DNA of 64,000 nt from Fimbriimonadaceae bacterium (GTDB lineage: Bacteria; Armatimonadota; Fimbriimonadia; Fimbriimonadales; Fimbriimonadaceae), in the NCBI GenBank assembly GCA_019454105.1, contig CP075364.1, positions 871,362 through 935,361 of the forward strand, given 5' to 3'. Each line of letters begins with the position of its first letter. The stretch's first letter is position 1. Shown one piece after another: positions 1 through 64,000 of this stretch. The notes beneath the pieces were generated by a model. It did no database searches, was not told the DNA's origin, and saw only the letters and a program-made list of their open reading frames with translations. Position numbers and translations under genes: made by a program.

Positions 1-334
1 GATCGACAAGCGGGACGTGACGGATGTTGCTCTCCAGCATCAAAGCCCGAATGTCCCGAAGGCTCGCGTTCGGGGCCATCGTCAGGGGCGGCCTGCTCCC
101 TGGGTTCGCCAGGTCCAGCCAGTCTGCCAGGGTCGACTCGAGGGGCATGCCCGCAAGGACCGCTCTTCGCAAGTCGCCGTCGGTGATCGTCGCCAGCAAG
201 CGGGCTTGATCGTCCAAGAGGAGCACGATGCCCTTCGCCGTCTCGTCCAGCCGCCGCATCGCGTCCATCAGCGTGTCGCGCACCGACACGGCCAGCCCGG
301 ACGTGTCGATCACGACCGACTCCCGTCGTGCCAT
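1..334 (-). CDS. CBS-domain protein, probable N-terminus of a PtmE-type sugar-phosphate nucleotidyltransferase (partial)
   Basis: My own reading of the minus strand from the ATG at 334 gives about 111 residues before the window edge. They contain a CBS-domain signature (LLDDQARLLATITDGDLRRA) followed by the start of a second CBS unit. In nonulosonic-acid clusters the motif TDGDLRRAVLAG is typical of nucleotidyltransferases with an N-terminal CBS pair, such as Campylobacter PtmE, which makes GDP-glucosamine for legionaminic acid. The catalytic domain would lie outside the window, so the enzyme assignment is inferred from context. The start overlaps the end of the NeuC-like gene by 25 bp, so it is probably translated from the same mRNA. 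Confidence 0.65.
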   Translation of the reverse strand, partial: MARRESVVIDTSGLAVSVRDTLMDAMRRLDETAKGIVLLLDDQARLLATITDGDLRRAVLAGMPLESTLADWLDLANPGSRPPLTMAPNASLRDIRALMLESNIRHVPLVD

Positions 335-1473
335 CGTTTCACGACCAACTCTGAACCGAGACTCTGTCGCATCAGTCTTTCTGTGATGATGTCACACGCT
401 GGGCGGCTTTGACGGAACGGCGATGCCAGGCCCGTCAGGCCCGCTCGGAAAGAGGGATCCATGGCTTGGACGAGGGCTGATCGGACCGCACTGGCTTCGA
501 GAGGCACGTCGATCACGTTCGACGCCCGTTCCCGACCTTCTTGCCTCGAACCCACGTTCACGACAGGCAGGCCGAAAGATGGAGCCTCGATGATGCCGCT
601 CGACGAATTCCCCACCATGGCCGCGCCGATCCGCATCAGATTCACATAGGTCTCGGGCCCGAGCGCCGCGACCAGCCTACGGTTCGGTTTCTCACCGACG
701 AACTCCTCCGCGTGGCGCCGAACCCCGAGGTTTCCCGTGTCAGCGTTCGGCATCGAGACGACGATGGGTTCTTGACGATCCGCGAGGGCCCCGAAGAACC
801 GGCATGCCTGTATTGCAGGGGGCACCAAGTCCAGGGTCGTCGGGTGGAAGGTCACGAGCAGCGGGTCTTGGGCGAGGTCCAAACCGACCAACCGCCCCAA
901 CTCCTCGCGGTCGATGTTCGGGATCGTCTCGAACTCGTCCAATCCAGGAGCTCCTGACACGGTCACCCGCCAAGGTTCCTCGCCCATCTGGACGATTCTC
1001 ATGGCCGAAAGCTCCGTCGCAGGAAAGTGTAGGTGAGAGAGCTTGGTCAGGGAGTGACGGAGAGCGTCGTCGTAGGCCCCGGCCGTGATCTCGCCCCCGT
1101 GAATATGGGCTACGGGTAGCCGGTATGGCAACGCCGCCAGTCCGGCCGCGTGCATCTCGAACCGATCGCCCAAGACGACCAACCAGTCCGGCCGCAATCG
1201 CTCGAAAGCTCCGCTGAATCCGGCAAGGGCACGGGCCATCGATCGGGCAGTCGAACTCGGATCGTCGCCCTCCTCCAGACAGTCGAATTGGGCCGCCACA
1301 TCGAACCCGTCCGACATCAGGGTCTCCACAGTCCGCCCGTGCGCCGGAACCAAATGGGTTCCTGTCGCGACGATCAGGAGTTCGCACCCAGGCTCCGCAG
1401 ACAACTTGCGCAATGTCGAGCGGTAGAGGGAATAGTCCGCTCGAGATGTCGTCACCACGGCGATCCGTCTCAT
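310..1473 (-). CDS. UDP/GDP-GlcNAc-type 2-epimerase (hydrolysing), NeuC/LegG family
   Basis: The family hydrolyses a nucleotide-activated N-acetylhexosamine and inverts C2, giving free ManNAc (NeuC) or a diacetamido analogue (LegG). The N-terminus (IAVVTTSRADYSLYRS), the GDRFE motif, the HIHGGE motif and the GNSSSGIIEAPSFGLPVVN nucleotide-binding stretch all fit, and about 387 residues is normal for the family. I chose the ATG at 1473 rather than 1488. It forms an ATGA overlap with the NeuB stop and has GGGAGGA just upstream, and the protein begins MRRIAVVTT as relatives do. Sequence alone cannot decide between sialic and legionaminic acid precursors; the PtmE-like neighbour favours the legionaminic route. 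Confidence 0.9.
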   Translation of the reverse strand: MRRIAVVTTSRADYSLYRSTLRKLSAEPGCELLIVATGTHLVPAHGRTVETLMSDGFDVAAQFDCLEEGDDPSSTARSMARALAGFSGAFERLRPDWLVVLGDRFEMHAAGLAALPYRLPVAHIHGGEITAGAYDDALRHSLTKLSHLHFPATELSAMRIVQMGEEPWRVTVSGAPGLDEFETIPNIDREELGRLVGLDLAQDPLLVTFHPTTLDLVPPAIQACRFFGALADRQEPIVVSMPNADTGNLGVRRHAEEFVGEKPNRRLVAALGPETYVNLMRIGAAMVGNSSSGIIEAPSFGLPVVNVGSRQEGRERASNVIDVPLEASAVRSALVQAMDPSFRAGLTGLASPFRQSRPACDIITERLMRQSLGSELVVKRWHDGSRS

Positions 1474-2504
1474 TCGAGGTCCTCCCAAGCCAGAGGCGAG
1501 TCAGCCTCGACGTCGCGGGCGAGCCGACGCCCGACCACCTTGGCCAGTCTTGAGGGTGGGATCCCCGTTCCCGGGCGCTTCGCGACCAAGTCCTCAGGGC
1601 GCAAGACCGACCCGGAAGGCATCGGAAGCACCAGCATCAGACTCTTCCTCGCGACAAGCCTGGCGTCCGACTCGCGCGCTGTCGGTCGCTTGATGCCGTC
1701 CCCCAAGGCAGCGATGACCTCGTCGATCCCTTTCACCAATTCAGAGATCTCGACCGGAGTCGCCGAAGCCCTGTGATCCGGGCCAGGAAGCTCCCGGTCG
1801 AGCGTAAAGTGCTTCTCCACCACCTCCGCCCCGAGCGCGACGGCGGCCAGGCAGACGGCGTTGCCAAGGCAGTGGTCCGAGTATCCGACCCGGCAACCGA
1901 ACGCTTCCTGATAACGCGCCATCACCCGCAAGTTCACGTCGGCCGGGCGTGCCGGGTAATCGCTGACGCATTGAAGGAGCGTCAGGTCGGCTCCCTGGGC
2001 CGCCGAAACCCCTTCGACCACTTCCTCCCAATTCGCCATTCCCGTCGATAAAATGAGGGGCTTCCCCAGCTTGGCCGCCCGCCGGATGAACGGAAGGTTC
2101 GTCAAATCGCCGCTGCTAAGCTTGAGAGCGGGAACTCCCAACTCAGCCAGCAGGTCGAGCGAACCATCGTCGAATGGGGTCGAGAGGAAAGAGATCCCCG
2201 CCTCTTGGCACGCCTCCGTCAGTATGTCGTGGTCTTGACGGCTGAGCTCCAACCGATGAAGCATCTCTGCCTGGCTCTCTTCCCTTCCCGAGTTCCGGGT
2301 CTGATACCGCGCCTGGGCAGCACCGGCAGTCGCAAGCCGCTTCGCCTGGAAAGTCTGGAACTTGACGGCGTCGGCGCCCGCGTCTTTGGCCGCCCAAACC
2401 ATCTCCTTGGCCCGGCCCATGTCGCCATTGTGGTTCACTCCGGCTTCCGCGATCACCAGACACCGCCCGTTCTTGGGCGGCAACGCCTCAAACAGAGACG
2501 TCAC
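1470..2504 (-). CDS. N-acylneuraminate/legionaminate synthase, NeuB/LegI family
   Basis: The enzyme condenses phosphoenolpyruvate with a six-carbon N-acyl sugar to give a nine-carbon nonulosonic acid. Visible features are the N-terminal IAEAGVNHNGD motif, the DAVKFQTF strand, FLSTPFD, LKLSSGDLTNLPF, GYSDH and VVEKHFTLDRELPGPDH, all typical of the NeuB TIM barrel. A C-terminal SAF (antifreeze-like) domain spans about residues 280-340. At 344 residues it is full length. It starts with GTG at 2504, inside the end of the NeuA gene (17-bp overlap), and its stop overlaps the NeuC start, so the three enzymes are translationally linked. Confidence 0.93.
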   Translation of the reverse strand: MTSLFEALPPKNGRCLVIAEAGVNHNGDMGRAKEMVWAAKDAGADAVKFQTFQAKRLATAGAAQARYQTRNSGREESQAEMLHRLELSRQDHDILTEACQEAGISFLSTPFDDGSLDLLAELGVPALKLSSGDLTNLPFIRRAAKLGKPLILSTGMANWEEVVEGVSAAQGADLTLLQCVSDYPARPADVNLRVMARYQEAFGCRVGYSDHCLGNAVCLAAVALGAEVVEKHFTLDRELPGPDHRASATPVEISELVKGIDEVIAALGDGIKRPTARESDARLVARKSLMLVLPMPSGSVLRPEDLVAKRPGTGIPPSRLAKVVGRRLARDVEADSPLAWEDLE

Positions 2505-3186
2505 GGGTCACCAGCCAGCGCGCGAACTCAAGGTCGTCGCGAGTGTCAATGTCCACCGATCGGTCTGCCGGCATCACGTAGGCCCGCGTTCCAATCGGCA
2601 TGAATGTCTTTTCCGTCAAGAGCACCGATGTCTTGATCCAATAGACGGCCCCGTTCGGCCGATAGACCCTCGGCACGTCTTGACGCCGCCAGTAGCCCTC
2701 GGGTGGAGGCATGAAAGGCGACAGGATCCCGTCGTCCAGGAGAGTCGAAAGGAACCACGGGTGCGCCTCGCTTTCGACCACACTGACGACGGCAGGGGCG
2801 CCATCGCGGAGGCTCGCGGACGACAGCCGCACGTCGTCGGCCGATCGCAGAGGTGACGTGGGTTGAAGCAGGACAAGCTCGTCGACCGGGCTTCGGTTCT
2901 CCTCTTCCCACTGCAAAGCGTGCAGCGCCACCTCAAGCGAACTCGCCCGGTCCGTCGCCAATTCCGCTGGGCGCAAGTAGGGCACGTCCGCTCCGTGCCT
3001 TTCGGCTTCGGCCGCGATTTTCTGGCAATCGGTGCTCACCACCGTTCGGTCGATCACGCCCGATTCCAAAGCGGCTCTGACCGCTCGGCCGATCAGGGAG
3101 ACGCCCCCAACCTCGCACAGGTTTTTCCCAGGCACACCTTTTGATCCCCCTCGGGCAGGGATGAGGGCGAGCCGGGTCAGGCCCAA
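2488..3186 (-). CDS. CMP-nonulosonate cytidylyltransferase, NeuA/LegF/PtmB family
   Basis: The enzyme activates the nonulosonic acid with CTP to give the CMP-sugar donor. The nucleotide-binding loop LALIPARGGSKGVPGKNL near the N-terminus and the segment LVLLQPTSPLRSADD identify the family. Its 232 residues are typical of short NeuA proteins without an extra hydrolase domain. The listed start is TTG at 3186, preceded by GGGAG at 5 nt and overlapping the upstream stop by 10 bp. A CTG two codons downstream would give a CTGA overlap and is a weaker alternative. Together with the NeuB- and NeuC-like genes it completes the core route from amino sugar to CMP-nonulosonate. Confidence 0.9.
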   Translation of the reverse strand: MGLTRLALIPARGGSKGVPGKNLCEVGGVSLIGRAVRAALESGVIDRTVVSTDCQKIAAEAERHGADVPYLRPAELATDRASSLEVALHALQWEEENRSPVDELVLLQPTSPLRSADDVRLSSASLRDGAPAVVSVVESEAHPWFLSTLLDDGILSPFMPPPEGYWRRQDVPRVYRPNGAVYWIKTSVLLTEKTFMPIGTRAYVMPADRSVDIDTRDDLEFARWLVTRDVSV

Positions 3187-4178
3187 GCGAACTCCCGGGC
3201 TGGATTGTCGGCCGCCACATCAACGGCCCGGCCCTGCTCATGGCTCCAATATCCGGCCGCCACTGTTCGGACGATCTCGGTCCCGTCACGTACGGTCGGT
3301 ACGTCGCCGCCATCCACCAGGGCCCGCATCATCGCCGCGGCCGCCTTGACCGGATCGCTTGGCTCGACTTGGCGCGTCGCGCGAACCGATGGCGTCCCGT
3401 ACCGAGTAGTCGGCGACCCACGGTCGGCCTCGGCCCTGGCGACGAGTTCGTAGCTGCCCGCAAGAAGGTCGATCCTGGCCTGGCCGTTCCTCGCCGCCAA
3501 AAGGATGTGGATCCCGTGTCCTTGGTCGCCGCCCATCTCAAGGAAAAACCGCTTGCCAGTCGGGCTCTCACCCCGCACTTGGCCCGTGACGTCTTGGAAC
3601 GCCGCCCCCCTGGGATTGGGCAAGGGCTCACGGTCGAACCACGCCTGGACCGTTTGGAGGCCCTCGCCCGCCGCGAGCCGGAAGGCCTCAAGGAAGTGCG
3701 ATCCGATCATCGCCCAACCTCCGGCCCCGCTCACGACGGTCATGGAGGAAAATCCGCCTTGCTCGACGCCCCGCACCCACTCGATCGGCTCGGCGTAGAT
3801 CGGCATGAACCGCATTGGGTGGTTCACGGCGACTCGGCTCTTTCCGCCTTCCGCCAAGGCTAAGAACGCCTCACACTCTTCGACTGACGGCGAGAGCGGC
3901 TTCTCAACGAGCACGTACGGTGTGCCTGCCTCGACCGCTTGGGCAGCCAAGGCGATGTGGGAGGGCGCTGTCGTCGCCACGACGACCAGATCGGGGCGGC
4001 TGTCGGTAAGGGCGCTCCCGAGGTTTGTCGCAAAACGGGCCGATCCTAGGTCAGGCACCGCCCGCTCATAGGCCTCCTCAGAGACGTCCGTGCAGCCGAC
4101 GACCTCCCAGCCGAGCGACCGTACGGCGACGGCGTGCCGCCTGCCCATCGAGCCCAATCCTGCGATCACCGCCCGCAT
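3177..4178 (-). CDS. Gfo/Idh/MocA-family oxidoreductase, first gene of the nonulosonate operon
   Basis: This is an NAD(P)-dependent sugar oxidoreductase. It has a Rossmann motif at the extreme N-terminus (VIAGLGSMGRRH), the EKPLSPS strand near residue 95 and a C-terminal Gfo/Idh domain. The start at 4178 gives 333 residues and places the glycine motif at residue 6, as in relatives; longer in-frame options only add a non-homologous extension. A TAGAAT box ends exactly 7 nt before this ATG, suggesting a leaderless mRNA. The gene heads the operon with neuA, neuB, neuC and the CBS gene, so it may act on the amino-sugar precursor or the product, as inferred for oxidoreductases in similar clusters. 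The substrate is unknown. Confidence 0.88.
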   Translation of the reverse strand: MRAVIAGLGSMGRRHAVAVRSLGWEVVGCTDVSEEAYERAVPDLGSARFATNLGSALTDSRPDLVVVATTAPSHIALAAQAVEAGTPYVLVEKPLSPSVEECEAFLALAEGGKSRVAVNHPMRFMPIYAEPIEWVRGVEQGGFSSMTVVSGAGGWAMIGSHFLEAFRLAAGEGLQTVQAWFDREPLPNPRGAAFQDVTGQVRGESPTGKRFFLEMGGDQGHGIHILLAARNGQARIDLLAGSYELVARAEADRGSPTTRYGTPSVRATRQVEPSDPVKAAAAMMRALVDGGDVPTVRDGTEIVRTVAAGYWSHEQGRAVDVAADNPAREFAWA

Positions 4179-4185
4179 GGGCCGC

Positions 4186-4213
4186 ATTCTACCGGGCCAC
4201 CCTTTGGTACGAT
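4186..4213. promoter_or_regulatory. Divergent pair of leaderless-type -10 boxes
   Basis: On the minus strand TAGAAT (4186-4191) lies 7 nt before the ATG at 4178. On the plus strand TACGAT (4208-4213) lies 7 nt before the ATG at 4221. The two divergent Gfo/Idh genes are only 42 bp apart, too close for normal leaders with Shine-Dalgarno sites. I see no good -35 for either. Confidence 0.65.
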
Positions 4214-4220
4214 CCGGGCG

Positions 4221-5156
4221 ATGAGCGCCAGCAAGCGGGTCGCCCTGGTCGGGGCCGGGGCCATGGCGAAGGCCCATGCCCTCGCCTTCAGCGCCGCCGG
4301 GGCCGAGTTCGTCGGCCTCACGAGCCGCACTCTCCCAAAGGCCGAAGCCCTCGTCGGCGAACTCGGTGCGGGCAGGGCCGTCGCCTCGGTCCATGAGTTG
4401 AAGGATCAACTGGCCCCAGAAATCATCGTCGTCGCCGCTTCCGTCCTCGCCATCCCTGAGGTGGTCGAGTCCCTGCTGCCCACCGAGGCCGTGCTCTTGA
4501 TCGAAAAGCCCGCCGGCCCCGACCTAGAGGCCGCCGAAAGGCTCGCCGCGATCTTGGCCCGCTGTCAGGCCAGGGCTTACGTCGCCCTCAACCGCCGCTT
4601 CTTCGCCTCCACCCGTTGGTCGCTGGACGAGTTGCCGCAAGGTTCAAGGACGGTCGTCGTGCAAGACCAGCAAAGCCGCGCTCGGGCTCAAGAAGTCGGC
4701 CACCCCGAGGGGGTCGTGCGGAACTGGCACTTCGCCAATTCGATCCATCTGGTCGATCTCTTGAGGGTCTTGGCTCGTGGACAGGTGACCGGGGTCGACG
4801 TGCTCCAAAGGCCTGGGCCAGTTGGGGGCGTCCTCGTCGCTGGAGTCCAGTTCGACTCAGGCGACTTCGGCGTCTATCAAGCCGTCTGGGAGGGCCCAGG
4901 GCCTTGGGCTGCCACCGTCAACTGCGGCCCTGTGCGCGTCTCGATGCAGCCCCTTGAATCGGCCGTCCGGCAGACGCTCGGTTCGCGCGAGGTCGTGTCC
5001 ATGACCCCCGACCCGCTCGACCAAGATTTCAAACCTGGTCTCGTGAGGCAGGCGCAAGCCGCTGTTGCCGCCGCTCATGGGGAGGCGTCTTCTCTTCCCA
5101 CGGTCGCCGACGCCCTGGAGAGCATGCGGCTGGCCGACCGGTTCTACTCGGGCTGA
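4221..5156 (+). CDS. Gfo/Idh/MocA-family oxidoreductase
   Basis: The protein has 311 residues and starts with a Rossmann NAD(P)-binding motif (VALVGAGAMAKAHALAF). The EKPAGPD segment follows near residue 93, with NRRFF and a conserved His stretch (HFANSIHLVDLL) typical of the C-terminal domain. It runs opposite to the nonulosonate operon and shares a very short divergent promoter region with it, which suggests co-control and perhaps a role in making or modifying the same sugar. That is inference. The start at 4221 is chosen because the glycine motif begins near residue 10 and a TACGAT box sits 7 nt upstream. Its stop is 3 bp from the convergent stop of the Asp-box protein, with no terminator between them. 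Confidence 0.85.
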   Translation: MSASKRVALVGAGAMAKAHALAFSAAGAEFVGLTSRTLPKAEALVGELGAGRAVASVHELKDQLAPEIIVVAASVLAIPEVVESLLPTEAVLLIEKPAGPDLEAAERLAAILARCQARAYVALNRRFFASTRWSLDELPQGSRTVVVQDQQSRARAQEVGHPEGVVRNWHFANSIHLVDLLRVLARGQVTGVDVLQRPGPVGGVLVAGVQFDSGDFGVYQAVWEGPGPWAATVNCGPVRVSMQPLESAVRQTLGSREVVSMTPDPLDQDFKPGLVRQAQAAVAAAHGEASSLPTVADALESMRLADRFYSG

Positions 5157-5159
5157 CCT

Positions 5160-6248
5160 TTACTTGACGAAGTCTGATTCCTTCAGCTTCATCCGCACGT
5201 CGGTGATGAGGCTGGCGATCCAGATTTCCCCCGGCTTCGGTTCAAAGAGCCTCACATAGGCGATCTGCGCCCCAGCCTGCCGCGCGATCACTTGCGGCTT
5301 CGACCAAGACTTGCCATTGTCCTTGGAAAACGTGACCGCAAGTTCGTCACGGAACCAGCTGGCAGCTCTCTCCGAGTTGTCGCCCGACACCCGGCGCGGG
5401 GCCGCACCAGACTCGGCTTGCTCCGGGTTGTAAGCCATGAACAGGACTCCGCTCTCCAGCTTGATGATCGATGCGGGGGAGCTCGAGGCGGAGATCCCGC
5501 TCGCCTTCACGTCCGTGAAGGACATTCCTCTGTCCTTCGACTGGGCAAAGTAAAGCTGGTCCCGAGACGTCCGCCCGACCAGGAAGATGTGGTTCGGCGT
5601 CGTTTCCACGATGCTGGCCTCCAAGATCCCGTCTGTGATGCCCCGGCCCCCGATATCGATCGTTCCACCGCGCTTCCAAGTCTTGCCGTCATCGTCCGAG
5701 ACCATCATGAAGACGACCTGCCGGGCCAGGCTCGTGTCCAAGTTCTGGAGCGAGACGACGATTCGCCCGTCCTCCAGCTGGATCATGGAGCGTGCTTGCG
5801 GTGCGTAGCCGGTTGTGAACACCGGGACGGGGGCCGACCAGGACTTGCCGTCGTCCTCGCTCCGAACGGCGAAGACCTCCATGCGGTTGCCGGGCGATGG
5901 CCGGTTGTTCTTCTTGTCCCAACTGAAGACCCGGGTAGACGTGTCCGTAAAGACGGACACGACCGTGCCCTTTTTCGTGGTCAGGAGGGCCTTGTCGTGC
6001 ATCGGGACCATCGATCCGATCGGCCAGGACCCCACCTTGCTCCAGGCGACCCCGTCCTTTGAGCCAAGAACGTCGGAACCTGTGACCGCCAGCATCGTGC
6101 CGTCGCCAGCCCGAACGTAAGGCGCCTTCGCCTTGACGGCCAGTCTCTCGACGTTCGGCGCAAGCCAAAGCTCAGATTTAGCTTGGGGCTCGCTCCGATT
6201 GAGTCCAATTGTCAGGGCCAGCAAGGCCGCAAGAATCTTTACAACCAC
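5160..6248 (-). CDS. Secreted Asp-box (BNR) repeat protein, sialidase-like
   Basis: The predicted product has about 362 residues with an N-terminal signal peptide and at least four Asp-box motifs: SEDDGKSWSAP, SDDDGKTWKRG, SKDRGMSFTD and SKDNGKSWSKP. These mark six-bladed propellers of the sialidase type. I do not see the F/YRIP arginine motif of classical sialidases, so the hydrolase activity is uncertain. Possible roles are a glycan-binding or glycan-cleaving protein for the polysaccharide made by this operon. The start is GTG 6248, with GGAG 4-5 nt upstream, overlapping the region of the upstream stop. It is the last gene of the polysaccharide operon and lies close to the NeuABC-like genes, which makes a nonulosonate-containing glycan a plausible target. 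Confidence 0.75.
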   Translation of the reverse strand: MVVKILAALLALTIGLNRSEPQAKSELWLAPNVERLAVKAKAPYVRAGDGTMLAVTGSDVLGSKDGVAWSKVGSWPIGSMVPMHDKALLTTKKGTVVSVFTDTSTRVFSWDKKNNRPSPGNRMEVFAVRSEDDGKSWSAPVPVFTTGYAPQARSMIQLEDGRIVVSLQNLDTSLARQVVFMMVSDDDGKTWKRGGTIDIGGRGITDGILEASIVETTPNHIFLVGRTSRDQLYFAQSKDRGMSFTDVKASGISASSSPASIIKLESGVLFMAYNPEQAESGAAPRRVSGDNSERAASWFRDELAVTFSKDNGKSWSKPQVIARQAGAQIAYVRLFEPKPGEIWIASLITDVRMKLKESDFVK

Positions 6249-6249
6249 G

Positions 6250-6906
6250 TTACTCCAGACGCCCATCAGCCTCATCAGGGTCGGTGGATTTTCCACATTG
6301 CAGGCGCCGGGCGGGCACTCCGGCCCACCTTTCACCGTCAGGTACTTCCTTGAGCACCACCGCTCCGGCCCCGACGACAGCGCCGGTCCCGATACGGGAC
6401 AGCGGGGCCGCACGGGCGCCAGCTCCGACCAAGGCGCCTTCGCCGACCACCACTCCCCCGCAGAGCACAGCCCCTGGCGCAACATGGGCGTAGTCTCCAA
6501 CGACGACGTCGTGCTCCACCACCGCACCAGAGTTCACGATCGCTCCTGTCCCGATCCGGGCGAGGGTATGGACAACAGCCAAGGGTCCGACAAAGGCTCC
6601 GAGGCCGATCTCGGCGGAAGGGCTCACGAACGCGGTCGGGTGCACTGCCGACACCAGGGCAAACTGCCTACCCAGTTCTTCGCACCAGCGCCTTCGGACC
6701 TCGTGTGAGCCCACCGCTGGCACGAACCCCTGCGCTCCGTGCTCCCGGAGGGCCTCCGGAGTCGGCGGCCCCAAAACCGGTATGCCCAGCACCTGGTCGA
6801 CCCCGCCCTCGTCGAAAGCTCCCACGATCTCAAGCCCACCCACCCCTCGAAGGGCTTCGATCACAACCTTGGCGTGTCCACCCGCCCCGAGGACGCCGAC
6901 CCTTAT
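6250..6906 (-). CDS. PglD-like sugar O/N-acyltransferase with apparent ATA start
   Basis: The protein begins with a Rossmann-like PglD N-terminal domain (VGVLGAGGHAKVVIEAL) and continues into a left-handed beta-helix of hexapeptide repeats (for example IGTGAIVNSGAVVEHD, VVVGDYAHVAPGAVL, IGTGAVVGAGAVV). Such enzymes transfer acetyl groups to UDP-4-amino sugars. No ATG, GTG or TTG lies in frame within about 150 nt upstream of the homologous region. The only codon in the right place is ATA (6906-6904), which overlaps the sugar-transferase stop as ATAA, like the ATGA/GTGA junctions elsewhere in the operon. About 218 residues results, a normal PglD length. The product probably acetylates the lipid-linked or nucleotide sugar of this polysaccharide. 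Confidence 0.82.
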   Translation of the reverse strand: MRVGVLGAGGHAKVVIEALRGVGGLEIVGAFDEGGVDQVLGIPVLGPPTPEALREHGAQGFVPAVGSHEVRRRWCEELGRQFALVSAVHPTAFVSPSAEIGLGAFVGPLAVVHTLARIGTGAIVNSGAVVEHDVVVGDYAHVAPGAVLCGGVVVGEGALVGAGARAAPLSRIGTGAVVGAGAVVLKEVPDGERWAGVPARRLQCGKSTDPDEADGRLE

Positions 6907-7538
6907 GAGCCCCCACCCCGTGGCGGCGAGCCCGTGAATTCCGGCATGGTCGCGTGGCCCTCGGCGGAAGTGCCCGACCGCGCCAAGACCTTCTGCACTG
7001 TCATGGCCAGGATCCGGAGGTCGAGGGCCAACGACCAGTTGTCCACGTACCACACGTCCAGGGCCAACCGTTCCTCCCATCCGATCGTGTTGCGCCCGTT
7101 CACCTGCGCCCAACCCGTGATGCCCGGCTTCACGAGGTGCCTGCGCGCCTGCTCTTCGGAGTAGAGCGGCAGATAGTGCTCCAGCAACGGCCGCGGCCCG
7201 ACAAAGCTCATCTCGCCCTTGATGACGTTCACCAACTGGGGCAGTTCGTCCAGGCTCGACCTCCGGAGGAAGCGCCCAAGAGCCGTGAGGCGGGCCGCGT
7301 CGTCGTGGGGCCGGCCGTCGTCGCGCGTGGCTTCCGTCATCGTCCGGAACTTGTAGACCGTCAAGCAACGCCCTCCGAGCCCGGGCCGGCGTTGGCGGAA
7401 CACGACCGGCCGCCCCATCGACACAAAGATGGCCAGTGCGGTCAGCAGAATGACCGGAGAGAGCAACACCAAGAGCACGACCGCCCCAAGCCGGTCGCCC
7501 AGCTCTTTGATCCATCGACCTCGCGCAGTGTGCCTCAC
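6903..7538 (-). CDS. Polyprenyl-phosphate phosphoglycosyl transferase (bacterial sugar transferase)
   Basis: The enzyme transfers a sugar phosphate to undecaprenyl phosphate and so starts repeat-unit assembly at the inner membrane. It has a membrane segment at about residues 15-40 ([18 protein letters not shown]), then the cytosolic catalytic part with [38 protein letters not shown] and [14 protein letters not shown], all hallmarks of the PglC/WcaJ core. At 211 residues it is the short, PglC-like form without the N-terminal multi-pass region. The GTG start overlaps the stop of the export gene as GTGA. The neighbouring PglD-like gene fits a bacillosamine-type acetamido sugar. Confidence 0.93.
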
Positions 7539-8923
7539 CTGCGCAAGATCCTGTCCAGAGAGAACAGCCCCGCCAAGATGGAGGCGACCGAAGAGACAGA
7601 AAACTCTTGCTTCGGCGCGACCACCAGAGTGTCTCCAGGCAGCACGAGCGGGTTCGCCTCGGCCTTGCCATCCTTGTAGAATTCGTCCAGGTTGAACTTG
7701 ATCAGCCGGGGCAAGCCGTCCTCGCCGAATCGCACGATTACCATACGTCGGTCGGTCGAGACCTGCGGGTGAGAGCCCCCCGCGGCAGCCAAGGCGTCGC
7801 TCGCCCGATAGGCTGTCTCGTCGCTCATCGGATACCGGCCCGGCCGCAAGGCCCTGCCCAGCACCGTGAAGGCCCGCTGGTTCACCGCCACGTAAACCAC
7901 GTCCCCAGGTTTGGCATCAAGGTCGGAATCCAGCGGCCCCGACCCGAACGGGCCAATGTCGAACGCCCGGACTGCTCCTGAGCGCACAAGCAGAGCTCCT
8001 TTCAGGGTCCCGGTCGGTCGAATGCCCCCGGCTTTGGCCACCGCCTCCGGCAGGCCCGAGTCCTTGGAAACGTAGTAGCGGCCCGGCCGAGCGACCTCTC
8101 CGCCGACCACGACCGGGACCAAACTCAGTTGAACAGAGACACTGTCGCCATCAAGGACGATGAAGGGCGAGTCGCCCGCGGACTGGAGGGCCGGCAAGAC
8201 GAACTCTTGGGCCCCCCGCCTCACCACGATCTCGAAGTCGCTTTCCTCCAGTTGCTGTTCCGACACCATTCGGACGATTCCGCCGGCCAGGCCGACTGCC
8301 TCCTGCACCGTCCGCCCCGCTTCGATCTTCACCTGCCCGGGCCGGCCGATGTTGCCGGTGATCCAGACCCGAACATAAGGGGTCGGCACAATGCTCACGA
8401 CGTCCTGCGGTAAGAGCGGGCCGTTCCACTCGGTCGAGTCTTTCGCGAACAGGAGGGCCAAATCAACTTCGGCGACCATCGCCTGATCCCTGAAGACCCG
8501 CACGGCATAAAGATCCAGATCGCTCGTCGTGATGCCAGGAACCAGGGCCGTGCGCAAGTCTAGGTCGGCCCGCCACTCCACCTCGGAGAGGTTTCCACGG
8601 ATCGAGGTCACCAAAACCACGTTCCGCTTCGCTTCCTTAAGGGCCAGAGATACGATCGGGTCGCGATAGACAGCCCGATAGGCCCGCACGACCAGCTCCT
8701 CGGCCTCGGTCACCGTCTTCCCCTCCACTTGCACCGTCCCCGCCCTCGGGAGGTGGATCCTACCGTCCGGCTGGATCTCCAGGTCGAAGGTCGCCGCCTT
8801 CTCTTCCCCGATCGTCAGCAGGAGCTTGTCGCCAGGCTTGAGCTTCGACTCGAACGCTGTCTGGGCCAAGGCCACCTGGGCGACGAACAGGACCATAAAA
8901 ACGACCGCTCGCAGGCGCAGCAC
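7535..8923 (-). CDS. Polysaccharide export protein, Wza-like with SLBB domains
   Basis: This is a periplasmic/outer-membrane translocon component for capsule or exopolysaccharide. A signal peptide (cleavage probably after VAQVALA) is followed by the Poly_export domain (LKPGDKLLLTIGEE, IQPDGRIHLP, AGTVQVEGKTVTEAE) and three SLBB-type units (GNIGRPGQVKIEAG, GGEVARPGRYYVS, GRALRPGRYPMSD). A TAAGAT box lies exactly 7 nt before GTG 8923, whereas the upstream ATGs at 8929 and 8962 would be inside or before the promoter, so 8923 may be the real start. If transcription only comes from the operon promoter at 10572, 8962 remains possible. The lipobox cysteine of Wza is not obvious. Confidence 0.88.
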   Translation of the reverse strand: MLRLRAVVFMVLFVAQVALAQTAFESKLKPGDKLLLTIGEEKAATFDLEIQPDGRIHLPRAGTVQVEGKTVTEAEELVVRAYRAVYRDPIVSLALKEAKRNVVLVTSIRGNLSEVEWRADLDLRTALVPGITTSDLDLYAVRVFRDQAMVAEVDLALLFAKDSTEWNGPLLPQDVVSIVPTPYVRVWITGNIGRPGQVKIEAGRTVQEAVGLAGGIVRMVSEQQLEESDFEIVVRRGAQEFVLPALQSAGDSPFIVLDGDSVSVQLSLVPVVVGGEVARPGRYYVSKDSGLPEAVAKAGGIRPTGTLKGALLVRSGAVRAFDIGPFGSGPLDSDLDAKPGDVVYVAVNQRAFTVLGRALRPGRYPMSDETAYRASDALAAAGGSHPQVSTDRRMVIVRFGEDGLPRLIKFNLDEFYKDGKAEANPLVLPGDTLVVAPKQEFSVSSVASILAGLFSLDRILRR

Positions 8924-8930
8924 ACCCATG

Positions 8931-8936
8931 ATCTTA
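8931..8936 (-). promoter_or_regulatory. Candidate internal -10 box of the polysaccharide operon
   Basis: TAAGAT on the minus strand, 7 nt before GTG 8923. The same hexamer at the same distance precedes the genes starting at 44407 and 45919. No clear -35 at 17-18 nt. Confidence 0.45.
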
Positions 8937-8992
8937 CCAGTGGCCTTCATCCGTCCTCTCAACGCACAGACGGACAGGGCGGCCCGTCCGCT

Positions 8993-9802
8993 TCAGAAGC
9001 TGAGACCGACGCTCCAGACCGGGTGCTTCATCTTCACCAAGCCCACCCCGAGCAGCACCCGCGCGTCGCGCTTCGTGCCGCCAACGCGCTCCAGGGCCTT
9101 GATTTCATAGAGCGCATAACCGTTGAACCCATAACCGTCTTGCTCCAGGCTGACCCGGGCCGAGTCCCCCAGTGGCGCGCTCGCCCCGATAAAGCCTCTC
9201 TTGAACCGCTCGGTTCCCAGGCCTCCAGAAACATAGATCCCCTCAGCGAACCGGTAAGTGCCCACCGCGTACAGCGAGCGCGAGAGGTCGCGGTCGTTCG
9301 GGTGGTTCGTCCCCGCCGCTCCGCCGGTCGAGAAGAAGTCCTGCGCCCCAAACGCGACCGCCCAGTCATCCGACCCGAGAGGCGGCTGGACATGGACGTT
9401 CAAAACGCTGTCAAGGTCGCTGCTGAGGAACATCCCGGTCAAGGTCACGCGCCAGTCCTCAAGCGGCAGGCCGATCATCGCAGCACCGGTCGCGTTCGTG
9501 CCCCGGATCCCTTCTTGTCGTGGGGAGTCGAACCGGAACCGCCGGTCGTTGCTCTGGGAGGCATATTGGAACACGATCCGATAGTCGGTCAGCGAATAGG
9601 CAATGGGCGTGGAGAGGGACAAGGCCCCCTTGACGTCGGGCGAGCCCTCTGGAGAGACCGCAAAGCCCCCGCCGGGCAAGCCCGAAAGGTTGCGGAACTG
9701 AGGGAACTGGCCTTTGCCGCGCATCGTCTGAGCGGGCGCCGGTTGGCTCGCGCTCAGGAACACTGCCAACGCCAGGAGGTTCAAGATCGGGCGCACCTGC
9801 AA
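8993..9802 (-). CDS. Outer-membrane beta-barrel protein of the polysaccharide operon
   Basis: The product has 269 residues and a clear signal peptide (hydrophobic stretch ILNLLALAVFLSASQPAPAQ). The mature part is rich in alternating aromatic/hydrophobic strands and Gly, and ends in an aromatic residue (VWSVGLSF), as outer-membrane barrels do. I do not recognise a named family; it resembles the small barrel proteins that sit beside Wza-type exporters. The start may be TTG 9802 or GTG 9796, a few bases after the isomerase stop. Its position between the isomerase and the export protein suggests a role in secretion or anchoring of the glycan at the outer membrane. Confidence 0.65.
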   Translation of the reverse strand: MQVRPILNLLALAVFLSASQPAPAQTMRGKGQFPQFRNLSGLPGGGFAVSPEGSPDVKGALSLSTPIAYSLTDYRIVFQYASQSNDRRFRFDSPRQEGIRGTNATGAAMIGLPLEDWRVTLTGMFLSSDLDSVLNVHVQPPLGSDDWAVAFGAQDFFSTGGAAGTNHPNDRDLSRSLYAVGTYRFAEGIYVSGGLGTERFKRGFIGASAPLGDSARVSLEQDGYGFNGYALYEIKALERVGGTKRDARVLLGVGLVKMKHPVWSVGLSF

Positions 9803-9805
9803 CTT

Positions 9806-10564
9806 CTACCCCGAACGTTGGGCCATGAGGTTCTTCAGCCCCGTCAGGCAGTCGCGGACGGACTCCAGCGGCGTCTTGTCGCCATAGATCTCGTGCTCCA
9901 CCACCAGCCACTCGGTGGCCGCAGGGCCCTCGCAAGCGTCGAGCACGGCCCCCCACGGCACAGCCCCCTCGCCGATCACCAGCGGACCCCGGTGCTCCTT
10001 CGCGTGCACCGACTGGCCCCGGCCCGCCCACTTGAAGAGCGGCGCGACCGCGTCGGCCCCCGCGTCCATCGCGTTGCTCGTGTCGAACTGCATGATGAAG
10101 TCGGCCGGGGTGCGCTCAGCGATCATGTCCCAGATGAGGCTCCCGTCCGGCAGGGGACGCATGTCGCCCTCATGGCAGTGATAGCCCGTCCTCATTCCAA
10201 GCGGCCGTAAGCCCTCGGCCAACCAGGTCATGTGGTCGGCGGTGCGCTTGACCGCGTCCTGGTCCGCACGGCTTTCCGGAGGCAGGCCGGGAACAATGAG
10301 CCAGTGACACCCGAGCTCGCGATATTGGGCGGCGGTCGCCTCCCAGGTGTCCTTTTGCAGCGACGCCCACGGCGCGTGGCAGCTCGGTGCGGGCAGCCCG
10401 GCCTCGTCCAGTGCCGCCTTGACCTCGTCAGTGGTGTGCCCGTGCAGCCCGGCGAACTCCACCCCGTCGTAGCCCATCTCCCCTACCGCCCGGATCGTCC
10501 CTAAAAGGTCGCGCGCGCAATCCTCGCGCAAGGAGTAAAGCTGAAGGGCGATCGGAATCGGCAT
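9806..10564 (-). CDS. Sugar phosphate isomerase/epimerase family protein (xylose isomerase-like TIM barrel)
   Basis: The protein has 252 residues and begins IALQLYSLREDCARD, the classic start of AP-endonuclease-2/IolE-type sugar isomerases. Metal and substrate positions are visible in GYDGVEFAGLHGH, GYHCHEGDM, MQFDTSNAMDAG, SVHAKEH and VVEHEIYG. The exact sugar is unknown; relatives act on inositol or keto sugars. The ATG at 10564 is chosen because it matches the family start and has TACAAT exactly 7 nt upstream. It is the first gene of the operon reaching to 5160, so it probably supplies or recycles a sugar, although isomerases of this kind also occur as unrelated passengers. Confidence 0.85.
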   Translation of the reverse strand: MPIPIALQLYSLREDCARDLLGTIRAVGEMGYDGVEFAGLHGHTTDEVKAALDEAGLPAPSCHAPWASLQKDTWEATAAQYRELGCHWLIVPGLPPESRADQDAVKRTADHMTWLAEGLRPLGMRTGYHCHEGDMRPLPDGSLIWDMIAERTPADFIMQFDTSNAMDAGADAVAPLFKWAGRGQSVHAKEHRGPLVIGEGAVPWGAVLDACEGPAATEWLVVEHEIYGDKTPLESVRDCLTGLKNLMAQRSG

Positions 10565-10571
10565 GGCCGCT

Positions 10572-10577
10572 ATTGTA
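10572..10577 (-). promoter_or_regulatory. -10 box (TACAAT) of the polysaccharide operon
   Basis: TACAAT on the minus strand ends 7 nt before ATG 10564. With a usual start about 7 nt downstream, the mRNA would begin at the A of the ATG. No convincing -35 is visible. Confidence 0.6.
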
Positions 10578-10627
10578 GCCGAGCCCCCTCCGCCGTTCAC
10601 CCGGCCAGGGGCTCGGGTGGCCTTCAA

Positions 10628-10654
10628 CCCCCTCCCTCGTTACGGGGGAGGGGG
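10628..10654. repeat. GC-rich palindrome in a gene gap
   Basis: CCCCCTCCC pairs with GGGAGGGGG around a 9-nt loop. A related palindrome (CCCTCCCC / GGGGAGGG) lies at 14166-14198. Both are in gaps between genes, like REP-type or terminator-like dispersed elements. The 10628 copy lies upstream of two divergent genes, so it is not a terminator for them. Confidence 0.5.
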
Positions 10655-10689
10655 CAGGGGGTGGGGGCGTCTGGGGTAAACCGCGTGAC

Positions 10690-11160
10690 GTGTCCGCCGA
10701 AGCTCTTCTCAAGTCCACCCACCGCTACTTCGCGGTCGAGACCAACAATCAGGCGTGGAACCTGATCGACCAGGAGCAAATCTCCGAAGCCGAGGCTGAG
10801 CGGTGTTTGGCGATGGCCTGGGCTTCGCTCCACCACTGGCTCGAAGTGGGACAAGAGATGCACTGGGCCCGCGCACGGGGGACAGTCTCGCGGGCCGCGC
10901 TCAGGGCCGGGGACTTGGAGACGGCCCTCGCCTACGCCCAGGCTTATGAGGACGCCCTTGACTCTGAAGGGGCCGAGCCCTGGGACTGGCCCTTCGCCCT
11001 CGGGGCCAAGGCCCGCGCCCTCGCTGCGCTCGAGATGGAAGACGAGGCCCAAGCGGCGCGCAAGGCCGCGCTCGAGGCCGCCGCAAGTCTCGAGGATCCG
11101 GAAGATCGCGAGATCGCCGAGCGCGACCTCGGAATCGGGCCTTGGTTCGGAATCGCCTGA
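10690..11160 (+). CDS. Hypothetical TPR-like alpha-helical protein
   Basis: A 156-residue soluble protein made almost wholly of Ala/Glu-rich helices (for example WARARGTVSRAALRAGDLET, ALAYAQAYEDAL, LGAKARALAALEMEDEAQAA), a pattern like two or three TPR units. There is no signal peptide or catalytic motif. The GTG start at 10690 is the first plausible one. Its end overlaps the next gene by 19 bp. No function is assigned; a scaffold or adaptor role is possible. Confidence 0.65.
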   Translation: MSAEALLKSTHRYFAVETNNQAWNLIDQEQISEAEAERCLAMAWASLHHWLEVGQEMHWARARGTVSRAALRAGDLETALAYAQAYEDALDSEGAEPWDWPFALGAKARALAALEMEDEAQAARKAALEAAASLEDPEDREIAERDLGIGPWFGIA

Positions 11161-12404
11161 ATCCCTGGCTGGTGGCGCTGTCCCTGGCGGCAGCCGTCCA
11201 TGCCGCCCAGTACGCTCTTTTGAACCCGCCGTTCGAGTCGCCGGACGAGACAGGGCACGTGGCCTATGCCAGCTTCGTCGCCGAGACGGGAAGGTGGCCT
11301 GACCAAAGGGGGTTCCCGAGCGACGGGGGTGTCGAGATGGGCCACCATCATCCGCTGCCCTACTTCGCGATGGCCCTGGTGGTGCGGGCGAGCGGCACCG
11401 ACCGCATCGTGCCGAGACTTGTGGACGCGCCAAACCCGGTGCCTTGGCGGTTCCGCCACCCCGAGACCGGGTTCGCAAACCCCGAGTCCGCACGGGCCTT
11501 CTACGCGCTCAGACTGCTTGGCTGCCTGCTGGCAGGGGCCACAGTCTGGTTCACGGGCCTCGCCGCCCGCTATGCTCTGCGCGGCCCGACGGCTCTGCTG
11601 CCACCGCTGCTGGTCGCCACCCTGCCCCAGTTCGCCTTCGTCTGCGGGAGCGTCAGCAACGACCCTTGGGCAGCGGCGGCCGGCGCGGCGACGCTCTGGG
11701 GGGCGACGCGGCTCCTGGCCCGTGGCGATCCGAAGAAAGGCGCCCTGGCCGCGGGAGTGGCGGTTTGGTGCAAGAAGTCCGGACTCGCTCTGGCCCCGTC
11801 TTTGTTGATCGCTGGGCTCCTGAGGGGCGGGTCGGGGCGGCGCCGAGGGCTCCTCGCCTTTCTCGGCGCGATGGTTTTGGCCTTGCCGATCCTGGTCCGC
11901 AACCAGGCCCTCTATGGCGACCCCCTCGGCTCGACGATGGAGGCGCGCACCTATGCCGAGTTGGTGGAGGCAAAGGCCCTTGGATCCGGATACTTTTTCA
12001 CGAGCTTCCCCTACTGGGTGGCCCGGTCGTTCTTCGCCCACTTTGGCTGGATGAGCGTGAGCGTCTCTCTCCGCTTGATCCTGCCACTGGCGGCGACTTG
12101 GGCGGCAGGTTTGGTCGCGCTCGGGCCTGCCTTCAAGCGGCCCCGGCTTCGGCGGCAAGTTTGGCTCCATCTCGCCACCTTCAGCATGGTGCTGGCCGGA
12201 TTGGTCCATTACAACCTGACCTTCACCCAGCCCCAGGGGCGGCTGCTCTTCCCTGCCCTTGCGGCCCTGGCGGTGCTGGCGGGCGTCGGATTGGGCCGGC
12301 TAGGACGACGATGGCCCCCCAGGGCCCTGGTGTTCTTGGCACTGGTCTTGGCCGTGGTCGCCGTGGGTTGCCTACTGACCTTGGTCAGAACGGTGCCGGG
12401 CTAA
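11142..12404 (+). CDS. GT-C-type multi-pass membrane glycosyltransferase (DUF2142/PMT-like)
   Basis: The protein has 420 residues with about nine or ten hydrophobic segments. The first periplasmic loop carries FESPDETGHVAYASFVAETG, which fits the acidic catalytic loop of GT-C enzymes using polyprenyl-linked sugars, and a second loop has GHHHPLPYFA. A late loop (LTFTQPQGRLLFPALA) matches the conserved QGR(Y/L)LFP motif of DUF2142-like proteins. The start is TTG 11142, overlapping the upstream gene. It could add sugars to the surface glycan of the neighbouring operon, but it is transcribed in the opposite direction, so this link is only positional. Confidence 0.75.
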   Translation: MVRNRLNPWLVALSLAAAVHAAQYALLNPPFESPDETGHVAYASFVAETGRWPDQRGFPSDGGVEMGHHHPLPYFAMALVVRASGTDRIVPRLVDAPNPVPWRFRHPETGFANPESARAFYALRLLGCLLAGATVWFTGLAARYALRGPTALLPPLLVATLPQFAFVCGSVSNDPWAAAAGAATLWGATRLLARGDPKKGALAAGVAVWCKKSGLALAPSLLIAGLLRGGSGRRRGLLAFLGAMVLALPILVRNQALYGDPLGSTMEARTYAELVEAKALGSGYFFTSFPYWVARSFFAHFGWMSVSVSLRLILPLAATWAAGLVALGPAFKRPRLRRQVWLHLATFSMVLAGLVHYNLTFTQPQGRLLFPALAALAVLAGVGLGRLGRRWPPRALVFLALVLAVVAVGCLLTLVRTVPG

Positions 12405-13321
12405 CCGGGCGAGAGCACGCGCACGTCGGGGTGGTCCCAGTTGATGATGATCACTGAGTAAGTGTTCCGCTCGCCCGTGTGTCGGTCGACGCCCTCCCGC
12501 TTCTCGACCTTGATCGCTCCGGCCGAGGTCAGGGAGTTCACGAGGTCTTTTCTCTCGTATTGGTCAAGGTCGCTCATCTCGTTCCCGAGCCGATAGAGGT
12601 AAGGCATCACGTAGACCTCGTGGTGCTTGCCGAAGTCGTGAAGCAGGATGCCGAGCGCCTCGCGCTCGTGGGCCGAGGACAATCGCTTCGGGGTGGCGAA
12701 GCTGACGGCGGAGACGGCGGGCTTGGCCGCGTGGGAACCGTTGGTGGCCACGGGCTCCAGAGCGGGCGAGGGTGTCTTCTTGCGAACGATGCTGATCCGG
12801 CCTGCGATCTCGTCAGGCAGAAGGGTGCGGCCATCCAGGAAGCTCTCTTCGCCGACGATGTTGAGGAGGTCTCCTGAGATTTGTCCCGGGAAGGCGACGA
12901 TGAGGACGTTGCGGGCGTGCTTCTTGAGGTGCTGGACGACTGGGATGTAGTCGCGGTCGCCGGCCACGAAGACGAAGGTGCCGATCTCTGAGCGTGTGTA
13001 CATCGTCTCCAGGGCGTCGATGCAGAGCCTCATGTCGGCCGCGTTCTTGTGCTGTGTGCCGAGGACGTTGTGGGTCTCCACCCCGACCAGGTAGAAGTCG
13101 CCCATTGCGTCGTCCTCGATGCGCTCGAAGTCGGCGTAGGCGTGGAGAATGATGCAGTTCTCCTGTCGCTCTTCGAGCATGTGCTTCTTCAGCTCGCGGA
13201 CGAGCCTCAGCACCATGTCTCGGGCGTTGACGCCTTCGGGGAGGGCTTCCCTGAAAAAGTAGTAGATGTTCTCGAAGTCGATAAAGACGGATGCAAAGCC
13301 GGGCTTAGGCGAAACAGTCAC
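12401..13321 (-). CDS. NYN-domain (PIN-like) putative ribonuclease with C-terminal winged-helix region
   Basis: The N-terminal domain has the acidic cluster of NYN/LabA-type nucleases: VFIDFENIYYFF near residue 12, KNAADMRLCIDALE near 112 and FVAGDRDYIPVVQHLKKH near 140. A linker of about 60 residues follows, then a C-terminal segment of about 80 residues (EREALGILLHDF, YERKDLVNSLTSAGAIKVEKR) that looks like a small winged-helix or OST-HTH RNA-binding domain. The family is linked to RNA processing or decay. The start is GTG 13321 with GAGG about 10 nt upstream. The stop overlaps the convergent membrane-protein stop by 4 bp. Confidence 0.8.
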   Translation of the reverse strand: MTVSPKPGFASVFIDFENIYYFFREALPEGVNARDMVLRLVRELKKHMLEERQENCIILHAYADFERIEDDAMGDFYLVGVETHNVLGTQHKNAADMRLCIDALETMYTRSEIGTFVFVAGDRDYIPVVQHLKKHARNVLIVAFPGQISGDLLNIVGEESFLDGRTLLPDEIAGRISIVRKKTPSPALEPVATNGSHAAKPAVSAVSFATPKRLSSAHEREALGILLHDFGKHHEVYVMPYLYRLGNEMSDLDQYERKDLVNSLTSAGAIKVEKREGVDRHTGERNTYSVIIINWDHPDVRVLSPG

Positions 13322-13441
13322 TCATGTGCCTCAAAAACCTGTCAGCGAAAACACAGACAGATAGGTTCCTTGCACTGTACTGGTTGTTCGGACCCTTTGT
13401 TCCCTCCCTGATCCAGCGAGTGGGACTGTCGGACTCGGCCC

Positions 13442-14077
13442 TTACTCGGAGCCCTCTTGAACCTTGAAGACAGCGGTAGCGAGCAGAGCTCCGGTCACTG
13501 GGCCGACGATATAAAGCCAGACATGCTCCAGGCTTCCCCCACCGACCGCGGCATGGACCAAGGTCGGCCCGATCCCGACCGCAGGGTTGAAGGCTCCTCC
13601 CGAGACGCCTCCTGCCGAGAGGGCGGCCGCCACGATCACAAAGCCGATGGCGAGGCCGTAGAAGCCTTTGCCTTCGGTCTTCTTCGAGCACGCGACGTTC
13701 AAGACGGTGATGGCTAAGGCGAACGTGAAGAGGACTTCAACCAGGAGGGCTTGGGCCAGTTCGACCCCTTGGCCCGGGGCTGGAGCGAAGGATTTTCCAG
13801 TCACGAAATAGGAAGCGAAGGCTGCCAGGACGCCGGCGACGAGCTGCACGACGACATAAGGGGCATAGTCTTTGGCCTCCATCTTTTTCGAGACGAGCAA
13901 AGCGGTCGAGACAGCTGGATTGTAGTGGGCCCCGGACACGTGACCGCCCATATAGATCATCGCCATGAGGACGACGCCGATCGCGATGACGGCGATCGGG
14001 CTCCCAGTGGCCACGACGAGCCCAATGGTGAAGACGAGGAAGAACGTTCCCACAAGTTCCGTCAACAGCTTTGCCAT
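13442..14077 (-). CDS. Aquaporin / MIP-family channel
   Basis: The protein has 211 residues and six hydrophobic segments. Both half-helix NPA motifs are present: SGAHYNPAVSTALL near residue 65 and SGGAFNPAVGIGPT near 175. The first TM helix (LLTELVGTFFLVFTIGL) is typical. The channel conducts water or small neutral solutes. The start could be ATG 14077 or TTG 14092; 14077 fits the usual short N-terminus. It lies 136 bp downstream of rpoC with a GC-rich palindrome between them, so it is probably a separate unit. Confidence 0.93.
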   Translation of the reverse strand: MAKLLTELVGTFFLVFTIGLVVATGSPIAVIAIGVVLMAMIYMGGHVSGAHYNPAVSTALLVSKKMEAKDYAPYVVVQLVAGVLAAFASYFVTGKSFAPAPGQGVELAQALLVEVLFTFALAITVLNVACSKKTEGKGFYGLAIGFVIVAAALSAGGVSGGAFNPAVGIGPTLVHAAVGGGSLEHVWLYIVGPVTGALLATAVFKVQEGSE

Positions 14078-14165
14078 GAATGTTGTTCTCAAGAGAGAGG
14101 ACGGGCGCAGCTTGAAGAAAGCCGCACCTCCGACAGGCTGGCGCCAGCGGACATGCCCGATCCCG

Positions 14166-14198
14166 CCCTCCCCTGATCCATCAAGACACGGGGGAGGG
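14166..14198. repeat. GC-rich palindrome downstream of rpoC
   Basis: CCCTCCCC (14166-14173) pairs with GGGGAGGG (14191-14198). It resembles the palindrome at 10628-10654. It lies between the rpoC stop and the aquaporin start and could slow or end rpoC transcription, although no T-run follows. Confidence 0.45.
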
Positions 14199-14213
14199 GG
14201 GCTGGGCCCGAGG

Positions 14214-17200
14214 TCACTCTTCGGTGTCTTCGACTTCTCCGCCGGCGGCGAGATCAGCCAAAGAAAGCCCGCTGAAGCCGTCGTCGTCCGAGAGACCAGA
14301 GGGCTCTTCAGCTTCGACCAGAGCTGTCAGCGACTGCTGAGCCCATGAAGGCTGGGTGCGGTCGACCTCGATGGCAAGTTCGCGGTAAGGCTTGCAGCCG
14401 GTGCCCGCCGGGATGAGCCGCCCGATGATGACGTTCTCTTTGAGCCCGATGAGGCTGTCGTGCTTGCCCCGGACAGCGGCTTCGGTGAGGACACGGGTCG
14501 TCTTTTGGAACGACGCTGCCGAGAGGAACGAGTCGGTGGCGAGGGACGCCTCGGTGATGCCGAGCAGGATCCAGTTGCCAGTGGCCTCGCGCGGCTCGCG
14601 CTCCTCTTCTTGCCCGGTGGTCGGGTCGAGCACCTTGACCTTGGTCCCTGCCGAGATAAGTTGCTGGACGCGCTCGTTCTCTCGAGCGAACCGGAACCTG
14701 TCGACGATCTGGCCCGGAAGGAACGGCGTGTTGCCAGGCTCCTTGACCTGCCGCTTGCGAAGCATCTGCCGGACGATGACCTCAAGGTGCTTGTCGTTGA
14801 TGTCGACGCCTTGGTCTTTGTAGACGGACTGGAGGTTCTGGATGAAGTACTCGTGAACGGCGGCGGCCCCGGCGAGCTCCAAGACCTCGTGCGGGTCGAG
14901 CGGGCCTTCCGTCAGCGGGTCGCCCTTGATGACGCGCTGGCCCTTTTGCACAGGCAGGTTGCCGAGTGGCGGGACGAGCATCGTGAAGAACACTTTGACC
15001 CGTTCGACCCCGGCCTTGCGGAGGGTCTGGAGCACGGGCGTCGTCATCTTTTGGCCGACGAGCCGTTCCAGTCCCAAACGGGTCTTTTCGTCGACACCCG
15101 CGAACTCCTGTTCCCCGATGTAAGCCTGCTTGTGAGCGGCCTCGGTGCTGACTTCAGCCTCGATGACCACCCACCGGCCGAAGCTCGACCTTTGGATATC
15201 GACCACCGTGCCCGTCACTGGACAGATGATGGCCTTACCACGGGGCTGCTTTCGGGCTTCGAAGATCTCTTCGACGCGGACAATGCCGCTCGACTCACCG
15301 GTCCAGGAGTAGAAGAAGGTCTTCCGGCTGCGCTCCCAGAGCTTGCGGCTCTCGGTGTCGGCCTTTTCGGCCGCCTTCTCGGCCGCTTTGGTCTGTCGGG
15401 CGGTCTTCTTCTTCTCTTCTTCGGCTCCTTCCTCAGGGGGGGCCTTCGCCGAGAAGAACGCCTTCACGACGGACTCCTGCGATTCAAGAAGCTTTCCTGG
15501 GTCGAAGCTGCTCTGGTCAGTCTGAGTGGCCTGCCAGAAGTCTTCTTGGAACTGCCGGACGAACTTGCCGGTCTTGTACTGGCTCGTGCGGGCGATGGTC
15601 TTGGAACCGGCGACGCCGCCGGTGTGGAACGTCCGCATCGTGAGCTGCGTGCCCGGCTCCCCGATAGACTGGGCCGCGATGATGCCGACGGCGACTCCTT
15701 CCTCGACGAGCTTCTGGCTCGCAAGGTCGATACCATAACACTTCGCGCAAATGCCTTGCTCGAGCTCGCAAGTGATCGGCGAGCGAACCTTGAGGCCAAG
15801 TCGGCCGTGCTCGTCAATGGAGAAGCCCGCCTTCTCGAACTTCTCAACGATCTTGGTCTTGGACTCGTCGTCCTCACAAGCCTCGATCTCGTCGTAGTAG
15901 ACGGCTTCGACTGCGTCCAGGTTCTTGGCCTGCTCCGGAGAGACGAGGACGTCGTAACCGATCACGACTTCGCCCGTGGCCGGATTGACGGCGGTCGCGA
16001 GGGTCATCCTGCCTTGAGCCCGGTCTCCCATCGTCTCAATGGTCTTGCCCTCGAACGTCAGTCGGCAAGCGTAGACCCCGTCTTCCGTCTCGCAGTCGTT
16101 CTTCCGGATGATGACGTCCTGGGCGACGTCCACCAAGCGGCGTGTGAGATAGCCCGCGTCGGCTGTGCGGAGGGCCGTGTCGGCGAGACCCTTTCTCGCA
16201 CCGTGGGTCGTCACGAAGAACTCGAGCATGGAGAGTCCCTTCTGGAAGGAGTTCTTGACCGGGAGCTCGTAGATGACCTCGTTGAACTGGTTGAACATGA
16301 GGCCGCGCATCCCGCTGAGCTGTGCGAGCTGCTTGATCGAGCCCCGGGCGCCGGAGACCGTGATGATCGAGAGCGGGTTCTCCTGCTTCATCGAGGCCAC
16401 GATCGCGTTGCCGATTTCGTCATAGGTGGTCGTCCACAGCCGGACGAGGGACTCTTGCATCTCGCGGAACGAGATCAGGCCGCGACGGAAGTTCTCAATG
16501 ATCTTGTTCGCCTTGTTGTCGGCGTCCTGGAGCATCTCTTCTCGACGGCGCGGGGGATCCATGTCGGTGAGCGCGATGCTGATGCCGTACTGGGTGGCCC
16601 ACTTGAAGCCGAGGGCCTTCATGTCGTCAAGCAGGCGGATGGTGCCTTCGGTGCCGACCATCTTGTGGCAACTGACGATCGTGTCGGCGATGGCCCGCTT
16701 CGTGAGCTCAACACCAAGGAATTTGTCGCTGTACCGCATCGGGAACGGGAGCGACTCGTTGAAGATGAGCCTACCCGGCGTCGTGACCGCGACAAAGCTC
16801 TCGAACTCTTGGTCGAGTGGCTTGAGCTCCTTGACCTCCTCCCCGAAGTCGTTCGTGGAGTACTCCAGCTTGAACTCGGCCCCGGTCTGGGGGTCGCGGA
16901 AGTCGATCTCGTCGTTCGGACGATAGATCGGCCGCCGGATCCGCACCTTGACCGGATCGTTGAGCCCGATGGGCTCGGCGTTGGGCGACTCGAACCGGTA
17001 AAGGACCTCCTCAGGCGAATTGAAGGTGTGCGGCGCGGGGACGTTCTCGGAGTCAGCGTCGTGCGCCGCCTGAGCGTCCTCCAGCCTCTTCGCGCCTTGC
17101 TTGTTGGTGTAAGTCAAGGCGTAGCAACCCAGGACGATGTCTTGGATCGGGGACGTGACCGGCCGCCCGTCCGCGGGCGAGAAGAGGTTCTGCGTCGACA

Positions 17201-18908
17201 GCATGAGGACGCGGGCCTCCGCTTGAGCCTGCATGCTCAGCGGCACGTGGACGGCCATCTGGTCGCCGTCGAAGTCAGCGTTATAGGCGTGGCAGACCAA
17301 GGGGTGGAGTTGGATCGCCTTGCCTTCGACCAAGATCGGCTCAAACGCCTGAATGCCCAATCTGTGCAGCGTCGGGGCGCGGTTGAGGAGCACGGGATGC
17401 TCCTTGATCACGTCCTCCAGCCCGTCCCAGACCGCCGGATGCATCCGCTCGATCATCCGTTTCGCCGTCTTGATGTTTTGCGTGATCTTCCGCTCGACCA
17501 GCGTCTTCATCACGAAGGGCTTGAACAGTTCGAGGGCCATCTCCTTCGGCAGGCCGCACTGGTGGAGCTTGAGGTGGGGCCCGACGACGATGACCGAGCG
17601 GCCCGAATAGTCGACACGCTTGCCGAGAAGGTTCTTACGGAAGCGGCCTTCCTTGCCCTTGAGCATGTCACTGAGCGACTTGAGCGGGCGCTGGTTGCTT
17701 CCGACGACAGGCCGGGCCCGGCGACCATTGTCGATCAGAGCGTCCACGGCTTCCTGCAGGAGCCGCTTCTCGTGATTGATGATCGATTCCGGGGCCTGGA
17801 TCTCGATGATCCTCTTGAGTCGGTTGTTCCGGTTGATGATGCGCCGGTAAAGGTCGTTGAGGTCGCTGGTGGCGAACCGTCCGCCGTCAAGCTGCACCAT
17901 GGGCCGAAGTTCGGGCGAGATGACAGGGACGATGTCGAGGATCATCCAGTCCGGCTTGCTTCGGGAGCTCAGGAGGGCCTCGACAAGCTCGAGCCGCTTG
18001 ATCGCCCGGGCCCGCCGCTGGCTGGTCGTCATGACGATCTCTTGCCGAAGCTCGCCCTTCATGCGCTCAAGATCGACGCGTCGGAGGAGCTCCTTGACCG
18101 CGTCGGCGCCGATGTTGGCGTGCACCAGGCCGCCAAAGTCGGTCTTGAGCCGTCGACCCACCGAATCCAGCATCTTGCTGATGGCGCGCCACTTGTCCTC
18201 TTCGATCAGCTGGTTCACTTCCAGCTTGCCGAGGAGGTCGGCGGCGATGTCAAGGTCGCGCACCCGTTCGTCAGCGTCGCGATACTCGGCCCGGATCCGG
18301 TCAAAGTTCGCCTTCATGCGGTCCCGCACGAAGCTTTCGTCGAAATACTCGTCCGGGTTGTCGATCATCTCCCGGGCGAGCCTCTGGAGCGACTCCGATT
18401 CCAACTCCCGCATCTGGGACTGGATCTGTACTTTCTCCAACTCCACCGCCGCTTGGATCGTTGGAAGGATCTCTTGGATCTTCTCGACCTCAAGGTCGAT
18501 CACGATGAAGCTGGCGAAATAGATGACCTTCTCCAGCTGCCGAGGCGAGATGTCCAGGATCAGTGAGAGAGGCGAGGGCACGCCCTTGAGGTACCAAATG
18601 TGGCAGATCGGGGCGGCGAGCTCAATGTGGCCCATGCGCTCGCGCCGGACCTTGCTCCGGGTGACCTCGACGCCGCACCGCTCGCAGACAATCCCCTTGT
18701 ACTTGATCTTCTTGTACCGGCCACAGGCGCACTCATAGTCCTTGACTGGGCCAAAGATGCGCTCGCAGAACAAGCCGTCTCGCTCGGGCTTGAACGTCCG
18801 GTAATTGATCGTTTCGGGCTTCTTGACTTCCCCGTGGGACCAACCCTTGACGTCGTCGGGACTCGCGATTCCAATACGGATCTTGTCGAAAAGACTGCTA
18901 TCTGCCAT
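14214..18908 (-). CDS. rpoC: DNA-directed RNA polymerase subunit beta'
   Basis: A full-length 1564-residue catalytic subunit. The N-terminal zinc site (CACGRYK...CERCG) lies near residues 60-78. The Mg-binding motif [12 protein letters not shown] is near 542-553, the C-terminal zinc site ([13 protein letters not shown]) near 1050-1060, and the trigger-loop helix [13 protein letters not shown] just before residue 1100. Between GGVAG and the usual (G)xPRVEELFEAR motif, here [12 protein letters not shown], there is an insertion of about 106 residues (1102-1207), rich in Ala/Lys/Glu. A further expansion follows it. The gene is separated from rpoB by a glycosyltransferase gene. The start is ATG 18908; I see no strong SD. 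Confidence 0.98.
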
Positions 18909-18991
18909 AATGAGGGTGACTTCCGTCAGGCAAGCCTACGGCCTGCAGAGTGGGACGGGGGACAGGCGGCGACGCCAATCCGATCATGTTA

Positions 18992-19017
18992 CCCTTACGA
19001 GGCCGATCCCCCGTAAG
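18992..19017. repeat. Inverted repeat in the rpoC leader region
   Basis: CCTTACG and CGTAAGG flank a 12-nt loop, about 85-110 bp before the rpoC start and just after the glycosyltransferase stop. No T-run follows on either strand, so it is not an ordinary terminator. It could be an RNA hairpin or processing site in the rpoC leader. Confidence 0.4.
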
Positions 19018-19046
19018 GTGGTGAAGGGACATTGGGCCTAGGCTCG

Positions 19047-20285
19047 TTACGATCGCCCGCATCCCAATTCCTCCAAACATTGCGCTCGGTAGTTCTCCCA
19101 CGTGTACTGCTTCGACCGGTCTCGTCCAGAAGCCCCCATCCTTGCACGAAGCTCGGGATCTTTTGCGAGCCGCTCAACGGCAGCGTGGATCGCTTCCGGG
19201 TCCCTGTCCGGGACAATGAATCCGTCCACGCCGTCCCGAACGACTTGAGAGGGCCCGCAAGGGGTCGAGACAATCGGAAGACCGGCCGCCATCGCTTCAA
19301 GAATTGAAAGCGGCATACCTTCCCATAGCGTTGGGAGGACAAAGATGTCGGCTTCCGCATAGAGCCTGTCCATTTCCGATTGCCCGACATGGCCAACTGC
19401 TTCTGCCACATCGGGAAGGAGGCTCTTGTCGACCATGAGGCCCCCCGCCAAGACGAGCCGGACATCGGTCGAAAAAGGTTTTCGGAAGGCTTCAAGAAGA
19501 TAAGAGGCTCCCTTTCGCTGGCTCACTTGCCCGGCAAAGAGGCATTGGACGGGCCCGGACTTTGGCACTCTTTCAATGTCGAGGAAACGACCCAGCTCTG
19601 TTCCGTAGGGCAGGATCGCAAGTTTTTCCGCCGGCACTCCCTGTTCGATGAACGTGCGCTTGACAAAGTCGGATCCAATCCAGATACGGTCCGCCAAGCG
19701 AATCTCTTCATCTTGCCGCGACAATGTCACCGGGTCTTCGTCTTCGGCCTTCCACGAAGCGGCATACTCGGGCCACCGCTCGGCTTCGGCTGCCATGACT
19801 CGGGACTTCACCCAATGGTGACCAATCGGGTAGTCCAAGAATGTCGCCTTGCCCAGGGCTTTTGCGGCCCGAAAGGTCTCCAAGGCGCAGTGGTTGACCG
19901 CCAAGACGGCGTCACACTCCCGGACCAACTGGCTAGCCACGCGGTCGATGCTCCGATCTAACCTGAGCGTCATCTGAGTGTGGATCTTCTTGATGACGGG
20001 CTGGTTGGCCCATGGTGACCTCGCCAGGGCTTCTCTGACGACCAACCTTGTTAGAGACGTATTGACCACCTGATCACGTTGAAGTCGAACCTCCTGCCTT
20101 CTTTTTCGGACGTGCCGCTCAAACGCAGGCCCCAAGACCGGGACTCTTGCAAGAAGTCTTTCGAGGGGGCCGTCGGTGCTCGTGTAAAGACTCACGTAGT
20201 GCGAAAGGCATCCCGATTCGGCCAGCGCGTCTGCGACATGCCTCAATTGCGGATAAGTCGAATTGACGACAAGGATCCTCTTCAT
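19047..20285 (-). CDS. GT4-family glycosyltransferase lying between rpoB and rpoC
   Basis: A GT-B-fold glycosyltransferase of about 412 residues. It shows AILPYGTELGRF, LFAGQVSQRKGASYLLEAF and the donor-binding stretch ADIFVLPTLWEGMPLSILEAMAAGLP, with the EX7E-like acidic pair. It probably adds a sugar to a surface glycan or lipid; the acceptor is unknown. The start at ATG 20285 (MKRILVVNST) fits the family N-terminus; an upstream in-frame start at 20324 also exists. It sits 53 bp after rpoB and 138 bp before rpoC in the same direction, interrupting one of the most conserved gene pairs in bacteria. By eye its codon use looks less GC-extreme than its neighbours, which would fit transfer. Confidence 0.9.
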   Translation of the reverse strand: MKRILVVNSTYPQLRHVADALAESGCLSHYVSLYTSTDGPLERLLARVPVLGPAFERHVRKRRQEVRLQRDQVVNTSLTRLVVREALARSPWANQPVIKKIHTQMTLRLDRSIDRVASQLVRECDAVLAVNHCALETFRAAKALGKATFLDYPIGHHWVKSRVMAAEAERWPEYAASWKAEDEDPVTLSRQDEEIRLADRIWIGSDFVKRTFIEQGVPAEKLAILPYGTELGRFLDIERVPKSGPVQCLFAGQVSQRKGASYLLEAFRKPFSTDVRLVLAGGLMVDKSLLPDVAEAVGHVGQSEMDRLYAEADIFVLPTLWEGMPLSILEAMAAGLPIVSTPCGPSQVVRDGVDGFIVPDRDPEAIHAAVERLAKDPELRARMGASGRDRSKQYTWENYRAQCLEELGCGRS

Positions 20286-20338
20286 CCGTGCATGGGAACT
20301 TGGCCCGGGCCAGCCGCAAAGCAAGCCCAGGCCGACCG

Positions 20339-23300
20339 TCAGTTGAAGAAGCCCACGCTCCGCGCAAGACGGACGTCGTCGCCACCGGTGAGCTCGTCAA
20401 GATCCTTGAGAGTCAGTTCACGGTTCTGCTGGTCTTCGACGCTCACCTTCAGGCACAAGCTCCGGAGCTCGTTGACAAGAATCTTGAACGACTCGGGAAT
20501 GCCGGGCTCTGAGATGGGTTCGCCCTTGACGATGGACTCATAGGCTTTCACCCGTCCCATCACGTCGTCGGACTTGATGGTCAAGAGTTCCTGGAGCGTA
20601 TAAGCGGCGCCGTACGCCTCGAGAGCCCAGACCTCCATTTCACCGAACCTTTGGCCGCCGAACTGGGCTTTGCCTCCAAGCGGCTGTTGCGTGACCAAGG
20701 AGTACGGGCCGATGGACCGAGCGTGGATCTTCTCGTCTGCCAAGTGCTCGAGCTTCAGCATGTAGATCATGCCCACCGTCATCGGGTTCGGAAGCTCCGT
20801 CCCTGTCAGACCGTCCCGAAGGATCGACTTGCAGCTGTGGGGGTCGAGCCCGGCTCGCCGGAACACGTTCGCCTGAATCCGCTCCAAGATGCTCTCGTAC
20901 ACAGAGTCCGGAGCTTTGTGGGCAGGTCCGTTCGTGATGGTCACGAGTTCTCGCCCCGCCAGTTCGTCGTCAAGCAACTCCTGGACGGTGAGGACGGCCT
21001 CAGCCCCGACGACTTGAGAGACGCTGTCGAGGCTCTCCTTGTCGAGCGACCTCAACCGGGTCTCGACCGCCTTCATCATGCCTTCAAGATCCAGATCGAG
21101 CGGGAACTTGACTGACAGCGAGAGCTCCTTGTTCACATAAGCTTGGAGCGCCTTGCCCCTCAAGTGAGTCGCCAGCCTTTCGACCTCGTCCAAGATCTCC
21201 TGTTCGGTCGCTCCCTCGAACGCGGGGCACTCGTACCGCGCGTTCAGGTGCTTGCCCACATAGCCCAAGTGGGTCTCCAGGATCTGGCCGATGTTCATCC
21301 GGCTTGGGACGCCGAGCGGGTTCAACACGATGTCGACGGGCGTGCCGTCGGCAAGGAACGGCATGTCCTCGACCGGAAGGATCCGGCTGATGACGCCCTT
21401 GTTGCCGTGACGTCCGGCCATCTTGTCCCCGACCATGATCTTGCGCTTCTGGGCCACATGGACTTGGACGCTCATGTTCACGCCCGCCTGAAGCTCGTCG
21501 CCCGGGATCTGGAGCAGGGGCTCGTCAGTACGGTCGCAAACCAGCCGCTCCCGTTTCTTCGACTCCTTGTAGATGTAGTTGATCGTGGGAGAGAGGTATT
21601 TGAACCGGCTGAAGACCTTGACGTCCACGACAGTCCCCTTCTCTCCGTGCGGGAGCCGCAACGAGACGTCGCGCGTCTCTTCCGCCTTCTTGCCAAAGAT
21701 CGCGATGATCAACCGCTCTTCGGCCGTCATCTCAGTCTGGCCCTTGGGCGCGACCTTTCCGACGAGGATGTCTTCTGGCCGGACCTCCGCCCCGATCCTC
21801 ACGATCCCGTTCTCGTCAAGATCCTTGAGGGCGTCCTCACCCACGTTGGGGATGTCACGCGTGATCTCTTCTGGCCCGAGCTTCGTGTCGACCGCCTCGG
21901 TCTCATACCGCTCAATGTGGATCGACGTGAAGACGTCGTCCTTCACCAGCCTTTCGCTGAGGACGATCGCGTCTTCATAGTTGAAGCCTTGCCACGGCAT
22001 AAACGCGACGAGGACGTTCTTGCCCAAAGCGAGCCTGCCTTGATCACAGGTCGGGCCGTCGGCAAGAGCGTCGCCTTTCAAGACCTTCTGTCCGGGCACC
22101 ACGATCGGTCGGTGAGTGAAGCACGTCGTCTTGTTCGACTGGTACATGTGCAACAGCCGGTAAGAGTCTTCTGTCCCGTCGGCTCCAACGATCCGAATCT
22201 CGTGGGTCGTCACATAAGTCACGGTGCCGTCGCGCCGAGCGCGGATCGAAGTCCCGCTGTCGATCGCGGCCCTGGCCTCATGACCAGTTCCGACGAGGGG
22301 TTGTTCGCTCCGAAGGCAAGGCACGGCCTGCCTCTGCATGTTCGCGCCCATCAGGGCGCGGTTCGCGTCGTCGTTCTCCAAGAACGGAATCAGGGACGTC
22401 GCGACCGAGATGATCTGGACCGGCGACACGTCCATGAACTCCACCGAGTTGCGCGGGACGGTCGGATAGCTGGCGCCGCCGAACTGCCTGTCGCCGCCCG
22501 GGCATCGGACGGTGACTCGTTCGGCCACGATGTACCCCTCTTCGTCCAGCTTCGTGTCGGCAGGGGCGATACGGGCCGTGAAGTCCTCGTTCGCGGTCAG
22601 ATAGACGACCTCGTCGGTCACCCTTCCGTCCGTGACCACCCGGTAAGGGGTCATGATGAAGCCGAACTCGTCCACCCGGCCATGGGTCGTCAACTGGCTG
22701 ATCAGACCGATGTTCGGGCCTTCAGGCGTCTCGATCGGACAGACACGGCCGTAGTGCGACCGGTGCACGTCGCGGACTTCCAGCTTCGCGCTCGTCCGTT
22801 GCAGACCGCCAGGGCCAAGGCTCGAAAGGCGGCGCTTGTTCGTGAGCTCGCTCAGCGGGTTCGTCTGATCCATGAACGTGCTGAGCTGGTTGCTGCTGAA
22901 GAAGCTCTTGATGCTTGCGCTGACCGGCTTGACGCTGAGAATGATGCTCGGAAGGAGGTTGTCCTGGTCCGCGCTCGTCATCCTCTCGCGGGCCACCTTC
23001 TCCATCCTGACGAAGCCGAGCCGCAACTGGCTCTGGAGCAACTCGCCGACCGACCTGACGCGTTTGTTGCGCAGGTCGTCGATGTCGTCGTGCTCGGCCT
23101 CCTTGTTCAGGTAGGGCCCCATGCCCTTGAGAGTCCCGGCGAGGTCGTCGCTGGTCAAGTTTCGGATCGTCAACGGCACGTTCAGGCCGATCCTCTGGTT
23201 GAGGAACCGTCGCCCGACCTTGCCGAGGTCATACCGTCTCGGATCGAAGAACAGGCTGTAGACCAACTGCATGGCCGCCTCTTCTTGGGCCGCCTCGCCC

Positions 23301-24352
23301 GGTCGCATCCTTCGATAAATGTCCAGGATGGCTTCTCGGGTGTTCTGAGTCTTGTCGGCGGCGAGCGTCGCCTCCACAAGGTCGTCCAGTTCGAGGCAGT
23401 CGAGGGATTCGAGCCCAAGCTCGGCCACCTTGGCCGCAGTCTCTTCGTCAAAGCGCTGGAGGGCCTTGAAGACGACCTTGCTTGCCTCCGTCACATCTGC
23501 CATCGGGCGCTTGCCGACGAGGTCGGCCGCGGTCGGGTTCGACACTGTCACCTCACGTCCGAACGCCCAGAGCATGTCGTCGGTGCTGCCGAGCGGCGTC
23601 TCTGTCAGGGCTTCCAGGTTCCGTTCGGCCTCGCTCAATCCGTTGAGCACCTTCTGGCTCAAGATCGTCCCTTTTTCCAAGATGACCTCGCCGGTGTCAG
23701 GGTCAGCGAGCGGCTCCGTCAACTTGCGATGGTAAGCGTCACCGATCTTCATGGTTTGTCGGTCGCGCCCCTTGTCAAAGCCGTGCATGGCCTTGATCAA
23801 CTGGGTAATCGGCAGCTTCTTCGTCTGCGAGATCTGCGTGTTGACGACACCGTTTGCGTCGTTCTCGACCTCCAGCCAGGGGCCCTCGCTCGGGATGATC
23901 CTCGCGCGGATGATCATCTGCATCGAGGTGTCGACGTCCTCTTCGTAGTAGAGGCCCGGGCTGCGCGAAAGCTGCGACACGATGACCCGCTCGCGGCCGT
24001 TGATCACGAAAGTGCCCTTGTCCGTCATCAAAGGAAGGTCGCCGAGGTAGACCTCGGACTCGATGACCTCTCGATCCTTGCCGCCGAACCGTACGATAGC
24101 CTTGATCGGCGCCTCGTACGTCATGTCGCGGTCGCGGCACTCCTGAATGTCGTATTTGGGTTCACCGAGCACGAAGCTCGCGAACTCGATGTAGTTCGTC
24201 TGGGTAAAATCCCAGATCGGCGAAAACGTCTTGAATAGCTCCGGAAGCCCTTCTTCAAGGAACCATTTGTAGCTGTTGAGCTGAAGTTCGATCAGGTTTG
24301 GAACCTCGAGCGTGCGCCCAATACGCTTCGAGGCAGGCTGAATCACTCTCAT
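20339..24352 (-). CDS. rpoB: DNA-directed RNA polymerase subunit beta
   Basis: A full-length 1337-residue subunit. Diagnostic segments are RSPGLYYEED, the fork-loop/rifampicin region (FMDQTNPLSELTNKRRLSSLGPGG), HRSHYGRVCPIETPEGPNIG, NVLVAFMPWQGFNYEDAI, GDKMAGRHGNKGVIS and the C-terminal GGKAQFGGQRFGEMEVWALEAYGA. The region around residues 190-380 is longer than in Thermus-type subunits, so it carries a lineage-specific insertion. No ribosomal protein genes (rplJ, rplL) precede it, unlike the common arrangement; a HisB-like gene and the primary sigma gene are upstream instead. Confidence 0.98.
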   Translation of the reverse strand: MRVIQPASKRIGRTLEVPNLIELQLNSYKWFLEEGLPELFKTFSPIWDFTQTNYIEFASFVLGEPKYDIQECRDRDMTYEAPIKAIVRFGGKDREVIESEVYLGDLPLMTDKGTFVINGRERVIVSQLSRSPGLYYEEDVDTSMQMIIRARIIPSEGPWLEVENDANGVVNTQISQTKKLPITQLIKAMHGFDKGRDRQTMKIGDAYHRKLTEPLADPDTGEVILEKGTILSQKVLNGLSEAERNLEALTETPLGSTDDMLWAFGREVTVSNPTAADLVGKRPMADVTEASKVVFKALQRFDEETAAKVAELGLESLDCLELDDLVEATLAADKTQNTREAILDIYRRMRPGEAAQEEAAMQLVYSLFFDPRRYDLGKVGRRFLNQRIGLNVPLTIRNLTSDDLAGTLKGMGPYLNKEAEHDDIDDLRNKRVRSVGELLQSQLRLGFVRMEKVARERMTSADQDNLLPSIILSVKPVSASIKSFFSSNQLSTFMDQTNPLSELTNKRRLSSLGPGGLQRTSAKLEVRDVHRSHYGRVCPIETPEGPNIGLISQLTTHGRVDEFGFIMTPYRVVTDGRVTDEVVYLTANEDFTARIAPADTKLDEEGYIVAERVTVRCPGGDRQFGGASYPTVPRNSVEFMDVSPVQIISVATSLIPFLENDDANRALMGANMQRQAVPCLRSEQPLVGTGHEARAAIDSGTSIRARRDGTVTYVTTHEIRIVGADGTEDSYRLLHMYQSNKTTCFTHRPIVVPGQKVLKGDALADGPTCDQGRLALGKNVLVAFMPWQGFNYEDAIVLSERLVKDDVFTSIHIERYETEAVDTKLGPEEITRDIPNVGEDALKDLDENGIVRIGAEVRPEDILVGKVAPKGQTEMTAEERLIIAIFGKKAEETRDVSLRLPHGEKGTVVDVKVFSRFKYLSPTINYIYKESKKRERLVCDRTDEPLLQIPGDELQAGVNMSVQVHVAQKRKIMVGDKMAGRHGNKGVISRILPVEDMPFLADGTPVDIVLNPLGVPSRMNIGQILETHLGYVGKHLNARYECPAFEGATEQEILDEVERLATHLRGKALQAYVNKELSLSVKFPLDLDLEGMMKAVETRLRSLDKESLDSVSQVVGAEAVLTVQELLDDELAGRELVTITNGPAHKAPDSVYESILERIQANVFRRAGLDPHSCKSILRDGLTGTELPNPMTVGMIYMLKLEHLADEKIHARSIGPYSLVTQQPLGGKAQFGGQRFGEMEVWALEAYGAAYTLQELLTIKSDDVMGRVKAYESIVKGEPISEPGIPESFKILVNELRSLCLKVSVEDQQNRELTLKDLDELTGGDDVRLARSVGFFN

Positions 24353-24372
24353 TGCAATTCCGGGAAGAGTTC

Positions 24373-24378
24373 AGTCTA
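24373..24378 (-). promoter_or_regulatory. Candidate -10 box for rpoB
   Basis: TAGACT on the minus strand, preceded by TGC (extended -10 form), 20 nt before the rpoB ATG. A GGA at about 8 nt could act as a weak ribosome site. No clear -35. Confidence 0.45.
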
Positions 24379-24492
24379 GCAGAGGGCCTGGGTGGCGGCT
24401 AAGGACTTCCCGGGTTGCCCTCCCGTTAAATCTGACCTCGCACCAGTACATTGAGGCTTTAGGCCTATTTCTAACCTGGTGACTCGGATCGG

Positions 24493-25077
24493 TCAGCACC
24501 CGTTTGCCCGGCCGCTCAGGCGGGTCGAGCCTGCCAGGGCCCGTCCTGCAGCTCGGAAACAAGCCTCAGCGAGGTGTGCGTCGTTCCTTCCAGAGAGGGC
24601 CCTGACGTGAAGCGAAGCCCCTGAGTAAAGGCTCATCGCCTGGAAGAACTCTTGAACTGCCTCGGTCGCCAGGTCGGCCACGCTTTCCCTCGAAAACGGG
24701 GCTTCAAACGCCAAAAAAGGACGCGAACGCAGATCGACAGCGGCCAAGACAAGGGCGTCCCCGTTCGGGACGACGGCGTGAGCGATCCCGACGACCTCGT
24801 CGCTCAGTTCGACCGCCCCGCGCAACGCTTTCCCCATCGCGGTTCCAACGTCCTCGGCCATATGGCTGGCGTCGATCGGGCCGTCAGACTCGACGGTCAC
24901 GCCAAGATCGAAGGCGGCGTAACGGGCCAAGTCGCGCAACAGACCGTCAAATTGGGCAATGCCGGTCGCAGCGTCGCACCGGCTACCTCCGTCGAGCCCT
25001 AAAACCAGGTGGACTCGTGAGTGCGACGATTCCCGGTCGATTTCAGCGTAGCGGACGTTTGGATTGGACTTGCCCAT
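24493..25077 (-). CDS. HisB-like (imidazoleglycerol-phosphate dehydratase fold) protein with lost metal ligands
   Basis: The 194-residue protein aligns over its full length with the HisB dehydratase domain (RYAEIDRESSHSRVHL, FDGLLRDLARYAAF, IDASHMAEDVGTAMGKALR, GRNDAHLAEACFRAAGRAL). Against the known manganese-binding motifs, FDH has become FDG, the first His of DDHHTVED has become Ser, HFF has become EFF, and the first His of the last HH pair has become Ala. Only some ligands remain (AEDVG, AHLAE). It therefore looks like a non-catalytic or repurposed paralogue. No other his genes are nearby; it lies between the sigma gene and rpoB. ATG 25092 is an alternative start. Confidence 0.75.
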   Translation of the reverse strand: MGKSNPNVRYAEIDRESSHSRVHLVLGLDGGSRCDAATGIAQFDGLLRDLARYAAFDLGVTVESDGPIDASHMAEDVGTAMGKALRGAVELSDEVVGIAHAVVPNGDALVLAAVDLRSRPFLAFEAPFSRESVADLATEAVQEFFQAMSLYSGASLHVRALSGRNDAHLAEACFRAAGRALAGSTRLSGRANGC

Positions 25078-25141
25078 GGGATCGCCGGTCATGAGGCGGC
25101 CCCAGGCTGGCGATCGCCCAGGGCCGCAAAGATACTGGCCC

Positions 25142-26413
25142 TTAGTTCGGGCTTGGAGTGATCGTGAAGCCTTGGGCTTGAAGCTCGTTGCCGATGTGCT
25201 TGAGCTTCTTCATCGCCCGCAGCTCGATCTGCCGGACCCGCTCCCGAGTCACGTTGAGGGCTGCCCCAACTTCTTCGAGGGTACGAGAGCGTCCGTCGTC
25301 CAGACCGAACCGGAGCCGGACGACGTCCCGCTCGCGGCTGGTCAGGCGGCCGAGGATGCCATCGATCTCTTCGCGTCGGATCAGCGACCATGTCACGTCC
25401 GAAGGCGTCGGCATGTTCGTCGAGGGGATGAAGTCGCCGATCGACGAGTTGTCCTTCTCGCCGACCGGGGTCTCGAGCGACAACGGCTCGACCGCGACTC
25501 GCATCATCTCTTGCACCCTGTCGGAGGACATGCCGACCTTCTCGGCGACCTCGTCCGGGGTCGGGTCTCGGTGCAGCTCCTGCTGCAAGGAGTTCGCCGT
25601 CTTCATGACCTTGTTGATCAACTCGGCGACATAGACCGGGATCCGGATGGTCCGCCCCTGGTTGATGATGGCTCGGGCGATGGCACGACGGATCCACCAA
25701 GTCGCGTAGGTCGAGAACCGGAAGCCTTTGCGCCAGTCGAACTTCTCGACGGCGCGGATCAGACCGAGGTTGCCCTCTTGGATCAGGTCGGCCAGAGGAA
25801 TGCCGCGGGCGTTGTACTTTTTGGCGATGGAGACCACCAGCCGCAAGTTGCTCTCAATGAGTTGCTGCTTGGCGTGGGTGCCCAGTTTCATGACCTCCTT
25901 TTTGTCCCATTCGCTCCATTCGAACTCCTTCGGGAGGTTCATGAGCTCCGCGACCTTGGCCCACTTGCCGCCTTCGGCGAGATCCTTGGCCTGCACCCGC
26001 TTGGCGAGGTGCTCTTCTTGGGCTGGGGTCAGGAGGTGGGCGCGGCGGGTCTGCCGCATCCACATCTCAAGTTCTTCGGTGTCGTCCGGGACGGCAGGCT
26101 GTTCTTCCTCTTCCTCCTCCAGCTCTTCCAGCTCAAGGAGTTCGTCGGCGCCGGGCTCCTGGTCGTCCAGAAGCATGTGCTTGCTGGCATCGACGAAGGA
26201 GTGCCGACTGTGCGTCCTGACGGTGATGGCTTTTCCGCGTCTCACAGTGGTGGTTTGTCCAGTTTCGCTAGGCATGGGTGCGCTGTCTTGACGAGCAAGG
26301 GATTTTTCTTTCGCTTGCGCGCGAGCCTGTGCTGTGGTCGCGCGAGGATGAAGTGGCGTCCCGCTTTCCTTCATAGAATAGCGGGCCTTTTCGAGATTTG
26401 TGCCGTCGGCCAT
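25142..26413 (-). CDS. Primary RNA polymerase sigma factor, sigma-70/RpoD (SigA) family
   Basis: The protein has 423 residues. The first 110 are low-complexity with an acidic stretch ([15 protein letters not shown]). Region 1.2 ([15 protein letters not shown]) lies near 127-141 and region 2 ([18 protein letters not shown] to [20 protein letters not shown]) near 187-260. Region 3 and region 4 ([36 protein letters not shown]) follow. All residues of regions 2.3-2.4 and 4.2 expected for consensus -10/-35 recognition appear present. About 35 residues (144-178, Trp/Glu/Lys-rich) are inserted between region 1.2 and 2.1. It sits upstream of rpoB in the same direction. ATG 26413 gives the longest form; shorter starts are possible. 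Confidence 0.93.
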
Positions 26414-26514
26414 GTCTTTTTTGCAAATTTCCTAGTTCTTGGCCTCGGGCCCAAGCGGCGCACATGCCCATCTCAATGACGTCAAGGGAGTCGCAAGTGT
26501 TGCACTTCCCATGT

Positions 26515-27573
26515 TCATGGGCCCAGCCGCCGAAGTTCTTCGGCACCCTCGGCCAGTGTTCTTGCCAGGCCTTGGGCTGTTTCGATCGTGTTCTCAATTG
26601 AGAAGCTCACCCGGATCGTGGCCCTTGCCACGCTCTCAGGGATCCCCAGCGAGGTCAGTACGTGGCTCGGCTCGGTCGAGCCGCTCGCACAGGCCGCGCC
26701 GCTGGACACGGCGAACCCCGACTGGTCGCAATAAAGCACCAGGGACTCACCATGAAGACCAAGCAGTGAGACGCTCAAAATGTAAGGACTGTTCGCTGGT
26801 CCTTCGTTGATCCTGCAATCAGGGACCTTCGCCAGACCATCGAGCACCGTTTCTCTGAGTCTTTGGACGTGTGAGAGAGCTTCTTCCCTCCGCTCCATAG
26901 CCAGGACGCAGGCCGCCCCCAGTCCGACCACGCCAGGAACATTGACGGTGCCTGCCCGCAGCCCATGTTCTTGGCCTCCGCCGGTCATCAGCGGTCTGAG
27001 AAAGGTCGGATCAGCCGCGAACAACCCCCCCACGCCTTTGGGGCCGTGAAGCTTGTGGGCCGAGAAGGAAGCGAAGTCCACGCCTTCGAGACTCAAAGGA
27101 ACCTTGCCGAGGGCCTGGGTCGCGTCGCGGTGGACTCGCGCCGATGTCCGTGGGAGGGCCAGCATCGCGCCAGTCTCGTTGTTCACGACCATGACGCTGA
27201 CCAATTCGCAGGCACCGTCCGGGGGGAGCAAGGAGTGTCCGTCGTTGCCCAACAGCGAGTGGCCCAGGACATGGGCCGTTTCCCAGACGGAACTGTGCTC
27301 GAAGGGGCTCACCGCCACGCTTTCAAACGACCTCAGGATCCAGTTGTTCGACTCGGTCGCCCCACTCGTCCAGAACACCTGCTCCGCCGAGCATCCTAGA
27401 GCCTCCGCGACCCGCTCCCTTGCCTTCGCCACGCCGGCCGCCGCGCGCTGGCCCCATTGGTGGATCGAGTTCGCGTTGCCACAGGCCTCCCCAAAGTAAG
27501 GCTCCATCTCGCGCCAGACGAGAGGGTCGACACGAGTGGTCGAAGCGTTGTCGAAATATCGGGCTGGGTCCAA
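26515..27573 (-). CDS. Cysteine desulfurase, IscS/NifS family
   Basis: A PLP enzyme of 352 residues that takes sulfur from cysteine for Fe-S clusters or tRNA thiolation. YFDNASTTRVDP at the N-terminus, VNNETGAML, the PLP lysine in FSAHKLHGPKGVGGLF and the GGGQEHGLRAGTVNVP motif are all present. The active cysteine lies in the loop SSGAACASGSTEPSHVL. The TTG start at 27573 follows an AGGGG site and lies 7 bp after the sucD stop, so the two are probably cotranscribed. No iscU or other Fe-S gene is adjacent. Confidence 0.92.
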   Translation of the reverse strand: MDPARYFDNASTTRVDPLVWREMEPYFGEACGNANSIHQWGQRAAAGVAKARERVAEALGCSAEQVFWTSGATESNNWILRSFESVAVSPFEHSSVWETAHVLGHSLLGNDGHSLLPPDGACELVSVMVVNNETGAMLALPRTSARVHRDATQALGKVPLSLEGVDFASFSAHKLHGPKGVGGLFAADPTFLRPLMTGGGQEHGLRAGTVNVPGVVGLGAACVLAMERREEALSHVQRLRETVLDGLAKVPDCRINEGPANSPYILSVSLLGLHGESLVLYCDQSGFAVSSGAACASGSTEPSHVLTSLGIPESVARATIRVSFSIENTIETAQGLARTLAEGAEELRRLGP

Positions 27574-27580
27574 TTCGCCC

Positions 27581-28468
27581 CTACCGGGCGCCCGCTGTCA
27601 AGCTGAGTGCCGCCGAGACCAGGCCGGGAACCTCGCTTGTCCTGTCGGCGATGGTCGCCCCTGCCGCCAGCATGGCGTCAACCTTCGACTGGGCTGTCCC
27701 AAGGTTCCCGCTGACGATGGCCCCAGCGTGCCCCATCCGTTTGCCAGGAGGAGCCGTCCGGCCCGAGATGAACCCCACGACCGGCTTCGACATCGTCTTG
27801 ATGTACTCGGCCGCCGTCTCTTCGTCGGTTCCCCCGATCTCGCCGATCATCACGACCGCCTTGGTCTCGGGATCCTCCTCGAACATCCGCAGAACGTCGA
27901 TGAACCGCGTCCCCGGTACGGGATCCCCTCCGATTCCGACGCAAGTCGTCTGACCGAGCCCCGCTCGAGTGAGCTCCCAAACGATCTCATAGGTCAACGT
28001 GCCTGAGCGGGAAACCATCCCGACGGGCCCGGGAGCGAAGATGTGACCCGGCATGATCCCGATCTTGCACTGCCCCGGCGTGATGATGCCGGCGCAGTTG
28101 CCGCCCAGCAGCCGAGTCCGGCCGTTCGTCCTCAGTCGGTTGACGACCTTCATACTGTCGAGGATGGGCACTCCCTCGGTGATCAAGGTGACGAACCGAA
28201 TTCCGGCCGCCTCCGCCTCAAGGACTGAGTCGGCCGCGAAGGGAGCGGGCACGAAGATGACCGAAGCGTCGGCCTGGGTCGCCTCGACAGCCTCTCGCAT
28301 CGTGTTGAACACGGGAACGCCCAGGTGGGTCGTGCCTCCTTTTCCCGGGGTCACGCCGGCCACGACTTGTGTGCCGTAGTCGATCATCTGCTGGGTGTGG
28401 AAGGAGCCTTCCCGTCCCGTCATTCCTGCCACGACCAACCGCGTGTTCCTATCGACCAGCACCGCCAT
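27581..28468 (-). CDS. sucD: Succinyl-CoA synthetase alpha subunit
   Basis: A 295-residue subunit of the ADP/GDP-forming ligase in the citric acid cycle. Evident features are the CoA-binding Rossmann segment ([17 protein letters not shown]), [49 protein letters not shown] and the phospho-histidine in [12 protein letters not shown]. The beta subunit gene (sucC), normally next door, is not in the window. A TAAGAT box lies 11 nt before the ATG, implying a leader of only a few nucleotides. Confidence 0.95.
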
Positions 28469-28479
28469 AAAGCGGCACG

Positions 28480-28485
28480 ATCTTA
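28480..28485 (-). promoter_or_regulatory. Candidate -10 box for sucD
   Basis: TAAGAT on the minus strand, 11 nt before the ATG at 28468. If transcription starts about 7 nt downstream, the leader would be about 4 nt with no SD. Confidence 0.45.
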
Positions 28486-28506
28486 CCAGCCAGAGCCGTC
28501 GGCGGC

Positions 28507-29241
28507 TCAGTCCACTTTGAACAGCGAGTCAGCCAAGCCTTGGTTGACTTTGACAGCGGAGTAGCTCGTCGTACCGCCGACCTTGTCGTCCGCGTTACGG
28601 ACGGTCGCTCGGGTCGGGATCCAGACTCCGTTGAACTCCTTGGCCTGGTCATAGACAAAGGTCGCCATCAAGGTTCCCCCGAACTGGGAGTACCACTCGC
28701 GCTTGGCGGTGAACCGAGTCTTTGGATCGACCCACACCCGGTGGCGCGTCCCGTCCTTCAGCGACGGAACGTAGGTCAGGTCGAAAACATGGCAGCCGGC
28801 AAAGTCGCCCCGAGTCTCCGTCCTTACGAACTTCCCTTGGAAGAAGTCTCTGAAAAGCGAAGGGGGAAGAAGGCCAAAGTCGAGCGGAGTCTGCCGCTTG
28901 CCCGGAGATTTCGAGAGGTCCTCTTTCTGGTTGATCCTGGCCTTCGGGATCCTCACCAGGCGGGTCGTGCCGTTCACAATGAAGAAGATCGACGTGTCCT
29001 CGACCTTGGACTCCATTCTCAGCTTCAGCGGCTCCTTGATCCAGACGTTCGAGGCCTTGAAGCGGTAAGAGTTGGCGAAGTCCTCGTTGATCTTGGCGAG
29101 CTCGCGCTGGTTCGCGCTTCCGACTCTGGCGGTGAACGAGACGTCCTGAAAGTTTCGGGAGGTGACGTCTTGGATCTTTGGGTCCGCGGCACCCAAGGTT
29201 CCCGCGGCGATCAGGGCCATCATGCTCATGGGCTTTCTCAT
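28507..29241 (-). CDS. Secreted LolA-like / outer-membrane lipoprotein-sorting-type protein
   Basis: The protein has 244 residues with a short signal peptide ([15 protein letters not shown]). The body resembles LolA/LolB-fold lipid-binding proteins: an antiparallel sheet pattern with [40 protein letters not shown] and [16 protein letters not shown] periplasmic lipid or lipoprotein carrier role is plausible but unproven. ATG 29241 keeps the basic signal-peptide start MRKP; a TATAAC hexamer directly abuts this ATG, so ATG 29229 (MSMM) is an alternative. Confidence 0.65.
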
Positions 29242-29317
29242 GTTATAACGCCCGGACAGGGTCTGGGGCTCTTCGCGACCTAGTCAGCAGGGCTCGCGCT
29301 GTCCGCGCGAAAGCCTG

Positions 29318-29323
29318 TATAAC
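29318..29323 (+). promoter_or_regulatory. Leaderless-type -10 box (TATAAC)
   Basis: TATAAC, preceded by TG, ends 8 nt before ATG 29332. This would start the membrane-protein cluster 29332-32777. Confidence 0.55.
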
Positions 29324-29331
29324 TCGAAGAG

Positions 29332-30366
29332 ATGGCGCGGGACGTGCTTCAAGGAAGGATGGCGGGGCGCGCCCGGTCGTTCGACCGGAGGGCGATGCTC
29401 AGGCCCATGCGCTTGAGCGAGATGCTTGATGCCGCGTTCTGGATCTACCAACGTTCGGCCGGCAAGATCCTTGTCGCCACCGCCGTTCCCGTCTCCCTTT
29501 TCTGGGCGGCCGCCGCCTACATGGCCCAGATCGTGCTCCCTTCGTTGGCTTTCACGAGAACCGATGGCGGCACCCTGGACCAGCTTTCAGAAGCGGTGGT
29601 CTCCGTCTCGCTCGGGCTTCTTGTCGCTGTGCCCCTTGCAGCGTTGGGTCTAGGCTACTCGACGGCCCGAACGATCGAGATCGTGGCCCCCAAGATCCGG
29701 GGTGACCGAGTCGCCGCGCCGCCGATTCCCCCCTGGACCGCGGCAGGGCTCGCAGCCCGGGTCTCGATCATCCAACTCCTCTATGCAGGCGGGTTCTTGC
29801 TCTTGTGCGGAGCCTTGTCGGCGGCCGGCGCCGCTCTGCAGTTCATTACGGGCCAGGACGTGTGGTCGATCCTCACTGGCAGCGTCGTGGTGATCGCCGT
29901 GACGGTCGGGTGGATCGCCATTCCGATCGGCTACCACGTGACGGCCCTGGCCGTGCCCGCTGCCTTGATCGAAGGACTCAAGCCCAGGCAGGCCGTCCGC
30001 CGCAGCTCTCGGTTGTTGCGGTCATCGATCGGGCAAACGCCTTCGAGTTTCGTGACCCTTACGGTGGCCTTGTTGCTTGCGTTCTTGGCGGCTGTGCTCG
30101 TGAGCGTGCTCTCAGGGATCCTGGCGGCTGGCGACCTTGGGACTGTGGTGCGCCAGGTCGGGGGGCCTACCCTTTTCGGCCCGATCCTTGAATCGGCTCT
30201 CCTGTCATTGCCCGCCTATGTCGCCGTTTGGCTGCTCGCACCGGTCTGGGCCATCTTAACGACGCTGCTCTACTTCGACCGGATCGTCCGTCTCGAAGCC
30301 TACGACATTCGGTTGCTGCTGGAGGACGTCCATGATTCGCGCAAGCGCACTGTTCTGCTTCCTTAG
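29332..30366 (+). CDS. Multi-pass membrane protein, function unknown
   Basis: The protein has 344 residues. A short basic N-terminus and a conserved LRPMRLSEMLDAAFWIYQRS segment are followed by about six hydrophobic segments, in the manner of glycerophosphodiester-phosphodiesterase membrane-domain proteins and related integral proteins found beside DUF4129 genes. GLKPRQAVRRSSRLLR looks like a cytosolic basic loop. No catalytic residues stand out. It overlaps the next gene by 35 bp and heads a four-gene unit, so it probably works with the DUF4129 and DUF4350 proteins at the membrane. Confidence 0.7.
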   Translation: MARDVLQGRMAGRARSFDRRAMLRPMRLSEMLDAAFWIYQRSAGKILVATAVPVSLFWAAAAYMAQIVLPSLAFTRTDGGTLDQLSEAVVSVSLGLLVAVPLAALGLGYSTARTIEIVAPKIRGDRVAAPPIPPWTAAGLAARVSIIQLLYAGGFLLLCGALSAAGAALQFITGQDVWSILTGSVVVIAVTVGWIAIPIGYHVTALAVPAALIEGLKPRQAVRRSSRLLRSSIGQTPSSFVTLTVALLLAFLAAVLVSVLSGILAAGDLGTVVRQVGGPTLFGPILESALLSLPAYVAVWLLAPVWAILTTLLYFDRIVRLEAYDIRLLLEDVHDSRKRTVLLP

Positions 30367-31258
30367 CCTGGTCGCGGCCCACGCCTGCGGCGAAACAAGT
30401 TGGACCGACGCGCTTCGCAATGCCGAGTCAGGGAGTGAGTTCGAGCGAATCGCCCAGAACTTGCCTGAGGAGCTACGCGAGGACCGATTCCTTTCTTCTG
30501 TCCTCCAGAACTCGGAGGGCGGATCGAATTGGAAGGCCAAGCGCGACCGGCTGGTCAGGGCCCTTGACGCCAAAGAAAGGACGCGGGACGCTCGACCCCC
30601 GCTCGACGCTCAAGCCGCCGCACGCACGATCCTGCGCGACGTACGCTACCGCGATCCAGGTGAGAGCAAAGGTTCGAGTTGGCTTGGCCAGGCCATGGCT
30701 CGCTTTCGGGAACTGATCAACGAATGGTTGGAAAGGATCTTTGGACACCAAAGCTTGAACGCTCCCGCTCCGGGTTTGGCCCTGGGCGCTTTGGAGCCCA
30801 TTGTTTGGGGTCTCCTCGCCTTGACCCTTGCCGTCGCGACTTTCCTCGTTGTGCGGAACACCCATTGGGCCGCCTTGCGGCGCCGAAAGTCCGTCGGAGG
30901 TCTGTTGGACGACGACGAACCTGACCGGACGGCCGACGAGTGGCTATCCGAAGCCGACAGGCTCGATAGCATCGGTCGGCACCGCGAAGCGGTCCGGTGC
31001 CTTTACATCGCCTGCCTGGTCCGACTTGACGACGCTCGCGTCTCCGCCTTCGTCCGGACCGAGACCAACTGGGAGCACGTCCGCCGGATCGAAGGAAGCC
31101 CGTCCCTACCCGAAGGGATTGAGTTTCGCCAAGTGACCCGTCTCTTTGACCGGGTCTGGTACGGGTTCCTTGACCAAAATCCGCAGTCAACGGCGGAACT
31201 CCGGTCTTTCTACGTCCACCTGATGTCAGTGCTCAAGGCGGCAGGGAGGCTCTTGTGA
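30332..31258 (+). CDS. DUF4129-domain membrane protein
   Basis: The product has 308 residues with a signal sequence (ASALFCFLSLVAAHACG), an exported helical part, one TM helix near residue 150-175 (IVWGLLALTLAVATFLVV), then a cytosolic DUF4129-type domain (ADRLDSIGRHREAVRCLYIACLVRL, TNWEHVRRI, FRQVTRLFDRVWYGF). These proteins usually accompany MoxR ATPases, DUF58 proteins and transglutaminase-like proteins; those partners are not next to it here. GGAGG 6 nt before the ATG supports the start, within the upstream gene. Confidence 0.8.
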   Translation: MIRASALFCFLSLVAAHACGETSWTDALRNAESGSEFERIAQNLPEELREDRFLSSVLQNSEGGSNWKAKRDRLVRALDAKERTRDARPPLDAQAAARTILRDVRYRDPGESKGSSWLGQAMARFRELINEWLERIFGHQSLNAPAPGLALGALEPIVWGLLALTLAVATFLVVRNTHWAALRRRKSVGGLLDDDEPDRTADEWLSEADRLDSIGRHREAVRCLYIACLVRLDDARVSAFVRTETNWEHVRRIEGSPSLPEGIEFRQVTRLFDRVWYGFLDQNPQSTAELRSFYVHLMSVLKAAGRLL

Positions 31259-32403
31259 GACCGTCGCCGCGAGCCTTCGTCTTCGCCGGGCTCGTCCTGC
31301 TTGCAGTCTCGGCCATTTTCGTCTTCGCGGGCCGGGCTGAGTCGCGTCTTTATCCCAGCGCGTGGAACACGAAGCCTAGCGGGACGGCCGCCTTTGCCGA
31401 ACTGCTCAGACTTCGAGGACACAAAGTAAGAATTGAGCGTTCGGCAAAGCCGAAGTTCACTTCTGGCGACATCGTTGTGATGCCCCTGATCGGCGGTGAT
31501 GGGTTGTCCTCTGTCGAATGGGAGACCGTCGGACCGAGACGCGAGCCGGTCGACCAGGATCCCCTCTTGACCTTTGTTCGGAAAGGAGGCAGGGCCGTCA
31601 TCGTCCACTTCTCCAGCGGTTCGACAAGGGACCTGGCCCCGCTGTCTGAACCCGTCGATCTCACATCGCCTCGTTCGGAGGCTCAGCTCAAGGTGTCGTT
31701 GCCGGTCCTCTCTGCGGGCGCCTCGCCGGGGCCGAGGTGGGGATATCCGGTTTGGTCGACTCCTACCGGTCAATGGGCCTGGGCCGAAGCTGAGGGACAA
31801 GGAGTTGTGGTCCGGCTGAAGACGGGACTGCCGATTTTGAACCGCTACTTGGGCCAACACGACAACGCGGCCGCGGGCCTCAGCGTCGTGGCGACCGTGG
31901 CGGATCCGGGGTCGAACATCGTCTTTTGGGAGACCGCGATCGGCAATGTGGAGACACCCGGCCTGCTCGGAACGCTGGGAAGCTGGGCCGTCGCCCTGCA
32001 GTGGCAACTCGCGCTGCTTGCCTTTGTGGTCGCCTATTCTTTGGGCCGCCGGTTCGGACTAGCGGAAGCGCCAAGCCCCGAACAGCGATCCGCGCGGGAT
32101 CTTGTCGATGCGTTTGGAGCGACTCTCAGAAGGGCCAGAAAAGGCGGTCACGCCTTGCGGCTTTTGGCCGTAGACGCACTCGCCGAGTGCCGTTCTGCCC
32201 TCAGGGCGCCTGTGTCGGCTCCAGCCAGCGAAGTCCTTCAACGCTTGCCGTCTCCATTGTCGGAACGGCTCGCCGAAGCCCTCGAGGGAAGGGAACATGA
32301 ACTCTCCGAGGCCCTCAGGCGCGCGTCGGAACTTGCCAGGCTTGTCAGGGAGTTCCAACAAGACACCCGGAAGGCATCCGACAGTCTTCGTCGGTCAAAA
32401 TGA
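31255..32403 (+). CDS. DUF4350-domain membrane protein
   Basis: A 382-residue protein with an N-terminal TM helix (FVFAGLVLLAVSAIFVFAG) followed by SRLYPSAWNTKPSGTAAFAELLRLRGHKV, the signature of DUF4350. Its DUF4350 domain resembles a GATase-like or Rossmann fold. A second TM helix lies near residue 245 (LALLAFVVAYSLGRRFG), with a C-terminal cytosolic helical tail. The GTG start overlaps the DUF4129 stop (GTGA). DUF4129 and DUF4350 proteins commonly pair in gliding, sporulation or envelope-stress gene clusters, so a joint membrane complex is likely. Confidence 0.78.
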   Translation: MRPSPRAFVFAGLVLLAVSAIFVFAGRAESRLYPSAWNTKPSGTAAFAELLRLRGHKVRIERSAKPKFTSGDIVVMPLIGGDGLSSVEWETVGPRREPVDQDPLLTFVRKGGRAVIVHFSSGSTRDLAPLSEPVDLTSPRSEAQLKVSLPVLSAGASPGPRWGYPVWSTPTGQWAWAEAEGQGVVVRLKTGLPILNRYLGQHDNAAAGLSVVATVADPGSNIVFWETAIGNVETPGLLGTLGSWAVALQWQLALLAFVVAYSLGRRFGLAEAPSPEQRSARDLVDAFGATLRRARKGGHALRLLAVDALAECRSALRAPVSAPASEVLQRLPSPLSERLAEALEGREHELSEALRRASELARLVREFQQDTRKASDSLRRSK

Positions 32404-32777
32404 AGGGCATGCGACTTTTGGCGATTGTATCCTTGGCCCTAGCCATGTCCGGAGGGGCTTGGGCCCAACAAACGACCAAGCCTAGTGACGAGGCAAAGGA
32501 GCGGGCCCGACTCGCGACCGAATACCAAAAAGCGAAGGCGGCCTATGCTAAGAACTCCCGCGACAAGAAAGCCAAGAGCGCGTACGTCGAAGCCACCGTC
32601 ACTTATGGCAACGCCGTGATGATGAGTCCGAACCTCGTCCCGAAGGACAAGTATCCGCAAGCCCTTAAGCTTTTCCGGGAAGCCCTGAAAGTCGATCCGG
32701 GCCACAAGCGCGCCAAAGCTAACAAGACCATGATCGAAGACATCTACAAGAGCATGGGGCGCCCAATCCCGGGCTAG
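32400..32777 (+). CDS. Small exported TPR-like protein
   Basis: A 125-residue protein with a signal peptide (LLAIVSLALAMSGGAWAQ). The mature part is highly charged and helical (DEAKERARLATEYQKAKAAY, KYPQALKLFREALKVDPGHKRAKANKTM), with one clear TPR-like motif at the end. The ATG overlaps the DUF4350 stop (ATGA), so it is part of that unit and may be its periplasmic partner. No enzymatic function is visible. Confidence 0.7.
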   Translation: MKGMRLLAIVSLALAMSGGAWAQQTTKPSDEAKERARLATEYQKAKAAYAKNSRDKKAKSAYVEATVTYGNAVMMSPNLVPKDKYPQALKLFREALKVDPGHKRAKANKTMIEDIYKSMGRPIPG

Positions 32778-32780
32778 ACT
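32775..32780 (+). promoter_or_regulatory. Possible leaderless-type -10 box (TAGACT)
   Basis: TAGACT ends 8 nt before GTG 32789 and contains the stop codon of the preceding gene. It could give the large membrane protein its own transcript; the match may be partly chance. Confidence 0.35.
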
Positions 32781-32788
32781 CCCCAAGA

Positions 32789-34672
32789 GTGGACAGTATC
32801 CAGCGGGAAGCGGCCGATCTCGCCCATAAGGACGTCGCCGTCTTTTCCAGGCGCTTTGGGATCCTGGTCGTGTTCCTGGCCCTGATGCCAGCACTCATCG
32901 GGTTTGCCAGTGCTCCGCCCGGCTCGCTCTATCTAGGGGTTCAAACCAACGTCGACGACCATATGGTCTACGCGGCCTGGATGCGGCAAGCGATGGAGGG
33001 AAGGTTCCTCTTTGAGAACCGCTTCGCAGTGGAGTCACAGCCGGGACTGACGCTCAACCTCTATTACCTGGCCCTCGGACTCATGGCGAAGGCGGTCTCA
33101 ATTCCTGTCGCCTGGCTCATGGCCAGGGCCGTGTTTTCGTTCCTCTTCGTCGTCCTTCTCGGGCGTTTCTTGCTCCGGATCGGTCTCGATGCATTCCAGA
33201 CCAAGCTGTCCATCGTCCTCGTCACGTTCGGGGGCGGCGTCGGGTTCTTTGTCTGGGAGAAGTTTGGCCAAGTCGTCGTCAACAGCCCTGAACTGCTCAA
33301 GTCCATCACAGCGGGCAAACTCCCCATCGACGTTTGGCAACCAGAAGCGTTCGTCTTCCCTTCGATGCTGACGAACGGCCTGTTCATGGCCAGTCTTTGC
33401 CTGATCCTGGTCACCCTGCAGGCAGTGATCGAATCCAAGGAGAGTTGGGCTCCCGTTCTGCGAGGAGCCTTGGCCTTCGGGGCTCTCATGAACATCCACA
33501 GCTACGACGCCCTGTTGGTCGTTCTCGTCCTCCTCGGGTTCTTAGTGGCACAACTCGCGTCGCGAGACGTCACTTGGGCATGGCTCGGCAGGACCGCGGT
33601 GATAGGACTCGGCGCCGTGCCCGCCGCAGCTTGGTTCGTCTATGTCCTCGGCCAAGACCCGGTCTTCCAATCGAGAGCGGCGACCGAGACCTTTTCGCCC
33701 GTCTTCCGCCAAGTCGCGCTCGGGCTCCTTCAGGCGGTTGTCTTGACCGGACTTGGCATTACGGCGGCAAAAGAGAAGAGAATGCTGGCCGGAATCTCGT
33801 TGGCCCTCTTCACCGGTGTCGTGGCCTTCTTTCTTTGGAGTTCAAACCCGCCGGTCGCCGACTATTCCATGGCCGGCCCCTTCGTGGCCGAGTCGGTCTT
33901 GCCGTTTCTCCTCGTCTTCGCTTCCGCTCTTGGCGCGTTGGCCTTGATGGCCAGAAAGGAGCGTGGAATCAACTTCGTTTGGGCCTGGGCATTGGTCGGA
34001 GTCGCGGCCGTCTACTTCCCGGCGCTGTTCCAGAGGAAGCTCGCCATGGGCCTCGTCGTGCCTTGGGGCATCCTCGCAGCGGTGGGTTTGAGCTCCGTGC
34101 TCAGACGCTTCGAGACGAGCACCCGCAACCTGGTCGCTTCCCTGGCGATCATCGTGACCTCGGCCTCTTCCCTCTTCTGGTTCCAGCGCGAGGCCCTTTT
34201 CATCCGGAACAACGTGGCCAGTACCGCCGTCCACCCGGTCTACTACTCCCGTGACACAAGCCGCATCTTGGCCATCTTGAGCGAGGTCAAAGGCAGAAAG
34301 GTCGTCCTGGCCATGCCAGGAGTCTGGAACCCGGTCGGACCAGCCGACTTCTCGACTCCGCTTGTGCCCGACCTCAATCCCGTCTTGACCGGTCTCGCCG
34401 GGGCCACCTCTTTCGCAGGACATTGGAGCGAGACGCCCGACTACATTCGAAAGAGAAACCTGGCCCTCAGCTTCTTTCTCGCCAGCACGACAGACCAGCA
34501 ACGGGAAGAGATCCTCCGATTCGTTCAGCCGGACTATATCGTGGCGCCGAATCCTCAGACATTTGGTTCAACTCCGACTGGAAACGGGCCGCTCTCGATC
34601 GCGGACGTCCGAAAAGTTGGCCGCGTCGTCTACGACGGCAACCAGTTCATCCTGATCAGTCTTCGGGGGTGA
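32789..34672 (+). CDS. Large multi-pass membrane protein, possible GT-C glycosyltransferase
   Basis: The protein has 627 residues. About twelve hydrophobic segments are followed by an exported C-terminal domain of about 170 residues. The first loop after TM1 carries QTNVDDHMVYAAWMRQAMEGR, with an acidic pair in the place where GT-C enzymes have their catalytic Asp, and NLYYLALGLMAKA follows. This resembles uncharacterised membrane proteins grouped with dolichyl-phosphate-mannose-type transferases. The soluble end contains GVWNPVGPADFSTPLVPD and FVQPDYIVAPNP. The function remains unassigned. It converges on the VanW gene, with a short overlap of the two ends (34656-34672). Confidence 0.65.
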   Translation: MDSIQREAADLAHKDVAVFSRRFGILVVFLALMPALIGFASAPPGSLYLGVQTNVDDHMVYAAWMRQAMEGRFLFENRFAVESQPGLTLNLYYLALGLMAKAVSIPVAWLMARAVFSFLFVVLLGRFLLRIGLDAFQTKLSIVLVTFGGGVGFFVWEKFGQVVVNSPELLKSITAGKLPIDVWQPEAFVFPSMLTNGLFMASLCLILVTLQAVIESKESWAPVLRGALAFGALMNIHSYDALLVVLVLLGFLVAQLASRDVTWAWLGRTAVIGLGAVPAAAWFVYVLGQDPVFQSRAATETFSPVFRQVALGLLQAVVLTGLGITAAKEKRMLAGISLALFTGVVAFFLWSSNPPVADYSMAGPFVAESVLPFLLVFASALGALALMARKERGINFVWAWALVGVAAVYFPALFQRKLAMGLVVPWGILAAVGLSSVLRRFETSTRNLVASLAIIVTSASSLFWFQREALFIRNNVASTAVHPVYYSRDTSRILAILSEVKGRKVVLAMPGVWNPVGPADFSTPLVPDLNPVLTGLAGATSFAGHWSETPDYIRKRNLALSFFLASTTDQQREEILRFVQPDYIVAPNPQTFGSTPTGNGPLSIADVRKVGRVVYDGNQFILISLRG

Positions 34673-36056
34673 CCGCCGAGGCGTCGTCACCGGTCGATAC
34701 TGGCGTGAGCTTCGGAGTTGGCGCGACGGGAGCCCGCCTGTTGACAGCAATGATCTGCTGGCCTCCGATATAGCGGCTGACCCCAAGGTCTTCGCGCCTG
34801 ACGACGTTTCCGTCTTGCTTGAAAGTCCTTGTGACAGAAACGGAGTGCGCCAAGCCGCCCTTTTCTTCGACCCTCTGCTTCCCAGGCGGCAAACTTGGGT
34901 CGTCAACGTACTTGATTCCCCTCGACCAACTTCGATGGCCGCTTTGAGTGATCTCAATGTCCCTGCCGGGAACCTTCTTGCCCAAGACCGCAAACCGGAT
35001 TGAGCCCTTACCGGCTTCCGCCGAGATCGCGACTGCTTGGCCCGTGGTGTTCACAAACGCCAGATCAGGGTTCGGGAAGCTCACAGCGGCATCCCGTCCC
35101 AAGGGGACATAGGGGACGGACAACGAATGGGGCGACCGCGAGACGATGTCGAATCCAGCCAAGAGAGCCGCGTTGTAGAGGGTCGTGCTCACCTGGCAGA
35201 TGCCTCCCCCAATGTCGGTGTCTCGCCTGCCTGAGACATAGACTCCTGCCTCCAAGAAACCCTTTTCGGCCGTTCGTCTCCCGAGCGTCCCGTTGAAGCT
35301 GAACTTTTCGCCAGGCATCAAGATCGTGCCGTTGATCTTTCGCGCCGCCAGCCGGATGTTGAAAGACCGGTTCCGGTTGCCTTCGCTGTAGTTTGTCGAG
35401 AATGAACTGACGACCTCGACGATCTTTGCGAGTTCTTCGTCAGGCACGCGGCGGTTCGTCTCAATGACGGGAAGCGTGATGGGTTCCCCAGTCAAGACGG
35501 CGGTCGCGGCGAGCCGGGCCAAGCCTTCGCTGTCCACCTGCAATCCAGGGACCTCGGGCCGCCTGACGACCGCTCCTTCTTTCAAAGTCGCCTGTGCGGG
35601 AGAGGGCTTTGGGAGCGTCGGATCGACTTTCTTGGCCCAGCTTTCCGCGTTTCCGCCGGACAGCGGCACGGGTTCATACTCGCGCTTCTTGACCGGTTCG
35701 TTTCGGACTTGTCGAGCGAGGGCCTCGAAAAGCCTCTCGTAGGGCAGCCTAGCAAGCTGTTCATCAACAGAAAACTCGAGGCCGATGTCGGTCGCGGTCA
35801 ACCCGGGCAACGGCCCCTTCACGAAAGGGCTGGTCACTTGCACCGGGACTGCCCGTCGTTCCGCCCACCAGACCATCAGCCTTTCAGCCGCTTGGGCCCT
35901 TGTCAGGCCTCCTAAATTGAGTCCTGACACGGTGGCGCCCGGAGCCACCTTGGGTTCGTATTGCCACTCGGCATAGCCCACGCCCCCAGCCAATGCAACG
36001 GCCCCGACGCTCAAGAAGATCAACCCCTTTCCTGATTTCCGGCTTGACTTAGGCAT
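34656..36056 (-). CDS. VanW-family protein, membrane-anchored
   Basis: The protein has 466 residues. One N-terminal TM helix (GLIFLSVGAVALAGGVGYAEW) is followed by a putative peptidoglycan-binding segment (GATVSGLNLGGLTRAQAAERL) and a middle region. The VanW domain follows at about residues 235-365, with NIRLAARKINGTILMPGEKF, YVSGRRDTDIGGGICQVS and STTLYNAALLAGFDIVSRSPHSL (partly read here). A C-terminal G5-like tail with TRTFKQDGNVVRREDLGVSRY ends the protein. VanW proteins occur in peptidoglycan-related settings; the activity is unknown. It is divergent from ilvE. Confidence 0.9.
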   Translation of the reverse strand: MPKSSRKSGKGLIFLSVGAVALAGGVGYAEWQYEPKVAPGATVSGLNLGGLTRAQAAERLMVWWAERRAVPVQVTSPFVKGPLPGLTATDIGLEFSVDEQLARLPYERLFEALARQVRNEPVKKREYEPVPLSGGNAESWAKKVDPTLPKPSPAQATLKEGAVVRRPEVPGLQVDSEGLARLAATAVLTGEPITLPVIETNRRVPDEELAKIVEVVSSFSTNYSEGNRNRSFNIRLAARKINGTILMPGEKFSFNGTLGRRTAEKGFLEAGVYVSGRRDTDIGGGICQVSTTLYNAALLAGFDIVSRSPHSLSVPYVPLGRDAAVSFPNPDLAFVNTTGQAVAISAEAGKGSIRFAVLGKKVPGRDIEITQSGHRSWSRGIKYVDDPSLPPGKQRVEEKGGLAHSVSVTRTFKQDGNVVRREDLGVSRYIGGQQIIAVNRRAPVAPTPKLTPVSTGDDASAVTPED

Positions 36057-36147
36057 GGCACGAACGAACGACTCCCCCCATCCCGTTAGGACGCTTTCTC
36101 GCGTTCAAATGATCCTTCGACGGGCCAAGGGACTCAAGGCGTTCCGG

Positions 36148-36153
36148 TATGAT
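36148..36153 (+). promoter_or_regulatory. Leaderless-type -10 box (TATGAT) for ilvE
   Basis: TATGAT ends 7 nt before ATG 36161. The in-frame ATG at 36149 lies inside this box and would not be transcribed, which decides the start in favour of 36161. Confidence 0.6.
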
Positions 36154-36160
36154 CCCAAGG

Positions 36161-37039
36161 ATGCCGAAGCTCGTTTGGCTCAATGGGTGCCTCTCTCCGA
36201 TCGAGGATGCGACCACTTCGGTCGCCGACCACGCCCACCTTTATGGCGACGGCCTGTTCGAGGGGATCAGGATCTACGGTCGCCGTGTCTTCAAGCTCGA
36301 CGAACACCTCGACCGACTCTATCACGGGTGCAGCTACCTCGGATATGCCATGACGCTTTCCAAAGCCCAGGTGCGAGACATCGTGCTCGATGTTTGTCGA
36401 AAGGCCGACATCAGCGACGGCTATATCCGGCTGAACGTCACGCGCGGGTCTGGGCTCGGCCTCGATCCACGGGCGGTCAAGACGGACCCGAACGTGATGG
36501 TCATGATCTCGACGCTGGCGCTCTATCCGCCGGAGGCCTATGAGACTGGGCTGGAGGTCGTCACGACATCTTTCAGGGTCTTTCCGCCCGACGCCTTGGA
36601 TCCTCGACTCAAGTGCATCGGCCGCTATGCCGCAAACATCCTGGCAAAGGCAGAAGCCAACAAGGCGGGCGCTGGAGAGGGACTCATGCTGAACACTCAT
36701 GGGAACGTCGCCGAGTGCACCGGCGACAACATCTTTTTGGTGAAAGACGGCAGGCTGAGGACGCCCCATCCATCATCGGGGATCCTCAAGGGAATCACGC
36801 GCGACACGGTGCTTGCATTGGCCCAGAAAAAGGGCATCGAGACCGTCGAAGACACCGTCACAAGGTTTGACATCTTTTGCGCCGACGAGTGCTTCCTGAC
36901 GGGCACGGCCGCCGAGGTGATCCCCATGGTGCGACTGGACGGACAACCGATCCATGACGGCAAGCCTGGCCCTGTCACGAAGGCCCTGATGGCAGATTTC
37001 CGGAATGAGACCCTCACCGGAGTGCCGTTCGACCATTGA
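36161..37039 (+). CDS. ilvE: Branched-chain amino acid aminotransferase (class IV PLP)
   Basis: The enzyme moves the amino group between glutamate and the keto acids of leucine, isoleucine and valine. It has 292 residues, starting KLVWLNGCLSPIEDATTSVADHAHLYGDGLFEGIRIYG. The PLP lysine region is seen in IGRYAANILAKAEANKAGAGEGLMLN, and NVAECTGDNIFLVKDG and GILKGITRD match the class IV fold. D-amino-acid aminotransferase or ADC lyase are related alternatives, but the YGDGLFEGIR start and the length favour IlvE. It is translationally coupled to the small zinc-finger gene by a TTGA overlap. Confidence 0.88.
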   Translation: MPKLVWLNGCLSPIEDATTSVADHAHLYGDGLFEGIRIYGRRVFKLDEHLDRLYHGCSYLGYAMTLSKAQVRDIVLDVCRKADISDGYIRLNVTRGSGLGLDPRAVKTDPNVMVMISTLALYPPEAYETGLEVVTTSFRVFPPDALDPRLKCIGRYAANILAKAEANKAGAGEGLMLNTHGNVAECTGDNIFLVKDGRLRTPHPSSGILKGITRDTVLALAQKKGIETVEDTVTRFDIFCADECFLTGTAAEVIPMVRLDGQPIHDGKPGPVTKALMADFRNETLTGVPFDH

Positions 37040-37236
37040 GGACTCCTTCCAACTTCGCGACGGCCCAGGACGTCTTGCACCTCTTGGAAGCGTTCAGAAC
37101 CAAAACAGCCCCTACCGACGTCTGTCCCTTATGCGGTTGGTCGGCAAGGCGGGTCGTCGAGACGGGCCTTCTCGGGTGTGGCCTTTGTTATTCGAGCCTC
37201 GAATGGCCCGGCAAGGCAAGACCCAAGCAAGTCTAG
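37036..37236 (+). CDS. Mini McsA-type zinc-finger protein
   Basis: A 66-residue protein with one four-cysteine finger: CPLCG, then about nine residues, then TGLLGCGLCY. This spacing matches the zinc finger of McsA (CPxCG...TGxxGCxxCY), the adaptor of the McsB arginine kinase and ClpC. The usual second finger and C-terminal UVR coil are missing. The start is TTG 37036, overlapping the ilvE stop by 4 bp. clpC lies 9 kb away; no McsB-like kinase is in the window. A role as a ClpC or ribosome-associated adaptor is speculation. Confidence 0.65.
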   Translation: MRTPSNFATAQDVLHLLEAFRTKTAPTDVCPLCGWSARRVVETGLLGCGLCYSSLEWPGKARPKQV

Positions 37237-37282
37237 AGATTCCGGGCCTGGCTCGACCGATTCGGTATCGTTACGAAACGCC

Positions 37283-38101
37283 ATGAGGACGAACGGACTC
37301 GTTATCGCGTTGGCAGGGATCGCCGCTGTCATGCTCGCCGGATGTGGAGGAAAGTCGGGCGGAAGCGCGGCACTCAAGGATCCGCAGATGCTCTTCATCA
37401 ACGCGGTTCCAGACAGCAACGGTCTCGACTTCTTCATGAACGAAGACAAGCGGGGCGACAACGTGAAGTTCCCGGAAAGCACGAAGAACTTCATTTTTGT
37501 CCCGTTTGTCGGATCTGAAGACGACGCCTATGACGTGATCGTCGAGGATCCTGTCACCAAGTACCAGTACGACGGCGAGGTCCGGATCTTCGACCAGGGC
37601 ACGAGCACGATCGTCGTCGCCTTCGGGCTCAAGGACTTTGAGCAGGGCGACGAAGCGAAAAGGGTCTTCCTTACCTTCTTGACGCCTGACTCGCGCACTC
37701 CGCCCCTCGGCAATCGGTGCCGGCTCCTTGTGTTCCACGGATACAATCGCTCGGCCGGGTTCGAAAACCCACCCATCGACTTCCAGAACGTCGGCGACAA
37801 CCCGCTTTACAAAGCTGAAAATCTTCTTTACGGCCGAGTCCAGGCCCTGGACGTCGACTCTGGCGAGTACATCGAAGACCTCGCCAATCCAGCCAACTCG
37901 AACTACTTTGTCGCCAAAAGGAACGACGCGGAAGGCGAGATCGTCGAGGCGCTGGACACCTTTAGGGACGCCCAGGGGAACGTCAAGAGAGGTGTCAACC
38001 TCTTGCCTGGAAAGATCTACTTCGTCCTCATAACCGGGGTCGAAGGGCGCACCGGCGTTCAAAGGCCGAGAATGGTCTTCTTGGACATCCCGACCGAATG
38101 A
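37283..38101 (+). CDS. Lipoprotein, function unknown
   Basis: The 272-residue product from ATG 37283 begins MRTNGLVIALAGIAAVMLAGCGGK, with a clear lipobox (LAGC), so it is lipid-anchored. The mature part starts with LKDPQMLFINAVPDSNGLDFFM and FVGSEDDAYDVIVEDP, a beta-rich pattern like DUF4397-type domains that sit on bacterial surfaces. I cannot assign a function. The longer frame upstream lacks a signal peptide, which is why the later start is chosen. Confidence 0.75.
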   Translation: MRTNGLVIALAGIAAVMLAGCGGKSGGSAALKDPQMLFINAVPDSNGLDFFMNEDKRGDNVKFPESTKNFIFVPFVGSEDDAYDVIVEDPVTKYQYDGEVRIFDQGTSTIVVAFGLKDFEQGDEAKRVFLTFLTPDSRTPPLGNRCRLLVFHGYNRSAGFENPPIDFQNVGDNPLYKAENLLYGRVQALDVDSGEYIEDLANPANSNYFVAKRNDAEGEIVEALDTFRDAQGNVKRGVNLLPGKIYFVLITGVEGRTGVQRPRMVFLDIPTE

Positions 38102-38132
38102 CCCCCCGGCGATAGGCCAGCATTCTTGCGGC

Positions 38133-38165
38133 TATACTGACCCGGGCCGCTCCTTTTCGGCGGCC
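38133..38165 (+). promoter_or_regulatory. -10 box and hairpin leader of the ECF sigma gene
   Basis: TATACT (38133-38138) lies 41 nt before the ATG. A hairpin follows in the putative leader: GGGCCGC and GCGGCCC around a 9-nt loop, ending near 38165. There is no T-run, so it is more likely a leader structure than a terminator. Confidence 0.45.
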
Positions 38166-38179
38166 CTCAACGTCTGAAA

Positions 38180-38725
38180 ATGTCGGGTAGCCAAAAGGAC
38201 GAAACCCTCGCCGAGAGACGGTGGCTCAATGCCCTTGCCAAGGGCGACACCGAGGCCCTCGGCGGCATCTATGAGCTTTATGGCGAAAAGATCTATCGCT
38301 ATACGTTCAGGATGCTCGGCAACCGAAGCGACGCGGAGGACGCGACCGCGGAGACTTTCCTCCGGGTCTTACGCCGCTCGGCGGAACTTCGGGCCGACGG
38401 GGCCTTCAGAACTTGGCTGTTCCGCATCGCGAGGAACCTTTGCATCGACCGGATGCGCCAGCACAAGTTGATCGAGCTTCCTTCCGACGCGCACTACACT
38501 GGAACTGAAGAAAGGACGACCCTGAGGATCACTGTGCACGAGGCGCTCAACCAGCTCCCGATCGAGTATCGCGACCCGCTTGTCCTTTGCGACTTGGAAG
38601 ACGTCTCCGCCAAGGAAGCGGCAGAGATCTTGAAAATCAGCGTGCCTGCCCTCAAGTCAAGGCTCTACAGAGGAAGGCGCGCCCTGAGAGACCGCCTCGG
38701 CGGATCCATCGAAAAACTCACATGA
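38180..38725 (+). CDS. ECF-type RNA polymerase sigma factor
   Basis: The protein has 181 residues and only sigma regions 2 and 4. Region 2 shows YELYGEKIYRYTFRMLGNRSDAEDATAETFLRVLR and FRTWLFRIARNLCIDRMRQ. Region 4 shows LNQLPIEYRDPLVLCDLEDVSAKEAAEILKIS followed by ALKSRLYRGRRALR. It directs RNA polymerase to a specific gene set, likely envelope-stress type. The ATG of the next small gene overlaps its stop (ATGA), the usual sigma/regulator pairing. Confidence 0.92.
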   Translation: MSGSQKDETLAERRWLNALAKGDTEALGGIYELYGEKIYRYTFRMLGNRSDAEDATAETFLRVLRRSAELRADGAFRTWLFRIARNLCIDRMRQHKLIELPSDAHYTGTEERTTLRITVHEALNQLPIEYRDPLVLCDLEDVSAKEAAEILKISVPALKSRLYRGRRALRDRLGGSIEKLT

Positions 38726-39009
38726 AAAACGATCTATACGAAAAACTGGTCGACCTCTATGCAGGAGGCGAGCTGCCACAGGAGACTATGGAGGAGCTTG
38801 AGGCCGCAGCTATGGGCGACAAGGATCTCGCCCACGACATGTTCACCCTCACAAGGACGGTCGAGGCCCTCCACGCCGATCCGGGCCCGGTCTATGACGA
38901 AGAGACCGAAGTCCGGATCTTGCTCACGATGCAACTCCAGGGGGCGGAACTTGATCAACGCCGTCAAAAGGGCGTCGATTGGCAGTATCATTTGCCTATT
39001 CAGCCTTAG
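38722..39009 (+). CDS. Small ECF-associated protein, putative anti-sigma-like regulator
   Basis: A 95-residue, acidic, helical protein. The first 50 residues (LVDLYAGGELPQETMEELEAAA...) resemble the N-terminus of zinc-type anti-sigma factors, but there is no HxxxCxxC zinc motif and no membrane helix. The coupled position right after the ECF gene (4-bp overlap) is the main evidence. It may be a soluble, zinc-free anti-sigma or co-factor. Confidence 0.55.
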   Translation: MKNDLYEKLVDLYAGGELPQETMEELEAAAMGDKDLAHDMFTLTRTVEALHADPGPVYDEETEVRILLTMQLQGAELDQRRQKGVDWQYHLPIQP

Positions 39010-39021
39010 CCCCGATCCACC

Positions 39022-40122
39022 ATGAAAGCCACAGTCAACCGAAAAGAACTCAGCGACGCTCTCTCCATCGCCGCTTCGGCATCGAGCCAGCGGACGACCC
39101 AGACCGTCTTGCAGTCGATCCGTCTGAAGGCGGACGACAGTGTTCTCAACCTGACTGGATGCGACGGCGAAATGTGGGCGTCGGCCTCGCTGCCTGCCAA
39201 CGTCGGCGAACCTGGTGGGATCTGCGTCCAGCAAAAGCTTCTCAGTGAGATAGTCGCCGCGCTCGGGGACGGCCCCGTGGAGATCTCCCTCGAAGGCACA
39301 TCGGTCGTCATGCGACACGACCAATCGGAATGGAAGCTCTTGGCGTTTCCCGAGGACGAGTTCCCTAACATGCCAGAGATCCAGCCACAGGCCGAACTCA
39401 CACTGCCGATGAGCGAGTTCAAGGAAGCCGTCGAAGGTGTCTCCTTCGCGGTCTCCCAAGATTTCACGCGGGCCCACTTGACCGGCGTCCTGTTCAACTA
39501 CGACGGGGCTGTCCTGACCTTGGTCGCCACCGACACCCACCGGCTCGCCGTGAACCGGATCCACCGCCCCGGAATTGGCTCGCAGATCAATGTCATTGTT
39601 CCCGAGAAGGCTCTTCGTACGATCCGCGCCCTTCCGATCGCGCCTGAGAGCCCGCTGGTCTTGCAGTTCGATGGTTCGAGGCTGATCGTCGATGCTGGAA
39701 CGGCGAAGATGACCTCCCAACTTCTCACCGGTCAATATCCGAACTGGGAGCGCGTCATCCCACAAGAATTCACCCGCGCATGGACTATCGACCGAGTCGA
39801 GCTCTTTGAGAACATCCGAAGGGCCATGATTCTCGCGAAGGACAGTGCTAACCGGGTCCGGTTCAGCGGGAAAGGGGACCGCGTCATCATCTCCGCCCGG
39901 AGCGAAGACCGCGGCGAGGCCAAAGAAGAGCTTCCCGTCATTAGTAAGAACGGCGAGCTTGAAATCGCCTTCAACGGCCGCTACGTGATGGACGCCATCA
40001 ACTCTCTCGGGAGCGACGGCGTCGTGGCAGAAATGACCGAGTCGTCCCGTCCGGCTGTCTTCAGGCCTTCAGAGAACGGCGAAAACCGGTTCTGCGTCGT
40101 GATGCCGATGGCCCTCAGCTAG
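39022..40122 (+). CDS. dnaN: DNA polymerase III sliding clamp (beta subunit)
   Basis: A 366-residue ring-forming processivity factor with three repeated domains. Evident segments are MKATVNRKELSDALSIAA, LKLLAFPEDEFPNMP-type (here WKLLAFPEDEFPNMP), GVSFAVSQDFTRAHLTGVLF, LVATDTHRLAVNRI, TGQYPNWERVIP and the C-terminal VMPM motif. It is not beside dnaA or recF, the usual neighbours; it follows the ECF pair by 12 bp and may share their transcript. The C-terminal VVMPMALS matches beta-clamp ends. Confidence 0.97.
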   Translation: MKATVNRKELSDALSIAASASSQRTTQTVLQSIRLKADDSVLNLTGCDGEMWASASLPANVGEPGGICVQQKLLSEIVAALGDGPVEISLEGTSVVMRHDQSEWKLLAFPEDEFPNMPEIQPQAELTLPMSEFKEAVEGVSFAVSQDFTRAHLTGVLFNYDGAVLTLVATDTHRLAVNRIHRPGIGSQINVIVPEKALRTIRALPIAPESPLVLQFDGSRLIVDAGTAKMTSQLLTGQYPNWERVIPQEFTRAWTIDRVELFENIRRAMILAKDSANRVRFSGKGDRVIISARSEDRGEAKEELPVISKNGELEIAFNGRYVMDAINSLGSDGVVAEMTESSRPAVFRPSENGENRFCVVMPMALS

Positions 40123-40609
40123 GGACGCGAGTCGAAACGCTTGATTCTTGAACGTCCGATGCTCGGCACACAGAGCAACCGCAGCCCTTCTGCGTGAGGC
40201 GGTGGTTCCAGAAGTGGAAGCCGACCAAGCTGAGTCCGCCTCCTACTGCAAGCAGCGTCCCCAGTGCGCCGACCCAACCCGGGGCCGTCCCTCCGATCGC
40301 AAGATGGACGTGGCCCGCGTGGATCCCTTGGTGGCCTATTAAAAAGTGGCTCACCGAGACGGATCCAAGACCGCCTGCCAAGAGGCCGCTTGGCCTCCAG
40401 TCTCCATGAATCTTCAATCCCCGGGCCATCGCCCAAACCGCCAACAGCACAGCGACCGAGAAAAAGACCGCCTCGACCCGATGGTCGGCCAAGAACCCGG
40501 CTCCGAAGACCGGTAACGTCGCCACAGCCAAACCGACCAACGCGCAATGCACCGCGCAGACTCCACTGGCCAGAGCGCCAGCCTTGTCGACGTCGAACCC
40601 ATTTGGCAT
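40115..40609 (-). CDS. MerC-domain membrane protein
   Basis: A 164-residue integral membrane protein with four hydrophobic segments. The first helix holds the paired cysteines of the MerC family (ALASGVCAVHCALVGLAV), which bind Hg(II) or other soft ligands. The tail has a second cysteine group (GCGCSVC) plus histidines. Many MerC-domain proteins occur outside mercury operons, and no mer genes are here, so the substrate is unknown. The ATG at 40609 is chosen because it begins just before the first helix. Its stop overlaps dnaN's end by 8 bp in the convergent sense. Confidence 0.78.
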   Translation of the reverse strand: MPNGFDVDKAGALASGVCAVHCALVGLAVATLPVFGAGFLADHRVEAVFFSVAVLLAVWAMARGLKIHGDWRPSGLLAGGLGSVSVSHFLIGHQGIHAGHVHLAIGGTAPGWVGALGTLLAVGGGLSLVGFHFWNHRLTQKGCGCSVCRASDVQESSVSTRVPS

Positions 40610-40681
40610 CTTTATTGCAAGGATACTGCATGTGTCGGCGCTGACAGGCAGCCTCCGGACCGATCGCGCGCCTGATCTGGG

Positions 40682-40687
40682 TAACTT
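40682..40687 (+). promoter_or_regulatory. Leaderless-type -10 box (TAACTT)
   Basis: TAACTT ends 6 nt before ATG 40694. It is one of the weaker members of the set. Confidence 0.4.
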
Positions 40688-40693
40688 GGCCTC

Positions 40694-41152
40694 ATGACTC
40701 TTGCCCTCGTCGTAACCGCACTTTCGGGCGTCACAGGAAGTTGGGCCCTTGAAGTCTTGGAACAACCGCGGTCCCTAGCCGAAGACAGGCTCGGAACCTT
40801 GATCAGCCAAAAGGGAGACGCGGACTTCTTAGAGGCGCGATATCTGATCTCCGGCACTGGCGACGCGGTGGCTTGCTACGTTCGTGGCAGATTGCAGAAC
40901 CTCGAGATCACCTTCACCAGAAAACCTTCAGACTGGAGAGCGGGGCTCACTCAGGTAGACATCGACCCCGACAAAGTCCAAGGCGACGAGCAAAAGGACG
41001 ACAACGGCGATACCTTCGTCGTCCTGACCTTCAGTTCGGGTCTCCGAAAGGGTTGGCGGGCCGTGTACCGCGAGGCTCCCAGCGACGAATGGTGGCCAGA
41101 AGCCCTGAGAAGATCGCGGCTCGACTTCATAGGGCCTCAGATGGCCGATTGA
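40694..41152 (+). CDS. Secreted protein of unknown function
   Basis: A 152-residue protein with an apparent signal peptide (LALVVTALSGVTGSWA). The mature domain of about 130 residues is beta-rich and Trp/Arg-rich near the end (GLRKGWRAVYREAPSDEWWPEALRRS, read in part). No family is recognised. It is followed closely by the tRNA gene on the other strand. Confidence 0.65.
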   Translation: MTLALVVTALSGVTGSWALEVLEQPRSLAEDRLGTLISQKGDADFLEARYLISGTGDAVACYVRGRLQNLEITFTRKPSDWRAGLTQVDIDPDKVQGDEQKDDNGDTFVVLTFSSGLRKGWRAVYREAPSDEWWPEALRRSRLDFIGPQMAD

Positions 41153-41154
41153 GA

Positions 41155-41230
41155 TGGCGCGCTCGAGAGGACTCGAACCTCCGACCCCCAGCTCCGCAAG
41201 CTGATGCTCTATCCACTGAGCTACGAGCGC
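41155..41230 (-). tRNA. tRNA-Arg (anticodon GCG)
   Basis: On the minus strand a complete cloverleaf can be folded. The acceptor stem is GCGCTCG/CGAGCGC, the D-stem GCTC/GAGC, and the anticodon stem TCAGC/GCTGG with loop TTGCGGA (anticodon GCG, reads CGC). The T-stem has loop TTCGAGT. The discriminator G is followed by an encoded CCA, giving 76 nt. A TATACT box at 41241-41246 lies 10 nt before the 5' end. Confidence 0.95.
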
Positions 41231-41240
41231 GAGAGCGGCG

Positions 41241-41246
41241 AGTATA
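41241..41246 (-). promoter_or_regulatory. -10 box (TATACT) of tRNA-Arg
   Basis: TATACT on the minus strand, 10 nt before the mature tRNA 5' end. No clear -35. Confidence 0.5.
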
Positions 41247-41269
41247 CCGACTGCACCGCTTGGGCCCAA

Positions 41270-42694
41270 TCATTCGTCCGCGGACTTGCTCTTCATCTGT
41301 CTAAAGTACTCGCTCTTGGAGCCTTCGTCCAAGAGCGTGAACTTCGTGTACGCTTGCTGGAACCCAAGAAGGACCGTGCCGGTCGGTCCGCTGCGGTGCT
41401 TTCCGATGATGAGTTCGGCGACCTCGACCTTGTCCGGATCCCAATCCTGCATCTGCTCAGCTTCCTTGCGCTTGTAGTATTCGTCGCGGTAGATAAAAAG
41501 CACCATGTCGGCCTCCGCCTCGATCGACCCTGACTCACGGATGTCACTGAGCATGGGTCGCTTGTTGGGACGGCTCTCGACCCCGCGGTTGAGCTGCGAG
41601 AGGGCGATGACGGGCACGTCCAGGTCTTTGGCCAGAGCCTTGAGCGATCGGGCGATGTCGCTGATCTCTTGCGTCCGGTTTTCCGTCTTCCGGTTCGACC
41701 GCATCAACTGAAGGTAGTCGATGACGATCAGGTCAAGGCCCCCTTCAGCCTTCAACCGCCGGCACTTCCCTCGCACCTCCATGGGCGAAACGTCCGACGA
41801 GTCGTCGATCATGATCGGGAGCTCATAAAGCTCCTCACAGGCGTCAGTCAGCTTCTGATAGTCCTGAGTGGTCAGGCCAGCCCTCTTCAAGGTGCCCATG
41901 GGCACGCGGGCCAGGGTGGAGATCATGCGCCGGGCCAATTGGTGCCCGCTCATTTCAAGGCTGAAGACGGCGACGTTCCCCTTCCTCTGCTTGGCCACGT
42001 TCAGGGCCATGTTCAAGACGAGCGAGGTCTTCCCCATCGCGGGCCGCGCTGCCACGATGACAAGGTCCCCGCCATAGTGCCCCGAGGTGATCTCGTCAAG
42101 ATCTCGGTACCCGGTCTGGAGCCCCAAAATGGGTTCGCCAGTCTCCAACAAATGGTCGACATCGATAAAGAACTCGCGGGCCAGGTTCCGGACAGGCTCG
42201 AAGTACTGCCCGAGCCGCCGCCGCCCGACTTCGAAAACCTTGCTCTCTGCTTGGTCAACTTTCTCGTCAGGGTCGATGTCGGGGTCGCGCACCAAGTCCA
42301 CGATCTCCCGTCCAGCCTCTTCAAGTCGCCTCAGGGTCGCCATGTCCTGGACGATCCCGGCATAGTGCTCGGCGTGAACGGCGCTGGGAACAGCTTCGGC
42401 GATCTGATACAGGTATTCGATGCCGCCCACGTCCGTCAGCTTGCCTCTCAACTCGAGTTCTGTCTTGAGCGTGACAAGGTCGACAGCCTTCGAGCTCAGC
42501 ATCAACTGCCGGACGGCCCGAAAGATCTCGCGGTGCGAGGGTCGATAGAAATCGTCCTCAGTGAGCAGCGACTGGACTGTCTCGGCCGCTCGGTCGCTGA
42601 GGATCATGCACCCGAGAGCCGACATCTCCGCGTCGTCGTTGTGAGGCGGGACGCGGGTCTCTGGGGTTGGTGAGAATCGACTGGGCGCGGCCAT
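41270..42694 (-). CDS. dnaB: Replicative DNA helicase
   Basis: A 474-residue hexameric helicase. The N-terminal domain begins PPHNDDAEMSALGCMILS. The RecA-like domain carries the Walker A variant AARPAMGKTSLVLNMA, VAVFSLEMSGHQLARRMIS, the Walker B LIVIDYLQLM, and ALSQLNRGVESRPNKRPMLSD (read in part). The motif DIRESGSIEAEADMVLFIYRDEYY is diagnostic. No intein is present. It lies 1.1 kb from dnaN in the opposite direction, so two replisome genes are close together here. Confidence 0.97.
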   Translation of the reverse strand: MAAPSRFSPTPETRVPPHNDDAEMSALGCMILSDRAAETVQSLLTEDDFYRPSHREIFRAVRQLMLSSKAVDLVTLKTELELRGKLTDVGGIEYLYQIAEAVPSAVHAEHYAGIVQDMATLRRLEEAGREIVDLVRDPDIDPDEKVDQAESKVFEVGRRRLGQYFEPVRNLAREFFIDVDHLLETGEPILGLQTGYRDLDEITSGHYGGDLVIVAARPAMGKTSLVLNMALNVAKQRKGNVAVFSLEMSGHQLARRMISTLARVPMGTLKRAGLTTQDYQKLTDACEELYELPIMIDDSSDVSPMEVRGKCRRLKAEGGLDLIVIDYLQLMRSNRKTENRTQEISDIARSLKALAKDLDVPVIALSQLNRGVESRPNKRPMLSDIRESGSIEAEADMVLFIYRDEYYKRKEAEQMQDWDPDKVEVAELIIGKHRSGPTGTVLLGFQQAYTKFTLLDEGSKSEYFRQMKSKSADE

Positions 42695-42854
42695 CGGTCT
42701 TGAATAGTCTGTCCTGTCTCTTCATCTGGCGACTGCCCGACTAGCGCTACCCTGAATCAGGTTCCCACAGCCCGCGACCTGGATCTTTCCAGACTCTCCG
42801 AGCTCGAACAAGGTTGTTTTCCCAAGGTTGCCAACGTGGACATCCACAGACGGC

Positions 42855-43439
42855 TCAGCATCCAAGACGGTCAAGCCGTTCGAGGAGTCGCTGTCTGACC
42901 AATGGCCACTCTTCGGGAAGAATGCTATAAAAGGCCGTGGCTCTCCTGTGCCCGTCCCTCATCAGAACATAGTTCCGGAGCGTTCCCTCATAAGTCGCGC
43001 CAAGTTTCAAGATTGCGGCACGGCTGCGCTCGTTCCTGGCGTCCGTCTTCAGCTGCACTCTTAGCGCCCCTAACTTCTCGATGGCGTGCCCAATCATGAG
43101 GAGTTTGACCGCTGGGTTGACATGTGTGCCCCTGGCGGACTCGGTGAGCCATGTATAGCCGATCTCCAAGGCCCGATCGTCCGGCCTGATGTCGAAGAAG
43201 CTCGACATGCCCAGCGTCTCTCGCGACTCGGTGCGAAAGACGACCGGATGTCCGGTTTCGAGACGCCTTTGGAGAAACTCCTCAAATCCAGCCAGATCCC
43301 AGGATGCTGGAAAGTCGGTGAAGAACCGAAAGGTGTCTTGAGCACAACAGCCGAACAAGCTGGCCGCGTCACTGAGGCTGAGGGGTTCGACGACGACTCC
43401 GTGCCCTTGGAGCGTCGCCGGTTGGAACCATTCCGTCAC
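42855..43439 (-). CDS. GNAT-family N-acetyltransferase, RimJ/RimL type
   Basis: A 194-residue acetyltransferase. It starts with the family pattern LQGHGVVVEPLSLSDAASLF, has the core strand LEIGYTWLTESARGTHVNPAVKLLMIGHAIEKL (read in part), and the acetyl-CoA loop region followed by KTDARNERSRAAILKLGATYEGTLRNYVLMRDGHRR. Relatives acetylate ribosomal protein N-termini or small molecules. The ATG overlaps the Gfo/Idh stop (ATGA), so the two are cotranscribed. Confidence 0.88.
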   Translation of the reverse strand: MTEWFQPATLQGHGVVVEPLSLSDAASLFGCCAQDTFRFFTDFPASWDLAGFEEFLQRRLETGHPVVFRTESRETLGMSSFFDIRPDDRALEIGYTWLTESARGTHVNPAVKLLMIGHAIEKLGALRVQLKTDARNERSRAAILKLGATYEGTLRNYVLMRDGHRRATAFYSILPEEWPLVRQRLLERLDRLGC

Positions 43440-44407
43440 ACGGTCTCCACGGATACCTGCGCGCCCATTGCCGCGCTTCTCATGGCCGCCTCCGCCACGG
43501 CGACGGCCGCAAGGCCCTCTTCAGGCCTCACAGGGAACTCGATTCCGGACCGGACGGCATCCACAAATGCCGAAGCTTGGCGAAAATAGGGGTCGTCAAC
43601 AGGCGCATAGTTGTTCTCGAACCGAGACCCGCTGACCAGGTTCAACCTGAGCGACGGGTTGTCGCGCGAGTCGAACTGAAGGAGACCGGAGCTGCCCGCA
43701 ACGTCCAGCGTGACGCGGAATCCGGCCGGATCCATCCACGTGGCCTCAACGTGGGCGACCGCGCCAGATTCAAACCGAATGATGGTCAAGGAATGCTCCG
43801 CTGGCCCGAGCGACGCATCCCGAGCGACTTGAACATGGCTTGCGTCCACCGTGACGGCCGGGCCCAAGGTCCAGAGAAGCCAGTCAAAGTCGTGCACCGC
43901 AAGATCAAGCAAGACGCCCCCGGACTGCGCCGAGTCCGCATACCATGCCGACTTCGGGCTCCCTCCTCCGCGCCGAGTCCGCACCGAAGCGACTTCGCCC
44001 AATTCACCCGACGCCACGACATCGTGAGCCTTCCGGAACTCAGGGAAGTAACGGACAACCTGGGCTGGCATCAGTCGGCCCTGGGTCGCCTTCACCTTTT
44101 CCAAGAGGATCCGGCCTTCTTCGAGCGTTCTGGCCATGGGCTTTTCCATGAGCACAGGCAGTCCAGCCTCCAAGCATTGCACGCCGATCGGGACGTGCGC
44201 CGGTGTCGGCAGACAGACGTCGACTGCCTCGACCTGGGAAAGGAGGTCCTCAAGGTTTTCAGCCCGGAGGGCACCGAACCTCTCAGCGAAGGGCCCGAGC
44301 TTTTCGGAATCCAGGTCGAACGCTACGATCTCGACTTCCGGCATCTGAACATACTTGGAGGCATGGACTTGTCCCATGCCTCCACAACCAACGATCCCGA
44401 CCTTCAC
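43436..44407 (-). CDS. Gfo/Idh/MocA-family oxidoreductase
   Basis: A 323-residue NAD(P)-dependent oxidoreductase. It has VGIVGCGGMGQVHASKY at the N-terminus, EKPMARTLEEG near residue 95, and GGVLLDLAVHDFDWLLWTLG in the catalytic domain, where the His of HDFDW is the usual active-site residue. This set points to inositol 2-dehydrogenase-like enzymes, but the sugar is unknown. The GTG start at 44407 is supported by TAAGAT exactly 7 nt upstream and by the glycine motif starting at residue 4. Confidence 0.88.
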   Translation of the reverse strand: MKVGIVGCGGMGQVHASKYVQMPEVEIVAFDLDSEKLGPFAERFGALRAENLEDLLSQVEAVDVCLPTPAHVPIGVQCLEAGLPVLMEKPMARTLEEGRILLEKVKATQGRLMPAQVVRYFPEFRKAHDVVASGELGEVASVRTRRGGGSPKSAWYADSAQSGGVLLDLAVHDFDWLLWTLGPAVTVDASHVQVARDASLGPAEHSLTIIRFESGAVAHVEATWMDPAGFRVTLDVAGSSGLLQFDSRDNPSLRLNLVSGSRFENNYAPVDDPYFRQASAFVDAVRSGIEFPVRPEEGLAAVAVAEAAMRSAAMGAQVSVETV

Positions 44408-44414
44408 ATTCTGG

Positions 44415-44420
44415 ATCTTA
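44415..44420 (-). promoter_or_regulatory. Leaderless-type -10 box (TAAGAT)
   Basis: TAAGAT on the minus strand ends 7 nt before GTG 44407. Confidence 0.6.
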
Positions 44421-44437
44421 CTGGATCGGCGGGCGGC

Positions 44438-45919
44438 TCAGTCTCTCGGCACCATCCTGAAGCCGACGAAGTCGTGCTCGCTCTCCCATAGCGGGTTGGC
44501 GGTCGGCCCAGTTGCCTTCACTTCGATCCGAGCTCGGACGGCTCGATCGCTGGAGCGGACGAACCGGCCTATATCGCCCCTTGCCACGGTTTCCAGAGAC
44601 ATTTGGCTAACCGAGATCTCGCCCCGGCCCGCATCGGTCGTGTCGAACTGGTTCAAGCCCCAATCGAAGAAACTCAGAGTCTGCTCGAAGGATCCTTGAG
44701 TCGCCATCCTGCCGTAAGTCTGGGCCCAGAGGTTCATGGGCGTTGCAGGCAGCGTGGCCTCGACATCGAAGGTCACGGGCGCGACGGTTTGGTTCGGAAC
44801 TACATATCGGGCGACGCGAAGGACATCACCGTCAATGTCCTGGAGGCTGTCCAGGTCGCCTGCAAGAACTCGTCCCAACCTCACCCGCAAGGACTCGGGT
44901 TCGACCTCAATCTCGGTTGGAAGCAGCACGAAAGCGCTGAACCTCTGCTTGCCCGCGGCATATTGAACGAGGCCTGTGCCCACGATCCAACCCTTGTTGT
45001 TGATCGACTGGCACGTCATGGCCGTCCAAGACCCCCAGTTCGAGATGTAGTTCCTAAGGCCCCGGAGTCCGGTCGCCTCGCTCCAGAAGATCGGCTGTTG
45101 GTACAGCCCGTCCATCCCGACCACCTGTGTCAGGTCGTTGAGCCCGTAGGCAAACGTGTTGTGGCCCGCGTAGAGGCTCCCGATGTTGATCCACTGTCCA
45201 TCCTTGTGAACGGCAGCCCGCTGGACGATCGCGGTCTGGAAGATCACACCGGCGATGTCGCCTCGGTAGTTGACGCCGTACGCCTGCGATCCGTACGGGA
45301 AGTTCGGGTGCGTCCCAAGGTCTTGCATCACGCCCTCGGCCCATTTGAACCCACGGATCCCTGAACCGACGCAATACCCGACGACGGTGTCCGCCTCGTT
45401 GATGGCCGTAGCCAAGCTCAGCGGACAGCTGGGCAACGAGCCCAACTGGACGAACCCTTCGGGCGACCAGAGAAAAGCGCGACCATTACTCTGAAGCTGT
45501 CCAACGACGAGCCCCTTCCGATTGACGCCGTAGGCCTCACCTGCACCAATGTCGTAGTACCGGCCCTGGATCCAAGCGAAGGCGCGCCGCGTGTTGCCGA
45601 GGACTGCGGTGCCCGACAAGTTCCCGCCACCAGAGATCGACGTCGCCCCGCTGTTCGGGGCAAGCCCGCCCCGAACGACAGTGAATCCGTCCCGCTCGTT
45701 CCAGACAAACGGATCCGCCGAGCTTGTCGACGAGAAGCTCTTGCCTGCGACGTTGCCATGGATGTCGATGGCGTTGCCATAGCTGTCAAGGCTTGGAGCC
45801 ACATTGGGATCCCGTAGCTCCAAGACTTTGTACCTCAGGTCTTGACCAGCGCTCAAAGAACCGGCCAGAAGCGCAGCGAACGCGCTCGCTCCCCATCGTG
45901 AAAAAGCATGAAAAAGCAT
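44438..45919 (-). CDS. Secreted HAF-repeat protein with shared C-terminal domain
   Basis: A 493-residue protein with a signal peptide (ASAFAALLAGSLSAG). Residues about 30-330 consist of repeated units of the HAF type (for example AYGVNRKGLVVGQLQSNGRAFLW, AYGVNYRGDIAGVIF, AYGLNDLTQVVGMD), probably a beta-propeller. Residues 339-493 form a separate domain that begins VEPESLRVRLGRVLAGDL and contains GRMATQGSFEQTLSFFDWG. The same domain ends the secreted proteins at 49281 and 60285. The start ATG 45919 is supported by a complete promoter with a 7-nt gap. Confidence 0.8.
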   Translation of the reverse strand: MLFHAFSRWGASAFAALLAGSLSAGQDLRYKVLELRDPNVAPSLDSYGNAIDIHGNVAGKSFSSTSSADPFVWNERDGFTVVRGGLAPNSGATSISGGGNLSGTAVLGNTRRAFAWIQGRYYDIGAGEAYGVNRKGLVVGQLQSNGRAFLWSPEGFVQLGSLPSCPLSLATAINEADTVVGYCVGSGIRGFKWAEGVMQDLGTHPNFPYGSQAYGVNYRGDIAGVIFQTAIVQRAAVHKDGQWINIGSLYAGHNTFAYGLNDLTQVVGMDGLYQQPIFWSEATGLRGLRNYISNWGSWTAMTCQSINNKGWIVGTGLVQYAAGKQRFSAFVLLPTEIEVEPESLRVRLGRVLAGDLDSLQDIDGDVLRVARYVVPNQTVAPVTFDVEATLPATPMNLWAQTYGRMATQGSFEQTLSFFDWGLNQFDTTDAGRGEISVSQMSLETVARGDIGRFVRSSDRAVRARIEVKATGPTANPLWESEHDFVGFRMVPRD

Positions 45920-45926
45920 GCCAGAA

Positions 45927-45956
45927 ATCTTACCGAGACCTAGACAATGTCGTCAA
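45927..45956 (-). promoter_or_regulatory. Complete promoter: TTGACG, 18-nt spacer, TAAGAT, leaderless
   Basis: On the minus strand TTGACG (45951-45956) and TAAGAT (45927-45932) are 18 nt apart. The -10 ends 7 nt before ATG 45919. This is the best -35/-10 pair of the leaderless group. Confidence 0.7.
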
Positions 45957-46221
45957 GAGAAAGAGACAAAGTCTATCAAGTTTTTTTCACAGAATCCGGG
46001 CCGAATGTGGAATGGAACCAAGAGTCGGGTTTGACCGTCTTTGTGTCGTCACTCGTCGGATTCAGTCCCAGGCACGTAGGCCCAACAGCGGGCACTCTGG
46101 AACCGGATCCACCGTCTTAGGCTTGAAGGGGTAGCCCCACTCCAGCACAAACGCTGGCCAGTAGGGTACCAACAGACAAAGGCCCCTCCAAAGGGCAAAG
46201 GATACGGAGGAAACGAAGAAT
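45957..46221. other. Gap between the HAF-protein promoter and clpC
   Basis: About 265 bp with no ORF I trust. It should hold the clpC promoter, but I find no clear -35/-10 pair and no CIRCE or CtsR-type operator. The only firm element is the GGAGG site about 10 nt before the clpC ATG. Confidence 0.5.
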
Positions 46222-48726
46222 ATGTGGCAGCGCTTTACAGAGCGCGCGAGAAAGGTGGTCTTCTTCGCCCAAGAAGAAGCCCATAAGTTCGGTGAAGGCT
46301 ATGTCAGCACCGAACACCTCCTCTTGGGCCTGGTGCGCGAGACGGACAGCGTCGCTGCCCGTGTCCTCGAACGCCTTGGCGTCAGCCTCAACCGAGTGAG
46401 GGCCGAAGTCGAGAAGCAACTTCCAAGGGGCGAAGCCCGGCAAACACAGGACATGACGCTGACCCCTCGGGCCAAGCGCGTCATCGACCTTGCCTATGAC
46501 GAAGCTCGGAACCTAAACAACAACTACATTGGGACTGAGCACCTACTGCTCGGTTTGATACGTGAGGGTGACGGCTTGGCTGGCCGGGTCCTCGCCAAGC
46601 TGGGCGTCGAGCTCGAAAGAGCCCGTCGCGAGGTCATGTCCCTCCAGGACAACGAGACCCAGACCCGAGGCTCCACCAACCGGCCGAGTTCCAACTCCGG
46701 CTCATCGGTGAAGACCCAGACTCTCGATGAATTTGGCCGTGACTTGACCGAACTCGCCCGTGAAGGCAAGCTCGATCCTGTCGTCGGAAGACAGCAAGAG
46801 ATCGAGCGCGTCATGCAGATCCTCTCACGGCGCACGAAGAACAACCCTTGCTTGATCGGTGACCCTGGTGTCGGAAAGACCGCCATCGCCGAGGGCCTCG
46901 CCCTCAGGATCGTCAGCGGCGACATCCCAGACTTGCTGAAGAACAAAAGGCTCGTCGCCCTTGATCTCGCTGGCCTGGTGGCCGGCACGAAGTACCGCGG
47001 TGAGTTCGAAGAAAGGATGAAGAAGGTCATGGAGGAGGTCCGAAGGGCCGAAGGCCAAGTGATCCTTTTCATCGACGAACTCCACACCCTTGTCGGGGCT
47101 GGAGCGGCCGAAGGAGCGATCGACGCCAGCAACATCATGAAGCCGGCCCTCGCCCGAGGCGAGCTGCAATGCATCGGAGCCACCACCCAAGACGAGTTCC
47201 GAAAGCACATTGAGCGCGACGCCGCCTTGGAGCGCAGGTTCCAAGCTGTCAAGGTCCGAGAGCCGAACGAGGAAGAGGCTGTCGACATCCTGAAGGGGCT
47301 GCGAGAACGGTACGAAGCCCATCACGATGTTGAGATCACAGACGACGCGATCGCCTCGGCTGTGCAGCTGAGCCAAAGGTACATCACCGACAGGTCTTTG
47401 CCGGACAAAGCGATCGACTTGATCGACGAGGCAGCGAGCCGGGTGCGGTTGCACCAGTCATTGCCGCCGCTCGACGTTCGGCAAGACAAGCTCAAGTTGA
47501 ACGCCATGCGCGCCGACTTGGACCACCTCCGCCGGCACGAGCCCGACGGAGAGGCCTTCCGCAAACTTGAAACCGAAATTGAGGGGTTGGAGGACGACGT
47601 CGCCGCGCGAGAAGAGGCATGGGCCAACGAAGAGAAGCCCAAAGCGGTCGTCGGGGACGCCGAGATTGCCACGATCGTCCAAAGCTGGACCGGGATTCCC
47701 GTCTCGAAGCTCGTTGAGGCTGAGAGCCAGAAGCTTCTCAAAATGGAAGACGACCTCCACCACCGCATCATCGGTCAGTCCGACGCGGTCGGGGCCGTCT
47801 CGCGGGCCATCCGCCGCGCGAGGAGCGGCCTGAAGGATCCGAAGAGGCCCATCGCCAGCTTCATGTTCCTCGGCCCGACCGGTGTCGGGAAGACCGAACT
47901 CGCCAAGGCTCTCGCCGAGTATCTCTATGAGAAGGAGTCGAACATGGTTCGGATCGACATGTCCGAGTACATGGAACGGTTCGCTGTCTCTCGGCTCGTT
48001 GGCGCGCCTCCGGGCTATGTCGGGTACGACGAGGGCGGCCAGCTGACAGAACAAGTTCGCCGGAACCCCTACTGCGTGGTGCTCCTTGACGAGATCGAGA
48101 AGGCCCATCCGGAAGTGTTCAACATCCTCCTCCAAGTCATGGAAGACGGGCAGTTGACCGACTCCCAAGGCAGGACCGTCGACTTCAGGAACACGATCAT
48201 CATCATGACCTCGAACGTCGGGGTGCGTCCGATCGAGCTGGAAAAGGGGCTTGGCTTCCGGGACAGCAAGATGGACATCAACGACCCCAAGACCTATGAG
48301 GCGATGAAGAACAAGATGCTGGACGAAATGAAGAAGTCGTTCCGGCCCGAGTTCCTCAACCGGGTGGACGAGGTCATCGTCTTCCAGCACCTGAAGAAGG
48401 AGGAGATCCTCGAGATCGCCGACCTCTACCTGCGCCGGGTCAATCACCAGGCCGCCGAACTTGGGCTCAAGATCGAACTCAGCGAGGCGGTGAAGGATCT
48501 CTTGGTCAACAAGGGATACGACCCGAACCTTGGAGCCCGACCGCTCCGCCGTGCCGTCCAGCGGTACATCGAGGACCCGTTGAGCGAGGAACTCCTTCTC
48601 AACGTCTTCCGGTCTGGAGACGTGATCGTGGCGGACGTGGCTGAAGACGACCCCGAGAAGATCGTCTTCCACAGACAAGAACGACAAGACCCAGGGTCAG
48701 AAACCCTGGCAGTCAGCAAAAACTGA
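46222..48726 (+). CDS. clpC: ATP-dependent Clp protease ATP-binding subunit ClpC
   Basis: An 834-residue AAA+ unfoldase. The Clp N-domain has two repeats ([20 protein letters not shown], then [16 protein letters not shown]). The first ATPase has [19 protein letters not shown] and the Walker [13 protein letters not shown]. The middle region contains a short helical domain ([19 protein letters not shown] follows it), and the second ATPase has [20 protein letters not shown]. The C-terminal D2-small domain ends near [19 protein letters not shown]. The length and the short middle domain fit ClpC, not ClpB. It feeds substrates to ClpP. GGAGG precedes the ATG, and a strong terminator follows. Confidence 0.95.
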
Positions 48727-48739
48727 AGAGATCGACAGA

Positions 48740-48772
48740 GCGGGCCCCACACGAGTGGGGCCCGCTTTTTTT
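48740..48772 (+). terminator. Rho-independent terminator of clpC
   Basis: An 11-bp perfect stem (GCGGGCCCCAC / GTGGGGCCCGC) with a 4-nt loop, followed by seven T. It begins 13 bp after the clpC stop. Confidence 0.95.
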
Positions 48773-48985
48773 GTATAAACCTTCTCGTCGTCGGTAAACA
48801 CAAGGATCGACCCAGCCCCCCCACGAACTCCCTTCTTTCGATGAAATTCAATGGGCACCACGGCCGCCCCCTTTCATTTATGGGGTCAATGCAACCCAAC
48901 CGCTCGAGTCTGGCGACTTTTCCACAGTTTCAACATGACTAGACACTTTCTATCGTACTTTTTCTGTGATTTGTCCTGCAAAGTC
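48773..48985. other. AT-richer gene gap with a DnaA-box-like site
   Basis: No ORF is credible here. TTTTCCACA (48918-48926) differs by one base from the DnaA consensus TTATCCACA. Two more similar 9-mers lie at 49138-49146 and 49149-49157. The motif CTAGACA occurs at about 48939 and again in the promoter at 48986. Confidence 0.35.
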
Positions 48986-49015
48986 TAGACAAAGCGCCGG
49001 GCTTCCTGCGATAAT
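48986..49015 (+). promoter_or_regulatory. Promoter of a candidate small RNA
   Basis: TAGACA (48986-48991) and GATAAT (49010-49015) with an 18-nt spacer; TGC directly precedes the -10 (extended form). The predicted transcript start is near 49022. Confidence 0.6.
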
Positions 49016-49021
49016 ACGGGG

Positions 49022-49123
49022 CAGAAGAGCGGACAACGCTCTCAAGTAAAGAAACCGCCTGCAAAGAACGGGCGGAAGCCTGGCAACTGAGGATGCGACG
49101 CCCATAGGGCGTCGCTATTTTTT
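49022..49123 (+). ncRNA. Candidate stand-alone small RNA, family unknown
   Basis: A unit of about 102 nt bounded by a promoter and a terminator, with no start codon and no downstream gene on the same strand (the next gene is convergent). Three stems are visible: AGAGCG/CGCTCT with loop GACAA (49026-49042), CCGCC/GGCGG with an 11-nt loop (49055-49075), and the terminator stem. Between the last two lies AAGCCTGGCAACTGAGG. I do not recognise 6S, SRP, tmRNA or a known riboswitch in it. It could also be an orphan riboswitch that lost its gene. Confidence 0.55.
49095..49123 (+). terminator. Rho-independent terminator of the candidate small RNA
   Basis: GCGACGCCC / GGGCGTCGC, a 9-bp perfect stem with loop ATA, followed by TATTTTTT. 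Confidence 0.9.
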
Positions 49124-49137
49124 CATGAATGTCTTGA

Positions 49138-49157
49138 TGTGGAAAACGTGTGGACAT
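49138..49157 (-). promoter_or_regulatory. Two DnaA-box-like 9-mers in tandem
   Basis: Read on the minus strand: TTTTCCACA (49138-49146) and ATGTCCACA (49149-49157), 2 bp apart. The first is one mismatch from TTATCCACA, the second two. They may be DnaA sites or chance. Confidence 0.3.
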
Positions 49158-49182
49158 CTCTTGGTCAGTGCGGTCATGAATC

Positions 49183-49222
49183 AAAAAGGATCGCGGCCCT
49201 CCTCGTATGAGGAGGGCCGCGA
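49183..49222. terminator. Strong terminator of the secreted-protein gene at 49281
   Basis: A 14-bp perfect stem (49191-49204 with 49209-49222) and a GTAT loop. Read on the minus strand it is followed by TCCTTTTT (49190-49183), so it ends the secreted-protein transcript. On the plus strand the trailing bases are only weakly T-rich. Confidence 0.85.
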
Positions 49223-49280
49223 TTGCTTCTTGAACTAGAGTGTCCTGGGCTCCGATCGGGGCCCAGGACGAGTCATGCCC

Positions 49281-51158
49281 TTACGGGTTGACGATCCAGT
49301 TCACGAGGTCCCAATCGACCTCAGGAAGCGGGTTGGCCGAGATGCCGTTCGGGAACGTGCGGATCCGGGCTTGGAGCCGGCCGCTGCCGTTGACCTTGCC
49401 GGTCGCCGGGTTCGCGATGGACTCGCGGGTGCCGTAGACCGTGTTGAACGGGTTGGTGTTCAGCAGGTTCTCGTAGGTGCTGGTGTTCCAGTTCCATTGC
49501 TCGATCTCCTGGCGGAACTGGCCGCCGGTGACCATGCGGCTCTTGACGCGGAAGGTCACGCTGCTCGGGGTCAGGATCGAGGTCGTGCCCTGGAGGGTGC
49601 CCCAGACGAACGGCTCGACCGGGTTCGCCACGAAGAACTTCTTCAGGCGGAGGGCGACGTTGTCGTCGGCAGCCAGGTTGGCGATCGTGCCCGAGATGAT
49701 CTGGCCGCGCTGGAGCGTCAGAGCGTCAGGAGCGACGGTCTGCGGACCAGCCGTGGAGGCGAGGTTGACCGTGTAGGTCTGCATGGCGCAGTCGACAAAG
49801 TTGCCAGCCGGGGTGTTGTTGGCCGTATTGAAGATGTACGGGCCGTCCCACGTGGATCCAGCGTTCTTGTCGCGGAAGTAGATTCCCTGCTGCGTGTTGC
49901 CGGACCGCATGGTGCCGGTTTGGCCAGCTCCACCGATGCCAGGGCGCATGCCAGGGCCAACAGCGACCGTGTCGTCCTCAAGAAGACCATTGACCCGGAA
50001 GACGAGGTGGACCTCGCCGCCAGCCGGAACCGTCAGCGCCGGGCTGAAGTTCACAGTCGCGGTCTGGTACTCGCCGCTGCCGGTGCCGGTACCGAGGCCG
50101 AGCGTGATCGGCTGAGGAGCCGAGGCGCCGATCAGGGTGCCAGGAGCGCCCGATCCGTCAACAGCGCCCCAAGGAAGGGTCAGGTTGTTGACCGGGTTGC
50201 GGACTTCGACCGTGAAGGTCGGAGAGCCGCTGGTCTGGTTGAAGGTGTCGGCGTAGTACTCGACGTCGATGCTGCTGATCTTGTCGCGGCTGCCCTCGAG
50301 GGCAACGAGCACGCCGGTGGCATCATAGAGCTCGCCAGCTCCGCCAAGCGACGGAAGACCGTAGTACGCCCAGATGTCCGGAGCGTTCGGATCGACCGAA
50401 ACGTTGTCGAAGCCCTTGGCGAGGTTGCCCATATTGCCGCTCCACAGCATGAAGTTGAAGCCCCATGCGGCGACAGCGAGGGTGCCCGGTCGCTCTTGGA
50501 CAGCCCAGTCGGTCGGGCCGGAGCTCGTGTAGACACGGCGCCAGACGAGACCGTTGCCACCCGTGGCGGGCGGGGTGACCGGGAGCGTACCCGTGACCGG
50601 GGCGCCGACGAAGCGGCCGCCAGCCTTGAAGGTGTTGCCCGGATCAGCCGGATCGAACGGGACGTTCAGGAACTCGCCGCCATCGAACTGATAGGTGATC
50701 GTGATGTTCGAACCGACCGTGTCGATGTTGGGGATCGGGACGTAGACCGTGCGGTCGCCGCCGCGGACGGGGATGTCCGGGCTCGTCCACAGCAGTGTGC
50801 TCGGGCCCTGATAGGGCTGACCCGTGATGTTGCCGTTGTAGTTGGTGCCGTTGTTCCGGAAAATCCGGATGTTCAACTTCTCGTTGGTCGATCCGCCCGG
50901 GTGGAAGTCGTTGACGCAGAGGTAACCGGCGGAGATGCCCGAAAGGACAGCCGACGTGTTACCAGCGAGAACGACCTGCGAACCTCGTTCGGGGAGCTTG
51001 ACCCAGGAACCGACGCCGGGCTGGCCTTGGAAGGCGCCGGTCGCACCGGTCGGGCCGTAAGAATTGGAGTAGCTCTGCCCGGTTCGATAGACGGCGGTCT
51101 GGGCGAACGCCATCACACCAACCGAGAGGACTCCAGCGATAAGCGCAATTCGCTTCAT
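49281..51158 (-). CDS. Large secreted protein with shared C-terminal domain
   Basis: A 625-residue protein with a clean signal peptide (IALIAGVLSVGVMAFAQ). The central 450 residues are Gly/Asn/Thr-rich and beta-stranded, with no family I recognise. Residues 475-625 form the domain shared with the proteins at 44438 and 60285 (VAPDALTLQRGQIISG, then VKSRMVTGGQFRQEIEQWNW). By eye the codon use is strongly biased to a few GC-ending codons, and a very strong terminator follows, both hints of high expression. A surface or extracellular structural role is possible. Confidence 0.72.
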   Translation of the reverse strand: MKRIALIAGVLSVGVMAFAQTAVYRTGQSYSNSYGPTGATGAFQGQPGVGSWVKLPERGSQVVLAGNTSAVLSGISAGYLCVNDFHPGGSTNEKLNIRIFRNNGTNYNGNITGQPYQGPSTLLWTSPDIPVRGGDRTVYVPIPNIDTVGSNITITYQFDGGEFLNVPFDPADPGNTFKAGGRFVGAPVTGTLPVTPPATGGNGLVWRRVYTSSGPTDWAVQERPGTLAVAAWGFNFMLWSGNMGNLAKGFDNVSVDPNAPDIWAYYGLPSLGGAGELYDATGVLVALEGSRDKISSIDVEYYADTFNQTSGSPTFTVEVRNPVNNLTLPWGAVDGSGAPGTLIGASAPQPITLGLGTGTGSGEYQTATVNFSPALTVPAGGEVHLVFRVNGLLEDDTVAVGPGMRPGIGGAGQTGTMRSGNTQQGIYFRDKNAGSTWDGPYIFNTANNTPAGNFVDCAMQTYTVNLASTAGPQTVAPDALTLQRGQIISGTIANLAADDNVALRLKKFFVANPVEPFVWGTLQGTTSILTPSSVTFRVKSRMVTGGQFRQEIEQWNWNTSTYENLLNTNPFNTVYGTRESIANPATGKVNGSGRLQARIRTFPNGISANPLPEVDWDLVNWIVNP

Positions 51159-51543
51159 AGCTTGACTCTCTGTAGCGTGGATTTGCGGCCAAGCTGATCC
51201 TGAGCCACACAGCGAGCCTGACGATGTCCCACTCCTGTGCGCCCAAGATCGGGCACAACCGCAATCGAAAGCAGTTTAGCACGATCTATGCCAGCCCCTG
51301 CCAATCGGGTGTTGAAAACAAGTAAGGTCACGCGACAATTTCAGCAGAAAACGACCGGCGCAATGCCTCAACCAAGGCTCCGAATCAAGCAACTTTGCTA
51401 GGTTCTGGCGAGGCTCCCCATGTGACGAATGGCCTAAAGCCTAAACGACTTCCCGGGCTCCTTGCGGCTCAAGAGCCTGTCTGATACACCGGTGCGGGCG
51501 CCACCGGCCCCAGACCTGCCTTTCGAATTCACCATACTCCAGC
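51159..51543. other. 385-bp gap between divergent genes
   Basis: The gap holds the promoters of the secreted protein (minus) and guaB (plus). A TGCTAAACT extended -10 lies on the minus strand near 51275-51285, and CATACT lies 5 nt before the guaB ATG. Neither has a clear -35. I see no ORF, repeat or RNA structure I would defend. Confidence 0.4.
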
Positions 51544-53022
51544 ATGGCTTCGTTCACGGAAGGGCTCAGCTTTGACGACGTCCTCCTTGTCCCTAAGAAA
51601 AGCGACGTCTTGCCCAACCTCGTGGACACGTCTTCAGAGTTGCTCCCGGGCATCAAGCTCAACGTTCCCATCGTTAGCGCCCCGATGGACACGGTCACCG
51701 AGGCCCGCTTGGCCGTCGCCATCGCCCGAGAGGGCGGAGTCGGCGTCATACACCGCAACATGCCGATCGACGACCAAGCCGACCAGGTCGACCGGGTCAA
51801 ACGCAGCGAGCACGGCGTCATCACCGACCCCTTCAAACTGACGCCTGAAAAGACGATCAGTGACGCCGTGGCCCTGATGGCCAGGTTCCGCATCTCTGGC
51901 GTACCGATCACAGACGCGGACGGGCGACTCGTTGGGATCCTGACGAACAGGGACATCCGGTTCGAGACCGAGTTCAGTCGACCGATCAGCGAGCGCATGA
52001 CCACCCGGGGGCTGGTCACAGCAAGACCCGGAACGACCTTGGACGAGGCGCAAGAGCTCCTCGCCGAACATCGGATCGAAAAGCTTCCCATCGTCGACGA
52101 GAGCGGCTTTCTCAAGGGGCTCATCACCATCAAGGACATCGAGAAGGTGAAGCGACACCCGAACGCGACCAAGGACTCCCTGGGACGGCTCGTGGTTGGA
52201 GCCGCCATCGGCCCCCTCCGCGAGCCCTATGAGCGCGCCAAGGCCCTGATGGACGCAGGGGTTGACTTCGTCGTCATCGACGCGGCGCACGGCCAGTCCA
52301 AGGGCGTGATCGACTGCGTCCGGATGCTCAAGAACCGACTTCCAGGGCTTAAAGTGGTCGCAGGAAACGTGGCCACCCGTGAAGGGGTCCGAGACCTCCA
52401 CGAGGCTGGCGCAGACGCGCTTCGACTAGGGATCGGCGCCGGTTCGATATGTACAACCCGCGTTGTGAGCGGAGTCGGCGTCCCCCAGTTCACTGCTGTT
52501 CTTGACTGTTGTCATGAGGCCAAGGAGCGAGGGCTCCCGACCATCGCCGACGGCGGTGTGAGGTCATCCGGCGACGTCGTCAAATCCATGGCCGCTGGTG
52601 CTTCGGCCGTGATGATGGGCAACATGTTCGCCGGGTGCGAGGAATCACCGGGCGAGACCGAGATCTATCGCAACCGGGCGTACAAGGTCTACCGGGGCAT
52701 GGGCTCGATAGGGGCCATGCGCCAAGGTTCAAGCGACCGATACTTCGCGGTCAAGGACTCGGGGGCCACTCTCGTACCGGAAGGTGTCGAGGGCCGGGTT
52801 CCCTTCAAGGGGCCCCTGAGCGACACGATGGCCCAGATCGTTGGCGGACTTCGGTCCGGCATGGGCTATGTCGGAGCGGAAAGCATTGAGGACCTCCAGG
52901 CCAAGGCGGAATTCCTCAGGATCACTAACGCAGGGCTGCGTGAGTCGCACCCGCACGACGTCTGGATCACCAAAGAGCCGCCGAACTACTCCTCACCGTT
53001 TGTCAGCGGCGAGAGCGACTAA
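51544..53022 (+). CDS. guaB: Inosine-5'-monophosphate dehydrogenase
   Basis: The enzyme oxidises IMP to XMP, the committing step of GTP synthesis. It is full length at 492 residues. Segments are [17 protein letters not shown] at the N-terminus, a CBS pair at about residues 95-205 ([48 protein letters not shown]), and the catalytic loop [19 protein letters not shown] with the active Cys. [23 protein letters not shown] and [17 protein letters not shown] follow. It is convergent with infB. Confidence 0.97.
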
Positions 53023-53039
53023 CGCCCGACGCCGAAACT

Positions 53040-54968
53040 TCAGTTGACTTGAACCAGCTCGTAGGCCTCGATGAGGTCGCCTTCTTTGAAGTCTTCCCAG
53101 CCTTCGAACTTGATGCCGCAGTCCTGGCCAGCGATAATCTCCCTCACGTCCTGTTTCACATTGCGGAGGGAGTCAAGATCGCCCTCGAAGACGATCTCCT
53201 TGTCGCGGTTCACGCGAACTTTTGCGTTCCGAATGATCTTCCCTTCCGTGCAGTGGCATCCGGCCACCTTGCCAGACCGGCTGAGCTTGAACACGGCCCG
53301 CACCTCCACAAAGCCAAGGTGCTGTTCTTCGAACTTCGGTTCGAGCATGCCTTTGACCGCGGCTTCGATCTCTTCGATCAGTTCATAAATGATCGTGTAA
53401 GTCCTGATCTCGACCTTTTGCCGTTCGGCTTCAGCCTTGGCGCCTCCTTCTGGCTTCACGTTGAAGCCGACGACGATCGCGTTTGCGGCGCTGGCCAAGA
53501 GGATGTCGCTCTCCGTGACCGAGCCGACACCCGAGTGGATCACTTTGACGTTGACCTCGTCGCTCTCGACCTTTTCCAGCAATCCCCGAACCGCTTCAAC
53601 TGAGCCCTGGACGTCCGCCTTGACGATCAAGTTGAGGTCCTTGACCGCGTCCTCCTCGCCCAAACGACGGATGTCTTTGAGGCTGACTCGACGTTTGGTC
53701 GGAGCCATCGCTTTGGCCCGATCGGACTGCTGCCGAGCTTCAGTGGTCTCTCGGGCGCCGCGCTCGTCTTTGGCAGGCTCCACCGGATCACCGGCTCCCG
53801 GAACATCGGCCAAGCCCAGAATCTCGACCGGCATCGACGGAGCCGCCTCTTTGAGGCGGTCGCCTTTCCAGTCCGTCATCGCCTTGATCTTTCCCCAGGT
53901 GGTGCCAACGACAACCACGTCGCCGACTTTGAGCGTCCCTTCTTCCACCAGAATCGTGGCGACTGGGCCGCGCCCCTTTTCGAGCTTGGCCTCGATCACA
54001 ACGCCCTCCAAGGCGCCCTTGGGGTCAGCCCGGAGCTCCATGACTTCGGCCTGAAGAAGGATCATCTCAAGAAGATGGGGGACGCCTTCGCCAGTGTGGG
54101 CCGAGACTGGGCAAACAATCACCTGTCCCCCGAATGCTTCCGGAATCAGGTCATGGTTCGGCAACTGAGTGACCACCCGGTCCACATTGGCCTCGGGCTT
54201 GTCGATCTTATTGACCGCTACGATGATCGGCACGTCAGCGTTCTTGGCATGGCTGATCGCCTCGATCGTTTGCGGCATGATCCCGTCGTCGGCCGAGACG
54301 ACCAGAATCGCGATGTCGGTCACCTGGGCACCCCTGGCACGCATCGCCGTGAACGCTGCGTGGCCGGGAGTGTCAAGAAACGTGATCACACCTTCGGGAA
54401 GCTGCACCTGATAGGCGCCGATGTGCTGCGTGATCCCGCCGTGTTCCTTGGAGACCACATTGCTTTTCCGAATGTAGTCCAAGAGCGAGGTCTTGCCATG
54501 ATCGACGTGGCCCAAAATCGTGACCACAGGCGGCCGAAGGGGTTTGTCGTGCCCGGATCCAGCTTGTGACTTCGCCGCAGCCTCCCGTTTCGGCGTGGCC
54601 GTCTCCCATTGCACGCTGAACCCAAAGACCTCGGCTAGTTTCTCCGCGACTTCGTCCTGCAGCGTCGTGGTCAGCGTAGCCATGACCTTGACCTTGGTCA
54701 TGAGGGCCTTGAGAACCTCCTTGTCCGGCAGGTTCATGGCCGCGGCCATGTCCCGGGGCGTGCGGTTGGGAGCCAATACGAGAGTCTTGGCGTCCGCCGG
54801 CGCCAGCCGTTTGAGTTCTTCGCTGACGATCTCAAGGTCGTCAGCCCCAATCTCGATCTCTCCGTTCGCAGGCTCCAGGCCCAAGTCGGCCAAGACGCGA
54901 GACACCACGTCGGCGGTCAGCCTGTGCTTGGTCGCCAGATCGGAGATCTTAACCTGCATTGTTGTCAT
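53040..54968 (-). CDS. infB: Translation initiation factor IF-2
   Basis: The GTPase places fMet-tRNA on the 30S subunit. About 642 residues from ATG 54968. It has a short N-terminal region ([25 protein letters not shown], then [18 protein letters not shown]), the G-domain with [39 protein letters not shown] and NKIDKP, and domains II-IV ending in [10 protein letters not shown]-like and GCHCTEGKI segments. An extra charged loop of about 40 residues ([20 protein letters not shown]) interrupts domain II. The start lies 1 nt after the ylxR stop, with GAAGG upstream. rbfA, which often follows, is absent. Confidence 0.97.
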
Positions 54969-54969
54969 T

Positions 54970-55263
54970 TTAACCTTCTTCGCTTCGACTCCTATGGCCC
55001 GGCGCAAGCGTGATGCTGGCCAGATAATCGCGGAGCCTGACTTGGTCCTCTTCGGTGAGGCGCGCCTTGAGCCCTCGTTCTAACCGAGACTTTTCGGTAG
55101 CCCGGCTCCAACAGGCCTGGTCTGCACAGACGTAAGCGCCCCGGCCCGGGCCCGGACGTCCATTCGTCACCGACCACCCGTCCCCATCTCGGCCCACCCT
55201 GAGCAACTCTGACTGAAGAGCGCGCTGGCGGCAGACCACGCAGGTCCGGACCGGTGGGCCTAT
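54970..55263 (-). CDS. YlxR-family RNA-binding protein, apparent ATA start
   Basis: A small nucleic-acid-binding protein (DUF448) usually encoded between nusA and infB, exactly as here. The core reads RTCVVCRQRALQSELLRV and GRGAYVCADQACWSRA. No ATG, GTG or TTG lies near the homologous start; the nearest is TTG 55347, which would add 28 residues overlapping nusA. The ATA at 55263-55261 overlaps the nusA stop as ATAG and lies 10 nt after GGGAGG, giving a 97-residue protein with the expected N-terminus. This is the second such case in the window. Confidence 0.85.
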   Translation of the reverse strand: MGPPVRTCVVCRQRALQSELLRVGRDGDGWSVTNGRPGPGRGAYVCADQACWSRATEKSRLERGLKARLTEEDQVRLRDYLASITLAPGHRSRSEEG

Positions 55264-56333
55264 CCTGACTTGGCCTCCCGGTTCTCGTGCGGGATCCCCG
55301 CCTTCTCCGCCGCTGCCTGCGACTCGCTTCGAATGTCGATCTTCCAATCCGTGAGCCTGTGGGCGAGGCGGACGTTCTGCCCCCCCCGACCAATGGCTAG
55401 CGAGAGCTGCGTATCGGGCACGATCACGTACGCGCTCTTCTCTTCTTCGTTCAGCCGGATCGAGTTCACCTTCGCTGGACTGAGGGCGTTCATGATGTAC
55501 TGCTTCGTGTCGGCGCTGTAAGGGACAACGTCGACCTTCTCGGGCCGTAGCTCGTCCATGATCGACTGGATGCGGCCGCCCCGCTGACCGACGCAGGCCC
55601 CGACGGCGTCGACGCGCTCATCGTGACTGAGAACGGCGACCTTCGACCTCTGTCCCGGCTCCCGGGCCACGCTCATGATCTCGACGATCCCTTCCGCCAC
55701 TTCTGGCACTTCCATTTCGACCAGCTTGCGCAGCAAGTTGGGATGTGACCGGCTGACGATGACCCTGAACCCACGGAACGACTCGTCTATCCGGAGCACG
55801 TACACCCGCAACCGTTCGTTCGGGCGATAGTCGTCGGTTCCGACCTGTTCCCGCTTGGGAAGCTCGACCTCGTGCCTGCCGACCTGCACGATGATGTTCT
55901 GCTCCTCGCGCCGGGCGACGAGGCCGCTCACAATGTCTCCGACCGAGTCGCTGAACTGGTCATGGATCCGACGCAACTCGGCTTCTCGAAGCTTCTGTTG
56001 CAAAACCTGCTTGAACGTTTGGGCGGCGATCCGGCCGAAAGTGTTCGTGTCGATCTCGATCGCGACGAAGTCGCCGATCTGGCTGTCCGGGCTGTGCTTC
56101 TTGGCAGCGTCGAGCCCGATCTGGACCGCCGGATCCAGCACCTCGCCGACGACCTCCTTCTCCACGACCGCGCCACTTTTCTTCGTCGGATCCAGCCGGA
56201 CGATGGCCTCCCCGTGGGAATTCTTGAACTTCTTGTACGCAACAGCCAAAGCCAACTCAAGCTCCTGCTTGAGTTCGTCGACCGGGATTTCCCGCTCGGT
56301 CGCAATCTGCTTCAGTTCGTGCAAGATGTCCAT
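55260..56333 (-). CDS. nusA: Transcription termination/antitermination factor NusA
   Basis: A 357-residue RNA polymerase-binding factor. It has the N-terminal domain (MDILHELKQIATEREIP, then LELALAVAYKKFKN), an S1 domain with VSGLVARREEQNIIVQVG, and two KH domains (DAVGACVGQRGGRIQSIMDEL and SLAIGRGGQNVRLAHRLTDW). The two C-terminal acidic repeats of E. coli NusA are absent, as in most non-proteobacteria. The start at 56333 has GGAGG 7 nt upstream. The leader holds a long hairpin. rimP, which usually precedes it, is missing. Confidence 0.96.
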   Translation of the reverse strand: MDILHELKQIATEREIPVDELKQELELALAVAYKKFKNSHGEAIVRLDPTKKSGAVVEKEVVGEVLDPAVQIGLDAAKKHSPDSQIGDFVAIEIDTNTFGRIAAQTFKQVLQQKLREAELRRIHDQFSDSVGDIVSGLVARREEQNIIVQVGRHEVELPKREQVGTDDYRPNERLRVYVLRIDESFRGFRVIVSRSHPNLLRKLVEMEVPEVAEGIVEIMSVAREPGQRSKVAVLSHDERVDAVGACVGQRGGRIQSIMDELRPEKVDVVPYSADTKQYIMNALSPAKVNSIRLNEEEKSAYVIVPDTQLSLAIGRGGQNVRLAHRLTDWKIDIRSESQAAAEKAGIPHENREAKSG

Positions 56334-56359
56334 TGCTGCCTCCATCAGGCTCCCTGACG

Positions 56360-56394
56360 AGAACCGGGGCTGCCTCAAGGCCAGCCCCGGTTCT
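56360..56394 (-). promoter_or_regulatory. Long hairpin in the nusA leader
   Basis: A 13-bp perfect inverted repeat (AGAACCGGGGCTG and its complement) with a 9-nt loop, 27-61 nt before the nusA ATG and downstream of the promoter box. There is no T-run. It may be an RNA control or processing structure in the leader. Confidence 0.6.
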
Positions 56395-56417
56395 GTCGGT
56401 CTGCCAGTTGTGACCTT

Positions 56418-56426
56418 AATATAGCA
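56418..56426 (-). promoter_or_regulatory. Extended -10 box of nusA (TGCTATATT)
   Basis: TGCTATATT on the minus strand, about 85 nt before the nusA ATG. The plus-strand reading of the same bases gives TAATAT, so the site could serve folB in the other direction too. No -35 is obvious. Confidence 0.55.
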
Positions 56427-56475
56427 CATGACCGGCACACCTACCGGTACCTCCGTCTGCCAGAATGCACCTAAC

Positions 56476-56871
56476 ATGGTCGAAGTGTTCGTCAGAGGAT
56501 TGGACTTCTATGGCCACCACGGAGTCACTGACGAAGAACAGGCAATCGGTCACCGTTATCTGGCCAACGTGACCGCCGTCTTGGACGATACGGTGCTTCA
56601 AACCGACGACATCGAGGACACCGTCGACTATGCGAACTTGGCCATGGTCATGCTTCAAGTGAGCTCCGAGTCCCGGTTCCGCACGGTCGAGTCGCTGGCG
56701 GCGGCGTATTGTCAGAAGGCCCTGAAGGTTTTTCCGCCGATCATGGAGATCCAAGTCGAGATCGCCAAACAGATGCCTCCTGCACCTATCATTGCCGAAG
56801 CGACCGGTGTGCGCCTCCAGCTGAGGCGAAGAGCCGAACCGCGCGAGCCTGACCCGAGCGATATCGTCTAA
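56476..56871 (+). CDS. folB: Dihydroneopterin aldolase
   Basis: A folate-pathway enzyme that cleaves dihydroneopterin to hydroxymethyl-dihydropterin. It has 131 residues, with the family start VEVFVRGLDFYGHHGVTDEEQAIGHRY, the catalytic region TVDYANLAMVM, and RFRTVESLAAAYCQ near the end. An in-frame ATG at 56428 would add 16 residues that relatives lack; a TAATAT box 5 nt before it means this longer form cannot be ruled out. ispH follows after 5 bp, so the two are cotranscribed. Confidence 0.88.
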   Translation: MVEVFVRGLDFYGHHGVTDEEQAIGHRYLANVTAVLDDTVLQTDDIEDTVDYANLAMVMLQVSSESRFRTVESLAAAYCQKALKVFPPIMEIQVEIAKQMPPAPIIAEATGVRLQLRRRAEPREPDPSDIV

Positions 56872-56876
56872 AGACC

Positions 56877-57835
<959 letters not shown>

Positions 57836-57839
<4 letters not shown>

Positions 57840-58951
57840 GCCCGCTTCGTCGTCGTCGTCAAGTTCTGCTTCATCGTGCCCATCATCGGGCTCGAGGTGG
57901 TCACGTTCGACGTCGAAGTGGACTCGCGCGGAAGGCCGGTGGCGATGTCGACCACAGACTTGCCGGTGACCTTGAGCTCCATCGTCATCTTCATCTCTCG
58001 GGGCATGTTCGCCGGAGCCTTGGACTTCCCTTCTGCGTCTTTCGGCGGTTCCGGCATCCGAATGACCATGACGGGCGCGCCTTGAACCGTGAACTCGATC
58101 GTGGCGGTGCCAGCCTTCCGATCGATCGCCCGAAGCGTGTACTGGGCCGGGAGCTTGGCGTTGGTCCAGTTCATGCCCGAGGCCCCGGCTCCTGCCGTCA
58201 TTTTTGCGAGGTCGATCTCGCTCTTCCAAGTGTCGCCGATCTTGGCCGGCCCGTCTGGAAAAGTCAGCCCCATGAACCCGAAAAAGTTGGCCAAGGAGTC
58301 TGACATCTGCATCATGTTCACCGAAGCCTTGTCGTCCGCCATGCGCCCGTTCTGCGAGTACTTCAAGGTCACTTCGCGCCCTTCCGCCGCCTTGGTCATG
58401 TTCTGCACCATCGTGGCGGCAGGGTCGTTCGCGTCTGCGTTGACCTTCACGTTCGAGGTCTTCATGTTGATGGACGCCACGCCGTTCTCCACAGCGGCAA
58501 CTTTGAACGTGGACTCCGAACTCATGGTGATCTTCGAGGTTCGGGGTTTAGCGGCGTCTTTGGTCTGACCGCCCATCCCTGACGGCATCGTCGACTCGGT
58601 CGTGCCCGTCATCGAGTTGACAAACTTGAACGACTCCCCTTCCTTGAACGCGAGGGCGAGCAGGACCGTCGAATCCTCCGAAGTGGAAGCTCCGGCCGGA
58701 GTGGTCGGATCCGTCCTCCTCTCGGTGACCGCTCCGCGCCCTTCCGGTTGAGCGACGTTCGGAGTCGCGTCGGTCTTACCAGGTTCCGGAGCCGAAGCCG
58801 GTGACGAAGCTCCGTTCGGATCGCTCGAGAGATCGCGGGAGTTGGCCGGATCGTCGGCGCGCACAACGCCCCGACCTTCTGAGTCTTGGCACCCGACAGC
58901 AAGCACGGTCACTGCCGCCAAAGCGGCCCAAAGACTGTGTTGAGGCTTCAC
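57836..58951 (-). CDS. Lipoprotein of unknown function (DUF6263-like)
   Basis: From GTG 58951 the protein has 371 residues and a lipobox (AAVTVLAVGCQ), so it is membrane-anchored. A Pro/Ser/Thr-rich linker of about 80 residues follows, then a beta-rich domain beginning TVLLALAFKEGESFKFVNSM and continuing with NFFGFMGLTFPDGPAKIGDTW. It resembles DUF6263-type lipoproteins, whose role is unknown. The GTG overlaps the lipoate-ligase stop (GTGA), and TATAAG ends 6 nt before it, so both coupled and separate transcription are possible. Confidence 0.75.
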
Positions 58952-59637
58952 AACACGCTTATACTCTGGTCGTTGCCGCCTGGTGGCCACATTGGGCCTA
59001 GGGCCCTTTCCAGGGTAGAGGCCAGGTCGTCTGGCCGCAAGGATGTCCAATGCGGGAGAGCTGGCTGAAGGAAGACCGTTGCCGGATCGACCAAGGGAGG
59101 CCGGGCAGGGACGCTGGCCTGCAGGAGACAAGCCGTCGGACCGATCCTCAGAGCGCAGCCGCAGACCTTTTGCCCGTCCGAGCCGACGATATCGAGACCG
59201 TAGGCAGAGGCGAAGCAGTCGGCCGAACCCGTCTCCAGGCGCCGTCTGTCGACGTCCTCCGCCATCTGGGCGCTCAGCCCGCAGGCGCGCAGAGCTTCCA
59301 AGAGCGGCCCTGTGACCGCCCTGTAGACGCACTTCAGGCTTCGCTCACGCCCTGGCGGCACGCCCAGAGCCGCAAGAGGAACCGCCAAGCCGACAGTCAC
59401 GTCGTGGCCGTGAAGCACAGCCCGCCCCCCTGTTGGCCGGTTGATCCAGGGCACATCGGTCCCTGGAGCCAGCGCCCTCTTCGGACTTTGGAACCGACCC
59501 AGGGTCACCCAGGGCCCTTCCCACGTGTAGATCCGGGCTCCAGCGATCCCGGATTCAGCTGCTTCCCATAGCCGCTCGTCCCGAGCCATGTTCTTGGGGC
59601 CGGACGACGGGCCATCCACCACGACCTGGACTCTCAC
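58948..59637 (-). CDS. Lipoate-protein ligase / octanoyltransferase, LplA/LipM family
   Basis: The enzyme attaches lipoate or octanoate to lipoyl domains. It has 229 residues. INRPTGGRAVLHGHDVTVGL is the substrate-binding motif. ADCFASAYGLDIVG, with the conserved Lys in GQKVCGCALR, completes the core. Whether it is a ligase (LplA) or a LipM-type transferase is not decided by the sequence I can read. Lipoylated GcvH is a likely client, since gcvPB lies 2 kb away. The GTG start overlaps the ABM gene stop (GTGA). Confidence 0.83.
   Translation of the reverse strand: MRVQVVVDGPSSGPKNMARDERLWEAAESGIAGARIYTWEGPWVTLGRFQSPKRALAPGTDVPWINRPTGGRAVLHGHDVTVGLAVPLAALGVPPGRERSLKCVYRAVTGPLLEALRACGLSAQMAEDVDRRRLETGSADCFASAYGLDIVGSDGQKVCGCALRIGPTACLLQASVPARPPLVDPATVFLQPALPHWTSLRPDDLASTLERALGPMWPPGGNDQSISVL
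58958..58963 (-). promoter_or_regulatory. Leaderless-type -10 box (TATAAG) inside lplA
   Basis: TATAAG on the minus strand ends 6 nt before GTG 58951, inside the end of the upstream gene. Confidence 0.5.
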
Positions 59638-60206
59638 AGAACTCTTTGGTAGAGATCGACCTTGTACATCGTGTTCTTAGGCATTGATTGCTGCCATGCC
59701 GCCTTCGAATCCCAATAAACTAGTCCCAAAATCTCTTCCTCGACCTCGGTGAGCTGCCCGATCAGGCTCCCAAGAAAACCGGGGATGAACGCCAGCTCGG
59801 CAAAGATCGTTTGCAGCTCATCAGTAAGATCCTTGCCCATGCCTGGATCGGCGATCCGCTTGCTGACCGACATGAACTCAGAGACCTTGATCTCCTCGAG
59901 AGGCCGTCCGCTCTGGGCCAGGACCCGAAACCTCAGAATGTCCGGCGGTTCGCTCAGGATCTCTTGGATCACCTCCATCACAGGCGAGCGGACCAGCGAT
60001 TCGAAAGCCCGAAACGAGTCCTCTTCCCTCTGGTAGTGCGAGACGGTCAAGAAGCAGAACGGGTCGTCGTGCTGTTCCCAAAGCGTCGCCGAGACGAATC
60101 CAGGGACGTCCTTGACCACGTTTAACATCTTCTGTCTGATCGACGCCAGTCGGGCCAGATCGATCTCAATGAAGCGGGCATGTCCCAGCACGACGACGTC
60201 GTTCAT
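59634..60206 (-). CDS. Tandem ABM-type (dimeric alpha/beta barrel) protein
   Basis: A 190-residue protein made of two ABM-like units. The first contains VVKDVPGFVSATLWEQHDDP and FLTVSHYQREEDSFRAFES, the second AELAFIPGFLGSLIGQLTEV and ILGLVYWDSKAAWQQSMP. Such domains occur in small monooxygenases, but no cofactor residues stand out. ATG 60206 is chosen; TATAAA ends exactly 7 nt before it. It is the first gene of a three-gene run with the lipoate ligase and the lipoprotein. Confidence 0.75.
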   Translation of the reverse strand: MNDVVVLGHARFIEIDLARLASIRQKMLNVVKDVPGFVSATLWEQHDDPFCFLTVSHYQREEDSFRAFESLVRSPVMEVIQEILSEPPDILRFRVLAQSGRPLEEIKVSEFMSVSKRIADPGMGKDLTDELQTIFAELAFIPGFLGSLIGQLTEVEEEILGLVYWDSKAAWQQSMPKNTMYKVDLYQRVL

Positions 60207-60213
60207 CTCAAGC

Positions 60214-60219
60214 TTTATA
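60214..60219 (-). promoter_or_regulatory. Leaderless-type -10 box (TATAAA)
   Basis: TATAAA on the minus strand ends 7 nt before ATG 60206. No -35 at the usual distance. Confidence 0.6.
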
Positions 60220-60284
60220 CCGGGAGAGGCGCGTTTTCTATTCAGGAGAGTCTGCGAATCGACATCTGGCGGTCAGGGGAGCGG

Positions 60285-61478
60285 TCAGCGAACAATGAAT
60301 TCGACGAGATCCTGACCGTGGCACCAGACGGCCACAGCCCCGACCCCGGTCTGCCGAACACGATAACGTCCCTTGAGGACTCCGTTGGGCCCTCGATAGC
60401 GGTTCGCATCGCCGGTAGAGTCAAGTTCTCGCCGTGTCTTGGTAGTGGTCACGGGATCAATGCGAACGTCGACCGTGCTGAAGCTGTTGGCTTGGTAGTC
60501 GTACAAATCCAGAGTCTGGGAGAAGACTCCTCCGTTAACCATCTTTCCACTCGCGGCAAAGGTCAGTCGATTGATCTTGGTGTAGCTCGTTTGACCGTCG
60601 ATCTCGACAGTCACCGGCGCGACTTGAGTGTTGGGGACGAAAAACCGGCAAACCACCAACTCCTGTCCGTCATCGACCAACAGCTCGGGCAGACCGCCGG
60701 CTTGGATCCGGCCCAAGCGAACAACGAGTGATTGCGGGGCAACTCTTTGCTTGGGCCCGGGCAGGACTTCAAAGGATCTGAGCGGGCCGGGAACGGCCGC
60801 GAGCGGGATGACCTGCAGCACAGACCCGTCGGTTGGGGAAAGACGCAACACGTTGTTGACGAAGTCGAGACCGTAAAGCTTGTCGTCGAAGGCCCCAAAG
60901 TCCGCCAGACCCCGATATGGAAGGCCAATCTGGCCCACGAAACTGCTCGGAACCGGATACCCCTTGAAGAACAAGCTTCCGTCCGTGACCGCGTTGGCGT
61001 CGACTGCGAAAAACTCGCCCGCGACAAACCCGGCCCCATCGTTGTCGTACGCCGTGTTTCCGGTTTGTGCGATCACTCCGTTTGATGGATCGATCTGCCC
61101 CCAGTTCGTCGAGGTCCCAGCGACAGAGCCCCAAGCCACATAGAGAGACTCGCCGTCCGACACCAAAGACTCTGCCACCACTGAAGATCCTTGGAACGTG
61201 ACTGGCGAGGAGTCCGAAATTGTGCCAGTCGCTGGATCCACTTTTCCTATAAACCGGTTCGAAGACACGACATAGACGCCATACATCTGCCCTCGGTGCC
61301 ATGCGGTGTCTGAGACAAACGCTCCTGGATTGTCGGCGGCCAAGGTCACGAACGACGCGCCGTCAGGGCTGTAGACGAGCCACTTGGCTGTGTCCGTACG
61401 AAAGGTCAGAAAGCCTTCTTGCCCCAAACTGGAGAGACAAAGTCCAAGGGCGACGGCTGAAAGAAGGTCTCTTCTCAC
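60285..61478 (-). CDS. Secreted propeller-like protein with shared C-terminal domain
   Basis: A 397-residue protein with a signal peptide (LLSAVALGLCLSSLGQ). Residues about 25-240 contain repeated short motifs (KVDPATGTI, QIDPSNGVI, RLSPTDGSV), as in small beta-propellers. Residues 246-397 form the shared domain: VAPQSLVVRLGRIQAGGL, RFFVPNTQVAPVTVEI, then SGKMVNGGVFSQTLDLYDY. The start is GTG 61478. I do not know its function; it seems to belong to a family of exported proteins of this organism. Confidence 0.75.
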   Translation of the reverse strand: MRRDLLSAVALGLCLSSLGQEGFLTFRTDTAKWLVYSPDGASFVTLAADNPGAFVSDTAWHRGQMYGVYVVSSNRFIGKVDPATGTISDSSPVTFQGSSVVAESLVSDGESLYVAWGSVAGTSTNWGQIDPSNGVIAQTGNTAYDNDGAGFVAGEFFAVDANAVTDGSLFFKGYPVPSSFVGQIGLPYRGLADFGAFDDKLYGLDFVNNVLRLSPTDGSVLQVIPLAAVPGPLRSFEVLPGPKQRVAPQSLVVRLGRIQAGGLPELLVDDGQELVVCRFFVPNTQVAPVTVEIDGQTSYTKINRLTFAASGKMVNGGVFSQTLDLYDYQANSFSTVDVRIDPVTTTKTRRELDSTGDANRYRGPNGVLKGRYRVRQTGVGAVAVWCHGQDLVEFIVR

Positions 61479-61567
61479 GGGCCGATTCTCGCAGATGGGA
61501 CTGTCGAATTACCTGCCAAGAGTCCAACGATGGCAATTCCTGGCCCAATTACCGGGTGGACGAAACT

Positions 61568-63058
61568 TCAAACAGGGACGCCGGTCCTCATCCTCGTCCA
61601 CTTGACGTCCAGATTCTTGACCGCCGCCGCCTCGTCCAACCGTCCCACGATCTGGCTCTCCGGAGCAGCCCGCAAGGCTTCGGGATTGACTTTGGCCTCT
61701 TCGCAAATCGCGATCAAGGCGTCGCAAAAGGCGTCTAAGGTCTCCTTGCACTCGGTCTCGGTCGGCTCGATCATCAGCGCCTCGGGCACGATGAGCGGGA
61801 AGTAGTTGGTCGGCGGGTGGAAGCCATGATCGATCAACCGCTTGCTGATATCGAGGGCCCGTACGCCAAGCTTCTTGTACTCTTGGGCCGTAAGGACGCA
61901 CTCGTGCATGCAGGGGCGATCGTGGGCGGGCGGAAGATGCCCCCGCAGCCTTGCCATCACATAGTTTGCGTTGAGCACGGCAAACCGGCTGATGTGGGGC
62001 AGCCTCTCACGCCCATAAGCCAAAAGGTACGTCAAGGCCCGGACCGCCATCAGGAACTGGCCATGGAACGAACTGACCCGACCGACGCTGAGAGGTCTGG
62101 CTCGGTCGAACTTCGGGGCCCCGTCCTCGTCCCTCTTGAGCACCGGAGCCGGAAGGAACGGCTCGAGGTGGCTCTTGACACCGATCGCGCCACAACCCGG
62201 GCCACCACCGCCATGAGGGGTGCTAAAAGTCTTGTGCAAGTTCAAGTGCATGCAGTCGAAACCGTGATCGCCTGGCCGAGTGGTGCCGACCATCGCGTTC
62301 ATATTGGCCCCGTCGCAAAACACCTGGCCACCGGCCGCGTGGACCATTTCGCAGATTTTCGCGATGCTCCGTTCGAAAAGCCCCAAAGTCGATGGGTTCG
62401 TGACCATGAAGGCGGCAACGCTGTCGTCCAGGGCCCGTTCGAGCGCCTCCAGGTCGCAGTCTCCTTGCGCGTCGGTCGGGATCGTTCGAACCTCGTAGCC
62501 GCATCGGGCCGCGCTCGCTGGGTTGGTGCCGTGTGCCGAGTCGGGCACGAGAACCACGCGCCGGGAATCGCCCTGTCCCCGGCTCTCATGATAGGCCTTG
62601 ACAAGCATCAGGCAAGTGAGCTCCCCGTGCGCCCCTGCGACCGGTTGCATCGAGATCTCGTCGAACCCAGTGATCTCCTTCAAGAAGTCGTGCACCCCGG
62701 CGATGACCTCCAGGGCTCCCGGCACGGTGGACTCCGGTTGCAGCGGATGCAGCATGGCGAACCCGCTCAGCCCTGCGGTCCGCTCATTGATCTTCGGGTT
62801 GTACTTCATCGTGCAGGAGCCGAGCGGATAGAAGCCGGTCTCGATCCCATAGTTCAGGTGGCTCAGGTTCGTGAAGTGACGAAGCAGCTCCAGCTCGCTC
62901 ACTTCGGGCCATTCGACCGCCGTCCTCTGACGCCCGACCGCTGACGCGAGATCCACTTCTGGTGTGTCTGCTTCAGGCAGGTTGCAACCGATCCTTCCCT
63001 TCCGGGTCTTCTCGAAGATGAGTCGGGGCTCAGGAACGGACTTCGTGCGGCTCGCCAT
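61568..63058 (-). CDS. gcvPB: Glycine dehydrogenase (decarboxylating), subunit 2
   Basis: The P-protein B subunit of the glycine cleavage system. It has 496 residues. YPLGSCTMKYNPKINE, VAGAHGELTCLMLVKAYH, the PLP lysine in HLNLHKTFSTPHGGGGPG, and SSFHGQFLMAVRALTYLL are diagnostic. Subunit 1 (gcvPA), GcvT and GcvH are not in the window. A TAAACT box lies 11 nt before the ATG, giving a very short leader. The nearby lipoate ligase could serve the system's H protein. Confidence 0.95.
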   Translation of the reverse strand: MASRTKSVPEPRLIFEKTRKGRIGCNLPEADTPEVDLASAVGRQRTAVEWPEVSELELLRHFTNLSHLNYGIETGFYPLGSCTMKYNPKINERTAGLSGFAMLHPLQPESTVPGALEVIAGVHDFLKEITGFDEISMQPVAGAHGELTCLMLVKAYHESRGQGDSRRVVLVPDSAHGTNPASAARCGYEVRTIPTDAQGDCDLEALERALDDSVAAFMVTNPSTLGLFERSIAKICEMVHAAGGQVFCDGANMNAMVGTTRPGDHGFDCMHLNLHKTFSTPHGGGGPGCGAIGVKSHLEPFLPAPVLKRDEDGAPKFDRARPLSVGRVSSFHGQFLMAVRALTYLLAYGRERLPHISRFAVLNANYVMARLRGHLPPAHDRPCMHECVLTAQEYKKLGVRALDISKRLIDHGFHPPTNYFPLIVPEALMIEPTETECKETLDAFCDALIAICEEAKVNPEALRAAPESQIVGRLDEAAAVKNLDVKWTRMRTGVPV

Positions 63059-63069
63059 AAAGACGACTT

Positions 63070-63075
63070 AGTTTA
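63070..63075 (-). promoter_or_regulatory. Candidate -10 box for gcvPB
   Basis: TAAACT on the minus strand, 11 nt before ATG 63058, the same spacing as TAAGAT before sucD. Confidence 0.4.
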
Positions 63076-63149
63076 CCGACCGTCGGGCTGGGTCGTCTCG
63101 TGACCTGGCCACCTGTCCTGGGCCAGCCACAGGCCAAAGAAGTCAAGGG

Positions 63150-63155
63150 TAGAGT
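63150..63155 (+). promoter_or_regulatory. Leaderless-type -10 box (TAGAGT)
   Basis: TAGAGT ends 7 nt before GTG 63163. Confidence 0.5.
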
Positions 63156-63162
63156 TCACCCT

Positions 63163-64000
63163 GTGCCGAACCTGATCCCGACCTCCCTTGCGGGCGCTTT
63201 CCTTTTGACTGTGGCTCTCAGCCCTTCAAGCTGCGTTCCAACGCAGGCCGAGGATCAGCCCAACCCGGCGGCGAGCGGGATTCTTGAGCCACACCCCACC
63301 GGCGGCAAAGAACCCAAGGTCTGGTCCATCGCCCAGACCTCGCCTGGCGCCACCCGACTCTGGGCGGAAAACTGCGCGTCGTGCCATGGTCAGGACGGAG
63401 GCGGCGGTGGGGCTCGCACACTCCTGACCCGTGAGCTCTTCCATCAGGATCTTGACCGTAGGTTCTTTGATGCGACAAAGAACGGTGATCCCGAGACGGG
63501 CATGCCGGCCTTCGGCGAGACCCTCGCCGACAACCAGATCTGGGCCCTCGTCGTCCATATTCGCGAGCTCCAGGGAAGGGCCTTGGCCCGCCAGGGAGAG
63601 GGCGTGGCTCGAGACGGGCTGCATCGAGGCAAGCGCGCCACCTTTCGGATCGAAGACGTCGTGACCTCTGGCTTGCGCACCCCATGGGGCGTAGCCTGGC
63701 TCTCAGACGGCCGGATGCTGGTCACGAACCGAGAGGGCTACCTGCTCCTCGTCGATCAAGGGCGATCGGTGAAAGTAGAGGGTATCCCACCGACCGCGGA
63801 CGTAGGCCAGGGCGGGCTCATGGCTGTCACCGTCCACCCGCAGGCGGCTCAGAACGGTTGGGTCTATTTGGCCCTCAACGACCGGCATCCCGACGGCCGC
63901 CGCTCCATCACCAAGATCGTCCGTGGAAAGGTAACGGTCGATGGCGATCAGGCCAAATGGAAGGACAACCAGACGATCTGGCAAGCTCCAGAAGACACTT
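63163..64000 (+). CDS. Cytochrome c fused to PQQ-dependent sugar dehydrogenase (partial, runs off the window)
   Basis: My translation from GTG 63163 gives a signal sequence (LAGAFLLTVALSPSSC), then a c-type cytochrome domain with heme motif CASCHGQDGGGGG near residue 70 and a later Met ligand candidate in PETGMPAFGE. A Glu/Arg linker follows, then the start of a PQQ sugar dehydrogenase propeller (LRTPWGVAWLSDGRMLVTNR, GLMAVTVHPQAAQNGWVYLA). The signal may end in a lipobox-like SPSSC. The fusion would carry electrons from sugar oxidation directly to the heme. The frame is open to the last base. Confidence 0.8.
   Translation, partial: MPNLIPTSLAGAFLLTVALSPSSCVPTQAEDQPNPAASGILEPHPTGGKEPKVWSIAQTSPGATRLWAENCASCHGQDGGGGGARTLLTRELFHQDLDRRFFDATKNGDPETGMPAFGETLADNQIWALVVHIRELQGRALARQGEGVARDGLHRGKRATFRIEDVVTSGLRTPWGVAWLSDGRMLVTNREGYLLLVDQGRSVKVEGIPPTADVGQGGLMAVTVHPQAAQNGWVYLALNDRHPDGRRSITKIVRGKVTVDGDQAKWKDNQTIWQAPEDT

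Follow-up and report, generated by a model that had tools for sequence, protein, structure and literature searches.

A candidate stand-alone small RNA gene in the intergenic region after clpC of a Fimbriimonadaceae bacterium

Does the intergenic DNA that follows clpC in the genome of this Fimbriimonadaceae bacterium (2.74 Mb, single contig) hold a small RNA gene of its own and, if so, of what kind? A preliminary description of the window, that is, of the whole stretch of 64,000 nucleotides that was analysed, had read a short segment of this DNA as an unclassified stand-alone small RNA. This is still the best-supported reading, given a dedicated promoter and terminator and no Rfam family. In its full form, a lineage-specific stand-alone sRNA gene whose product most likely acts by Hfq-assisted pairing in trans, it is assigned a probability of about 0.5.

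The segment opens with a sigma-70-type promoter on the plus strand (48986-49015), recognised by a consensus scan and in the sequence itself. The -35 box TAGACA (48986-48991) is separated by an 18-nt spacer from an extended -10 element, TGC-GATAAT, in which the hexamer GATAAT occupies 49010-49015 and TG stands one base 5' of it. The scan gave 10 of 12 consensus matches, in agreement with the TAGACA-18-GATAAT promoter described earlier, and this was the sole promoter-like site in the 1.2-kb region 48500-49700 (mean of 0.3 in shuffles). The -10 box is directly followed by the G/C-rich ACGGGGC, and transcription probably starts at about 49021-49023, giving an RNA of ~100 nt. An imperfect inverted repeat, TGACTAGAC / GTCTAGACA, spans 48936-48991 and overlaps the -35 box; it is a possible operator and could be due to chance.

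About 550 bases separate clpC (46222-48726, plus strand; Clp_N, AAA, and ClpB_D2-small domains) from a convergent gene on the minus strand (49281-51158), whose product, a predicted secreted protein of 625 aa, matches no family of Pfam or NCBIfam. ClpC itself has its nearest matches in records from Fimbriimonadaceae. In the terminator scan, clpC is closed by a 14-bp stem with a T-run (48737-48775, plus strand; 48737-48768 up to the T-run). As this terminator precedes the promoter, the segment is no trailing part of clpC; it starts and ends at signals of its own. The convergent gene likewise ends in a terminator, with a 15-bp stem and a T-run (49183-49223, minus strand). The order along the gap is the clpC terminator, the promoter, ~100 nt, a second terminator, and then the terminator of the minus-strand gene. 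Placed between two separately terminated genes, the segment forms a separate transcription unit. The earlier placement in a gap after clpC, with the downstream gene on the opposite strand, is borne out on both sides.

Between promoter and terminator lies a predicted non-coding RNA of ~100 nt (49022-49123, plus strand, start inferred), close to the 102 nt first proposed. Folding predicts hairpin 1 at 49026-49042, with 6 bp (49026-49031/49037-49042) and the loop GACAA, and hairpin 2 at 49055-49075, with 7 bp (49055-49061/49069-49075) and the loop CAAAGAA; these correspond to the two further stems of the preliminary description. The hairpins are joined by the A-rich linker 1, CAAGTAAAGAAA (49043-49054), which is unpaired in the ensemble, and a 19-nt linker 2, AAGCCTGGCAACTGAGGAT (49076-49094), leads on to the terminator and is largely unpaired, a weak 3-bp helix aside. 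The intrinsic terminator (49095-49123) was found both by the terminator scan and as an inverted repeat, and matches the 9-bp hairpin with T-run noted before: the 9-bp stem with loop ATA, GCGACGCCC-ATA-GGGCGTCGC, covers 49095-49115, and the U-tract TATTTTTT extends to 49123. The whole RNA has a minimum free energy (MFE) of -45.1 kcal/mol (z -5.7), to which the terminator contributes much. The first 72 nt, which exclude it, fold at -24.2 kcal/mol (z -3.3), and since 8% of 72-mers of like GC content in this genome reach that stability, the inner stems, taken alone, are unusual to a mild degree only. The transcription unit as predicted is thus convincing, whereas hairpins 1 and 2 on their own are no more than suggestive.

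The unit has no usable ORF and is not a protein gene. Its only ATG (about 49093) opens the four-codon frame MRRP-stop within the terminator, in keeping with the earlier statement that no ORF is present. Neither an 81-aa ORF on the minus strand (48939-49184; searched against Pfam and NCBIfam) nor a 45-aa ORF 5' of the promoter (searched against Pfam) matched a family. Judged from this architecture, the segment is likely to be transcribed as a discrete sRNA.

Alternatively, the unit may be functionless, a chance or decaying arrangement in which an intergenic promoter feeds a nearby terminator. How often such a pair arises was estimated from a background sample of 464 kb, made up of the window and twenty 20-kb stretches from elsewhere in the host genome. 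Its 101 gaps between genes that measure 100 bases or more, 28.6 kb in all, were scanned for a promoter-like site of at least 9/12 with a strong terminator 60-250 nt after it in the same orientation, under an ORF mask limit of 120 aa. The RNA locus held the only qualifying pair. Among 20 replicates of first-order Markov-randomised gaps, one contained a pair at 9/12 or better and none at 10/12 or better. A stricter first setting (at least 10/12, with ORFs of at least 80 aa masked) returned no pair, the locus being hidden by the 81-aa ORF, and both the 120-aa limit and the looser promoter limit were set after this result had been seen. The chance rate of the arrangement is about 0.05 or less, which counts in favour of the sRNA reading, and as the locus had been picked for having such a look, this comparison shows the arrangement to be rare rather than functional. 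That randomised gaps almost never yield it, and that the gene is insulated on both sides, speaks against a chance unit.

Conservation, in contrast, leans the other way. No homologue was found when the DNA was searched against 291 genomes from the phylum or, more permissively, against 113 from the order, or with a covariance model derived from this one sequence and run over 85 genomes of the family; the first and the last of these results were counted against the sRNA reading. Collections of phage, plasmid, and viral sequences gave no match, and among the nine closest relatives inspected at this position, the DNA 3' of clpC contains no recognisable counterpart and no positional homologue. The weak matches in relatives that were inspected look like chance. 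The only DNA match with a small E-value (84% over 42 nt, near a contig edge) was taken as such because its surroundings read by eye like universal-stress-protein coding sequence. Other short DNA matches, likewise judged by eye, had no following terminator and no matching context, and the best match of the structure model aligns next to a tRNA gene and fails to preserve hairpin 2. Lack of conservation had been named beforehand as a sign against the gene, and it holds among the genomes searched, where the host is the sole member of its genus. A genus-restricted RNA would give exactly such an absence from relatives; since no second species of the genus is among these genomes, lack of conservation does not tell a young gene from one without function, nor is there a second member to show decay.

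If the RNA is transcribed, the odds that it is a base-pairing regulator are somewhat better than even. Vegetative RNA polymerase would start at about 49022 and stop at the intrinsic terminator, to give a ~100-nt product in which two single-stranded linkers connect three hairpins. Hfq could then bind at the U-tail, and perhaps also at the A-rich linker 1, CAAGTAAAGAAA being a possible distal-face (ARN-like) site. Linker 2, AAGCCTGGCAACTGAGGAT, is a candidate pairing region, and through AAGCCUGGCAACUGAGGAU it, or linker 1, would pair with one or more mRNAs and change their translation or stability. The genome encodes Hfq (PF17209, E 3e-28), and the sequence has the stand-alone unit with intrinsic terminator and U-tail that is expected of an Hfq-dependent sRNA. 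In these respects the candidate resembles Hfq-associated trans-acting sRNAs, which also have their own promoter and terminator, a length of ~100 nt, hairpins with open linkers, a U-tail, and an encoded Hfq; it differs from them in having no sequence family or known target, and its Hfq partner is putative.

Target prediction was carried out on 357 translation-start regions, drawn from about 17% of the genome. The best energies among them were no better than those of linker-shuffled controls, and when the linkers and loops only were shuffled, the best energy of 9 of 12 controls equalled or surpassed that of the RNA itself. We therefore propose no target. The start region of rsmH ranked third, at chance level. 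Also at chance level, ATCCTCAGTTGCC (genome positions 2132580-2132592) shows complementarity to linker 2 over 13 bases; it lies just 5' of the terminator in the 3' UTR of a gene that we take to be HemW-like, a name drawn from its own sequence rather than from a family search. The lack of a target signal above shuffled controls, the unexceptional inner stems, and the lack of conservation in any genome searched tell against the sRNA reading and are what a functionless unit would predict, and with rarity and insulation on the other side, that explanation is unlikely, albeit one to be taken seriously.

A functional RNA could also act on a protein, as a titrating RNA of the CsrB/RsmY kind whose GGA motifs bind and sequester CsrA. 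CsrA is encoded in the genome (E 2e-25), and the RNA shares with this class a few GGA motifs, three in number, one of which overlaps the loop of hairpin 1 while another lies in linker 2. Three is, however, roughly the expectation from base composition per 100 nt. Known CsrA sponges have many GGA hairpin loops, whereas in the candidate the motif is near a loop in just one case and is not repeated in hairpin loops. With just three motifs, a pairing sRNA fits better, and a CsrA sponge is improbable.

A divergent housekeeping RNA (6S RNA, SRP RNA, or tracrRNA) is very unlikely. At the RNA, Rfam 15 gave no family at the gathering threshold, and the whole window yielded only one tRNA; a scan at permissive E-values added chance-level matches alone, namely Hrs13 (E 0.099, opposite strand) and some matches to terminators. 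A match to a known riboswitch or to 6S RNA, which would have spoken against a new gene, was not seen in the Rfam scans, and the label "unclassified" stands. The case for 6S RNA is that the Rfam model (RF00013) detects none anywhere in the genome, in which it may be divergent or absent, and that the candidate is likewise small, stand-alone, and structured. Its sequence and fold do not fit, with three separate hairpins against the long bulged rod of 6S RNA, and it has about half the usual length. Bacterial small SRP RNA (RF00169) is similar in size, at about 100 nt, but that of the host lies at another locus (genome positions 344567-344665), and the covariance model has no match within the window. 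Cas1 was not found in the genome, which argues against a tracrRNA other than one from a Cas1-less locus. Absence from relatives is also unlike housekeeping RNAs.

On either side of the RNA gene stands a copy of TTTTCCACA, a sequence in agreement with the DnaA-box consensus, one at 48918-48926 (plus strand) and one inverted at 49138-49146 (minus strand), at a distance of 220 bases from each other; just 5 copies occur in the 464 kb of genome sampled. Because of these boxes, a replication origin at the locus was considered and rejected: the skew shows no clear and lasting switch at this point of the window, and the dnaA gene lies at 2.66 Mb. Together with the G/C-rich stretch after the -10 box, they also raise the idea of a new, genus-restricted class of RNA under replication or stringent control, which we regard as highly improbable; an ordinary lineage-specific regulatory RNA is probably the better description. 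Least probable of all is a cis-regulatory leader (riboswitch or attenuator) of a downstream gene: hairpins followed by an intrinsic terminator do resemble an attenuator, but on this strand no gene follows before guaB (51544), 2.4 kb further on and beyond the convergent gene, and the ensemble shows no prominent alternative pairing that could act as an antiterminator.

The reading that we prefer is hence that of a real-looking, insulated sRNA gene, unclassified and ordinary in kind, which is lineage-restricted among the genomes searched and known from its sequence features. A partial search of the literature returned no paper naming Fimbriimonadaceae together with small RNAs. If transcribed, the locus would be a candidate sRNA gene in this family of the Armatimonadota and, beyond that status, an ordinary kind of gene. 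With both Hfq and CsrA encoded in the genome, a regulatory RNA network is plausible in the host.
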